Below, piece after piece: positions 1-64,000 of a stretch of DNA of 64,000 nt. Numbering within the stretch: position 1 is the first letter of the stretch; each line of letters starts with the position of its first letter. This stretch comes from Aotearoamyces nothofagi (Eukaryota; Ascomycota; Leotiomycetes; Leotiales; Tympanidaceae). The translations under genes were made by a program, and so were the position numbers. The stretch spans positions 310,001 to 374,000 of the forward strand of contig JADDTR010000015.1 in NCBI GenBank assembly GCA_015345905.1. The letters are read 5' to 3'. Under the pieces are notes generated by a model that worked only from the letters and a program-made list of their open reading frames with translations, did not search any database and was not told the DNA's origin.

Positions 1-57
1 TGCCTGCCTTCTTCACCATATCAGACACAATTACCGTAACATATAAAAGTCACCACT

Positions 58-1234
58 ATGTCTTCTGTGTATCCCGGAGCGCAAGCTCTTCCAGAGCTGA
101 AATCGCCCGCTCAACCATATCTGCGACTTGGAGCGAAGCCGATCGAGAACAAGAAATGGAAGAAAGGGCTTCGAGCATTATACACTTTCCGTCGCGCCGT
201 TCAACTAGAAGGGACTCCTGTTCCAACTAGTCTAGATTCCAGTGCCCCATTTCTTTCCCCTATGCGATGGCATCCGTCAGTTTCTATGGCCTCGCAAACA
301 GATCCCCGAGATCAAAGCGAGTCCTCCATAGGCACATCTGTTACGTCTTTTACTTGGGTATGGTCTGCAACGAATGGGTTAGACCAGCAGGAGCCTCAGA
401 AAAAGCCTTTGGCTCCGGTGATGAAGGCCAGAAAAGCTTTAATGAGGGTCCTCGGCACCTGTGAAGGTGAAGATGGGTGCCGTGCGCGCAAATTAAAGGT
501 AATCCGCCAATATTATCAGTCAATGCTGTAAAAATTGACTTGTCTCCCAGTGCTTACTCTCGCATCATCGTCTTGAAGACATGCTTGACGGCCCGCATAC
601 CGAGGAAGATGTAGAGAACGTCAAATGGGCTTTGGATTTCGATTACGATCCTGCCCAGACACGGATCCCCCAGATCACGGAGTTAGATCATGATGGAAGT
701 CTTACTACTATCAGCCGGCAAGTAATACCGGAAAATGTGAGGACAGTCGATCTTGCAAATCGAATCCTAGACATGCCTTCTACGGCGGAAGCGTACTATC
801 CGCTACATATCGATGATCCGGATCATATATTACTCAGTCAGAATGAACCCGACCCACCCCAGGAGACTACTACCCTGAGCAGGTCGGGCCTTCCATCTTT
901 CGACCTGCCTCAATGCTATAGCACATTAAAAAATCCATGGATGTTTTGTCTTGGTACCCGTGTTGACCGCTTTGAAGGCGAACAGCCAATCTTCATGTAC
1001 TACCAGTGCCGGCATGATGGCTGCAACTATTGCAATCAATCATATGAGGATTTGCAACTTCACTATGAAACAGACCACATGTCTTTTTGTCGCATCTCCG
1101 ATTGTTTACGTCTTGTTTGTTCGACATGCTTGACATTCTATGAAGAACGTATAAACCCAAAATGCACCAACTTATCATGTCGGGAGCCAGTGAAATTGCT
1201 TGAGGCCGTGTATGGTGAATGGAGCATGAGGTAG
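58..1234 (+). CDS. C2H2-type zinc-finger-like hypothetical protein, two exons
   Basis: Model: exons 58-498 and 551-1234, giving 375 residues. The 52-nt intron (GTAATC...TTGACT...CCCAG) is phase 0 and joins two frames that are otherwise separate, which is the main support for one gene. A TATA-like atataaaag lies just upstream at about 41-49. The first half is basic and Ser/Pro-rich with no recognisable domain. Near residue 300 there is a C-x4-C-x12-H-x4-H pattern (C300, C305, H318, H323), followed by a run of further cysteines (SDC, CSTC, CTNLSC) that may form a second metal site. This looks like a diverged C2H2 finger of the kind seen in fungal hypothetical proteins. Whether it binds nucleic acid is inference. 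I do not recognise the family. The alternative is that only the 3' frame from 581 is translated. Confidence 0.6.
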
Positions 1235-2789
1235 GGATATTGTCGCACACTTCTAACCACAGGGCATTGACTCTTCATAGAAACAGGATTCTGACACCCA
1301 CATTTCCCAGTTAACATATACATGAAGTACATGGGCAAAGCGGTAGCGCTAGCAGCTATTTCAGCTATAGAAAGGAGGTGGGAACTGTTACGCCAGCTAC
1401 AATATATAAGTAGACCCTCACAAACTTGGTCACAAGTTATGGCGGTCGAACCGAACTTGCCCCGTTCAATATAAGTATCCAAGTAAGTTCATCATCGCTT
1501 ATACAAAGCACAATATACGGAAGACTAATCGTGCAACTGCCTACTTCGCAAACGTATTGTGCTAGTAGCAGAGATGCCTCGTTAGAGACTACTCGTACTC
1601 CTTACACTCTCAGTCATCATGGCTCTTTGGTTGAGAATTGGGAACAATAGCTCGCTCTTTAACTAGCTCTGTCAGCTTTTACAAGCATTGGTTCCCTTTC
1701 GACTTTGCAGGATCCTGTCTTCAGTCTTTTTGTTACTTCAAGCGAGCATTCACGTCTTCGCTTTGTCGTCTGCTTATGTGTTCAGAGGGGCAGAGGATGG
1801 TGAGTTCCCGATCGCATTGTATGAGAGATGTATGCTAAGATTAATAAGGCTCGACGGCCTCTGAGCCGGGTTTATGATTTTTGTTCAAGACTTTACGAAC
1901 GCGGCTTTTATGAATAGTATCACGTGGCCTAATATACATGCCGCGGCGTATACCACCAATACCCCAGTTACGTTAGGAGACTTTCTCTGCGCGGATTCGG
2001 CAGTCTGGATATGTTTCTGATATGGCTAGCTTCTTTTGATGTAACGGCTTTTCCTGGAATACAATCGGCGTACACGGGCGTTTTTTCCCAATGAACTAGC
2101 GGCAGTTTTTCTTCTTCATATTTTGTGTAGTTGGAGTTTAATGAATGGCATCCCATTGGAGTTAGATGGAACAATGATTTCGCGACGTATGGGACATGGC
2201 ATGCTAGGAACGAGGGAGAGGGAGAGAGAATCCCGAAGAGCTTGTAATGCTTGCAGCCCGAAAATCCACTAGACAAGCAATGCTATGCTGCACATGGAGC
2301 GCGGGCAGTGGTGTCTTTAAGCAGTGGCACAAATATTACAGTGCTCGAGAATAATGAATATATCACAGGAACGCTGTGATGCGATGCACAAGATAAGCGA
2401 TGAATCGGAGGCAGTGGAGGCAGTGGAGGCAGTGGGTGGTTTGCTGTGGGCTGGAGTCCCTGGCTGGTCCCTATCCCCGGCTTACTGGGCAGGTTCTGTA
2501 GGTACTGTATGTGCCTGTACCTACCTACCTACCTAAGGTACCTCGGGCCAGGCACTCTAGGAACTGTACTATCCCTGACTCCGTACTATGCGGAATACTG
2601 TACCGTACCTACCTCTAGTAAGTTGACCTACGATACTTACCTACATACCTCAAGTACCTAAGGACTATCATACTGGATATGCTGTATCTGCTATATAGTG
2701 CCACGGTATGTTGGAGCATTCTCCATCCGCTGTGCCGCCCGTCTCCTACTGTGCATCCGTAGTACTCAAGTGTAGCATAGATTTTGAAC
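1235..2789. other. Intergenic, no gene seen; short tandem repeats
   Basis: About 1.5 kb without a convincing coding frame. It contains a short ggaggcagt tandem around 2407-2433 and a run of CCTA-type repeats (tacctacctacct) around 2517-2535, with further scattered tacctac/ggtacc words to about 2660. These are low-complexity words rather than a recognisable mobile element. Confidence 0.5.
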
Positions 2790-2818
2790 CACGTGACTAC
2801 CACGTGAGTCCTGACGTC
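2790..2818 (+). promoter_or_regulatory. Twin CACGTG E-boxes plus a TGACGTC site upstream of the 3245 gene
   Basis: Two CACGTG palindromes start at 2790 and 2801, exactly 11 bp apart, and a CRE-like TGACGTC follows at about 2812. A CCAAT box sits at about 2868. CACGTG is the core bound by fungal bHLH proteins (Cbf1- or SREBP-like) and TGACGTC by bZIP proteins. The cluster lies about 430 bp upstream of the ATG at 3245, in front of a CT-rich leader (about 2970-3110). Assignment to that gene is inference from position. Confidence 0.45.
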
Positions 2819-3244
2819 CGGTCGCTAATTCTGCTCGCCGTTTCCTCTTTCGTCTGGCCGTAGCTGTCCAATCACAGCGCACCCTGCTTGTTACTCACCT
2901 ACCTTAAGGCAGCTCTGCTTCTCCAGGCCCTCCACAAGGCTCACAGGGCTCCTCTTCCTCTGGACAGTAATCCAACAATTCTTCCCACTTCCTGCTTCCT
3001 GCTTCCTACTTCCTACTTCCTCCCCGCGACGCATCTATATCGCTTTCTTCTGCACTCTCTCCTCCACACACTCTATACTCTCTGCTCCCTAACCCCTACT
3101 CCATACTCCCTACTCTGTGCTCCGTACGCAGTACGCGGTTCTCTGTCCCTCCTCGCTGAAAGAAAGGCCAAGCCAGTTCGGCGGATTCACTGTTTAGAAC
3201 TCCCAAATCTCTGCTTCATCACGATTCTTATCAGCTTGCGCGCA

Positions 3245-5056
3245 ATGACTCACTATAAGCGACCTCGTCTCGAGGACTCAACCTCGGTCTTCTCCATCAC
3301 GCAGGTCTCTCTTGGCGCGCCTCTTCACTTCGAACCTGCCTTGGGAACGAGGGAGCTTGACGACCTCATCAATCAGTATATCCCGGGCCCGGCCTCATTG
3401 CAACAGAAACGTGCCCAGGTCTCGTTGGACTTCTTCTCCACCGTTGAAGCCTCGTCTCTACCCGGTCCCGTCTCTCGTGTCTATCATGTGTCGGCGCCAA
3501 TTGGGCTCGGAACTGCAGTGCAGGCCCAACTCTTGCCTTCTCCGTCTATCAGCCAGAAGGACTTCGCATTTGCCTCGGCGAATACTGAAACTCCAGCTCC
3601 GTCCATTTCGTCCAAATCGGTGAAGCGTGTAAGGAAGCCATCGCGGTGCTCTAGCGCATCCGGTTCCAAGCGATTGCCAGGATTTTCGATCATGACGAAG
3701 GATGGCGTAGACATTACCGAGTATGCATCCCGAGGACCAAAGACAAAAGAGCAAAGAGAGCATGCCGCATTGATGCGAAGGATTGGGTCTTGCCCTCCTT
3801 GCAAAAGAAGTAAGCAAAAGGTATATCCCGCTCCAAGGCTTCCTAACCAGAGAACGTGCAATGACAATTATAGTGTGACCCAAGCCACCATCAATTAGCT
3901 GCATCTCCAGGATTTACCGCAGTTTCTGCAACTCCATCAGGAGGTTCATTAGGGCCTTCGTACTGTACATCCTCTAGTGGATCACAGGAATCAATCTCTC
4001 CGCAGACGTCTCTGAGCGAAAGCTTCAGCCCTCTCGCCAGCAAAGGATCAGTATTGGGGATAGTTACTCATATCGGGCAACGGTTCTCGCCATTGATGAC
4101 CCCAAAATCTCCCTTGTCGTCATCGGACTTGCGGATGTCACGATGGCTCCCGGCCGACTCGGATTTCTCTTACATCCCGGATCCATATGTAGACACTCAG
4201 CCGTTGCAGTCATTGGGTAACGAGTGGGAAGACACCCTCGGCAACCCGGAGCAGCAGTTGCCTGATCATGATGATACCCTCTGTCCGGATGCCATTATCT
4301 GGGATTCTGGTAGCTTCTATGGCCGGAAATCCTTTGCGCCGTCCTGCGATCGTATCGACTCGCTAGATGTATTGAACGCTGGACACCACAGCTCGCATCA
4401 AACAGCCGATGGTGTGCCCCGGAGGGCGCCAACTAGACAAAGTCCTGAACCCTATACGTTGGGGACGAGATATACTACCGAGTATACGTCTGGTCAGCTA
4501 CTTGCTAATACCCCAGACCTTAACTTCGATGAATGGATAGATACAAGCCATCCTCTCAGTATTTGCGAAGGCCGTGGCTGGGGCATATCAACTTTGCATA
4601 GCGTTGGTGACGACAAACAAGACATATGTCGCCTCCCAGTCTATTCCGCCGCAGGACTTCGGGACATCGTCGGAAATCACCAGCATCGTATAGCCTCGTA
4701 TCTTGGCAAAGCCGACTGGAGTGATAATCCTGCTATAGAGAAACGACTTTCAACTAGCATATCGACTGCAGGCTTCGATGCAATTAGCGACCAGCTCACT
4801 TCAACACCATCATCCACTACAGGACCAAACATAACCACTCGTAGCCAACAGGATGGCGCTTGGTATAATAGATTCCTGGCTACCAAATTCTCGAAGGCAT
4901 CACATCCTAGAGTTATCGATTGGGCATTTGAGAAGGTTACAGAAGGTTGCAGAAGATATCTCAGCCTTTGCAACTTCACCTCAATATGCCTTGGTAGAAT
5001 CCACCACACCTATATCACTACAGCATGATATATTAAAGCAATACCAACAACAGTGA
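3245..5056 (+). CDS. Half Zn2Cys6-motif hypothetical protein, 3' end uncertain
   Basis: Exon 1 is 3245-3820 and exon 2 starts at 3874. The 53-nt intron is phase 0, and removing it completes the motif CPPCKRSKQKCDPSHH, which is split exactly by the splice site. That motif matches the first half of a Zn2Cys6 binuclear cluster (C-x2-C-x6-C-D), but no second C-x2-C half follows; two histidines come next. The rest is Ser/Pro/Thr-rich and probably disordered. The 3' end is unclear. Near 4931-4955 three near-copies of a 10-mer (agaaggttac, agaaggttgc, agaagatatc) accompany a change of coding-like frame. A 73-nt intron at 4863-4935 would restore one frame to a stop at 5056; without it the first frame stops at 5028. 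Another short possible intron (5053-5097) would extend the frame to 5383. No function assigned; nuclear regulator is a guess from the motif. Confidence 0.55.
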
Positions 5057-6716
5057 TATAAACCACTCTGTTCAAGGAGACTTATATGGAATTGTAGGAT
5101 TATCACCCGCGTTCGAGATAACCATCATGATGGCCAAAACGGTATGGATGATACGGGAACATCTGAACAGCCTGCCCTTCTCCTACCGGAGCATCTGCAA
5201 CAGGCCCCATTAGCCAGACGGGTATTATCATCTGCACAAGTCAATTGCAGCCCCAATCGGCATGGATATCGTGACATAGTGGATATAATAACACTCTGTG
5301 TCTTGCCTTGGTACGTTCTAGAACAACATCTTTTACTCTATTTCTGCCTTAGCTTCAATTTCCAAGCAATATCTTTGGACTAGGCTTGGAGGCATTGCTG
5401 CCTCGAAATCCAAAGGTCCATTGGATTGAGCGATACCGCGAGAGTAGTATTATCTAAGTTTGTTTGCTAACAGTGCATCTAGATTAAAATGGGTCACTCT
5501 ATCACCTATACTGAGCCTACTAGCACTCTCTTCGGCTATTCCCTTGTTAGACTTGTTTATTTCTCGATTACAACAATACTGCCTCCTATACTACCACGGC
5601 CGCTCTACTGGAATCGATCTCATTTGAGTGAGCATCTCTTTGTTCTCTACGGTGAGATACCAGTGCTACAAAGACTAACTGGTTACGATAATATATCCTT
5701 CTCTTCCGTTTTACAATCATCACTTCTGAGAAGCTTGAATCTGGCTACTCTCTTCGAACATTCGTTCCAAAATACAGAGATAATTTCTTGTTTTTCCCAT
5801 CAGGGTTTGAAGTTTTGGTAGGTTGTAGATAGGTAGCTACTGCTGCCACTTAAATATGATTACAATACTAGTCGTCCCAACATTATACAATGTCTGCTGG
5901 GCAACGGGGCGACGGGGCGACGGCCTGAATACCAGGCCGAGGGACCCAAGCTCTCGCACGCAATATTTCGCGTTTGGACCTTGTGGAGAAGAGTATCCAA
6001 CAGTATGGGAGAGAAGAGGCAATCGTAGATGCTTACGGCGAGCAGTAAATGTTGAGGGCTATGACAAGCAGGGAAAAGCTATGGAGCTCCATGATTAGTA
6101 TCATACCCAAATGGCGGGATTATAGATCGTATATAAACCCCGAGGCCTAAGGGTGCAATGAAGGGTGCAATGGGATGGTATCTTCTAGACGGATTGGGAA
6201 ACTTCTAAGTCATTATTATTGGCCAGACATGAACTTCTTTTGGACCTATATGGTTCTACAGACTTTTCATATCTACTGTACCTATGAGTTATATCTACCG
6301 ATGAGTTATTTATCATTATCTAGGTGTTGTATCTACTGTTTAGCTTATTTATTAATACCATTTTCTAAAATTCCCGTGTCCTATATGTAAGGACACGTAC
6401 TGTATCTCTCGATTTTACTATATATATAAGCTATAGTTGTTCAGTTCAGACAGCGAGGGGACGCCTAGAGAGCGCCAAGGCCCAAACGGCCTCGGGAAAC
6501 GGCCGTGGTGGGTCCTGTAATTGTTTATCGATAGCGACAGCGGTAAACAGGTAAGTTGCAGCCACACCTCTTTTGTGATGTTGCAGCCCCTCCATCACAA
6601 CCTATGTGCATTTCACGACTCTGTCTGACCTCCAGCCTTCTTCTAAGCTCACGGACACCTTCATCTCGCTCTGTACCTCCCATACAGCTCGATTAGTTAC
6701 CGTCTTCCAAGCCAAG
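5057..6716. other. Intergenic, AT-rich, no supported gene
   Basis: Small open frames only. It may contain additional 3' exons of the preceding gene up to about 5383. A CT-rich stretch and a GATTAG-containing leader precede the YSA1-type gene. A perfect 8-bp hairpin is listed separately. The 6120-6540 stretch, with tatatataagc and short direct repeats (gggtgcaat twice near 6150), has a vague LTR-like look but has no paired copy and no coding part here. Confidence 0.4.
6375..6397. repeat. Perfect 8-bp inverted repeat, 7-nt loop
   Basis: cgtgtcct at 6375-6382 is mirrored by aggacacg at 6390-6397 around the loop atatgta. It sits in AT-rich intergenic DNA about 320 bp upstream of the YSA1-type gene. 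It could be a hairpin, a terminator-like structure or part of an old repeat. No function can be assigned from one copy. Confidence 0.5.
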
Positions 6717-7589
6717 ATGCCCTCCTCAAAGGCAAAAGTCACCAAGACAGAGCTTCTGGTACGTGCCCCTCATCACTTATGCTAAGCTCCCCCGTGCTTA
6801 ATCCTTGTAGGAAAACAAGGAGGCCGTCTGGACCAAACTCATCAAGTAAGGCCAACACTCACCTCTAACAAAACTCAATTAAAACTGGCTGGGCCGTAGA
6901 ACAACATACAGCGACCCAAACGGCAAGACGAGAACATGGGAGCATGCAGAGAGGAGGACGAGGCCGAAAGGCTCTGATATAGATGGTGTTGGAATAGTTG
7001 CGATATTGGAAAAGTCTACCGGTACAGCTCATCACATTGCCTGCGTTCAATGCCTCCGTCCTGTACAGAAAGTGGTTGGCTGATTACGACGCATCACAGG
7101 ACCCGAAATCCTCTTACAGAAGCAATTCCGCCCTCCACTCGACAAAATTGTCATAGAAATTCCGGCTGGGCTTGTTGATGCTGGAGAGAGTGCGGAAACT
7201 GCTGCTGTGCGAGAGTTGAAGGAAGAGACCGGGTATATTGGGACCGCGTCCGAGACGTCTCCGGTGATGTTCAATGGTAATTCTTTCTACTGCTCGAAAG
7301 CAAAGCAATATAGCAACTGGGACTGACAACTGCGGCCGAAGATCCTGGCTTCTGCAACACTAACCTCAAAATGATTCACGTCAAGATCGACATGACGCTT
7401 CCTGAGAACCAAGCGGATGCACTCCGTCCAGAACTTGAAGAGAACGAGTTTATCGAAGTCTTCTCCGTCCCGCTGGCTTCTTTCTGGGCAGAATGCCAGA
7501 GGTTGGAGAAAGAAGGATACGCAATCGATGCCAGGGTAGGGACACTGGCAGAGGGGATGGAGATTGCCAGGAAGTGGAAGGTACTTTAA
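6717..7589 (+). CDS. YSA1: ADP-ribose/ADP-sugar diphosphatase (YSA1-type Nudix hydrolase)
   Basis: Five exons: 6717-6758, 6811-6845, 6900-7021, 7100-7276 and 7342-7589, giving 207 residues, close to the usual size of Ysa1/NUDT5-type enzymes. The Nudix box is complete at residues 90-112 (G-x5-E-x7-REL-x-EE-x-GY: GLVDAGE...RELKEETGY). Upstream are the family's tryptophan-containing WEHAERRTRP segment and the GVGIVAIL strand; downstream is DPGFCNTNL, joined by the last splice. The last intron has a clean CTGAC branch point about 15 nt from its acceptor. Known members hydrolyse ADP-ribose to AMP and ribose-5-phosphate, detoxifying free ADP-ribose in cytosol or mitochondria. A second, different Nudix gene lies about 5 kb away on the other strand. 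Product class is secure; exact substrate is inferred. Confidence 0.9.
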
Positions 7590-9145
7590 GTTAGGTATTG
7601 CGGAAAGGAGACATGGAGACTATATACATGTAATCGGCTATAATTGCATCAACTCCCTCGTCAGTAACTGAGGACTACTCCTGGATAGATTCCACGCGTC
7701 ACAGCAATGCACTCTAGAGTCCATAATGACAACCAACGCACGGTGGCCGGCAAATAGAGCTGGCTAAAAAGAGTTCCTGCTGGGAACTATGTGCGCAACG
7801 GAGGTCTGACCGCTGTGCTCGCGCAGGCGATCGAGTATCGAGTATAGCCTACAGGGGCGTGAGGGGCATCCGTCAAAGAGCCGAAGCAGGCGTCTTCAAG
7901 ACGAGGCCATGCAGCATCAAGATTATCATCTCGATGTTAATGGATAAAAAAAAGAAAGCGACATTGAGTGCCCCGAAAGGTACTGTATCTAGGTGGTGGC
8001 TCTTTGCCTGGGCGGTTATGTCAAGAGACTCGAGACCTGACCGGGTCACCTCCGGGGTTGGCAGGGGCAAAGCGCCAATTAATCCCGTCTCAGCTCAGCT
8101 CGCACCTTCGCAACCGCCCTTCCATCGTCCCGCCGCCCCTATTTCGATTGATTGATTGATTTACTGCTGTCGTATTTATTCCCTGCCCGCGAATGTTTCG
8201 AGATTGCGGCAAAATTTGTCAACACCACCTCGGCCTGACCTCAGCCTGAATCCCAGTCGTACAGTACAGCAGCAATCTATCCCGCTCAGTCCGCTCAGTC
8301 CATCGAGGAGCTCGAGATGTTTCATTCTGCCACAGGCCTCGCAAAGAGGAAAGAGGCGTCAATATCCACCCGCTCTCCTTGGGGATTGCTCTCCACGTCC
8401 TCGCACATTGGTCCCAACTGACATGCCATTGACTCTCCTGGCTGGAGAATCCCATCACGCTTTCTATTCTCTCTTCTTTCCTCCCTCTTCTCTCTTTTTA
8501 TAAGTCTTCTATTGTCGTCGCTGCATTTATCCTCTCTGTTGCCCTTTTGCTCTATTGACATTCTTTCCATCTCAGCCCTCACGCTTCTCGTCCCACCTTC
8601 ACTGTATCTTCAGATACATCCTCTCATTCATTACAGAATCCCGTCCCTCTTCATCGCCATTTCTCTTCTAGCAAATTCTCCGATTGCAGCTATACACCCT
8701 TGCCAAATAGCTAGGGTCAAATCATACTACGCAAACAATATTAGTATTTCCCTGGATCTTTGTCACTGTCAACACGGACATATCACACAAGCTTATCTGG
8801 AACTCAACATATCCTGCTGCTCACGTAGCAGTACAAGCTTTACATTCTGTCGCTGTAGGTAAGAACAGCAAACTTTATCTTGACCGCCGTATTGGAAATT
8901 AAAACGATTGGGTTTGACAGCAACCAAACACACAGTCTGTGCGTGCCCAGACACCATTCCCCTGGATCATACCAGAGGGACCAAAAAGAGACTTGATTGG
9001 GAAAACAAGATCTTGCTCATAACAGATCCGCATGCTCTATTTCGCTAGAATCTTCAGTCGTTATAAATAACGTTCGCAGCAGGTGGATACGGGGATATAT
9101 CGCGAGTAAATCAGGACTATATTCCTGCAATCAATATATTTGATA
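7590..9145. other. Intergenic and probable long 5' leader
   Basis: No convincing CDS. A (GATT)4 run lies at about 8146-8160, and a strongly CT-rich stretch ending in tttttataag at about 8461-8505 resembles a fungal core promoter. If it drives the gene at 9146 the leader would be about 600 nt or contain an intron; this is inference. Confidence 0.4.
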
Positions 9146-10165
9146 ATGGGAGGCTTTTTTGGAGACTTAAATTTATCCTATAAGTTTGCGTAAGTCCTAG
9201 CTCTCAATGGACCGAGACTTCAAGACTAACAATTATAACAGTATTGTTTTTGGAGGTCTAGCTGTCTTGACGTTTGCTGCAGGCTTTATAAAACTCCTCG
9301 TAAGTAGGAGAAGGTACATATACCACCAACTATAAAGTAGCAAATACTAATACTGTTATAAAGGCTGAAGAACAATCAAAAGAAGGAAGACCTTGAAAGG
9401 GCTGGGATGTCGGGTGATTTGACGGGCCTTAACCAGCGAGAAGAAGAAGGTGATCTTTTCGGTGTCAGAGCGATAGAGAAAGGCTTCTACGGAGGAGTCG
9501 CACAGTCACGGCCTACATCGGTGTCAACGTCTGTAAACAATTCTCCACGGCTATCACCAACCAGTGCCGTATTCAACAACCATCGGTCACATGGGGCAAG
9601 TTGTATTGGAGGTAATAGCGTACCCGATATATCATTGAAATTGGCCTCATCGCCATTGTCGAAAAACACTACTGAACCGAAGATACAAATCCCATTACCG
9701 ATCGACCCATGCCTACCGCCGTCAGATGTTGACAGACGCCCTTCTAATCAAGTAGTCAACATGGAGAGCTATATGCTCCCGTCTCCCGGAAATCCAAAAG
9801 GCAGCGTGAAAGAAGAACACTTTCGTCAACCTACCCTCGCACAAAACTATACGTACCATGAACGGCAACGGTCTGCTGACTCCGACTCAAGAAAATCTCT
9901 TAAACGTACAAGGGATTCGCTCAAACGAATCATCAATTCTCGTACAGGCTCCCTAGGCCCCGAAGTTACCTCGAAACGACGCTCTATACAGCGGGATCAG
10001 ATACATTATGATCCGACAAGTCATCACCGCAACAAAAGTGGCTCTATTAGCGGACGTAACATTGATTTCGATCATCCACGGAGCTCACCCTTTGATAGTT
10101 ACATTGAAACTATGTCGACCTCCACCACAGCCACTGCTATTAAGTCCTCATCCCCCTCGTCGTGA
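9146..10165 (+). CDS. Single-pass membrane protein with long disordered tail
   Basis: Exons 9146-9189, 9242-9313 and 9364-10165 give 305 residues. Intron 2 must use the donor at 9314 (gtacat), not the nearer gtaagt at 9300, to keep frame; it has a TACTAAT branch word. The N-terminus is short (MGGFFGDLNLSYKFA), then one hydrophobic helix at about residues 15-35, then a basic stop-transfer SRRRLKNNQKK, an acidic LTGLNQREEEGDLFGVRAIE segment and a long Ser/Pro/Arg-rich tail. I recognise this layout as a common ascomycete hypothetical but know no function. Downstream of the stop, other frames to about 10555 still look coding (for example GDFYDANYGQS near 10330). A possible intron at 10162-10224 would extend the frame to 10314, but at least one more frame change remains, so the true tail may be longer or damaged. 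Confidence 0.7.
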
Positions 10166-10687
10166 TTGGATTTCCTCATCGCCACCGCCGCGTCCTCTAC
10201 AGCCCCTTGAAGTAACAACAACAGGATTGACACGGCTGTTTCTGATCTACCTGTCATTGCCGTCATAGAATCAAGAAACGAAAGTGACACAGGGTGTGTG
10301 CGCAAGCGAGGGTAGTAGTGCAGGTTTTGGTGATTTCTACGATGCCAATTATGGACAGAGTGTTCTAGTTCAGAAAGTCAACCAGCCCGCTACATCAATT
10401 AACAAAAGGCATAAATACACCTACTACACCCGCTACACCTCCTGTGCATATATCTACAATTTTGCAAGAAGCAAGTGACGTATCAATGAAGCGGAGAATG
10501 GAGAGCAGCAGATTGCAGCCTGGAGAGAAAAGTCCGGAACTTAATTTCAACTCAATTATATATTTTATTATATGCGGTGTATAGTTCATGTGCTCTCTTC
10601 TCATGAATTATCCACCGCCACCATCCATCCGTTGTTCTTTCGCCGCTTTACCACCCTCTACCTATCAAAGAAGATCCGACTCGGCAA

Positions 10688-12097
10688 TTAGGCAAGATGA
10701 CCATCAGTCGCAGCGGCTCTCTCACGCTCAGCAAGCTTGATAGCCTTCAACTTTGCGGTACCAAACCCAGCAACACCATCTTCCTGGTCGGCTCCCAACC
10801 ATGGCTTCTTGCTATCAGCAAGCATCGAACCAGCAATGAAGTACACGACTAATCCGACGATGATCATAACGAAAGCAATTGGATAGAGATAGTAGATCGT
10901 GTATCCAAAGACGTGGATACCAATAATGGTACCCCAGAAGTTGCCAGTCAGGAGAGAAATATCAAAGAATGCTGCAGATGCCATTCGAAGCATCACAGGT
11001 GCTAGAGAGTAGAAAATTAATAGAACAAGGGTATATCCGACAAGGTAGCCAGCTATTTCGCCGTCCCAGGTCGAATTTGCGAAAGAATTGCGGTCAAAGA
11101 TAGCAGCGGTGATACCATTGATGATGATTCCAAAGATTCCAAGCATACCGAGGACCTCGTACGCGGGTCGTTTGCTTACAAACCACTCCTCGAAAACGTT
11201 GGATAGACCGTAGAAGGTTGCGCCGACTAGACCAAAAAGATCGCCCTTGAGTTCGGTGGGGCTGGTACCGCCATTGGCACCTGTCACGTGGTCGCTGTAG
11301 AGAAGTACACCCATGCCTCCACAGCAGATAAGAATGCCGCCGATTTGAGGAATCTTGTAGCGGACTCTTAGGAGGAAGAATGAGAGGAGAACGACGCAAA
11401 CGATGGACCAAAAGTTGAGAAGTTGAGCACTCAGAAGCGTTGTATCTGTAAAATTGTCAAAAAATGTCTTGGGCTTTTGGTAGCAGGAAGGTATAACATA
11501 CATCGATATGCTAGGACTGTGAAATAGTTTCCCTCAACGTCGAAGAAGGAGAGTATTGCATATTTCCACCCATCTACGAGGAAAAGACGAAAATATTTCT
11601 TAGGGCCATAAACGAAGCACGTATATGTCGCATAGATGAAGAATAGACAGACGTAGTTGAAGAGGGTTTGGAAGGCAGGGATAGAGTTTCCCTTGTTTGA
11701 CAGAAGAGTGGTGAAGGTACTGGACGCGGTATTGCAGAGGCAAAGGACTTGTCTACAGGGACTCGGTCAATTCATGCCCTGCTGTAATTCAAAGATTGAA
11801 GAATTGAGAAACATACCCAAGAGCAACAACAATCCAAAAGTCCCTAGTCAACAAATATGCATACCAAACCTTTCTTTTCCCCTCGATCTCCTCAATGGCC
11901 TGAGCCAGTACAATTCCGTCAGGCTCCGCAGAGCTCGACTTATAAACGCCAGGAGCATTTTGTCCATCAACAGCCACACCTGGGCCACCAGCCTCAACAC
12001 CATCGATGGACTTTCTGTAATTGCTGGTAGGAGCTTCTCCAACTGGAGACACATGCGCCTCAATCGCCGACGTCTTTGCTGCACCCTTAGATGCCAT
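10688..12097 (-). CDS. SLC35F-family solute transporter
   Basis: Minus-strand exons 12097-11817, 11752-11502 and 11445-10688 give 429 residues. The joins restore continuous family sequence, e.g. ...LAYRYTTLLSAQLL across the second intron, matching the AYxYTTLTSxQLL segment of SLC35F proteins. The N-terminal 80 residues are hydrophilic; about ten hydrophobic helices follow, typical of the drug/metabolite transporter fold. The C-terminus is short and charged (ERERAAATDGHLA). SLC35F members are relatives of nucleotide-sugar carriers in secretory membranes, with substrates unknown for fungal members. The extended polar N-terminus with a Lys/Arg motif before helix 1 is usual. It is followed on the same strand upstream by a Nudix gene whose stop lies about 520 bp from this start; no functional link is shown. 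Confidence 0.88.
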
Positions 12098-12620
12098 CCC
12101 GCCTTTTCTTTCACGCCTCTCTGAATAGAGGAAATTAGTTGCTCGATCGTCCTCGTCGTCTGAGGGGGTATATACAAGGAGTGGCCTCGATTCCGAAGCC
12201 GTAATGAAATAAAGGGTATGTAGTAGTATATACAGATGAATAGAAGCGCAAATGTAGTCTTTCTAGTAACCGGAAAGTGAACGCAAAGACTTGAAGTCGT
12301 TCACTGCTATGCTTATCGCTGGTCAAAGAGCATTGACTCTGGTCTCAAAGCCAACGGGTAGGTGTGAGGAGAGGCAAAGGAGCAAGATAGCAAAGAATTT
12401 ATTTCTGCGGGCGGTGAAGTGGGCTACCAGGCAATGGCGGGGTGGGAAGGTATTTTAGCGTGGCTATCGGGTACATCCGATAACGCAGCCTCAGGTACTC
12501 AGATACTCGAGATCTTGTGACTGCCAGCACGTGATGCCAGAGAATGCTCAGTAAGAGCTTCGTACAAATGGCCGATGATATACTGGGTCCACCTTGTTAT
12601 AGCTTACAGCTCTCCTACAT
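12098..12620. promoter_or_regulatory. Promoter region of the SLC35F gene with a CACGTG site
   Basis: This 520-bp gap separates the stop of the Nudix gene from the start of the SLC35F gene on the same strand. It holds one CACGTG palindrome at 12528-12533, about 430 bp upstream of the SLC35F ATG, and purine/pyrimidine-rich stretches. No coding frame is supported. Confidence 0.35.
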
Positions 12621-13791
12621 TCAGATTTTCCCCTCTCCCTTCAGTCCCGTATATAAACTCCATGCCCCTAATGCTTTTGAATCTCTGGCGCCCTCCTTCC
12701 ACAACTCATCTAGCTTCACCAGTTTAAGCGTTATCTTCTCGCCAGACTCCCTCAGTCCTGTCAGCTTCCCAGTCCATTCTTGCAGTTGCGCACGGGGAAC
12801 ACGCTTCTCGTGAAGAAATATCGGGAAATATTCATCACTTCCACCGCCCGATGGAAAAATTGCTCTTGGGATGGACTCTGAATCGGCACCATTTGACGAT
12901 GGGATAGCAAGCTCGGTTAGATCTATTAGTTCTGATGCTGGGATTTCAAGATCTGGTCCGAGTATTAGTCGTTGTTGGAGTCTTTAGAGAACTCTGAAAT
13001 AGCAGGGTCTGAATGGTGGATGGAGGACAATAGGGGCAGAGAGAGATATACCAAGTTCTTCTTTAATTTCCTGAGCTGCTGCCCCGGCAAATGTTCCATT
13101 GTCATCTACCATACCAGCCGGTAATTCTACCATGGCAAGCGTCCCTGCTGGGATGCGCGGTTGAACGGTCATGATGACATACTTCTCGTCTTGCGAGTCC
13201 TTCGGGATGTCGTCCGGCTGGAGAACCACCTGTTACAGCTTCGTCAGAATGGATTTATACACTATATTAAACAATCCTTGGCTCCTGATAGTATTGAAGG
13301 TAGGATGAATGTTTGAGGCAGGCCAGCTCACCAGCATTGCAACGCTGGGCCCTCGCAAAAAGACAGACCCAGGCAATGTCTCATTATTGTCGTTCCTCAC
13401 ATCTGCCTGCAACTTCACAAAACCTAGTCGTTTACCTCCGCCAAACCAGTCCACCGATTGTACATCAATCTTCCTTAGCTTGTACTGACATGCATGAAAC
13501 TCGTGTTTTTTATTGCTCTCTTGTAGTAACAAATTCTTTTGTAATCTGATAACCCAGTCCTGGGAAGGATGTAAGTTTAGGGCGGCGATTCAAGTGGATA
13601 GGCATGAACGATAAAAAGGAAATAGAGACCTTGAATGCTGGAAACTGGAGCAGCTGGTCCTTCGTGAGATTCGATGGCAGTGAGACCGGGACAAGGGGAT
13701 TGGAGCTGGGGAGATTGAAGGTTGAGGTAGACATTTTTGATATGGCGTTTGAGGAAATGTGGCGGGCAAGGAATCGGGTTCGAGTGTACAT
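12621..13791 (-). CDS. Nudix ADP-sugar diphosphatase-like protein with presequence-like N-terminus
   Basis: Minus-strand exons 13791-13630, 13559-13332, 13229-13052 and 12952-12621 give 299 residues. The start MYTRTRFLARHISSNAISK is basic, hydroxylated and free of acid, like a mitochondrial presequence; MSTSTF twenty residues later could be an internal start. A Nudix box lies at residues 169-190 but diverges: the first Glu is Gly, REUxEE reads QEIKEE, and the following xG is LD. The last exon carries a conserved-looking module (FPSGGGSDEYFPIFLHEKR, then WTGKLTGLRESGE and a C-terminal LWKEGARDSKALGAW). The overall layout resembles the NUDX14-type ADP-sugar pyrophosphatases rather than Ysa1. 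The core EE pair needed for metal is present, so activity is plausible. The first intron has an unusual gtctct donor. Confidence 0.82.
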
Positions 13792-15020
13792 GAGACTTAT
13801 ATGACGTGGGATGTTTAAGCAATCGCACCTTCGAGGTCTTGACAGAACGTTGAGAGCTGATTAGCGTCTGTCGTGATATGCGAGATATCTGTACTGTAAG
13901 ATTATGAGGCTCTGGTCATTGATGATTTGAATTACGACTCTACAAACGAAAGGGATCGACAGCTTCTGAAGTGATGAATCTCGTTGGCCGTGACTTTGCT
14001 AGATAATGCGTCATAAACCCTCGCATCGGGCGGTCAATATTCTGCCACATCATCCTCTAGTTTTAAGAGCTGTTCTTATCTTATCGGATTTTTCATCTCC
14101 TTTCCAGAGCGCAAACATGGCCATGAGAAAACCCCGTTGGCTTATAGGGGTATATATGTTACATTCAGAGAGCATCCATATAGGGAGTAGGATGTTTGAT
14201 GTTGCTACCAGCAGAGACCAGCAGAGGTGCACAATAGTGTATGTTGCCCAGGTGGGGACCTTATATTTCACTCTATAACTAGCCCTTCAGACTCATCCTT
14301 ACGTGCTTCACGGAGTGCTCACTACTTGAAAATACTCGAAGCCAGACGATAGAAAGACTATCTGCAGCAGCGTTCTGTGCTCGTGTATTTTTTCATTTAT
14401 TCTTGCCTTTTCTTTATCATTCATGGAACCGCCGCACTGCTATAGTCATCGCATCCTAATAGGTCATGCCACCAGCCCAATGCCGCTATAAAACACACAG
14501 GCTCAACTCTGCCTGGCCATTTATTTCGCCTTTGTCCATCGCTTGTAAATGCAAAACAAAACAAACCATACCGGAATACCCAGAGGCCCAGCCCAATGCA
14601 CTGCGCAGAGGTGACGATTTATGATTATCTAAACCGTGAAACCCACATAAACCATGAAAGAAAACGCAATCTTTTTTTTTCTTCTTCAAAAACATGTCCG
14701 TCTGATGCATAATTGTCGGCGGTTACTCCTTACAAACGCCATTTTAGTTGCTTGGGCCGTATGCCACATCTTCCACCTCCATTCTCTCAAAATCCCGTAT
14801 TCTGAGATCTATCACTCTTACAATCCGGTCTAACCGGCGTCATTCAAAGATTTGCTTAACTCCGAAGTCCAACCTGTGAACCTAATCCAAGTCGGCTCGA
14901 AGTGCTCGTATTGGACGGATAACCATCTGCTTTCGGAGTAGATAGAATCACGTCCAATAATGCAATTGATTAATCCAGAGAAAGCCAAAGCAGTGGCAAA
15001 TGCCAGAATCAGCTATGAAG
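13792..15020. other. Intergenic, no gene seen
   Basis: About 1.2 kb between the Nudix start and the 3' end of the poly(A)-polymerase-like gene. A T/CT homopolymer (about 14671-14690) is the only obvious landmark. No supported coding frame. Confidence 0.45.
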
Positions 15021-18000
15021 CTAGCCGCCCTTCCTCTCAGAGTCATGTTTTGGCATCTGTTCACCGTGGGCCTGAATACCGTTTGCTGCAAACTTAGAGT
15101 CAGGTCCATGTCCTTTCTTCTTGTTCTTTTGGGCTTTCTGCCATGTTCCCGTACCACTACCACCCTCGCTCTTTGAGGCTCGAGTGTGTCCAATAGACTT
15201 TGCCAAGGCTCCAGGTAGCTTTTGGGTATTGTTACCATGAGCTAGTTTTAGTGAATTGCCAGATTCTGTATGTAGAATTGCATGAGACGCAGATGTTGCT
15301 CCAATATTACTATCAATAGCCGGTTCAAACTTTCTATTGGCTGTCGGAGATGGAGTCTTAGCCTCAAATACAGGCGATAGGTGAGGAAGATCTTCCCGCA
15401 CGACCTCGTTTTGACTTGGGCCGATGTCCAGAGGAGACATTCCACCATTTTGTTGAGAACGTACTGATCGATTGGAGGTGTTTGGTGATAATCGGACCGA
15501 CCCAATGGCTGCCTCTACAGCTGCAAGTTCTTTCGTAGAGGTAAGGGGCATTATTTCGTCTATAGGAGTTGAACTCACAATAGGGCAATTGGACTTATTT
15601 GCATGAGGAGTCGGCCTGGTGTCATCCACAACGGACTCTTGCTGAGATTCCGTCTTTGGATACATTGTCAAGCCTAGTCCCACAGAGTATCGATTAGGGA
15701 GCAGTTCTCCATTGGCCTTCGGATTTTGATACAACGAGTCCATAGAGCCTACTAAAGTGTGGTCATTAGAGAGAGAATTCTCACTGAGAGATGATTGTCG
15801 AACCGGAGGCTGAGATACTGGTACGAATGTAGACCCATTCACGATGAGCGGGGCTTGCTCGTTATACATCCTGAGGTTGCTACTCGACATATTCTGTTGA
15901 AAGGGAACACCCACTAACGGGGCAGAGTATGTACCTGCTGAATATGTGCGATCACGTCCAAGAGGAGACGGTGAGCGAGAAGTTCGGCGTAGTCTATCAA
16001 GAACAGCTTGAGGAAATTGTTCAGTGGACAACCTCCGCCGGCTCTGATTGATATCGCCAAATGCGGGGATTGTTGGAGGAACCAACGACTCTCTCCGAGT
16101 ATGATATGGCGGTGAGCCATTGACATAGTACCCAACATACTCCTTCGGCATCCCATCGTCTGGTGGTGATCCAGCTAGAGGGGGATTCGACTCTGTCTCA
16201 TAGGGTAGGTCTCCGTTTTCATCTGCAATAAAGTTTGGAATAGCAAGTCCCTGATTCTGTCGAATTTGTTGGTAATTTCCTAAACTAGTCATACCGTTGG
16301 GCTGCACTTGTAGAGCGAATGAGGAGAGTCCTGACCGGGTAGCCGGCTGCGAGTGGGATCGAAGTGAGCTACTCGAGACACCAGGCCCATCTCCAGAACT
16401 ACCAGTCACACTTGATCTGTGAAGGCTGCGGCGTAGCTCTGGCAAAGCCGGACTCATGGATGGAGATGATGGATATGTACTCGGACTTTGCTGACTATAG
16501 ATTGGTGCTGGTTGGTACTGCAGCGGGTAGAAATACATATCGGGCCGCAAAGGGGCGGTCAATGGTGGATTGTCAAAGGAGCTGCCACGGTTACGATCCG
16601 TTTCTTGTTGCTTTGAAATACCACCACTGGGTTGCATACGCTGTGCCTGAGCATATATCTGAGCCTGTTGTTGGGCATAAGCCTGCGACTGATTATAAAG
16701 CTGCAGTCGTAGACTGTTTTCTTGAGCTTGGAGAACAGAAAACGTCGTGAATAAATCGTTATGCAACTGTGACTGGGCATGCTGCGTCTGAAGCCAGGCT
16801 TCATTGGGCGTAAGTCCCGGATGTATGCTTTGCGATGGATAGTTTGAATGGTTGTCAAAGGTCCCACTAGAAGCTCGACGACCATTGTTCCCATACCGAT
16901 TTTGCGTATTATTATGTTTCACTCCACGGCCATTATGGCCACCTCTGCGTTCCCGGTTTGCAGACGTACTTCGGGACACGATGATTCGCTGGCTTGGAGC
17001 CTTCTCCCATATTCGCTCTTCTTCTTTAGGAAACACATATTCTTCGCAGCATGCCTCCAGCTTGGCCTCTGCAATAAGATCAAAAGCCCGACGCAGTTCA
17101 AGATGTAACCCTCTAAAGGATGTATCATCTGCAGTATTTCCAAGGTTTCGTCCAACATTGAATGGCTCTTCAACGCAAAGTCTGTTGTTGTTTGCTAGCT
17201 GCCATCCCTTCTCAGCCTTTGGGATTAGCTTGCCACTACGGACCGATGCGACCGATTTGTCGTAGTCCATCTCATGTCCATAGAAGCGGAAGAACTGGAA
17301 GAGGAGTTCGCCTAGAGTCTCCTTGTTCTCTTTGCCAAAATCCTTTAGCGCTTCAATGTCATCAGCAAAAGTTGTCTCATGGCCATCTTTGGTAGCTAAT
17401 TTTTGATGTAAACGCTGATGCAGGGCAGGTAGTATTGGTGGCTTGCGAGTTTGCAGGAAGTTGATTATCAAGCATATCCAGGTATAAGAGCTTAAAGTAC
17501 CGCCGAAAGCTAAAAGATGATTAGACCAGTAGTTCTGTGAGTGAGGAGCCCCCCTTACCAGCATCGTTGACTACTCTCCTCTTTGTCCAATGCTTGATGA
17601 TCATGGCCAATGGTCGGACCCGATCATCTATTTGGACATATGTCTTAATCATTCTAGTATTCTCTAATGCTAGAGTGTTGTTGACGTTCATATCGCAGGC
17701 AAGCCCAAGTTCGGGATCCCAGACTTTCACAATAGGAACCTTGGCTGTGGATACGCAAATAACCTTCTCCATGCCATCTATTATGGTCAGCAATAATCAG
17801 CAGACAATTCGGAAGACGTACGATTTGCCAATAACTCAGCCAGCATGCATACAGCTTCCAATTCCTTCCACTCAGTCGTGATGCAAATGTCAACTGTACT
17901 AGTCAGCGGTTGTTGCAGCATTGGAGATAGAAATGGACAGACCATCTGATTCATCTGTGCAGAGCAAATTGCCAGATGAACCAAACATACGGACTTGAAT

Positions 18001-18936
18001 ATCATGACCAGGCCACTCATCGTTCAATAACTTCTCTAACTTTAAAACAAATCTGTGCCTCCTGGATTCGCTTTCTTCCGTTGGTAGTAATCGATCGTAA
18101 AGTTCACGCATATCTCCAGTCAACTTCCTCTCCTCGTCTGCTGTCAACTTTAATTTGATAGTCGAAGGTTTGACCTTGTCCAGTCTATCACTACCGATGC
18201 TATATGCCATACGTCGTCTTGAGTGTGCCATGGCTGTCTCATACCGACACCCGCCATTTCGTGGGGGTAGTGGGCGCAAAGAGGGCAAGGTACTGTTGGA
18301 TTCAGAGTATGCAGATCGTGGTGAGTGATTCGGCGCCGCATTAGGGGAAGGCTCTCTTGAGCCAAATGAGAATTGGCGTGCATGCTGGTGAGGAGTTGAA
18401 GGCACAGAGCTTGACTGGTGAGAGAGTGTAGAGTTCTGGTGTTGCATCAATGGTCTTGAAGAGAGTTGATTAGACATATCAAGTTTCTTCTTCGACGACA
18501 TGCTGACTGGGGTGCCCTCTGCTGCTTTGAGCGGACGCTCGCCGTTACCAATATGCTGTGCGTTCTTATTCCCATGACCACCTCGCGAAGTACTCCTTGT
18601 CCTTTGCCTGTGGTCGAAGCCAGTGGAGCCGGGCCGTGGCACCGCTTGGATGTGCTGTGCGGACAACAGCGGGGGAAGCGGCGACGACTGGATTCTGCTA
18701 GCCCGTCCCCCAGAGAAGATTAACTTGTTATAATTCGCGAGCTGAGCCTGGTAGTCAGACGGTTGTTGTGGAAGGAGACTAGGAATGATTTCGATCTGTG
18801 TCGGGAATTGAGGCGATTGCAAAAGACTCGGCGAGACAGGCAATGGGGATGCAAGAGTGTTACGCCGCACGAGACGCGACCACTGAGCAGACTGATATAG
18901 ATATTGAGGTTGCCCAGAGCTGAACTGTCCCTCCAT
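15021..18936 (-). CDS. Non-canonical poly(A) polymerase / nucleotidyltransferase (Cid1/TRF type)
   Basis: Minus-strand exons 18936-17943, 17893-17822, 17777-17559 and 17509-15021 give about 1257 residues. The start is the ATG at 18936. Residues 1-235 are Gln/Ser/Pro-rich. The catalytic core begins with FGSSGN (from residue 318) and DESDVD (ending at residue 333, carboxylates D331 and D333), completed by the first splice. It continues with HGMEKVICVSTAKVPIVK, the conserved DMNVNNTLALENTR and KHWTKRR segments, and the PAP-associated helix GGTLSSYTW..MIINF-type motif (here CLIINFLQTR). From about residue 550 to the end it is low-complexity (Q/S/P/N) with a basic finish. Known relatives add non-templated A or U to RNA in the cytoplasm or nucleus. 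The 700-residue tail is unusual in length compared with Cid1 (about 400 aa) and could be a condensate or partner-binding region; that is inference. Confidence 0.88.
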
Positions 18937-21900
18937 CAAATTACGACTCCCAGAGTCGTAGAGCTAGCTTGAGAGGGTGCTGAGATCTCCCCGCCGATCG
19001 CAAACGAAGGTAAAGTGGCGACAACAATGCTCTCGCAGTCAACGCGATTGAGACACGATGCTCTCTGGCATCTATTGTCTTGGAGGATCCTTATAGTCTG
19101 TGGCAAGCCGTGGACATCTAAGGCCCAAAGGTCGAGAAATACCGCTTCCAGGAGTGAAAAAAAGCGCCAGCAAGTTCTGATAAATTGGTATGTACTTGGC
19201 TATGATGGTAGGCCGTGATGGGCGTAGAAGATTGCGCGTCTTCTGTCGAGTTCTTGTTGCTGAGCACAAGGGATCTACAGGACGACGTTGCTGAGCTTGG
19301 CGGTTGTGATTGCTTTGTTAAACGCGGTTGACCTCGATTCATGAGGATGGGCCTAGCGTAAATCGGCAGTGCAGCTGCCTTATGTAGGATTTCGCACCTT
19401 AAACGCCTCTAGTCACTCAAATAGAAACGTCAAATCTTTACTCAAAGATGCTATGATGCTATCAATTGTGTTGCGATTCATTGCAAAGGATCTCGAAAGA
19501 TGCCATCTAATCATGTTTCCAGAATTGTCTACGCTGTTCGGAACATGGCAACATCTCGACGCCCAGGGAGAGTGGTGAATAGGGAGGCAGCAGACAAGCA
19601 ACCAGCATCAGCCCGAACTTTATGGCAATAGGAGTGGCCGCCAGTGTGTATATTGCAATGGAAGAAGGCCGTGCTGGCGTGGCTGGCAAGTCAGGTACCT
19701 GCCCAGGTACCTAGGTCTGGATACAGAGAGGCAGATAGATTAGATATTCACCACCTGCACCTGCGCCTGCACTTGGTCTGGACCTGGGCCGGACCTGAAC
19801 CCGAACCTCAAGAATGAGAACAAGACCAGATGATATGGGTTATGGTGGCCGCGGGCCTGGCCGAATCCCACCCTACCCGGCCATTTGCACAGTCAGACAT
19901 TCATTGCGTTGTTGCTGCCCGTATCGAGGATACATGCTGTATACGGGGTCCGGCAAGGGCGTGCCTATTTCGAGATACAGAGTATGCAGCACAAGCAGTG
20001 ATGGCCGGCGTAGCCAACAAGGTAACAACGACCGGTAACTCGTCCAAGAGTATCGAAGCCCACGCAGCATAATAAGCATACGAAGCAGAATTCCAATCGC
20101 CTTAGCCTCAGGCCCCACCATCATTTCGGCCTCCCATCGCTACTCGTTAGTCGTTGATATTAACGGCCTAGCACGCTCCGTCGAACAAGACACTTCCGAG
20201 ATCAGGGACAGCGGGCCACCAACTAGATACTTTAATGGGAACTGGGATGGATTATACATTGTACATTATACAGTTATATAAATGGTCGGATACGCCGTGC
20301 TGTCTAGCACCATGCCGACTGCAGGATGAGACTGTAGACTCGCCCTCGATGCTTCAAGCACAAACTGATGGCAAAGTGTTCAATGGAGCGGAGCTGCCAG
20401 ATTGTTCCAGACCGCCGGGGGAAGAGATCCCTATCTTGCTCCGTAGAATAGTTTCTGCACTCTGCACGCACCCTTCTTCTTAATACCGCGTATTAAAAGT
20501 ATACGGTTAAGGCCGTGCCGCCCAGAAGAAAAAGGCCACCTCCCCGGCGGCACGAGCCTTCGCTCTTCAAGTCGATCCTGAGGCTTCTCTTGTATGCTGG
20601 GAGCAAAGACCACGAAATAAAGGCCCTTGCGTAGCTGATGTTTCACAGTTAAATTGAGACAGGTAAAACAGGCATCGCGAGAAGAGTCGAGGTTTTACTT
20701 TCTAGGCGTGCGGACAGCCTTGTCCATATCTATCAGGACTTTAGACTGGAGGGTAGATGTTGGACCGTCTGGAGTACTGAAATACTACTGGGGCCCACCA
20801 CGCAGCTAAGGTATCAGTTGTCGGATATCGCAAAACTCTATTCGAATCATCTAGTGAGTATCAACCGTCTATGCATGCCGGGACAACAAAAACCGGCTGT
20901 ATACCGACTAAAACTTCGCCCAGACCGTCGACAGGTATGAAGGAACCTGGGTGTTCCAGAAAGCCTCAAAAGAACAGTGGACTCTTCTGCGTGAATAATG
21001 CTCTGCAGGCTCTGCAGACGTCGATGGCGCGTCTGTCTTGCCTCGAGTGGTCTCTAAATCAGGACCGGCGGAGATGAAATAACGAGGAGCTATCGGAGTG
21101 AAACTGAGGTAGGCAATGCGGAGAACCTGTACTTCAGCAACCTTATTGTCCCTTCCCGAGGGAGTGTATGAGGCTGATTAGGGAGCATTTGCTAGCCTTG
21201 GTCTTCCTTTCCACCGGACTTGAGCTTGGGAACGGTGAAGGAAGTCTGTTGAGGGGCCGATTGAGCAGATCACGATACAAGAGGATGCAATTGCACTGGA
21301 CGTAAGATAGGTCGCGACAGGATCCACAAAGAAGGAGACGACGACCTCGGACTCGGCTGGCCTTGCTTCTTCTTGCATGTTGCAGCACTTGCTGATACCA
21401 CCTTGCCGTTGGCAATTGCACCTTGCCCACCTACTGTGCGGTACTGTACTGCACTGTACTGTACGGTCCGGTCCGGTCCCTCCCTCGCTCCCTCCCTTCA
21501 CGTCCAACATGGCACATACCCGGCTTTCCAGGGAAAACCCACGTTCGGGCCTGCGCGTCTGTTAAATTCTTCAAAATCCTATTGAATCGGCCATCTCGTC
21601 CACGTTGCGCCCTTGGCTCCACGCCTCAGCCGATGGCTTGGTGGTTGAAAGGGGGTGGGCCAATCATCGCGGAGGACGGAGGCACGATGAAGGCGCGATG
21701 AACACGCGATCGCGATCGCGATCCACTCACGCTTCGGTTGCTGTGCAGGTACGCAGCATGCACGCGCGCCAGGTTCCCACTGTCCTCTGTCTATACCCTC
21801 ATTGTCCTGGGGCTCTGCAATTCTCTCCCTTCCTAATATATCAGCATCTACCAAGATGTCTTCTCCATATTCCTGCTGTGCTTGACATTTCTTCTCCATC

Positions 21901-21973
21901 TGCTATGCTTTGAATCACGTCCCGTCCTGTATATTGCTTTCTGCACAGGCATAGCGAGAAGAACCCCGCATTC
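18937..21973. other. 3-kb intergenic stretch without a supported gene
   Basis: No frame shows family sequence or consistent splice continuity. The first 300 bp are probably the 5' region of the minus-strand transferase gene. Around 21440-21490 a gtactgtact/ggtccggtcc word run precedes the 21974 gene. ggtacct words recur near 19695-19710. Nothing else recognised. Confidence 0.4.
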
Positions 21974-22961
21974 ATGAGCGCCATTATCTCGAGTCGGTCT
22001 GTTAGTAGCAACGACGCTGACACTTCCCGGCTCCGGTCGAGGTGAGCTTCCTCCCAAACCATCTGTCCATGCACGTCCTGTACAGCTCTACTAACCGGTC
22101 TTATAGGACTGTAACCCTCTTGGTCGGTGCCGCAACGATATGCAATAACACGGTCCTAGCATGTGTCCTCTCCCGACTGCCGGCTGCCTATGACCCCTAC
22201 CGAGTTGTTTTGCCATATACCTTCTATCTCTACCTCACCAATGTGCTGAACGTACTCGGAATACTTGGTGCTCTACAGGTAGGTTCTCTCCCTTTCTTCG
22301 TCCTACGCATACACTCCTAGGCATCAAGAAACTAGAGCCCTCGTCATCTCCTCACCGGGAGGGAGAAATCAGTCGAAGCTAGTCATATTAGCAGAAAAGA
22401 AACCAGAGACAGTAGCTGACCGATCTCCACTGACAGGGTCATGCATACTCAGTCTTCTTATTCTCTAGCATTCTGGCTCTCGACTGTATCCTCGCGTTTG
22501 TCCCCCGGATCCTCCTCTATATAACATTTAATACACTACGCTCTTCACTCTGCAATGCCGTTTTGACGGCTGCTGCGTCGAAGACCTTACTATATACATC
22601 TTCTGGGTCCCTGGCAAATGCGGATATTGTACAGGGAGGCGATATATCGAATTTGCGAGAGCAAACACGAAACATGGGAACGGTCTGGTGGGAGTCCCTG
22701 CGTGGTGACTGGAGCGTAAAAGGATGCGGGAGAGTTTTGTGGTTAAGCCAGAGCTTGTTAGGCGCGGGGATTTTAGCAGCCATGGTTTGGCAACTGTTAG
22801 CTGCAATGGAGGTCAGAGGATATGCTCGAGAACTAGCTGCAGTGAATGCAAAGGAACTGCAACAGCAATTGGTTGCTATTAAGAAGGGATGCCCAGGGTC
22901 TGTGATTGATGCAGTGGACGCGGACTATTTGACGTTGGTCGAGAAAAGGATTCCTGTGTGA
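21974..22961 (+). CDS. Four-helix membrane protein of unknown function
   Basis: Exons 21974-22041, 22107-22278 and 22437-22961 give 254 residues. Both joins keep frame (AG|G ACT and phase 0 CAG|GGT); intron 1 has a CTAAC branch point, and intron 2 is long for this window (158 nt). Four hydrophobic stretches are visible: about residues 25-46, 58-80, 84-107 and 180-200. The loop between the third and fourth helices is about 65 residues and polar, and the C-terminus is a charged helix (AVNAKELQQQLVAIKK). I do not recognise the family. Topology suggests an endomembrane or plasma-membrane protein; no catalytic motif is seen. Alternative: the long intron 2 could be retained in some transcripts, which would introduce a stop. 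Confidence 0.65.
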
Positions 22962-25166
22962 AATTTACGTGTTCTGTGCAAAGAAACATTGGTTGCGATG
23001 GAAATGGAGTCGAAATGGCATTCTTCGGTGTATGGCGAGCCTGGTTGCCTTTACTTACGTTTCATATTGGATGTCACTCAGAGAACAGTGGCCATGAATG
23101 GCAACTTTGCATTGCCAGATAGATGATACAACTCAGCTCACAATACTTCTTCGTTCACTCGTTATGCGCTGGTATCCCAGATAAGGAATGCGGATCTCTG
23201 ATGCTTACAGGAAAGAGAGCATTCATTTTTAAAATCGTTATCTAGAAGAGCTACAGGCATCTAAACGGCAAAATACCATCCAGCCTGATGAATAGCAGAT
23301 TCCGATTCGTGGCCTTACATCTTGGCCTGCTGGAGAATCTGACGGGAGAAGCTCTCCATCTAATGAACACTCACGCACGTTTCCGCAAACTGCTCCTGAG
23401 CCACAGGCCTCGGCGCCCATCACCATCTAGCGCATGCCATACTCGTGCTTCTGAGCATCGAACCTCGCATATAACCCTTCCGTGCATGATTCCAGGAATT
23501 CGACTGTTAGGGCTACGCAGTCTTTTCGTCATCCCGCATCGCTAAGTCAGCTGTGGTTGGCGTCCTCGTCGAGCAGGAGACGACCGGCAGGCCGAAAAGG
23601 ATGGCGTCCCAGAAAGAAGCAGCGAGACGGAGAAAACGAGGAAAACCTGGGATTCGATTGAATCGAGGAATGCGGGCCCGACACACGTAGACTGCAATAG
23701 GCACCTTTGTATTCCTTTACCCCACCACGCCCACCGCGCTCTCTTCTCCACACACTCCAATGCCTCCATGCATATTGTTCTGTAGTTCATCGTATGACAT
23801 GTCATCGGTATGGCGAATTCGCGAGGAGACTGCCCATTACTAACTAACGTCTTGACCAACCAAGGGCGCCGTCGCATTAGTTCGTCAGAATTTTGTTTGA
23901 GCTCGGCAGCCATTGGAAAGCCCAAGGTCGGGGTGGAGCCGTAATATGCACGAGCGCAACATGCACGAGATGTCGTGCGGGTACTTCTTCCAACATGGGT
24001 GCTGGTTCCCGATACCGCCCAAGAGCGGTATGGGCGGGCACTGGCTGCGATGAACCAAGCGGGACGAACGGCCTTTTCACACCATCCAGTCTCCAGTCTC
24101 GCCTGTCTCTCTCTCCTGTCTCTCCTGTCCCTCCCGCTGCTCCTGGCTCTCCCGGCTCTCCTGTCTCTCCCCTTCTCACGCAGAGTGCCGGCCTGGAGTG
24201 GCAGGCCACCGGGAGGAGGAGGGACACCGCGTACGCCGGCGATGCCTCCATATAGGGCGTGGATTGTGTGCTCTAGTAGATAGCCGCCAGTTAGCAGAAT
24301 TAGCATTAGCATGCGCGAACGGTGCTGCGGGAAAATGCTTGGAGGCCCCGTACGGACGGTGCTGAGTCCTCTCTAGACGTGCGGCCGTGCGGCGCGCACC
24401 CATGGCTCTGAGAGAAAACATCTCACAGGGGTCACTGGCGCCTGCAGCGCTCCATTTTTCGAAATTCGCTGGCGCACGCTTTCCGTCCTGGAGAAGCGAC
24501 TACCCTCCGGCGAGATAAGGTCGACTCGGAGGAGAAGAGCTCTTGGAGCTGCTATCAGCCAAAACCGCGGATGCTTCTCGCACTTGCGGAGAGGCGGCGT
24601 GGCGGCGACGCTGTAGAGATGGGCAGTACGGCCCTCGTAGCATGCATGTCCAGTATGGGCAGCTGGGATAAAAATGACGGATGGAAAGGCGGGAGATTGA
24701 TAACAGGTCGATGTTCCGGAAATTTGAGAATCAAATTGGCAACCCACACACTAATCTGGAATAGCCGAAGTGCCTCCTTCTAAATCTTCAAGCAGCCCGA
24801 ATCTTGTCGCACTGCTTCCCTCCTCTTTCCTCTATACCCACGCATTGAATATTTTTCATCAGACAGTAGGGTCGTACGAGTCGAGGTCATTCCTTTCTCC
24901 TGCGCCGTCTTGTCCATCTGGATCCTGTTTGGTGAGTGCACATATCCTCAGCACTGCCCTTCTGCCGTCTACAAATTTCTTCTCCTCGGCGGCAACATGC
25001 TCTGGCCATTCCCAACGCCCCGATATCTTCTCCCATGAAGCTTTACTAATCCGGCATGTGCTTTACAGACTCTCCTTCTCGTCGTATACGCCGAATTACA
25101 TTCCTTTTGCCACCGAACGACACTGCAGGCTTCAGTTTCGCAGCGATTCTTTGATCCAAATAAAAT
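22962..25166. other. Intergenic, GC-rich, low complexity
   Basis: No supported gene. A pyrimidine-rich tandem of cctgtctct/ccggctct words occupies about 24105-24172. Read on the minus strand it would give Gly-x-y triplets, but only for a few repeats and with no gene-like context. The last 400 bp are CT-rich and probably the promoter/leader of the gene at 25167. Confidence 0.4.
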
Positions 25167-26790
25167 ATGTCTTACTACGATAATCAACAATGGCCAGCCG
25201 CTGGACAAGCTACCTGGGACCAACAGACCCCACCAGCTCGCTCTGGTACGAACTTTATAGTGAATAAGATGGATCCTGCCAACTGACACTATGCATAGGT
25301 TCCAGCTCGGTAGTACCACGTGAAGACTCGACTGCGTTCAGCTCGCAACTTGAGGGTATGTTACGGGTTTCTTCTTCTTCGAGGGCCAATTCAAATATTT
25401 CATTTGTCCGAATAGGCTTGTGGACAGCAACTGCGTTGCTATACTGCCCTCGGACGTTCTGATTGGTGTTATCGATTATTGGAGATTCAGGGGCTAATAC
25501 ATAAAAAAGAGGTCGATCGTGCTGTTGAAAACCTCTTCAAGAGCGGAAAGGTATTTAACGCACCCGCTCGCCGCGAATCTCTGCCACTGGGAACACCGGG
25601 AAGATCATATCCCGAATTTGGTATGCTCCGAGACTTCACACGCTGCTCCATCACCTGCTGATTATAATAGACCCACGAATGGGCGCTGCTGGACCACCAC
25701 GTCACCACTCGGTCAGCGAATTCGGTGGAGACGCCCGAACGTATTCTCCGTCGAACCTGCAGAATTTTTACGCTACACAGCGTCACCAGCCATCACGGGC
25801 AAGTGAAGCTGAACAAGTGATGCAAGCAAAGAGAAGGATGGCAGCTCAGCGTGAGCGTGAGCTGCGCAATTATCACCAGGAACAGCAGTACAATCGAAGT
25901 AAGGCAACCTCTCCTGTATAAGATGAAAAATGAGGCCAAGCGAGAAAAAGTTTATCCCCTTTCCTCTCGCCTCGTTTCTATAATGTGCAGTGCCTCTGTC
26001 TTTGTCTGCCGTGTCCAATGAGACCTTGAATGCCTAATAGGCACATCATATCAACATTTGCTGACTAGAATAAGGCGTATTAGCTGAACTTTCTACTTTC
26101 GGAGGCAAACCTGACCGTACAATGAGCCCTGGCAGCGGCATGAGTGAGGAAGAACGACGTGAATTGATTGCCCGCCAGCGTAGCGCTCTTTATGGCGAAG
26201 GCGCTGCCTACCCTGAAGGCAGCTATGTTGATGAGAATGGAAACACTCGTCCAGGTACCCAAGGTTCCAGCGTAGCGCTTTCTGCTGGACGTGGTCATTC
26301 TCCCCTCGCATTTGAGAATGGAAGCTCCAACGAGCAGGCCCAACAAGGTGCTAGCCAACAGCGATCCCGTGCTAACAGCACATCATCTCCTTCGTCCAAC
26401 CCCACCAACTTCAGCCTTTTTGACAATGCTGCGCAGCAGTCTAGCCGAACATCTACTTCCTCTCCAGGCGGATCACCTCCAAGACAGGGTGGTAAGGCCG
26501 CTCCAGGATCTAGCGTTGCTCCTATTGGTACTCGCCCGGGCGGAGCACAAGGTCAAGCTGCCAACCCAGCACTTAACAAACGCTCTACTACCCCTCTTCC
26601 GTCGCCTTTGAGTTACGGATATGCAGCCAACGAGGAGAATAATAGTAATAATACCAGTAACAGTGGTGATCGTGCAACCTCTGCAGCTTCCAATCCATCA
26701 TCAACCCAGGATTCCGGCCTCGGGTGGGGAAACAAGAGTGGCGTATGGGGAAAGAGCACTCTCGGTGTTCAGGCTTCCGTCTGGGGTTAA
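25167..26790 (+). CDS. Conserved-looking disordered protein with SEEERRELIARQ helix
   Basis: Exons 25167-25245, 25299-25355, 25510-25620, 25671-25898 and 26075-26790 give 396 residues. Every junction is phase 1 and rebuilds smooth sequence, e.g. SQLE|EVDRAVENLFKSGK, YPEF|DPRMG and YNR|SVLAELS, which strongly supports the model. The N-terminus is MSYYDNQQW. A charged central helix (EAEQVMQAKRRMAAQREREL) is followed by SEEERRELIARQRSALYG, then a long Ser/Asn/Gly/Pro-rich region and a C-terminus with repeated W-G (GLGWGNKSGVWGKSTLG..SVWG). I recognise the layout as a widespread filamentous-ascomycete protein but know no function. Two introns are 154-176 nt, longer than the local norm. Confidence 0.8.
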
Positions 26791-27571
26791 AATGGATATT
26801 TACAGATAGGAGCATTTCAAAGGTCAATGGTGTTTGGTGTGTCGTCAATGGACAATGGTGGAGGGACCTCGATTTCAGCAAACGGTGATGCGGAACAGAT
26901 TTCTCTTTGGATCGGTTCAGTTCCCATGTCTTCAATGGCGTAAATATTCTCCTCTTCACATGGCGATGGCAGTTTCGTTGATTTCCTTTGGTTATGGCTG
27001 GCTGCGTTCTGTTTGCATTTCCGGTTGGTTTTGCAGGATACAAGCGTGCACGCATCCTTCTATCTGATACGGAGGTGTTGTTAAAGGGGTTTACTTGTGT
27101 TTGGTACGGATGGGAACGGGTTCGCGTTGGCTTGTAATTCTGCACTCTTTAAAGGACGGACTGGCGAGTGAATGATGACCGTGTGGAAAAGTGTTCAAAA
27201 GGGGTGTGAATGAAAAGGCAGCATAGGGCGTGCGTTGGTATTTTGGGTATTTTGGGGTTTGCTTGCTTCATGTAATAGCTGGGCTGGTAATTAAAGCGGT
27301 ATGGTCGTCATCTTCACATAAGTCCGCGCCCGATTCCCCCCAATGCTGTGATGATGTTTTCACCCCTGGTGCACGTGCATAGATGGTAAAGACGCACAGT
27401 TCGTCATCCACAACCTGTGACAACGTACGGCAACCCCCCGGTTTCATCACAACGGACGTGTTTCCACTTCCTATAAGCACCTAGTAAGTCTCTATCTCTA
27501 CAATTTCCCATTTGAACCCTATTTTCTCAATTATTGCTTCTCGCAAGTCCAAGCCCATATTCCTACGGACA
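26791..27571. other. Intergenic; 3' and 5' flanks of neighbours
   Basis: 780 bp between the stop at 26790 and the ATG at 27572. No supported coding frame. It probably holds the 3' UTR of the upstream gene and the promoter of the thioredoxin-like gene. Confidence 0.4.
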
Positions 27572-28385
27572 ATGTTCAGCAATCTCACCGCGAAGCTTGC
27601 GCTTCGTAAAGCCGGCCTGAGCTCGTCCACATTCTCCTTGCCTACCTTCTCAGCTGCAAATTCCGAGGCCGGCTCTAAAGACTCGAATGGGTCGACATTT
27701 GCAGCATCAAACCCATTTGTGAATATCTCATTACCCAAGGCCTGGACGGCGGCGTGGAGCGCGCCCCCGCCACCTCCTATCGAGGTTGCCGCTCCACCAG
27801 TAATTGGCATTCGTGCGCCGAGTTGTCCACGGTTAACAGTACCAAGTAGGAACGGTCGACCGACTGTTATAACATTTTTGAGATTCTGTGGCTGTCCTTG
27901 TATGTTGGCTGCTACTTATGATATCTCACTACCGCATACTAACCGCAGATGCAGTTGCAGAAAAGACGTTTCTGCTCCTGAAAGACCTCGCGAGCCAATA
28001 CCCAAGCGTGAATTTCATCGCCATTTCGCACTCGTCAGGCCCCATCACGCAGACATGGGTTGACAGCATTACCGCATACCGGCCGGTGCCGGTAAATCTG
28101 TCCATCGTGGTTGACGAGCCGCGAGAGTTGTATGCGCTTTGGGGATTGGGAACAAGTACGACGTGGCATGTGATGAATCCGTGGACGCAGTATACGCAGT
28201 GGCAGCTGGCGAAGAATGAAGGCATCTCGGCACGACCTCTCGGAGAAGATGGCGCTGGTAGCAGGTGGCAGGCTGCGGGGAGCTGGGCTGTGGACGCGAG
28301 GGGAGTGGTGCAGTGGGGTGGGCCGGCGAGAGTTGCTGACGATGTACCGAGGGTTGAGGAAGGGATTAAGGCTCTGGGCATCTGA
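27572..28385 (+). CDS. AhpC/TSA-like thioredoxin-fold protein
   Basis: Exons 27572-27899 and 27955-28385 give 252 residues. The start is the first ATG of the frame; the N-terminus (MFSNLTAKLALRKAGL) is basic and amphipathic. The active-site region reads TFLRFCGCP|FAEKTF across the intron, with C106 and C108 seen, on the second strand of a thioredoxin-like fold. Further family signs are FIAISHS after it and the ELYALWGLG and W..A.SWAVDARGVVQWGG segments. Two acceptors lie 6 nt apart (ending 27948 and 27954): the downstream one gives CGCPFAEKTF, the upstream one gives CGCPYAVAEKTF. Both keep frame, so tandem-acceptor splicing is possible. Relatives are AhpC/TSA-like redox proteins of unknown substrate; peroxidase activity is not shown. 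It is convergent with the next gene. Confidence 0.8.
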
Positions 28386-28684
28386 GCTTGATGCCATGAT
28401 TTCTTGCTGGTCATGAAAAATATGGCGCGTAATAAGTGGGTAAATTGAAGATGTGATTCCTGGGATATATACGGGCCAGGCTGGTTTTGTAGGAAGTATG
28501 AAGTTTACCAGGGAGACATCTAGCCAAGTCCCCCCCCTATTTCACGTTATTTTCTGTCGGATTGGAGAAGTCTGAACCAAAGAAGTCCATCGTTAACTCC
28601 ATGATATATATGCTCTCAAACGTCATCCAGTTGGCACCACTATATCCCTCTCCCACCCTCGTCCCAATGCAACCACAAACCAGA

Positions 28685-29491
28685 TCACTCATCGAAGACC
28701 TCCACGATCCTCGGCCCATCGCCCGTCTCTCCATCATTGCCAGCCGCACTATCCAAGCTTCCTCTCCCAGCCTCGTCCGCCTCCACGACCAGCTCCCTCT
28801 CATCTACCATCTCATAAATCCGCCTCCTCAGCGCCTCGGCGATATTCCTCTGTCCATTATTCTGGATCTCGTCGCACACCTCTGCTGCTGCTTCCAGATA
28901 GTCCATGGCGGCGCGGTAGTCGAACGTCTCGGAGAGCAGAAGGAGAGTCTCGCATCGCATCAGTGGAGGCAGGTCCGACTGCTCGAGGAGGATGAGGCAC
29001 ATGTCCCGGCTGGCATCGAGGTTGTTCCGGACGTAGTCTTGCCGGGCTAGACCGTATAGGACGTCGTAGAATCGGTTTGATGCTATGATGAATGAATGGT
29101 CTTCGGCGCTCTTGCCGAGGTTTGAAGAGCTGCTCTGAGGTTCAGGACTTTTTCTTTCGGACGGACCTGCCGGTGAAGATGTACTTAAGCCTACTTTCTC
29201 TATAGCGCCTGCGAGCTCGGTAGCATTCAGAGCGTACTTGCTTCCGGGCGTTGGGGCTGATCCTTCAGCAGGAGTGGCGATGGGAGCACTATGTTTCGCT
29301 AACTTTGCCCTCTTCTGACGCCGGGATCCAGTATTCTTCTTCTTCTTCTTCTGGCCCTTGCGGTGAGTCGTGATGGGTTCCTGAATAGTCGACTCAGCAA
29401 TCGATGAAATGGCTAGTCTGAGAGGGAGACTCAGCTCCTCTCCGAGAGCTATGCCATTTTCCTCCTGAACTTTCGCTTGCAATGCCGCCAT
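28685..29491 (-). CDS. Helical hypothetical protein (TPR-like C-terminal half)
   Basis: One exon, 268 residues from the first true ATG at 29491; the frame is open about 60 nt further upstream but without an ATG, so a short 5' exon is possible. After a hydrophobic-charged N-terminal helix there is a very basic KGQKKKKK..RRQKRAKLAKH tract (nuclear-localisation-like), a Ser/Pro linker, and a C-terminal helical half (SNRFYDVLYGLARQDY.. through ETLLLLSETFDYRAAMDYLEAAAEVCDE) with the A/L/Y pattern of paired TPR-like helices. The end is acidic. I do not recognise a family. It lies tail-to-tail with the thioredoxin-like gene (300 bp) and in tandem with SQT1. Confidence 0.6.
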   Translation of the reverse strand: MAALQAKVQEENGIALGEELSLPLRLAISSIAESTIQEPITTHRKGQKKKKKNTGSRRQKRAKLAKHSAPIATPAEGSAPTPGSKYALNATELAGAIEKVGLSTSSPAGPSERKSPEPQSSSSNLGKSAEDHSFIIASNRFYDVLYGLARQDYVRNNLDASRDMCLILLEQSDLPPLMRCETLLLLSETFDYRAAMDYLEAAAEVCDEIQNNGQRNIAEALRRRIYEMVDERELVVEADEAGRGSLDSAAGNDGETGDGPRIVEVFDE

Positions 29492-29855
29492 GTCTATGTG
29501 CGAGGGATTATTCAACACTAAGTCTGTAGTGTTGGTATCATGAAAACCCAAATATGTGAGATGGTCTAGAAGATGGGCGTTAGAGTTGTGTGGATGTTAT
29601 ATACTCAGTAGACAACTGGATCTGGTTAAGCATTCTAGAAAAGAAGGAGAAAGGACCTGCGTGGAAATACATGAAAGTAAAGGATCGAAGACGGCAAAGC
29701 ATGCAGACCAAAGGTGAGGGTTCAAATTCCATTGATTTGGAAAGAGCTATGCTGTCAAAATATTAGCACTGATGTCTCAATCCATCTATGCAAGCCACCA
29801 ACACCAACATATGCAAGTATAAATGCTGAGTCCGAGAATATAAAGCACTTGTTCT

Positions 29856-31536
29856 TTATTCTAAAGGTGCTTCAAACACCAGAGAGATTCCATCATCTCC
29901 AGCTGTGACAATGCGCGATCCATCTCCTTGGACAAATCCTAAAATCCCACCACCTTCTCCATCACCTCTGTGGCCTAACCATTGCTGAACGAACCCACTA
30001 TTGGCAACTGCTGTTCCTCCTCGACAATCCCACCTAGAAAACAAATGTTAGCAAAATAATTCTCTAAGATATACAATGCAGGATCTCAGAGATGCTTAGA
30101 GGCTCCTAGCTCTAAAATATTCTTCTTAAAGCACCTCTTCTATTTAGATGCAGGGATGTCACATACCTTCTTACAGCTCCATCCATACCTACGCTAGTCA
30201 GCATCCAAGGGTTCTTTTGATTCTTAACGAATTCCACCTTAACCACACTGTAATCTTCATGTGCCTCCTTGATGTGCCGTCTCACTGCGAACCGGTATGC
30301 TGAATCGAATAACGCAATGCTTCCGTCTACACTGCCGGTAGCTAGCAAAGTCAAAGGCGGCTCTGCGAAGGCAATGGTTTCAATTCCATCGCCTTGTGCC
30401 TGGAGATCAGCTAGAATTTGGCCCGCTTGCCCGACGGAGCCTGCGCCACTTGCAGCTTTTGAGCCAGATTGTTTGCCACCCTTGTTCTTGCTTGCAGCAC
30501 CTGCAGCACCTCGTCCTGGAACAGCTCCCGAGACTTCAGCACCAAGCCGCGGTAAGCCGATCACTTTTAAGGAACCGCCAGCACCGCCTACAACAAGGAA
30601 TGCGCCGGTCGGTGCGATGGCGACGCTGAAGAGACCGCCTTCGACGGCGAAACGCTGATCTTCAGCTGTGAGAGCAACGAGAGTTTGACCACCATCTCCT
30701 GGCATGACACCAGCTGCCGCTGCTTCGCCAAATGGGTCATACACATAGAGACTACTCTCTTCTGAGACTGTTGCAAGCAGTTTGCCGTCCGCGCTCCATG
30801 CACCAGCTGTGCAGGATGCGGTATGTAAAAAGTATGACTGGACAATATGCAGAGGTGCATCTTTGGAGGAGGGATCAATTGTGTAAACCCAGACCGAGCC
30901 ATCGTTAGCGCCGAGTGCAACAGTGTTGGGGTATGACGGGTGAGGGCATGGGATCAACCAGTTGATCTCTTCCACTTCTTGAACTTCGCCGAGGAAATTC
31001 CAGCTGGACAGTGATTTCGATGTCGGAGCATATGCGCGGAGCTTTCCATCCAGACCCCCAGATAGAAGAGCCTCACCATTAGGCAGCGTGAAAGTGAGAG
31101 CATTGATTGAATCGGTATGTCCTTCCAAGGCAAAGATTGGTTCCAGAGACTTCCGCTCGGTGCGCTCACTGGGCGCCGTTTCGTATGATGCTGGAAGCAA
31201 AGGACTATCTGCAGGAGTAGAGTCAAATATGTAACCAATTCCACCTAGATCTTCGCCTTCACTGCCTCCCGTAGCAACTATATTCGAATTCAAAGGATGT
31301 TGTGCTATGCAGAATATGCTGTCTTTGTAGGCGTCGAAATGCGCCGAGGAATCGTTTTGGAGCTGTATTTCCTGTTCTTGCATCTCGTCGTCTGCGTCTT
31401 CGTCTTCGTCGTCGCCAGAGTCCATGGCCGCATCCGGGTCATTTTCGATCTCTTCAGCAGCATCTTCGGGGTCAAACATTTCTGCTTCATCGTCCTCGAG
31501 AGGGTCCTCATCCTCGTAAGGCTGGTGAGAAGACAT
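29856..31536 (-). CDS. SQT1: WD40 ribosome-assembly chaperone SQT1/AAMP
   Basis: Minus-strand exons 31536-30167 and 30033-29856 give 515 residues. The splice (AG|G) joins GMDGAVRR to WDCRGGTAV. The first 60 residues are very acidic (D/E-rich), as in Sqt1 and AAMP, followed by a seven- to eight-blade WD40 propeller with blades visible from HFDAYKDSIFCIAQHP, ALEGHTDSINALTF, EINWLIPCPHPSYPNTVALGANDGSVWVY, HTASCTAGAWSADGK and so on to the final ILGFVQGDGSRIVTAGDDG. A Gly/Ala/Ser/Lys insert of about 50 residues interrupts the propeller before the blade starting QGDGIETIAFAEPP. Sqt1 escorts the ribosomal protein uL16 (Rpl10) to pre-60S subunits in the cytoplasm, with the acidic tail contacting the client; that role is carried over from yeast. 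The family assignment is confident. Confidence 0.9.
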
Positions 31537-32001
31537 TGGATTGTCGAGGAGGTGGTCGGGGCAGAAGGTTTGGTATAAGCAAGGCGCTGTTTAACTTGAT
31601 AATATTAACTGTGCGATAGAGAGGGCCCTTTAAACTGGAAGAGAAAGAAAAGAGTCTGTGGACTTCGACGTTGATTATCAAGCAATCTACTGCGGCGTTT
31701 TGCTTATCCAGCTGGCGACAACTTTTTTCCTTTAGCGATGACAGCATGTGGGGAAGCATTGAGTGTCGCTAAATGGAGGGGTCCAGCATATCAAGCAGCA
31801 TTCAGATCAAGTAAGATACTTACGACGTCTCTTTCGCTCGGTTGAACACTTTGCATTGGACAACAGAAACTTTGATGATTGGGCTTAAGCATATATGTAT
31901 TATTTATTTATTTATTGTATCTGGAATGATGGGTTCATCCCAGATTTGGGACCGAAATTCGTCCTTCGGATTGGGTATCACGTGATAGCAGTTATACCGC
32001 C

Positions 32002-34305
32002 TCACAGCTTCGCGCCGCTCTGCCTTCTTTCTTCCTTCTCCTTGTCTCTAAGTAAACGACGCAAGATCTTGCCACTAGGGCTCTTGGGGATAACATCAAT
32101 GAATTCAACACCGCCCTTTAACCATTTGTGCCGCGACTTATGAGACTCCACATGCTTCTGGATGTCTCGTTTTACCATCCTTTAGGGCTTCGTTAGCTTG
32201 AAACCCCTTTCTGCGAGCATTAAAATAGAGTGGAAGGAACCCAAGAGCTCACCTATCATTATCTTCAAGGCCAACAGATGACGATTTGACAATGTATGCC
32301 TTTGGGACCTCGCCAGCAGCGTCATCAGGGACCGGGATTACAGCTACATCGGCAACAGCTGGGTGACTAAGAAGATGTGCCTCTAGCTCTGCAGGTGCGA
32401 CTTGTAGACCCTGAAATTCCGGTTATTTGTTGCTCAATTTGAATTCCAATGATAAGGAAAGAGATGATACGCACCTTGACTTTGATAAGTTCCTTAATAC
32501 GCTCTGTAATCGTAAAATGCTCGTGTCCAGAAGGAGCCTTTGAGACCACTGCAACATCACCAGTCCGCATCCACTTATCGCCACCGTCTGGGTCATCAAT
32601 GAACGTTTCTATATTGGCCTCATCATTGTTCAAATATCCCAGAACCACCGATGGTGACTGAACAATGAGCTCTCCTGGCTGATCATAGCCAGTTATCTCA
32701 ACACCATCGATTGACATAAGTTTAGCTTTTACAGCAGGCGGCAGGGAACCACAGGATCCTAACCAGATATCGTGCTCGCTTGTAGTACAGACAACAGTGC
32801 TAGTTTCTGTCAGGCCTATGAGAGGTTGTAGAGCAGGTTAGTACTGTTGGCAATCTCAATTACCGGTCGAAACGTTCAGGCAGGAACTAAATAATATCCA
32901 CAAACTCACCATAGCCCTGTCTGATTATCCATTCCGGATAGATCTTCTGGAGGGTTTCGGCAGTCTCGGCTCCAAGTGGTGCTGCACCAGTAAAAATGCT
33001 AATAACACTGCTCAAGTCGTATTGCGCACAAGCTTTCGCGTTTTTAACCAACTGGATAATAATGGGTGGTACCTAGACTCTAGTTTAGCTGTCACATTTG
33101 AAGAATTGGGGTCCATGCCATACCACATAGAGGATCATTATTTTGAATCTGATCAAGAGAGTTAGTATTCCAGAACTAGTGAAAGACATGGATATTCCTT
33201 ACCTCTGAATTGCTCCGAGAAAGCTTTCAAGCTCGAATTTGGGAAGAACAATGACTTCATCTCCTCGATAGGTGGTAGAAAGGCTAACCACAACTAATCC
33301 ATAGATATGAGACATTGGAAGGAGCCCGAGAGCAACGTCTATTCGCGCTTTCCCACCTGGTCCTTTGCCTTTTCTAGCGACGGATTCAAAGGCAGATATT
33401 TGAAGAATATTGCTAATGGCGTTTCTATGAGATATCATAACACCTTTCTATGCGAGGATTAGTAATTATCTCACTGAAGAGCGTAGGAATGTCACTCGCC
33501 GGTAAGCCAGACGTCCCACTTGAGTAGCATAGAAAGGCGGTTTGCCTTGCTCCTTGTCCCTTGCTCCATTTTAGAGGCTCGATAGGCTTCAGCTTCTTGC
33601 CTTCGGCAATGAGGTCATTGACAGTCTTGAAGGGAACCTTCTTAATGCCTGTAAACTGCTGTGGCATTTCTAAAATGTAAATATGTTTGTTTGGTATACC
33701 CGCAGACTTTGCTGCCTGTAAAGCAGAGTCTAACAGAGGAATACAAGTCTATCAAAGTGTCTATGTTAGATATTTTCAAGTCGTTTTCTTCGGATATCAT
33801 GTCATGCCAAACCTACAAAAAGCGCCTTCGCACCAGAAGATTTCAGCTGAAATTCCAGTTCGGCTGCTGCGTATGCTGCATTTGCTGGAGATGAAATCCC
33901 GCCAAGTTGATGGATTGCATAGGATACAGTCATGGTATCGATCTATTTTGCATAGGCATTAGTGCTTTGATTTTAAAGAACCACGAAATTGAATGCCATT
34001 AGAAACTTTAATAGCTTGACCAAATCTTGTAGTAGATTATCTCATAGACTCACGGTATTGAAGGAAAATATTCCAATCACTTTATCCCATTCTGTACCCT
34101 GATTTGGCTTAAACCCTAGTTCTTCTGCTAGAGCTCGGGCTAGGAATCCGTATCTTTCTCGCACTTCCAAAGGCGTATATGTTCTTCCAGAAATTCCACA
34201 GGTGAAAGGATTCTTGGATTCATTGAAAGGGAGCCGCCCGTACGATTCATCATTTAAGAATTGGCTGATTGGTATCGAGTCAGGAGGATCTGGCACGATG
34301 ATCAT
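32002..34305 (-). CDS. 4-coumarate-CoA ligase-like acyl-CoA synthetase, peroxisomal (PTS1)
   Basis: Nine minus-strand exons: 34305-34054, 33942-33817, 33748-33500, 33447-33203, 33148-33124, 33072-32910, 32815-32475, 32410-32253 and 32179-32002, giving 578 residues, the usual length. All joins are in frame and rebuild ANL-superfamily motifs: the P-loop [11 protein letters not shown] (about 201-211), MSHIYG, GYGLTETS (352-359), WMRTGD, and the C-terminal SPSGKILRR with the catalytic Lys at about 557. The protein ends in AKL, a peroxisomal targeting signal type 1. Known relatives form acyl-AMP then acyl-CoA from aromatic or fatty acids. Intron 3 uses a GC donor (33499-33448, GC...AG) and exon 5 is only 25 nt. 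The start follows an in-frame stop closely, so no further upstream exon joins easily. The substrate cannot be told from sequence. Confidence 0.92.
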
Positions 34306-36095
34306 AGGTCAACTTCCAAGACCGAGGATATGACTACTAGTCTTGCATTGCTGCTCTGGGCGCTCACCTCGGCTTAATGGTGGCACCCATGAGGGAGGTG
34401 TGAAAACCATAACGTCGATGGACACTGCAAAATGTTGCCGTCACGCAAGCAGCACTGCGCCGAATGAATCTACTGCTGCAAATACGAGTACGTCGTATAT
34501 GCTACCCAACCGGCTTCTCACTCGCGCTGCGTATGTACAGCAATGGATGGTCGATATGGTCGATTGATGCCAGTCTCGGTGCGACCGATACAGGGAGATG
34601 CACAGAGCTGAGGGCAGGAAGGGGTCAGCTATTGTGATAGAAGAATACAAAGTAGAAGACAGAGAATCCCCGTCAAGTGGGAGAAGTACAAAAGAAGACG
34701 TACACAAGGTGCCGTACGGGTACATGTAGGTATATTTGTATATTTCCTGCGTATCCCAGCGGGGTCGTTCGGCTACCCCAACCCAAGCTGGGGGCGCCCC
34801 GTTGGCATGTCCAACAGCATCGCATCAGCTCCGTCACTGGCTGGATTGCGAGACTGAGGTTACTCGGCACCGTCGGTATGGCCAGCGGGCGGTAGGGAGG
34901 TACGCAGTAAAGTGGTCGATCTGACAGTCATTACTGCCCTGACCCTGTAGTTCCCGAGGATGCGATACGGCAGTGGTGAAGTGTAAGTGGACACTGTGGA
35001 CACTGGAAATGGTTGATAGAGAGCCGAGGCCTCGCGGTTATTCCGTCGATGCTGTCTGTGGGTATCGCGGTCCACCTTTGGGTGTCTTACTTCCTGATGC
35101 CGTTAATTCTCTATGGGTTAAGCTGTTACTGAAGAGCGGGGCCTGGCCGTGCTGGAGATGATTGCACAGCGGGTGACTTGACTATACAGGAGCGACAGTA
35201 CTTTATGCCTGGATGCGCCCTCACGTCTTTGAAATGATTGCCAAACATGAAGGTCGAGTACAGCTGCTGCTACAGCGTCCGCCACGACAGCTCAGCTACA
35301 ACTCCGCGTTGCTTGGCTTGTTTGCCCCGCGCTCCCGCTCTGTGGGGAGAGTCGGGACGAATAGTCTGGTGCTATTTGGTATACATCTAGATAACGAGTA
35401 ACTCGTAACGGGTAGCCCCAGAATGCCGCACCGCAATCTTGGAGAGATGTCGCCCTCCAGACGAGACCCCACAGCTCTACAGCTCTCTCTTCTCGGTATG
35501 CATGAATAAGTACAGTCGGTATATAAGTCGTAGCATTCTCGTTTTGCACCTGCACAGTATCTTCTCCTTAACTGCCACTATATACGTAGCATATGCATAG
35601 CTATCTCGTCTCCTTTCAAACGCCTTCTGTCCTGCTTTGTGAACATTACTCGTTAGCTATCTGATCGCTAGAAAATGGAGAGTGCAAGCTACCTGGCCTT
35701 AAATTTACCTTAATTGAGTAGGTAACGGAGGGTGCTGGCATCGCGCCGCCCCGTTCTAGGTTTCGGCAATGTGTTCCAACCCTATTCTTCTATTTTATTC
35801 AAGAGGGAATCCTCCACTCTGTCTCCCTGCTCTGCCCGACCTGTCCTCCTCATACCATATCTCTGAGTACCAGAATCGCCCGTTCTCTGCTCTGTTCCCA
35901 TCACTCCACAGTCCGAAGTAGACAGCTGTAGCAGCATAAACCGAAGCATCGAAATGCGCATTGTCCTGTACTTGTACTGTGTAACTCCGCTTTAATGCCT
36001 TCACCCTTGCATGGCCGGCTCGATACCCTGCTTTCCCATTCTCGGGAAAGCATCTAGCATCTTCAAAGCTCTTATCTTGCTGTTCAGTCGATGCG
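34306..36095. other. Intergenic, no gene seen
   Basis: About 1.8 kb with only short open frames on both strands. It contains promoter space for the divergent ligase (minus) and the 36096 gene (plus). No repeat or RNA gene recognised. Confidence 0.45.
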
Positions 36096-37523
36096 ATGAG
36101 TCGGAATCCTAGCATGCCGGCCCCAGTGCCTGTTTTTCAACCAGGCAAGAATGATCGATACTGGGTCTATGAGCCGGTCGCAATTAAGGAGCACCATGAC
36201 GGAGGAGAAGTCTCTAGGGAAAACATCTTAAGCCTTTCTAGAAGAAGACGGCATTCGAGTGGATTGGAGGAAATACCTGCTTCCCAGACTCTCGTAACGG
36301 CATCTGCCTCTCCTGCTGGAATGCAGCCAGCCATATCTCCGAAGATAAACGACATTGCCTGGAATAGCATATTGAATGAGGAAAATATCCTGGAAGATGG
36401 ATTAAAACGGCTGAGAACATCTGCCGCTGTGCAAAATGCTCCGAAGGCATATGCCCCTCTATCAGATAGCGAGGTGTATGCCGGAAGTAGTCTGGAAGGT
36501 GGAATGAAGAGAACCAGGAAGCCAGTAGCTGGCCAACGACCTGTATGTCGGACTAGGAGCCTAGGCAGAAGTTTCATGCGGGGTTCCATGAAGCCCAGAT
36601 CTCGAATTAGAGTCAGCTTTCCTCGGGCGATTCTCCGATCGAAAAGGCTTGTACAAGTACAATCCACAAGGCGCTTAATAGGCTCTAATAGGTTTCAAAG
36701 ACCTTCAATCAACAAGCAGGGTGCCGTATCAGAACCATGGCGTCGTAGGAAACGACAACGTCAATCCTCTTATGGTTCTCTAGACAGCGTCAGTGACACC
36801 ATTGAGGTCATAACCGACTCTCTACTGCAGAGGAAGTATTTCTATAGCGAGACTGCTACCGAGCCACTTCTAGAGAATGAATTCAGATCAGAGCCAGAGA
36901 GCGCTCGAGTCTCTCGTTTGTCCATCCAATCCTCAAGCTCAGTATCGGATATTAGTCGTGGGATCAATAACCCTCCAGTCTTGTCTCGTGAAGATGTCTC
37001 TGGTTCGGTATCAGAGGTCTCGAATGTTCCAAGTGACGTTTTCGATGAGCATGCTATGTCTATAGCTAGCGAAGCTCTTCAAGAAATTTCTCTAGACGTT
37101 CCGCCAATTGATTGTATCACTCTATCAAATAACGCGGCGACATCATCACCTGAGAAACAGGTTGCGAGAAATGCTAGTCGAGTTTCTCTACAGCAGCCTT
37201 ACGAACCATCTCAGACATGGCCACCTTTTTCCATAGTCAGTACTCCTAGCACTGCGTTGCCAGGGTGTACTGATGGAGATTATACTTTGCAGCAGGCCCG
37301 ATTAAAAAATTGCGTGCCCAACTCTGAAGGCACCGAAAATAATGATGAACATAGTACTGAACATGATTTGGACGATCATCTACAAGAATTGGCTGCCTGC
37401 AAGGCTCCAACCTTATATACAACAACACATGGTAAATTAGTTTTCTTATCATATCCGAGGTATTCTATATTATTCTATCCTGTCAGTCTTCATTCTTTGA
37501 TTTCTTTGATTTCACGGCCTTAA
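36096..37523 (+). CDS. Basic Ser/Arg-rich hypothetical protein
   Basis: A single open frame of 475 residues from the ATG at 36096; a second ATG 5 nt upstream is out of frame. The N-terminal third mixes basic blocks (SLSRRRRHSSG, WRRRKRQRQSS) with Ser/Pro stretches; the middle has repeated RSRIRVSF-like basic runs that could be nuclear-localisation signals; the C-terminal third is acidic and Ser/Asp-rich (SREDVSGSVSEVSNVPSDVFDE). No domain recognised. The last 40 residues become hydrophobic and Leu/Ser/Tyr-rich after a possible donor (ACACATG|GTAAAT near 37432), so the true end may be spliced elsewhere. It neighbours the AlkB-type gene in the same orientation. Function unknown. Confidence 0.55.
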   Translation: MSRNPSMPAPVPVFQPGKNDRYWVYEPVAIKEHHDGGEVSRENILSLSRRRRHSSGLEEIPASQTLVTASASPAGMQPAISPKINDIAWNSILNEENILEDGLKRLRTSAAVQNAPKAYAPLSDSEVYAGSSLEGGMKRTRKPVAGQRPVCRTRSLGRSFMRGSMKPRSRIRVSFPRAILRSKRLVQVQSTRRLIGSNRFQRPSINKQGAVSEPWRRRKRQRQSSYGSLDSVSDTIEVITDSLLQRKYFYSETATEPLLENEFRSEPESARVSRLSIQSSSSVSDISRGINNPPVLSREDVSGSVSEVSNVPSDVFDEHAMSIASEALQEISLDVPPIDCITLSNNAATSSPEKQVARNASRVSLQQPYEPSQTWPPFSIVSTPSTALPGCTDGDYTLQQARLKNCVPNSEGTENNDEHSTEHDLDDHLQELAACKAPTLYTTTHGKLVFLSYPRYSILFYPVSLHSLISLISRP

Positions 37524-38379
37524 GGCCCGTCATTCCCTCCTCATCAATCATCTCCACCATCCATAATGTCCAATCTACAACATTGGGCTATCTTTATTAT
37601 TGCTTCCATAGAAATGTTACAACAGTGGGCAGCACTAACTGTACCACTCAATCATATTGCCCAGAGGTATTTTGAAGCCTGGTGGATTTTCCAGATTTAT
37701 ACCTACTAAGTAGCTGCTGAGTGGAGTTTCTACCAACATTCACCAGAATCTTACTTCATCACGATAAATCAACCTTGAGAGAGTAGAGGATTAGCGCGTT
37801 GCTTTATGCCTATCATGCCTCTCTTTACAGCCATGAGATTCAACATTCAGAGTTGATGTTGGACGCAGAAGCTTAGAGCTATTTCTGCTACCATTGGCTT
37901 CTTCCAGTCTACGGGCTTAGCAACACTCGATATCTACTTGAATATTCCGGGTACTTAAGATCTAATAAACTCGACATCATCACTAAACTTCTTCTCTCCT
38001 GAACTGTTGTTTAGAGAAGGAAGCAGGTCTACCATTTGGCGCACGGACCGTGTTCCGAAATATTAGGCACCACCTCCTCCCAGACAGTCTTCGGGGCAAT
38101 CCTCCAGGTTCACCACCAACTCTTCTTGAACAATTCATTTGTCCTACTTTGATATTAGTACTCTCACATTATAATCAGATCCCCATTTTCAGATCCTATT
38201 CTCAAACCCGATCTCAGTCTGGTTCAGCACGGCCGGCCTTGCAAGTCGCAGCAGCCTGCTTGAACTGTCTATATCTCTTGAGTCTTCATACATTTGGTTT
38301 CTTTTTTAAATACAAGTGTCCATATAAACGCGCACACATAGGCAGTACCTGAGCATACTGCTCTGGCTAGCCAGGGGCA
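37524..38379. other. Intergenic / promoter of the AlkB-type gene
   Basis: No supported frame. About 855 bp, moderately AT-rich with short pyrimidine runs close to the ATG at 38380. Confidence 0.4.
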
Positions 38380-41300
38380 ATGGACTCCAGGATGCTTACT
38401 TCTACTAAAGCAGATGAACTACTTGCCATGGAGCTACAACGGCAGCTGAATGCCAATCCACGACGCGCATCAGCTTCACGGCTCTCAGCAAGGACCCTAC
38501 TGCCAATGGAGACACCTGCCCCTAAGAATGCGCGTGAAAAACATGCTGTGCTTCCTCCTACCCCGGAATCTATGGTATTTCCATTTATTATTGTGAGTCA
38601 AAAGGTGTCGGGCGCGTCGATATTTTCTCCATTTAGCTCCCCTCATAATCCTAATGATACTCATTCGGATAAGGTGAAGACAAATAAGAGGCAAGACTCT
38701 ATTTCTAGCCGTAAGATGCTACACATTTATGGAAATGTAAGTACTCCGATCCCCATCAAACTGGAAAGATTCCAACTAACAGGAGTTCTCGAAGCCTTCC
38801 GCACGCGATAGCGGCCTCCCCAAGAGAAAGCGCGCTTTACATCTAACTGATATCACTGTCAACGAAGGTGACAGTAAGAGCAATCCGCCACCGGGTCCTG
38901 AGCTGCTCCAAATGGTTGAGGCAGCCAAGAAGAACCAGGAGTTCGCCATGCGAGTTGAATCATCTGTTGTCCGACGTATTGATGACAAATGGATGGCTCC
39001 CCAGATGTGTGATAAGTATGTACTGGCTCTGTATGTGTCTGGGCATCTATTGACTTCCCCAGCTGTGCGGTTCTTGAAACCAAAAATACGAGATCAGCCT
39101 GTAATCGGAACTTCCCCTGTGCTTCATGTGTAAGCAAAGATAAGACTTGTCATCAAGGCACCTTTATGGCCATCCTAAAACCCTGGAAGAGATGGCCCCA
39201 AAGCGGGACTGGACAAGGTCAACAGTTCAGATCAGATACTTCTACCGAACTGCCTCTGGTTGCACCTCGTCTTAGCCAGAATGAAGACGGATGTTGGCTA
39301 CTCATACCCACTTCTCCGCCAGAGAACCAACACTCAAGGAAACGCAAGATAGCAGAGTTGCTCCATGATCCTCCAGCCACAACTTCATCTCATGTCAGCA
39401 AAGACCCGGCAGATTTCAAAGTTATTCTTGCCACTCATGTCTACCAGGAGTCAAATGGGACGTGGAGCTCGGAGTCTCCAGCTCCACCTTGCCACCGTGG
39501 CAGAAAGCGGAAGAGCGACGACGAAGAATTCATACCAGCTACACGGCAATCCAGCCCAGATACACAAGAAGAGTTTCTTTCAACATCACCGGACTTCTCA
39601 GCTCGCAAACGAAAGCCGACAAAGAAAACTAGTTATGTCAAATACCATCAGTCTGTGCAGGAAGATAAGCCAGAGCCATATGGGCAACCTCCAGTATGGG
39701 CTGAAAAGCGCCAAGCTCTTTGCGAAACACTTCCCTATTATAGAGCCTACATGTCGGGCGCTTATATGCATAATGGCATCGCGCGCGCATTCATGGTAGA
39801 TAAAGAAGTTGGTCCTCGCGACAAGTTTGACGAGGAAATCTTGATTGCTCGGGTGTAAGTATTTGATTACCATTTGTCGGTAATATGCAGCTGACAACTC
39901 TGATAGTGGTGGAGGCAGGAAATTAGACGAGGAGAGTGGACAAATGATCCAGAAGGCTGATCAAGAGAAGAGCGCCTTCGGACTAGGCTTTCAAAGAGCA
40001 AAGGACATGAATGTGGCAGTAGCGATCATTGCTGGTAAGTGTCGGTCCCTAATACTCGAGAAGCATTTCAACTAGAAGAAGGGGCACCAAAATGATATTC
40101 GACAGTTATTGACTACTGCTGGGATGGCCCAAGACTTATGCTGATCATGGTGCAGGCCAAGGAAATAAAATTAGTCCCTCCAAGCTCCCCCACTATTACA
40201 ATATCCTCGACTGGTTTCACGTCACTGATGTCTGGTGCGAGAAGAGTGGCCCATTTAAATGCTGGATGGTTCGTCTTGAGAAAGTCTGTCTTGGTGTCAA
40301 ATCATGGTGGGCTCCAGCTACATCCCCGCTTCCGAATCCTTCTAGAGATCTCAATACTTTCAGAACACGGATAGGCGCCTGCACAGTATGCAATCGCCCT
40401 AGCAAGGAGATCTTCAATGCCGGCTGGGCTTGTCTCGTTACATCTTGCAGAGAGTTTTTCAACTTTGGCAAAGACATTGATGATGTAAGTCTTGACTACA
40501 ACGAAGCATTTATGAATGAGCGAACCAGATTTCTGGGCAACTATCTCGACGAATTAGCGCCGCCGCTTCTTAGCCAGCATGATGTTGAGTTGGTCGATTG
40601 CTCTGGGATCGAGGCCATTTACGCCAAGGGTATTGTTTGCCCAGTTTGCAAGGGATGTAGCCGCCGCATTGAATGGCAGCAGTGGACTTGCGAGACTCCT
40701 GGGTGTACATTCACTCATCGAATACCTCAGAAAGTGGTTAAGATTCAAGATGCTATCGCAAGCAGTATTGGAATGATGACCGAATTCTGGAACGGAAGGT
40801 TCGGCATCCGTTTTGAACAAAAGTCCATGGGCTTGTATAATGTATTCGAATATCTCATTCCAGGACTGGACCAGGATAGTGCGCCTGTTGGGATTATCCG
40901 ACATTTCAAAGCAACGGGCATCATCAATCGCCAACCAGACGGCCCGAATGATCTATTCCATCAAATGCAAAAGGGAGACTTTGGTCTCAAGAGAAACGCT
41001 GCGCGTCAAAAGGGGTCTACTGGGGAAGTCCTCACATCACATTGGGCTGCGAATTGGGGTGCACCCTACAAGTACGGAGTTTCGGTACTATCTAAGGGGT
41101 TCGATGAGGCCCCGCCCGTTCTTATCAAGGCTCTGAAGCGACTTACTTGGGCAGGCGAACAGACCGTCACTGAAAACCTTGAACCGTTCCATCCATTCAA
41201 CGAACTTCTGTCTATTGGGTATTTCGAGCAGACTGCGATTGGCTATCATGATGATGGAGAAAAAGAGCTCGGTCCCACAGTCGCAACTCTATCTTTAGGG

Positions 41301-41852
41301 GCCAGTGCGTCTATGACACTTCGTCCAAAGGCTAAAAGTGGTCTCGGACCAGATTCAAAGAATGTAAAGGGTACTAAAGGCGACGTTTTAAGGATAAATC
41401 TCGATCATGGCGACCTTGTGGTGATGCATGGCCCTGGAATCCAGAAGCTCTACGAGCATGCTGTTACCCCGCACGGAAAGCTGCGATTCGCATTAACTTG
41501 TAGATATGTGCGTCCAGAGCTTATGGCGAACGATGAAGAGAGGCAATACGCCGAAATCAAAGGGAAGCTTCCTGAGGGTCATGAACAGTACAGTTACGAC
41601 GGAGACTTAAATCCCAAGTTATCGGAAGTGATCGATGAGGAAAGTCCAGCAACAGTCACAGCGACCCAAGCAGCCATAAACAGAATCGAGGCGATGCACG
41701 TAGCCGGTGCGTTCCAGAGGGAGCAGCTTGAACAAATGGTCAACTTCTTTGATGGCATTCGAGATATGCTGCGCATTCCAGAGGAAACTCTCAGTCGACC
41801 CGAGCAGGTAGTTGCTTTTCCTGGAGACGTTCCAATGCCAGATCCAAACTAA
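38380..41852 (+). CDS. AlkB-type 2OG-Fe(II) dioxygenase with Zn2Cys6-like and twin C4 zinc motifs
   Basis: Five exons: 38380-38736, 38783-39015, 39063-39854, 39907-40034 and 40156-41852, giving 1068 residues. Residues 1-190 are disordered. The exon 2/3 junction builds a six-cysteine cluster at 195-226 (C-x2-C-x11-C-x5-C-x2-C-x6-C); its second half matches a Zn2Cys6 cluster, its first spacer is longer than the usual x6. Basic Ser/Pro linkers (RKRKSDDEE, ARKRKPTKKT) follow. Two C-x2-C-x13-C-x4-C motifs occur at C579-C601 and C665-C687. The AlkB core has H868-x-D870 (YHDDGEKELGP), TLSLGASASMTLRP, HGDLVVM, distal H938 and R947-x5-R953. All iron and 2-oxoglutarate ligands are present, so activity is plausible. 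Known AlkB enzymes oxidatively demethylate nucleic-acid bases; DNA targeting through the cluster is inference. The last intron (121 nt) has another acceptor at 40105 that breaks the frame. Confidence 0.85.
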
Positions 41853-42744
41853 TGCCCTTCCTCCTGCCTTGAGAATTGAATTAAAACCATTGGTAATCAT
41901 CGGCAATTGTTTCAATTCAAAAAGGTTTGCCTATATCAATATGTTATGCAAGTCTAGCTTTGAGTTTTTGAGTTCTTCTGTGGTCGAATATATCATTAAT
42001 AATTGCTATACAGTGGCTACAATTTGCTTGGGTTATTAGCTTCCCAGTGGGTTTGGCGGGGGTTTAATGGATTGTGTGATGGACATGGATGATTACGATG
42101 GCCATTTGCTCTTATTTCATAGCGGTATTTTTCGTGGGCTTATTTACGGTGCTTTCAAGTTGCTCGAATATTACAGCGGTGTCAAATAGGTTTAATGGAG
42201 CTTGGGTGTTTGCTGGGTGAACAGCATGGGGCTTATCAGCTCTCTGGATGGACAGGCAGAAGAGCGTGGCTTAAGTATTGCATTATTGCCGCACACATAG
42301 ATACTTGGAATGATAGAGTTTCATCACATTTCTCTGCGTTCCTTACCGTGGATATAGTGATAGTTCACAATTAGAGCCTCGTAGTAATGGTACTCACGGC
42401 ATGATGTGGCCAGGCATACTTATTCTATCCTTTTCAGGGGCAGTTTGAGGCATCTGCTATAGCACTTCCTTTTTGGTCAGTTTGCCCAGAGCTCCCATTC
42501 GAGGGCATAATGCCTGGTGGAAGAACACTGCACATGGGCGGAAACTCGAGATGTACTCGGGGGGAGGGCTGCGCTTCGAAGTCGCAGAAACGACCGGGAT
42601 TATAATTCGATTGGCCGGTGCTGTATGTGACGGGTTTCATCACGCGCGCGTTTCTGGGGATGCGGCACGGATTGTACTTGTACACATGGACTTTGGACGA
42701 GTCCGCGGCAGTTTTTATTGTCCCAGAGGCCCTGTTCTGCAAGA
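41853..42744. other. Intergenic, no gene seen
   Basis: About 900 bp of 3' flank of the dioxygenase gene and upstream DNA of the kinase gene, without a supported frame. Confidence 0.4.
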
Positions 42745-42814
42745 GATATATATAGATCCTACTCTCGTCGTCTCAGCTGTCTGCCTCGAGCGCAGTCCTC
42801 CCACTTATATATAG
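42745..42814 (+). promoter_or_regulatory. Twin TATA-box core promoter of the kinase gene
   Basis: Two strong TATA elements, atatatatag at 42745-42754 and tatatatag at 42806-42814, lie about 60 bp apart, each followed by a similar a(t/c)cct(a/c)c word. The second is only about 22 bp before the ATG at 42836, so the upstream box is the better candidate for a translated mRNA and the lower one could yield a leaderless or internally started message (next in-frame ATG is codon 4). Strong TATA boxes in fungi usually mark regulated genes. Confidence 0.5.
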
Positions 42815-42835
42815 ACCCTCCCGGTCTGCTTCGCA

Positions 42836-44086
42836 ATGTCTTCGATGGATTATAGCCTGCGTGGCGTGGAAGGAGATATTTCCCGCATTGCTCCTTTGTT
42901 CTTATATAAGGCCAATCTCGACGACGAAGATTTTGCTGAAGTTCCAGCAAGCCCTCCAGAAGCTCCCATATCCTTAGAAGTCGATTCAATGAAGACGTCT
43001 ACGAGCTCCTGCGTTACCATAGCGCAGCCCAGGGCTGAGATCGGCCGTCTGCGGAGCTGGGGGATACCTGAAAACTATGAGTGGTCATCCCGTCATAGAG
43101 GCGATACGGATCCGGTTCTTAAACCGGGCGAGACGGCTGGCACGCTCTATCCAACCCCCGCGGACTCCAGTCTCGGCAGCGGAGGCTTCTCACACGTTCA
43201 TAAGGTACTCTGCAACGAGGGCAGAGTCCTTGCCAGAAAGTCTACGAAGATGAAGAATCTCAAGCGGGACGAGAGCGTCGTCAACGAGATCAGAGCCCTG
43301 CGGACGCTACGCCACGAGCATATCGTCCAGCTGGTCGGCTCGTGCACGTCGCCATGGAACCAGCAATTCTGCATCTTTATGCATCCCGTTGGTGACTTCG
43401 ATCTCCGAGACTACTTCACTGCTGCCACCCAGTATGCCACACAGCGCACGGTTCGCAACCTGACGAGCTGGATGGGGTGTCTGGCGAACGCAGTGGCATT
43501 CGCTCACGCCAACGGCATCAAGCACAAAGATATCAAGCCTCAGAATATCCTTGTGCTATACGATACCAACACCGTCATCTTGGCGGACTGGGGTCTCTCG
43601 TCCGACTTCCACGGCCGCACGCTGGGAAGTCTCTCTACCAACCCCTCGGGATTCACGCCCGCGTATGCACCACCCGAGGTCCTCGATCCCAATCCAGAGA
43701 TGCGCTCGTCGCAAGACGTATTCCCTCTCGGCCTGGTCTTTGGAGAAATGCTGGACAACATCTTGCGCGGCGACGGATATTCGGCCGGGGAGCAGAGGGT
43801 CGACGAGAGACAGCAGGGTCTGCGCAAGACTTCGGCTTTCGTGCCTGCGGGAATGACAAGAGAGGAAGATGCCTTCGTCCGGAGCATGTCTGGCAAAGAA
43901 GGGAAGGTCGACGATCATGATCTTCGGCTCTTGTTTTCTGTCATGGCTGCGAAAGACCCCAAACGGCGGCCAACGGCCAAGGCAGTGGCGGAGTATTTGA
44001 AGAGGAAGCAATATTGGGGACGGCGGGCTCGACCTTTCGGATTAAATATCGGCACTGAATATTGGATGTGTGGGCATTGTTGTTAA
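42836..44086 (+). CDS. Protein kinase, intronless, with DWG metal-binding motif
   Basis: Single exon, 416 residues. The kinase domain spans about 112-392: Gly-rich loop LGSGGFSHV (113-121), beta-3 Lys135 (LARK), alpha-C Glu151 (NEI), catalytic loop HKDIKPQN (D232, N237), DWG at 251-253 in place of DFG, PAYAPPEV in place of APE, D294 in SQDVFPLG and R378 in DPKRRPT. All residues needed for catalysis are present, so this is probably active despite DWG and APP. The N-terminal 110 residues are acidic then polar without a domain; the C-terminus ends in Cys-rich CGHCC. It resembles fungal accessory Ser/Thr kinases of unclear role rather than a core signalling kinase. No introns and a strong double TATA set it apart from its neighbours. 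Confidence 0.88.
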   Translation: MSSMDYSLRGVEGDISRIAPLFLYKANLDDEDFAEVPASPPEAPISLEVDSMKTSTSSCVTIAQPRAEIGRLRSWGIPENYEWSSRHRGDTDPVLKPGETAGTLYPTPADSSLGSGGFSHVHKVLCNEGRVLARKSTKMKNLKRDESVVNEIRALRTLRHEHIVQLVGSCTSPWNQQFCIFMHPVGDFDLRDYFTAATQYATQRTVRNLTSWMGCLANAVAFAHANGIKHKDIKPQNILVLYDTNTVILADWGLSSDFHGRTLGSLSTNPSGFTPAYAPPEVLDPNPEMRSSQDVFPLGLVFGEMLDNILRGDGYSAGEQRVDERQQGLRKTSAFVPAGMTREEDAFVRSMSGKEGKVDDHDLRLLFSVMAAKDPKRRPTAKAVAEYLKRKQYWGRRARPFGLNIGTEYWMCGHCC

Positions 44087-44993
44087 CTCGGCTTGAGGAC
44101 TGGATTTCTTACGATTGCCATATTGGATATATTGAATGTTACTTCATCATTTTCTAGCAACGGTATTTAAGCACTTGGAAAGAGGTGGATATTCAATAGA
44201 AGTCTAGAAAATATATTTGACATATTAAAAAATAGACCTGGCAATGAGATATAGAGAAGGATTATCAAGCAAATAAATTCACCTGTTGCGTTAACTCCAG
44301 CTTTAGTATCTAAGCTACTTATAATGTACATATAATTAGATGTTCTTCAAAGTACTTTTATATACAATGATTTCCGATGACTTATATTTCATACACTATT
44401 CAGTTATCCTTCTATACACCATCTAGCTTCTTTGACTATAACAGATCAATAAGAGTTCTGATTTAGTTCTGAGCTTTCAGGCGTTCCTAGAAAAACAACT
44501 GTAATAGTCATATTACTATTACTAAAAGACTCGGGATAACAAAGTAAACTCGTGGGATTCCATGGGATGTAGGTAATCCTAAGGATTTCGCCATAAAGGC
44601 CATGTAATGTACCCAGAAGTGACGGATAATGAGGCCACCAAGTAGCCTAAATCTAGTCCGAACTCCGGATACTTAAGTGCTCACTAGCTCATCAGCTAGT
44701 AGAACGTATAATTTGGCATGTCCATAGATGCCGAAAAAGGAAAAAAGCCGAAAAGGCGATTTGATGTCTCTTTTCATTAGCTAGAGATGCTCAGTCTCCG
44801 CCAGCAAACACGAATGCCGATGTTTGTAAGATACTAAAGCTTTTATATCAGAGGAGCCTTTGCTATAATATATTTGCTAAGGCGAAGGTAGATAATAGTT
44901 ATAGAAAATATGAGCTTACCTAAGATACCATGACTCCGGATAAGTAGGTTGCGTTGAAGGATCGACTGTATTCAATCCCTTCCCATAGGGTAC
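44087..44993. other. AT-rich intergenic stretch
   Basis: About 900 bp, clearly more AT-rich than the neighbouring genes, with many TATA-like words and no coding frame. It lies between the convergent 3' ends of the kinase and Est1-like genes. Confidence 0.45.
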
Positions 44994-47777
44994 TCATAAT
45001 CCAGGCATTGCCGTTACAATAGATCCTTCCCCCGTATCAGTATCCATATGTTCTCCTTGATACTCACGAAGGTCCGCTGTGTTCTCATCAGTCTGTAGTT
45101 CCCGAGTTATATCACTTTCTGCCTGTGCAGTTTCGCAGGTTGGCGTTCGCGGAGTTTCAAATATCTTTTCGCCTTCAGCCTCAGACATTACAGTCGAGCT
45201 ATCTGTAGTTGAGTAAAATGACCCAATTTCTGTTTCAGATGCGCTTTCCAGCCATTCTCCTGGGAGGGTGAATTTGCGGTTCGTTTGATCATAAACCAAC
45301 CATTCTCCAGTCTTGGCGATTTGGTAGCAGAGCCAAAGGATACGCTCACTCCTTTCGTCTTTCATGGACTTTTGCTCCATGTAATGGGTTTCGGTCTCGA
45401 GATTCGGATCAAACCATGTTATAGGCCAATATCCTTCAGTCCAGAACATACCACGCATCGCCCAGTCCTCGGGAAATGGACGCAGATCATCTTTCTCGTG
45501 CCACGGGAAAGTATCTCTTTCAATTCGCTCGTATGTCTTGTAGAACCGCAGCAGGCTATTCAACATTACCACGAGCGGTTGCCAAGGGAAGTTCGGTGCT
45601 AAGCGCTTCATGGCCGTTGGATATTGTGACATGAATCTCATAAAAACCATCATAACGTGAATCAACGAGAGCACATTCGGATCTCCGACTCTTAAAAGTC
45701 CAACCGCCAAGGTCTGATTACTGAGATTGACAGCACCTTCAAAAGCAGTAATTTCTGGGAAGGTCGCCAGAGCGCCCTCACTCATGATAATATCTACGGA
45801 TGTTGAATTGCCGAAAGTAGCGGCTTTCATCAGTATGCTCTCAGACGAGCCAAATTCTTGAAGTGCAACACAGTTAGCAATAGCTATATAGTAGCCTTGC
45901 TCAAGAAATTTCTCGGTCACACGGCCAATATGACTATCCAAGAGTCCAATGAACTCTGAAAGGGTGCCTGGGAAATCGTCTAAGTATGTCTTTGTAAAAA
46001 GAATAGCATTGACCTTGATATATGCTGCAATGGCAGGAGAAAATCTCCGGCGTGTCTGTTTCGAGCTAAGTGCCGGCTCGAAGAGTGTCATAATTGAATC
46101 CCTGGCAGCAACAAACGGGATGGAGACACAGAGTGCCTTTCCATAATAGAGAAGTTGCGGGAGTGCTTCTGGTCTTGCTAGTATTGCGAGATGATGGTAT
46201 AATCTACCAGTAGTTGTCGATCTGTTAGCAGCTTTCAAATACCATTGCCTAGCAACTTGCGTCCAGACTTCTCGGTCTCGTACATTGTCGTCCTCAATAG
46301 CCATCCTATACCGGCCAAGGTCGCCTAAGCACTCAATCCAAGTATCTTCAAATGCAGGAACCGTTTCGTACAACAGGGTCATCATTGAATATGCTAAATA
46401 GATGAACGCAAGCATATGGTCTAGTGACCCTGGCAGCCTGTTGCGTAACAGTTCAAGGAAGGAATGAATGCCATGCCTCCAAAGCCTTGCAGGCATTGCA
46501 TACTTGATAGCTAGCCTTCTAACCGCCGCAGTTGCCGAGGGATGCTGAGAGGCCAAAAAGAAGTCGTGATGTTCATGGAGCAACGTTCTGTGCAAGGCTA
46601 TGAGTGCTTGCCATTGCTCGTTGTTTAGCTTTGGCTGGGTTCCTGCTGGTGCCTCGCGGGCAAGCTGTGCTTGTTTTAAGTCAACCTGGATGCACTTCCC
46701 TTCCACCATAACAAGACCAGCATATATTCCTTTAACTTCTGCTACGAGTTGCTCCTGAGAGATAGGTCTCGTCTCCGGCTGCCTAGCTATTTTTGATGGC
46801 TCGTTACTTTGTGAACTAGGAGCGGTATCTTGGACGGCTTTATAATTCAAGATGGAACTTGGGAACGTGCCAGGTTGGAATCCAATTGTCGCTGAAGCCT
46901 GGGTCGGGTTTGGCAATTGTTGAGGCTTTGGACCTTTCTGCTGTTGTATAGATTGCGGCATGTTCGCAGACTGAGGACGTTGAGGCGTGGAATTATGAGA
47001 AGGATCGAACAAGCGCTTGTTAGTCGGCCGAGGGCGTGATGATCTTATATCTTCGAAAACGTTAGAGGCATTTAAAGAAGGGGCAATTACATTCGGTGTT
47101 TTTGGCGATGCTTCTTGGTCCTTTTGTCTTTTCGGCGAGTCGTGAGAGTGTGATGTCTGTACGGATGAACTAGGAGAAGACCCCAAGCCTAACGCTACTT
47201 TCTTGTTTGAAACCTCCTGTGACTGTTCCCACGCAACGTTCGCCCCCGGGCCACTCTGTATAGAATTATAGTTTGTTGCAAACTGATTCCTACTTCTAAA
47301 AGAATTGCCTGGACTATCTAAACGTTTCGGCGACGTCAGGGAGGATAAGTTTGCCGGTGGAGGTTTATCGCTAACATTGTCGCTCTGACGCTGCTCTGTC
47401 TGCTCTGGCCTTTGCGAACCTGCAAATATCTTCTTATTGGAGCCTACTCTACTATGTCTATTCCAAACCAGAGACGATTAGCAAAAGCCGACACATGCGC
47501 CGGGCCAAGCTTAAACTGACCTTGCTTGCGCAACAGCCCGCGCCTTGTCCTTGATACCCTCCTTGAGTTTCTTTGCTTCCGGTGCATCATCCTCGAGCGG
47601 CAATTCTCCCGGGTGCCTGCGGCTGAAGTGGATAAAGAGATCGTCATCCTGGTGGAAGACAGGCTGCTCCTCACAAATAAAGCACGCCAAATTTGTAGTA
47701 AACTTGTTCCTCTCGCGGAGCGCTTTTGTCCACCGTTGGTCAAGGCTACGTGACTCATTAGTAACGTCCTTCGACAT
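44994..47777 (-). CDS. Est1/SMG7-type DNA/RNA-binding protein with N-terminal zinc finger
   Basis: Minus-strand exons 47777-47521 and 47457-44994 give 906 residues; the join (AG|A) links AVAQAR to HSRVGSNKK. Residues 32-55 form a C-x2-C-x14-H-x4-H finger (C32, C35, H50, H55). Then comes about 260 residues of disordered Ser/Pro/Gln-rich sequence with SPKR-type basic words. From about 327 starts an Est1-like helical domain (VKGIYAGLVMVEGKC, LHRTLLHEHHDFFLASQHP, LAIKYAMPARLWRHGIHSFLELLR, then WYLKAANRSTTTGRLYHHLAIL and the LFEPAL end), the region that in Est1 and SMG5/7 proteins carries TPR-like helices and the DNA/RNA-binding domain. The C-terminus is acidic. Relatives act in telomerase recruitment or nonsense-mediated decay; which applies here, or neither, cannot be told. 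Confidence 0.8.
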
Positions 47778-50700
47778 TTCCCTGGTACCCGGTACCCAGT
47801 CCAGAGAAACAAAACTCGAGAGGCCCGGTTGTGACAACAGCAGGCGGCAATTTGGAGGCGGAATCTGGAACAAATATATACTGTCGGGGTTTGTCCGGCC
47901 TTCACGTAGGCCCAGGTGCCTAGCGGGCCGGCGGGGGGAGGAGCTGGGAGGCTGCGAGGAGACTGCGAGGCAAGCTGCTACCTGGGAAATGTGGGAAATG
48001 TGGGAAATGTGGGCGACGGGGCAGTGGCGGGAGCTGTGGCTGTGGCTGCGACGTGCGGTGGCGGGATCGGTGGCAGCAAGAAGAAGAAGAAGTCTCCATT
48101 GATCTGGGCGAGAGGATCAAGTCGACGGCCAGCTCGGCGTTGGAGGGAGTGCAGAGAGCATTTGCAGAGCCTCAGACGACGGTGATGGTGGCGAGAGGGC
48201 AGAGTCCGGGCATCAGCTATATATTTAATGTTGAGACGACGAGACCGTGGGCAGCGCTGGCTGGGCGGGCTGGGCTGGCTGGGCGGGCACAACAGGTAGC
48301 TGCTGGCTGATGGCTGATGGCTGATGGTGCGCAAATGTCGGTCGCGCATACTCCAGCGGCCCTTCCGAGCCGGGGGGTGCGAGCCGCATTTTTTGCGAAC
48401 TGCGTGCGAACCAAAAGATGTTCTCATTCCCCTCCGCTGTGTCTACGACGACAGCACAGCACTGCACTGAAGCACTGAATCACTGAATCACTGAATCACT
48501 GAATCACTGAATCACTGAATCACTGAAGCACTGAATCACTGAAGCACTGAAGCACTGAAGCGCTGTGCACCGCAATTCACTGTGCGTTTGCAGAGAGTCT
48601 CTGGCGTAGACACCCGCCCTTGTGCTCTGTTTGTTTCTTCCAGTCTCTCTCGTCGTCGATATCGCTGCCGCTGCTGCCAGGACTGCCACGAGGTCTGGTT
48701 CCTGCGCCGTCAGCTGTGCCTAAGTCGCCGCGGCATCTAAGGGAGATGAAGGGGCAGCACCGACGCCGTTCTACCACCGCCGTCTACGAAGACCAGATCC
48801 ACGAACGCTCTCGTTCACCGAGCGGAGGGATGCGGCAAGGCAGGCAGGCTGGCTGGCAGGCAGCTCACAGCCTCTGGGTCGGGGCTGGAATGTCTGGCGT
48901 AGGTATCAGCTGTCGCGGGGGTGTAGATAGCACACGGCATGCTCTGCCAGCCGCAAAAGTGACCTGGTTGAAAATGATATTATATAACATGACATCTGTG
49001 GCAATGGCTCTCTACGTATAGTACACTACATCTCATGCAACGAATGCCTCTCTTAACCGCTCGGCCTACCTTGCCATACTACCCTCCCGCTCCCTTGGTG
49101 GGCATTATTTCTCATCCCTACTCATTTGAATCCAATATATCTACCCTAAGCCTCCCCGACTCTACCAGTGTCCCTAATCAGCCAGCCATGCCGCATGCGA
49201 CCCAATGTTCTCAGCTATGCTACATGTAAAGCGTAAGTACATCTTGAGCCGGTGAAGTCGTTGCGAGAGGTGCCGCAGGGGAGACGGGGCTGAAAATAGG
49301 AGAGCCTCGAGTCCTCCATTTCAGTCTACTCCGTAGCCGCCCATATCAGCCGCAATGCAGTAGCATATCCTTCAGGCGTGGTTCGCAGTTTCGCCCTTCC
49401 TTTGGAGCAGATGGAATCACTATCACGCCGCCTGCACTGTGAGTGGCACTGGTGCTTCTGTTGAAACGGTGACAATTTGATCGGCAAAACTCGTCGAGGC
49501 TATCCAACTAAGGGGGGGCCGTAATACCTTGTGTTAGCACAGTTGTGGTCGGGGCAGTTCCCAGCGCAGCAACGCCGGACGACGAACAACCACCACATTC
49601 CTACTTTCCAACAACCTTCTCTTCCGAGTTGCGAGTATCTATATTTCTATCCCTATCTCCGACTCTGTCTGTCTTTGCTTGAGCGCCTCACCTACCTACC
49701 GATTAGAAAGTAATTGCAGGCAGATCAAGAGAGCAGTGCTTCACTGTTCAAGTGCGCCGTTCACGTACTGTACTTGTACATACAATGCAGTGGCCCTTCT
49801 TGTAACTAGGCTTGGTAAGACACCGATGCTGATAATACCAATGCATCCTTCCATATTGCCTAGGAAGGGAGGTCTTGCGTTGCACACCGCAATTGATTGC
49901 AGTCACAGAAGTATACTGCTGATTATCACATCACAATGAGCGTCTCTAGAGCGCACAGGGACTCGTGTAGTGTTTCTACCGGCATGCTGGTGCCCGTTGC
50001 AAGGCATCCATCGCGGTGAGAGCCATCAGAACCTCAAACAAACGAAGGAAGGCCCTATCTCCCGGAGTTTGTGGAGTGCAAGTGAGTATATGGGTCCCAT
50101 GAGCTTTTTTTGAAGATCCATCCTGGCATAAACATACTCCCATGACTCCATAATCCTCAACCAGGTGTAGGAGTCGGGCTGTTGCCACGCTTTTGGACAC
50201 CGCCCCGAATAGCCTGCTCTATCGCCGAGCACCATTAGAAGGGAAGACAGATAAAGCAAGGCAAACAAAAAGGATGGGGTGTTCTGGACGTGGCACACTG
50301 CTCACCGGCAAGTTGTCTGGTGCACGAAGAATTGCACCATCATGGTAGCTTTAAGCAGCTAAGGAACATACTCCCGGGTGCTGTAGGTCTTCTACGAGTA
50401 CTATAGTGCTGGCAACCGACTATTAGTCGCTACAGTGGCTGCGATCCCTCCCAGCACGCCCAGCTGGATAGGTGTGGCCTTGGGGCCCCTTTGAAGCTAC
50501 ATGATTCAACCTTTCTGGTGAAACTTCGCTGTTTGTATTAGGCTGCCAGTGGAGTCTTTGTTCATCAATTGGATGCCCTCAGATGTGCTCCGGGTATCAA
50601 GGCAGCATGCGTGTTTCGTTGGCCGATCCCTCAATCCTTTTCCGTGACCAGGGCATGGCACCGAAACTACTGCACTGCTGGCAACTTAGGCTTTCCAAGC

Positions 50701-50900
50701 TAAGTGGAAAGTTAACCCTGCAGCAGCAGCATTATTACTCCTCAAAATCATATTTTGAATCTCCGTGACGATGTAGAAAACTCTGTCCTCACAAAGGGCA
50801 TTTTTAGACATCTAGCCATGTTTTTATTGGCATTTCTCTCTATTTATCATTGAGAGCGGATGAAGCTTGGTTTACAGATAAGTTTGTATATTTTGGAGCT
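47778..50900. other. Gene-poor region, first part (GC-rich, tandem repeats)
   Basis: No supported CDS. The first kilobase is GC-rich with several tandem words: tgggaaatg three times (47983-48009), ggctgggcgggct-type runs (about 48259-48290), ctgatgg three times (about 48305-48326) and an 8-mer minisatellite listed separately. The rest is mixed-composition DNA with short open frames and no family sequence. Confidence 0.45.
48465..48560. repeat. 8-bp minisatellite, 12 copies of CACTGAAK
   Basis: Twelve uninterrupted copies of an 8-mer, CACTGAAT or CACTGAAG. The last base varies in the order G T T T T T T G T G G G, so substituted copies cluster at the ends and the middle block of six is uniform. 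It lies in the gene-poor stretch and ends in a degenerate cgctgtgc. Confidence 0.9.
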
Positions 50901-53900
50901 TACTATCGAGGTCCAGTACTAAAAATCTAGTCAGCAGTGGACGATGTATATCCTCCAAGCTTTCACTAGCTCATGCTTCGAACCCTCACAACAAGACCAT
51001 CTACGACCGTAGCCTACGAGTCTCATATGCACAGTACCCAAAACCACAAGACGTGATAGGAATGAACGAAACCGATGTTGACGATTGCTTTGTCCTTGAG
51101 GCGGTGGGTTATGAAGTATCAGCCAATCCAACCTTCTTTTAAGGGAGAACCAGAGTATAACGTGCAATCCAGCAATTTTTCGACAAGCATATAAGTCGCA
51201 TATCTATCAAATCCAACCAGTATCATCAAGACGATATACTCAGCTTGCAAGACGACATCATAGCAGCTTCGTGTTCCACCATCACGTTCTCTCGTTAGAT
51301 ATATACACTCAACTATCGATCGAGATCCCGAGATCCCAGATGGACTACAAATAAATGGTAAATAGGCAAGTTGGTGATATACAGTTGCGATCATTCTAAG
51401 AGCAGTTCGACAACTCGGGTGATTCCGACTTACCGCTATCACTCTCGATATCCATTCATGCAATTGATGGAGACCGCAGTCAGCTTCGACATTACATGTT
51501 CTTACGATCTCAGAAAGCGGATTTGGATAATATGGCATTCTGGATTCTGTTATCCACTTCCCCCAAGTCAGCGGTGAGCACGTCCCCAATTCGGGTATTG
51601 GTGAAACATTTACAAAGCAGAACGTGTAAGATTAAGTGTAATCTTACAACTTCTACAAAGGGTTAAGCTGTTCTGCCTTGTTTCCAGGCAGTTTCCAGGC
51701 CTTATATTACGTGTATCTTTGCACAGCCTTCAATATTCGTATACCTCCTTCCCACAACATCCAAACATATTCACTCTCCACGAGGCATCCATTTCGTATT
51801 CATACCCTCTTTTTCGATTAGTGAACCCAGCCCTACATATTATGCCACATCAGCATGGTTTGCTCGGCACGTTCTTTGGGGCGAATGGCACCAGCAGCAC
51901 ATGCTGAGCGTTGAAAACGTCGGCTTGGGTACCCGAGCTTCCTGGTACGTGTAAGTTTTCAACGCGTTGATCTGATCACTTCAGTCCCAAGGATCTGGAA
52001 AAGCAACGAATGAAGCCCACATAACCGCAGGAGTGAGGTCAGATATCGGGATGGCTTGCCTAAATAGCAAGTATCCATTACATTGGACAACAGCTGGATA
52101 ACGTGAGCTGATGAGCGAGAAGATGCTAAATGCATAGTGATAGCCTAATTCGACCGGAACCGACCGACAAAAGCCAGCATCGTACCCTCAAACGAAACCA
52201 GCAAGTTAACATCCCACATGTCTTCTGTCATGGATTCGATGCCTCAAAAAGCAAGCTGTTAGTGCAGTATCAAAACATCTTTATTTTTGCCGTCATTTTT
52301 GCCTCCTGAAAAGTAGTCGTCGATGATTGTTGATCTTTGCCGAGAGCCGCTACATATGCATGCACTGGCCCAATCAATTATCACGGCAGCTCCGAGCTCG
52401 CCACCACCCGCCACGCCAGGCCTTTGGGCTATGCAACGTCTGGGTCTGCAAAGGAAGTCCTAGTCGCTTAGACGAAGTAAATCTGTTCATTATCAAAGCT
52501 GAAAATTATGTTTTGTCTAGTGTACCTGTAGATCTGTGGCGAACCTGCAAGGTCGGTGGCGGCCCGAGAGCTCTGTGGCTGTCTATAGAAGCTGATGGAG
52601 TACTGTACTACTATATGTATGGTATGCACTGCGGTGATGCTCTCTATACTCAAGTACAGATGTTCGATGAACCACTTCGCCTCTTAATTATTAATATTGC
52701 ATATGTACTGTAATAAGCCGACCTACCTATGCATAGCGGGCTATGTTGACCCATATCTCTCCTCCCAAGTGCTTCTACACGCCCAGCTATACGCTTGCCA
52801 CTCTCGGATCAGCCATACCCGTCCTATCGCCTTGAACAAGAAACAACCATAGCCTGTCCTCGCCCAGTTTTGCCTGCTTTTTTCATGGAACACGGACCAG
52901 GAGACTCGGCGACGATCTCCGTCGGAGCCATTACCAGCCAGCCCTAGACAAAACATGCAGATAATCAGCCGAATATTGGGTGTGAGATCAGGGGTCAAGA
53001 TGGTCTTGTGCCAAATGGAGCCTCCGATTCGGCAATATATGTTGATGGAGGCCGTGAAGGTCACTACTCACAATAGGCATCAGCCTCGACAATAGCATTA
53101 ACGCCCTTACCGGTGTTTTAAGAGTAAGCCACTTTGCCAAAGCATTGGCCGCCTCGAAGATGTAGTACGTGTTGATTTCAGGATTTTATTTTTTTCTTGC
53201 TCCAGCTGTAGCCCTGGTAAAAGTTGGTCAAAGCCAGCCTAGCTCGATGATCATTATAATCCAGCGGTGAGGCGAAATAGGCCACAGCTGGTGATCCGTT
53301 TAGGAAAGGACTGGTGGGGTTTGTATTTCTGATACGATATATGATGAGGCACCCAAGTTAGCGAGCTGAACGAGTTGAACTGGTCGAATTTAGGTAGGTA
53401 ACCAGCATCATTTTGGTACACCGTCAATTCGACTCTCTAAGTACGCGTCGACTCGACATTTGCCTGCTCCTTCTACCCTCAGCAACACTTTTCTGGGTCC
53501 TTTGGATAATAGATCTGCATCCGGCTTGTGAGAAGATTGCTGAAAGATTTTCCATTTGCCGGCCGAGGACAACCAACCTCGACTCTAAACAGCGAGCATG
53601 TGTCCGAAGCATCAACCTAGCACGAAAGGGCTTGTGACCGACCCTCGCCTGGTTTGACATGGAGGAGGAAGTTAGGAGCTGTGCTACTCGAGGCTTTATG
53701 CTCGGCGCCTAATAAATGAATCATGAGGGCAAAGCCGCGAGCCTGAAATTAAATAGCATGTATACCTTTGTCCTTTTCTTTCTCTTTTCGAGCATACTCT
53801 GTCGATGTGATCTGTCATATAATAACGAACACATGATTGGTTGCCTTGCTTGGGCACCAATAAGAGAGTACGGCATCGTCATCAAGGCAATGGGAAGAAT

Positions 53901-56614
53901 GACACATAGTGAAATGTAGATTTGATGCAACGGACTCAGACTGACAGAAATGCGAGTCAAAGCCATAGAGATGCATTCACAGCCAATGTGGCACGGTGCT
54001 TCAGCCGGAAAGCGATAATATTCCACACAGGATTTCAAAGGGAGATAATTCTCGTAGCAGATGATGACTGCTGCTCCAACCAACATTATGGAGTAGCTGA
54101 CATCCGAAGACCCAGAATGGGTCGCTGCTGGCATTTGGCTACACCACAAGTAGTGTTGTCCCATTGAGAGGCTTCTGTCGAACAAACACCGGGAGGAAAT
54201 ATGTAGTATCACAAAAGCAAGCACCATTTGTAGTACAGTGACAGAGTTCCGATACCTCTTGAAGCTAGCCAACAAGTTCTAAGGCAACTTGGTAACCCAA
54301 CACGAAAAGTCACACACATGCCGATAACCAGCAAATTTTAAGAGTGATTAAGGCGTGGCCTCGGAAGAAAGTGGTGCGATGGTATAGTGTTGACTATAAA
54401 GGAACCACACTTAGCTCACAACACATACTGAAGTCGGTACACGCAGATTTCGTGCAGTATAGATGGAACCTGAGTTGCTGCTCTGCGAGGTGATGGTCTT
54501 GAGCTGCCCATATCGACGAGGCCTAGGCAGCTATCACAACACTCGTCCCCGAAGTAAATAAAGAATATAGTAGAAAGCAAGTCACATCGAGGTGTCTCAC
54601 TGACTAGTCCGAAGTATAGTAATGGGCATAGTAAAGATTTGAGTAAGGGCACGCAAAGCTGCCATACGAGTAGTTAACTGCGGAGGAAGATGTTGAAGGG
54701 AGGACACGGCAAGTTTTCCAAAGCAGACGCAGATCTTAGGCAAGATATACGCTCTCGTACATATAGTTTGTCGCAGCATGGACCTGAGCTGGCGTCATGT
54801 CGGTATATTAGGGTCGAGGAGGTGATGGTGTTGATTGAACGTCTCGAAGTCAGTTGGCCTTTAGATAGTGGGCGACACCCGGTCTTATGCTCGTCCCGAT
54901 GCAAATATGCCTTAGGCATGCATGAAGGTAAACGCACTGGCTGCGGTGACGGGCACGTGTCTAGGAACAATCCCTCTACGTGGAGTAGGTGAGATACAAG
55001 GGGTTGGCTTAGGAGCAAATAACTCCTATGATATAAATCGGTCCGTAAACAGTTCCACAGTGCTGCGTTAGCAGGAATGCAATCTGCTACGCAGCTACAC
55101 TGATTCTTATCCTAAGGGAATATAAAAGTTATCAGGTCCTGTACTGTACTATCGTCTTGCTTTAATTCTATCAGGTTTACCTCTATCTTTCTTCTATAAC
55201 ATATAACACTACGCATTCACAGATTTTGGAGTTCATAGGCTATTATCTATGTAGATCGTCCTTCGAGAATACTTTAAACTCCTCCTGATTCTATATATAA
55301 TAATATATAACTTGATATAATAATGGATTTTGCCGTTTAACTTTTGCTTCCCAATCTCTACCCTCAAGTAATAGCCCCCTCGGCATAATAAATGTTGATA
55401 TTCACTCATTCTCATTAGCTACAGTATAAATTCAAGAGTTATCAATCATTCTTAGATCACTTGGTGTCGTATTTGCCTTTCTTATTCCAGCCTCGATGAC
55501 TAGCCACCGTGCGCTGTCCAACAAGTCGACTATACCCCATTCTCGAAGGGCGGCATTGCCCAGCCTGCACCTTTGTGCATTGAAGTATTATGTCAGATGC
55601 ATTACGCCCAAAAGCACAAAGTGATGCAACTGGTCTGAGCAAGGCTCTATTGGAGTCTTTTGTACCGGGCTGTCGGGCCGCAAGAGGATCTGTTATTAGC
55701 AACTATAAAATAGGTAATGAGCTAGTTAAGGAAATGCATGCAGCAAGCAGCGTTGCAGTAAGACAGCTAGTGAACAACATGAATACAATCGAATAGAGAC
55801 AAGATGTGCGCTCAAGACATGGTGATTTCATCTCCCGCCAGGAACGTTGAGCAGCTACTGCTGCACGAGGCACGTTATCCCGTGCAGCAGCGCCACGAGG
55901 ACGAATTTGGTTGGGGTCTTAGCATCCTGTCGCTGGAAAGAGAGCAATCGGAATCACTGCATCAGGTCGGGCCATGGTGTAGGGCAGTCGTGTGCTTTTG
56001 CTGTACTCCGTTTCAATCCCGAGTATAGCTGGGCACGGGCATAGGGACGGGGACGGGGGCATTCTGGGGAACCCGATTGCTTGCCCCAAGTCACTCAACA
56101 ACTTCGACATAGTGAAGGAAGGCTCGGCCGTGAGGGAGGGTTGCATACGGACTCCATCTCAGCCGCGGCCTCCCATCGCACAGAGTGGTGGAAAGAAGAT
56201 TGTGCTGCTCAAGATGCCTTCTGAAGCATTTCCACACATGGCAGACAAGACTCGGGCCAACCAGCCGGCGTGGGAGGGTGTGTGAAGGCCGAAAAGAAAA
56301 GATGGCCCGAGAAGCTTCGTATAGGTAGGAAGGGGGCCGACGGGAGCACCCCTTGCAATAGCAAATCCGAGAGGTGTAAGGCAGCCAAGGCAACCAAAAA
56401 AAACATGGCTCTCCAGCTCATACTTACGAACTGCACATGCATGCACACACACGCACATACATATCCCTAATGGAGACATAGGGAGCTGGACACATACAGC
56501 AAGGGGCTCGGGCACATCCTATACTCAGCTCTGCTTTCCGGTCCGTCTTCTCGTAGGTCCAAGAAGAAGCAAAAGGCCTCATTGCGCACAGATGCAAAGC
56601 TGTCTTGCTCTACC
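50901..56614. other. Gene-poor region, middle part
   Basis: About 5.7 kb. Short frames on both strands (the longest about 184 codons on the minus strand near 53721-54275) lack domain motifs, ATG context or splice continuity, so I do not call genes. 55250-55450 is strongly AT-rich. No transposase, reverse-transcriptase motif or paired terminal repeat was recognised by eye. Confidence 0.45.
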
Positions 56615-56649
56615 GATCACTGATCACTGATCACCGATCACCGATCACC
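56615..56649. repeat. 7-bp tandem repeat GATCACY x5
   Basis: Five perfect 7-mers: gatcact twice then gatcacc three times. It lies in the gene-poor region. Too short to class further. Confidence 0.85.
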
Positions 56650-58482
56650 GAAGCATCACGGCCGAGGGAATCTCTCCATTTGGGTCCCGGGAGCGACATC
56701 AAGGGAAGTCAGGTTGAATAGGGGAATCCGAGGCGCTTCCGGCGGTGTGTCGGCTGCTTGCGTGCAGCAACTCGTAAGCAGTAAAACAGACCTCCAGCGG
56801 GCCCAAGAGTCAGCGTCTCTGAGCTGCGCATCAACGGTGGGTCATGTGTCTTCACTCCAGGTGCCAACGGATGGCCAGATGTTTGCTGGAGTTTGATCCC
56901 TTGAACGGCAGCGACGGTGCTTTATATACATCGCCATCCCGCGGTATCCTGAGAAAATGTTGACAGTTTGTATATGTCTCGATAACGCAGCGGTCCCGAT
57001 ATCCCGCCCCATGCAAACGGGGCAACAACTCCAGCTGCACCTACTCGGATTTGTTGAGCCTGCGCTACAGGCCAACCTGCCTCACGCAGCCTCGGCAGTC
57101 TCGTGGGGTGTGGCTGCTTAGAAATGCATCTCCCAAGTCATTCACCTACATCACCACCTTCATCATAAGCTTCAATCGATCGAGAAACGACGCTCCTTTT
57201 AAAGTAGGCAACCAGACACGGACTCCGTCACTGTCCTCTGCGGCAGAGATGTGGGTGCACTGGCTTTGTCAACCATCTTCGGTGAGCCTCTCCCTCCCGT
57301 CAAACCCCGCATTAACAGGTTGTCTGGCCATAAGGCTGGTGGCTTTCAGGACTTGAAGGACTTGATGGCGACCTCAGCAGTAAGCCACGCTGGGAGCTGA
57401 ACATATGCGTCACTCGCAGGCTGTTGAAACAAAATAACGTTCAAGGCCTACCGTCACCTGAAAAGGTAGCATTCACTATCTTGATCAGGTATCTTGTCCT
57501 CCTCTCTCTTCTCCAGCATAAATTGACCTATTAAATTGCATTATCTGGTGGAAGGCATGCTGATAACGACATGAGCGGCTTGCGCAGAGTGACTGAGTAA
57601 GGTGCGACGCTACATGGTCAGGAATACAAAATGCAGACTGAGCAGCTCTGGTTCCATCAAGGCAGCGTGCGGACGCAGATGGACATCCTCAATATGACAG
57701 TAACATCCGCTCCTTGTGAGCTTCATAGCCGAACAGTTCTTTTAAAGAAACAACACCACGCGTACTGAGAGTCTGAATCCGCCAGAGTCCCCCTATTCTT
57801 ATATCAGTAGCAATCAAATTGTATCCTATGTATCATCCTCCAAGGCTCCTAAGAGCCATGTCTGCTATTCCTCACATCATAAGCTTCATAGTTCTTTGAC
57901 CATGGCGCGGTCACTAGAGATTGGTAAAGCTCTGTGCACTGCTTACTGCACACTGAAGGGGTCGTTGAGAACTGACACTGGCTGGAAGACAATGGGAGCG
58001 CGCTTGGTCATTTTGGTCCCGGCCCTCTTAGCAGATGGTCGAGAAAGGTAAAAGGCCGAGTATACCTGGAGGGGTGCAGGAAAATTACCGGTGCAAATGG
58101 AGGGAACCAGTGAGAATGATATAGGACGGGGATTGGGTTGACGTAAAAGAACTAGCAGACATAGAGTGAATGACAATATTTGTCATTATACAAATATTCA
58201 AGGCGAAAGAAAGAGAGAATGGCATTGGGAAAGTTGAATTTTAGTACTCATACCGTGAGTGAAAACGAGACTTCCTAATGTAACATTCTTATGCAGCACA
58301 GGTTGCTACTGTTTATCCAGTCGCCTCTGAGGATCGGCACCTTCCATCGATGACCATATCACCCTAGACTCACTTCAACTATCAACTGCATTTAAAATTG
58401 TGTGTATTGGTATCTAAAACAGACATTATGAGTGTTTTGTTCCTGAACGCCATCGCTGTCAGCTTAAAACAAATCGTTCAAA
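56650..58482. other. Gene-poor region, last part
   Basis: No supported CDS between the 7-mer repeat and the 3' end of the RNPS1-like gene. The last 300 bp are likely the 3' UTR and terminator of that minus-strand gene. Confidence 0.4.
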
Positions 58483-59381
58483 TCATCGCCGGCCTCTACC
58501 TCCACCTCCTCTTCCACGACTTCTACTTCTGCTGCGATCATCGTAGCTGCTATAGCTACTGTAACTCGGGCTCCTTCTCCTCGTGCCATTACGTCCGGGG
58601 CTATCTCGTCTTCCACCTCCACGTCTTCTTGGTGGGGATCTTGACCTTGAGGAGTACGATCTTGAGCGGCTTCTATGACGTCTAGGGGATCGAGATCTTG
58701 ACAAAGATCGAGGTCTATAGGTGTCAAAATTTCCTCTGTCCGGTCTAGCAAAGCTTCGGGGTGGTGAGCGACGTCTGGGGGGTGGGGGACCTCGGAATGA
58801 AGCTGATGGAGGACCTCGCGGGTCGATATTGGCGCCTCGTCTGGCAAGTGGTGGAGGAGGTGAGAATTTGCGACGAGGAAGGACGATCGATACGTTGATT
58901 GTTGCGCCATCAAGCTGCGATTCGTGCATATGTGCAATCGCAGCCTCAGCATCGGCCTCGACAGCGTAAAGGATGTAAGCGGTCCCACGGTTGGTCATGA
59001 CTGTGCTGTCAGTGGGAGTTTCTATAGGATGTGGAAAGGCTTACACTGTCTGTTCATCGGCATGTCCAGATCGCGAATTTGGCCATACACCCCAAATATT
59101 TCCTTCAGATGGTCCTCATTGACATTCTTGGTGAGTTTTTCAACAACAATCTGACTTCGTCAGTAACGGTGTGCAAATAATAAGAATCATTCTACCTTGG
59201 TGCTTCTCAAAGGCGGGCTTGCACTTCGTGAGAGGCTTCTTCGCGCTCCATTCCTCTGTGGTGATGGGGAGCGAGGGGTAATAGATCGTCGCGGTGAGCG
59301 TGAACGTGAACGGGAGTCGACTGAAGCCGGAGTTCTGGATCGTGTGCGCTCGCGCCCACGTGAGAGTGATCTGGATGGCAT
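58483..59381 (-). CDS. RNPS1-like RRM/RS-domain splicing factor
   Basis: Minus-strand exons 59381-59196, 59150-59045 and 59000-58483 give 269 residues. The N-terminal 62 residues are Arg/Ser repeats (SRSRSRSPRRS, SPSPQRNGARRSLSRS). The second and third exons build one RRM at about 63-142 with RNP2 IVVEKL and RNP1-like RGTAYILY, joined across the intron as PMNRQ|FMTNRGTAY, which matches RNPS1. The C-terminus is Pro-rich, then RS repeats and a Gly/Arg-rich end. RNPS1 is a peripheral exon-junction-complex/ASAP component in splicing and mRNA surveillance in the nucleus. An upstream in-frame ATG at 59435 would add 18 residues (MCPDTF...), less typical of the family, so 59381 is preferred. Donor choice at 59044 (gtaagc) is set by the frame. 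Confidence 0.88.
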
Positions 59382-59660
59382 TTTGAGGTGAGGATTTGGA
59401 TATAACACGGCAGTGTCGAAGGTATCTGGGCACATCTACGTACACATATATTGGAGAACGCGTGAAAGCATCGAGATTCTACGAATAAGGTTCTCGCTTT
59501 ATTCTCGCTTAGAGCTACGTACCTAGCTACCTTGGAGTCCTGTCGGAGCGCGGTAATGCTTTATTCCGGCCTCGGCAAACGCTTAGGGCCGTCATTGGTC
59601 TAGACAACCCAAAAAAAAAAACACAAAAAATCATGAAGGGAACATACATCAAGTTAAGAG

Positions 59661-59672
59661 CAAAAAAGAAAT
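59661..59672 (-). terminator. Pol III T6 terminator of the tRNA gene
   Basis: On the minus strand six T residues (59662-59667) follow the tRNA 3' end by five bases, the usual RNA polymerase III stop signal. Confidence 0.75.
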
Positions 59673-59743
59673 GCCCTCGGACGGAATCGAACCGGCAACC
59701 TCGTCATTACTAGTGACGCGCTCTACCATTGAGCTACGAGGGC
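59673..59743 (-). tRNA. tRNA-Thr (anticodon AGU)
   Basis: 71 nt on the minus strand, no intron. The acceptor stem GCCCTCG/CGAGGGC pairs perfectly, the D arm is GCTC-AATGGTA-GAGC, the anticodon stem CGTCA/TGACG is perfect with loop CTAGTAA giving anticodon AGU (read as IGU after editing), and the T arm is GCCGG-TTCGATT-CCGTC. The second T-stem pair is a C-U mismatch. A and B box sequences are normal, so it should be transcribed. The CCA end is not encoded, as expected. Confidence 0.92.
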
Positions 59744-60719
59744 TGTTTATCAGACTCGTTGTTAAACAAGCTGCTTGTTGTGTTCTGATGAGCCGACTGC
59801 TCTATCCGAACGAACCAACCCGTCTATTTGTTGGAGACCATTTCTCATATTATACTACATATAAGCGGTAAGATGGCATCACTTTATGCCTCAGGCAGCA
59901 TCGTATACTATCTACCCCGTGCCATCTACTTACCGAGAACCAGTCCAAGAAGACCAAATTCAATAAACAATTGTACGATCAACAATGAATCAAATTTTAT
60001 ATTCAGTTTGTGAGCTCTAGAATATATACTATCATTTCTATAAATCTTAATCTACCTACTGAATTGCTTGAATAGTTATTGGAATAATGATAGAGATATA
60101 ATACTCTCTAGTCAACCTTTTCTCGAAAGAGGAAATAATAATAATACTTTGTTAAACAATTTATTATATTACAGGTTAATTCATCGAAAATTAGATCTTA
60201 GAATACAACAAAGTATATACAGCCAATTAACAAAAGTCTAACAAACAAAGCAAACCATCCTTGTAGCACAACAGCATAGTACATCATTCAAACAGTCTTG
60301 CAAATCGGGTATTAACATATAGGAGCTTTTGATATTACATTGCCAAAGATTAATAGGTAGTCTCGTAGATCGGAGTTGCAGTCACCTACAACTGACCGTC
60401 TCTTAAACTTCTCTTACCTCTTTTTTACTGGCAATAAAAAAGATAATCATATAGAAGCCATGAAAAATAACAAGGCTGATTAGATCCATGAACATTTGTC
60501 CTAGCCTTGTCATTGCAACATGAGGAACGATTCGGATGTGTAAATCCGAGGTCAAATGATAGCCTACCGCCCGAGACAAGGTATACTTGTATATAGTATA
60601 ATTTCGTTCTTAGATCGTACCTAGCAAAGGATATTGATGAAGGATGCTCTATCCAATAAGCTACTACGTGTGCACAAGTAACAGAATCTGTTAGTGAGTA
60701 ATATATGTAGATTATCTAA
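59744..60719. other. AT-rich intergenic stretch
   Basis: Nearly 1 kb, very AT-rich (for example 59990-60200), between the tRNA and the Lunapark stop. It includes the tRNA 5' flank and probably the 3' UTR of the Lunapark gene. No coding frame. Confidence 0.45.
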
Positions 60720-61971
60720 TTACTCTTTTGATTTACTGCTCTCTCGCGTTCGCCCCCTTCGTGGCTTTACAGCGTGTTCTTGCTTTACGTCATCACCCTC
60801 CTCTCCATGTGAGCAATTTTCATCCTCACCACTTGTATATGTCTCGACTGATTCCTTACTAACCTCATCCACGGTCGTATCAACAATCTCAGGCTGGTCA
60901 TGACCCTCGGATTGTATCATTTCCTTCATTTTTTTGACTATTTTGGTTCCCTCATCGACAATTCCATTATTTCCACCACATGCTATGCATCTCCATTCTC
61001 CAAGGTCTTCTAGACGTTTAATACCAGGTGGAGCCTGACCATTTACCAGCCGACAATATTTGCATATCAAGACAATCCGGTTTTTTGGAGAGGTTTCATC
61101 CTCACCGAGTAGTACGTCCAAAAATCTGTCATACCACTTCCCTCCGACGCTTGACTCGCTTGCATGATCATATTGTGCAACAGAGGCAAAAGCGTTTGGG
61201 GCGAATTCAGGAGGACCAGGCTGAGCGAGTGGCAATGGCGAACCAGGAAGGCTAGTTGGTGGCCTCTCCATTACGAAAGGCTGACCTCTAGGCTCTGGTG
61301 TCGAAGGTGAAGACTGAGATTCACCGCGGGGGATATTTGCTGTAGCTGGCGGTCCCATACCTGTTCTTTGTGGTTGCTTTTGATTATTTCGTGGGGTTCG
61401 AGCCGGACTCTTCCCCTTAGGCTTTGGTGAAGACTGAGGTGAGACGCCACCATATTTTTCAAGTAGTTGTTGTGTTGAATTATACTTCGTGGCTGCTTTC
61501 AATTTCTCGATCGTCTTCGCTCGTTCCGTTTGTTGTTCCTCCAAACGTGATGCAACACTGTCTATGCGATATGTGTAGTAAGTCGCAATTCCAGTTCGAA
61601 CTAAAAAGATTCTGTGCACGATTCTGTTTAGCTATTATACTGAAGGAGATCTCGCATACTTACAGTACAGGGCTGCCTGCTAAAGCACTGTACTCCCATG
61701 CTCCCCAGTTCTTCCACCCTACCACAAAACCGAGGATGATCGCGCATAATATGTAGGCAAAGCTAGTATAGAGAGTCCACAAAGCTTTCAGTCGCCTTGA
61801 ACGCTGACGAAGGGTATCAAGTAGTAGCTGAGACTTTACGATCTTGGCTGAAAGGGCAGACAGCGCCTTTTCGAACTGGGCTGGGGAGGTATCTGGACCC
61901 TGGTTGATGTCAGTTTGCGTTTCTGACAGTATTTTGACAGTATTTACCTTCCAGGGCCAAAGTGAGACCAT
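60720..61971 (-). CDS. LNP1: Lunapark (ER three-way-junction protein)
   Basis: Minus-strand exons 61971-61948, 61899-61664 and 61611-60720 give 383 residues. The first coding exon is only 24 nt (MVSLWPWK) and joins to GPDTSPAQFEKALSALS. Two hydrophobic helices at about 46-71 and 80-99 form the membrane hairpin, flanked by charged coiled-coil-like helices (KALSALSAKIVKSQ; RLEEQQTERAKTIEKLKAATKYNSTQQLLEKYG). After a Pro/Ser-rich linker comes the Lunapark zinc ribbon with C270-x2-C273 ... C295-x2-C298 (ICKYC and RCIACGG). The tail is acidic then basic. Lunapark stabilises three-way junctions of tubular ER. It is head to head with the golgin gene with 285 bp between the start codons, so they share a promoter region. 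Confidence 0.93.
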
Positions 61972-62256
61972 TATGAAGCTCAAAAAAGCTTCCACATGTA
62001 GATTCACAATGTCATGTTGGTTGCTAGGAAGTCAAGAGCTTCAGCTTAGCTTCTAAGGCGGGTAGATAGGTATATTGACATGATGAGCTTGTCATGCCTC
62101 AGGCTGAAACTGACAAGGCCACTCCGCGAACCACGTCGGGAGTAGACAGTTTTATAAAAGCATTTAAGGAACTTCATGAATTCCAAACACAGTTTTTGGA
62201 CTTTCTAGAATGAGATCCCCTTGCAGGATACCCCTTTGGCTCTAGATGAGGCCATA
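61972..62256. promoter_or_regulatory. Bidirectional promoter between LNP1 and golgin
   Basis: 285 bp separate the two start codons pointing outward. No long TATA box is evident on either side. Shared regulation of an ER-shaping and a Golgi-tethering protein is inference from position. Confidence 0.45.
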
Positions 62257-64000
62257 ATGTTTTCGGTAATTCTCCCATTCGGGTTTACCATGCCATCTTG
62301 CTTACAATATGCAGCGTCTCAAAGGTGCTATTGATTCGAGGATCGCAGAGGAGCAAGCTCGAGCAAAGTCAGCATCATCTACACCTGTGAGGTCGGCATC
62401 CACAGCCCGGAGATCAAGTTCAGTGCGGAATGAATCACCATCAACAAGGATTCGACCGAAGACTAAAGTTCCAGACGATGGCTCAAGAGGTATCGACCCT
62501 GCCGAGTTTGAACGGGCCTTTGTGATAGAAGACGAATCTGAGCCACCATCTCGCATCGCGACTCCTGTTCCAAGCGATACAAAAGAAGCAACGATGGCAG
62601 AAATCGGCGCACCAACTGTGGTCTCCACCGCGAATACAAATGGCGGCGAAGATGTCAAGGAGAAGCACCTTGGCGAGGTGCCAAAGTCTGCAGCTACAAT
62701 CGAACTACCAGCAGAAATACGGTCGAAATTACGGAAACTGGAGAAACTTGAATCAAGATATCAAGGTAGGCTAAATTTTCATGACACGCTATTAAGGAAA
62801 GCTAACGCAAATCGCAGAACTTCTACGCTCATACCGTATAGCCCATGCCCGTGCCGTATCTATTGAGCCATTCGAGAAAAGGCTCAAGGAGAATACGCCT
62901 TTGGTCTCAATCAGCGAGCCTGATGCATTAGTAGAGTATCTAAATCAACTAAATCTACGAGGGGATATGGTTATGGATGAGTTAAAACGTGTCACTACGG
63001 ATCGCGACGAATATAAGAAGAAGTTTGAAGAGGCAGAGAAGCATTCATCAAGTGCACTGAAAGAGCTAGTAGCATTAAAAGCTGGTAAGACTAATTTGGT
63101 TGATGAAGACGTCAAAAGTAGTGCAACTACAAAAGAAGATTCTGCTCAAAACCCCGAACATGAAGCGCATACGGTCAAGTCGCCAGTGGCGTCAGTCCTC
63201 GGTATATTCTCACCGAGACAGAAGCCTCAAGCTCCTAGTGAGAACTCCAAGGACCCTGATGACAGCTTATTCTCGTACGACGAGGAAATTCCACAACTGC
63301 AGTCTGATCTGAAAGCGAAGACATCCCGGATTATAGAGCTCGAATCAGAAGTACACACTCTGCAAACGGATTTGAATGAAGCGCAAGGGACAAATCAAGA
63401 GCTCTCAGAGACATTACAATCACTTGAAAAGGCGCATAAAGAGAACAAGGAAGAATTTTCGCAGACGATGCAGTCTCTAGAGACACAGCTTAAGGAGTCA
63501 AAGGATCTTGTGGATGATGCAACTCGGAAGGACGAACTCAATGCTCTCCAAGAGAGGTTGAAAACGACGACAAAAGCCTTAACAGATCTAGAGGCAAGGC
63601 TCAAAAGACAAGAGCAGGAGGCTAAAGATTCTATGATATCTAATAACCTCGCATTGACCAACGCTGAAAGTTCTAGCAGCAAACTAAAGGAAGAACTGAA
63701 GGATTTGAATATACTAAAAGAGGCTGATGAAGCACGCATCAAAGAGCTTGAGCATCAAGTGCAGTCATTGAAGTACAAGGCGGAGATGGCTGAATCCGAA
63801 AGGGCGTCTAGTGCAGATGTCAAGCCAGTAAACGTTAAGGAGATCTCACCGCCAGTGATACCTACAATTGATACACCCACTAGCGCCTCGAATGCATCGA
63901 AGAAGAAGAACAAGAAGAAAAAGAAGGGCGGCAATGCTGCTAAAGAGCCCACAACCGCGCAGGCCGAAGTTCCTAAAGAAGTGGTAGAAAATGTAGTGGT
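62257..64000 (+). CDS. Golgin, IMH1/GRIP-type coiled-coil protein (partial, runs off the edge)
   Basis: Exons 62257-62265, 62315-62765 and 62818 to beyond the window. The first coding exon is only 9 nt (ATG TTT TCG); splicing gives MFSRLKGAIDSRIAEEQAR, which I recognise as the N-terminus of fungal GRIP-type golgins and which supports the tiny exon over the in-frame ATG at 62309. After a Ser/Arg-rich and acidic linker, exon 3 is heptad-rich coiled coil (from about residue 155 on: KLRKLEKLESRYQE, LRGDMVMDELKRVTTDRDEYKKKFEEAEK, ELESEVHTLQTDLNEAQ) interrupted near the window end by a Lys-rich KKKNKKKKKGG stretch. The GRIP domain, expected at the C-terminus, would lie outside the window. Role: trans-Golgi tether, recruited by Arl1, known from the family. 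Confidence 0.82.

Follow-up and report, generated by a model that had tools for sequence, protein, structure and literature searches.

An AlkB-family dioxygenase with a long N-terminal extension is encoded within a 64,000-nucleotide stretch of the Aotearoamyces nothofagi genome (hereafter the window), and the locus raises the question of what would hold such an enzyme on nucleic acid and on which kind of substrate it would act. The sequence-only reading of this DNA had proposed an AlkB oxidase steered to chosen sites by a fused Zn2Cys6-like cluster. We analysed the spliced protein together with the genome that encodes it (25.5 Mb in 55 contigs, with the window at G000:C15:310001-374000), and we tentatively favour the view that it is a nuclear or chromatin-bound multidomain AlkB Fe(II)/2OG dioxygenase in which an SRA-like domain and zinc motifs would hold nucleic acid while the catalytic core oxidises a methylated base. 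In our view, the protein is a candidate for an enzyme that erases chemical marks from DNA.

The gene occupies positions 38380-41852 of the forward strand. Five predicted exons (38380-38736, 38783-39015, 39063-39854, 39907-40034 and 40156-41852) splice into an open frame that begins at 38380 and runs for 1068 codons to a single terminal stop ending at 41852, and the four introns between them are all of the GT-AG type, with lengths of 46, 47, 52 and 121 bases. For the fourth intron we enumerated GT or GC donors between 39950 and 40119 that were paired with a YAG acceptor 40-260 bases downstream; seven choices keep the frame, and a GTAAGT donor is found only in the intron at 40035-40155. The AlkB gene is real, its model resting on the open frame, and the predicted single five-exon transcript unit, the length of 1068 aa and the residue numbering all agree with what had been read from the sequence at the outset. 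A search of the genome at E ≤ 1 returned the five exons of the gene itself and one other match (E 0.21), and no paralogue was seen. Along the chain, several basic KRKR-type stretches are followed by a six-cysteine motif, an SRA-like domain, two zinc-type motifs and finally the AlkB core, which is the order of an enzyme with several putative nucleic-acid-binding parts upstream of its catalytic unit. Five of the ten open frames scanned among the window neighbours match Pfam families. Two are frames of a Cid1-type poly(A) polymerase, and the other three represent a protein kinase, an EST1-like protein and a WD40 protein; these matched neighbours give no hint as to the function of the AlkB gene.

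The catalytic core lies at 41037-41504 on the forward strand. A scan of the whole spliced protein against Pfam, one of the two profile searches that the sequence-only reading had proposed, matched the AlkB-type 2OG-Fe(II) dioxygenase family PF13532 over residues 798-945 with 63.9 bits (cut-off 31.2; E 3e-17), and this was the sole family reported at E ≤ 10. The match spans profile positions 48 to 175 of 194; it begins after the lid region that precedes the core and covers the C-terminal strands weakly. A sequence search of the PDB with the last-exon frame (579 aa, the first 15 of which lie outside the spliced protein) gave ALKBH3 as the nearest solved structure (E 3.6e-6), followed more weakly by ALKBH2 (E 0.03), and both searches bear out the AlkB core that had been recognised by eye. 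In the alignment with ALKBH3, the HxD iron ligands H868 and D870 (HDD, 41247-41255, forward strand) and H938 line up as the iron-binding triad, as do R947 and R953, which sit just past the end of the Pfam match; each of these five residues is found at the position first given for it. The accompanying claim that all 2-oxoglutarate ligands are present was too strong, however: the arginines are there, but I857 and A949 stand opposite ALKBH3 asparagines that we equate with the 2OG contacts N120 and N206 of E. coli AlkB. The residue following the HxD motif is G871, in place of an ALKBH3 aspartate that is presumably the contact to the alkylated base. The iron site is complete, but because I857, A949 and G871 replace Asn, Asn and Asp, respectively, the co-substrate and base contacts may differ. 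A structure predicted for the last exon alone, from its single sequence, had a mean pLDDT of 32.5 and was unusable.

The same genome holds seven AlkB loci in all, represented by eight match rows since one gene is split into the neighbouring pieces L006 and L007. In a comparison with five other AlkB loci (L004 was left out of it), short stretches of the window core were 27 to 33% identical to them. Two of the other genes resemble the window gene in that an AlkB core is joined to added domains, namely a GRF-zinc-ribbon AlkB (L002/L016) and an isochorismatase-AlkB-GST fusion (L001/L015), although their partner domains are different and each shares 26.8% identity with the window protein over one 112-column stretch. 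The C-terminal GRF-type zinc ribbon of the former scored 21.5 bits, below the Pfam cut-off of 25.9. The sequence-only reading had held that AlkB enzymes usually have no dedicated sequence-specific DNA-binding domain; extra zinc modules on an AlkB protein are not unusual, as this gene illustrates. By eye, the first frame of the GRF AlkB gene (L016:2436-3780, on G000:C5) resembles a CUE-type helix bundle, where Pfam reports none. The isochorismatase fusion is a 1007-aa open frame on the minus strand (L015:2472-5492, on G000:C6) with an AlkB core in its middle and a thioredoxin/GST-type C-terminus, and it may correspond to a 933-aa Fusarium ALKBH2 that appears in passages of PMC10826363. Outside this genome, searches with the last exon found no homologue in phages and one Nostoc AlkB in plasmids (E 5e-3; 42% of the query aligned, at 24.9% identity), while none of the 3 viral-contig and 18 genome-contig stretches that matched the search patterns was confirmed as a homologue.

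One explanation for a protein of this kind is alkylation repair. ALKBH3 and ALKBH2, which belong to PF13532 and to group II in passages of PMC3265494, have in common with the window gene the dioxygenase core, the HxD...H residues and the two arginines, and a member of this group would act on 1-methyladenine and 3-methylcytosine damage, with the extra modules only raising its general affinity for DNA. That the closest solved structures are ALKBH3 and, weakly, ALKBH2 is consistent with such a role, and according to the same passages ALKBH11 to ALKBH16, including the fungal-specific classes, cluster with ALKBH2/3. Three of these classes (ALKBH11, 12 and 13) are described there as limited or nearly limited to fungi, and the only fungal members of ALKBH16 as coming from Pezizomycotina; the window gene may be a member of ALKBH11, 12, 13 or 16, whose domain layouts those passages leave undescribed. 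Against repair, G871 replaces the ALKBH3 aspartate after HxD, Pfam does not recognise the lid region ahead of the core, and a more canonical HSDDE-type AlkB (L006) is encoded elsewhere in the genome. The window gene also differs from ALKBH3 and ALKBH2 in I857 and A949 and in carrying SRA-like and cysteine modules on a long N-terminal extension. We hold repair to be the next most likely role after the one we favour, but somewhat unlikely on the whole.

The part of this extension that bears most directly on how the enzyme would be held in place is the segment of residues ~426-548 (39748-40289 on the forward strand, spread over exons 3, 4 and 5), which is likely a divergent homologue of the SRA (SAD/YDG) domain. 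The idea came by eye before it was tested with a profile of nine SRA domains, drawn from human and mouse UHRF1, SUVH4, SUVH9, TagI, one plasmid protein and three viral-contig proteins and holding no sequence from the A. nothofagi genome itself. With this profile the spliced protein scored 14.6 bits (E 8.5e-4) and ranked third among 529 sequences, the other 528 being frames from the window and from genome loci (L005, L009-L013 and L024-L027 left out). The two sequences ranked above it were true SRA frames of the genome, and a third such frame ranked below. Not one of 5000 block shuffles reached 14.6 bits, the top shuffle scoring 10.1 bits. Adding an own-genome SRA to the profile brought the score down to 7.5 bits (E 0.12), a value reached by 3 of 5000 shuffles; a global-profile (glocal) alignment, for which the profile likewise included one own-genome SRA, gave a z of 5.2 over 150 shuffles and of 5.0 against 62 other real windows, none of which scored as high. 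A statistical similarity to SRA is shown by our own profiles. Pfam SAD_SRA (PF02182) was not reported in the protein at E ≤ 10, a whole-genome search at the same threshold returned only two other loci, and a PDB sequence search with residues 396-564 gave no SRA and nothing credible (best E 0.32). Searches of phages, genome contigs and viral contigs with single SRA protein sequences found none; one SRA sequence was found in plasmids, and three were found in viral contigs by alignment query. A Pfam match of the SRA-like segment to eIF-4B (E 0.005) was under the cut-off and was judged to be chance.

The likeness to UHRF1, SUVH4, SUVH9 and TagI includes a GG pair, a Q..DQ motif and a [YF]xVxxxW segment. 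The window domain differs from these proteins in being fused to a dioxygenase, and from UHRF1 also in the residues with which UHRF1 presumably grips a flipped base: Y466, D469, Y478, T479 and N489-R491, which we take to be the flipped-base pocket and the NKR finger, fall on P448, K451, R460, V461 and S471-Q473 in a low-identity alignment, and by that alignment neither pocket nor finger is conserved. Since these residues are not kept, a UHRF1-like mode of reading 5-methylcytosine is unlikely for this domain.

The same loss of DNA-pocket residues would suit an RNA demethylase, in which the SRA-like domain, as a member of the PUA-like superfamily, and the zinc motifs would bind RNA. Relatives in this superfamily, namely YTH, ASCH and EVE, include RNA binders. 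The genome has one MT-A70 methyltransferase locus that would be in keeping with this reading, as would the sub-cut-off eIF-4B match and a weak PDB resemblance between the second four-cysteine motif and the zinc ribbon of ribosomal L37Ae (E 0.14, the best match in the cysteine-region search). Nevertheless, no RNA-binding family was found above the Pfam cut-off, and the profile similarity, from a comparison made with SRA profiles, is to SRA; we consider an RNA demethylase rather unlikely. More improbable still is a catalytically weak or dead dioxygenase that serves as a chromatin-binding scaffold: the nonpolar residues at the two presumed 2OG contacts and a Pfam match that covers the C-terminal strands weakly (ending at 175 of 194) could be taken to point that way, but the HxD...H residues and both arginines are kept, and the same asparagine positions vary in other AlkB genes of the genome, both of them in L001 and the second in L008.

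The cysteine motifs include the one to which a targeting role had first been assigned. The six-cysteine motif spans residues 195-226 (39008-39150 on the forward strand, cut by the intron at 39016-39062), and its cysteines C195, C198, C210, C216, C219 and C226 follow the pattern CX2CX11CX5CX2CX6C. A motif of this general kind arose in 1 of 20,000 shuffles, with a pattern that was written after the motif had been seen, and the motif is not due to chance. Its last four cysteines read CNRNFPCASCVSKDKTC and resemble, in alignment, the second half of Zn2Cys6 clusters. The Cys2-Cys3 spacing is 11, compared with 6 in all of the 30 zinc clusters examined, which were the best-scoring of at least 125 Zn_clus matches in the genome and are hence biased toward canonical ones. 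A profile built from these 30 clusters gave a best domain of -0.9 bits, placed over the last four cysteines, and Zn_clus (PF00172), the second family proposed for searching, was not reported in the protein at E ≤ 10. A canonical Zn2Cys6 cluster was rejected on these three counts, such that the six cysteines described by the sequence-only reading stand while their Zn2Cys6-like character does not. The loop between the second and third cysteines of Zn2Cys6 domains carries the DNA-contacting basic residues, and the motif may be a decayed or remodelled Zn2Cys6 that has changed in just this loop. Steering of the AlkB core to selected DNA sites by a Zn2Cys6 domain is very improbable, the likeness of the last four cysteines being outweighed by the altered spacing of the DNA-contacting loop, the unreported Zn_clus family and the negative score of the own-genome profile.

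The two four-cysteine motifs noted earlier are both present and have identical spacing, CX2CX13CX4C, at residues 579-601 (40380-40448) and 665-687 (40638-40706) of the forward-strand gene. In 20,000 shuffles, two motifs of this form never occurred together, and 3 shuffles contained one or more. No Pfam family matches them above its cut-off; a C1_2 match in the cysteine region, at the second of the two motifs, had an E of 8, under the cut-off, and was judged to be chance. All three cysteine-rich modules are probably zinc-binding.

Taken as a targeting module, the SRA-like domain of residues ~426-548 is therefore a better candidate than the six-cysteine motif. According to the reading we favour, that of a chromatin-bound dioxygenase held by its SRA-like and zinc parts, the centrally placed SRA-like domain, aided by the six-cysteine motif and the two tandem four-cysteine motifs, would anchor the enzyme on nucleic acid, with chromatin DNA as the likeliest anchor. 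The AlkB core at the C-terminus would then oxidise a methyl group on a base, and the oxidised methyl would either be lost as formaldehyde or be kept as an oxidised mark. Of the initial idea of a site-steered AlkB oxidase, the notion that the enzyme has nucleic-acid-binding parts of its own remains reasonable given the combination of AlkB core, cysteine modules and basic stretches, whereas sequence-specific steering by a Zn2Cys6 domain does not stand. The nuclear location, the preference for DNA over RNA, the catalysis itself and the targeting by the SRA-like part are our inferences.

The genome offers a setting in which such an enzyme might act. C5-cytosine methylases (PF00145) are found at four loci (six match rows), one of them with BAH domains, SAD_SRA domains above the cut-off at two loci (three rows), and Tet_JBP as one match below the cut-off (23.8 compared with 34.9 bits). 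Together with the MT-A70 locus, these indicate that a DNA or RNA demethylase could find substrates here. A more specific version of our reading would make the protein a self-contained DNA reader-eraser. An SRA-derived domain with a reshaped pocket would recognise a base in modified or hemimodified form, which need not be 5-methylcytosine, and the AlkB core fused to it would remove or oxidise that base. We regard this version as doubtful; if it were true, it would provide an AlkB-based demethylation route in a fungus whose cytosine methylases occupy four loci and whose TET/JBP match lies below the cut-off. If the SRA-like part is instead a general nucleic-acid clamp, the AlkB enzyme would still be unusually equipped.

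Some 2OG-Fe(II) enzymes of fungi have already been linked, by proposal or by demonstration, to methylated bases in DNA, and the window protein would join them as a further fungal candidate. In passages of PMC13297926, Dmt1 (an AlkB protein of Mucor) and CcTet (of Coprinopsis) are presented as 6mA demethylases and as the first characterised fungal demethylases, and demethylation in Dikarya is called unresolved. Five AlkB genes of 228 to 933 residues are reported from Fusarium graminearum in passages of PMC10826363, none of them described there with a zinc cluster or an SRA domain. No fusion of SRA with AlkB, or of Zn2Cys6 with AlkB, is named among the literature matches listed, which largely exclude subscription journals. 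Fungal-specific AlkB classes are already in print (passages of PMC3265494), and the novelty of the SRA-AlkB layout must be read within this limited literature coverage. For the removal of DNA base methylation in ascomycetes, a protein combining SRA-like and AlkB parts would provide a directly testable candidate.

Two further loci were observed in the course of this survey. About 115 kb from the window gene and on its contig, a 1612-aa open frame (L065, G000:C15:231500-240500) combines a C5-cytosine methylase with DUF7893. The Tet_JBP match (L069:1986-2519, on G000:C23 near the contig end) adjoins similar repeated open frames, and it is perhaps a transposon-borne TET/JBP copy.
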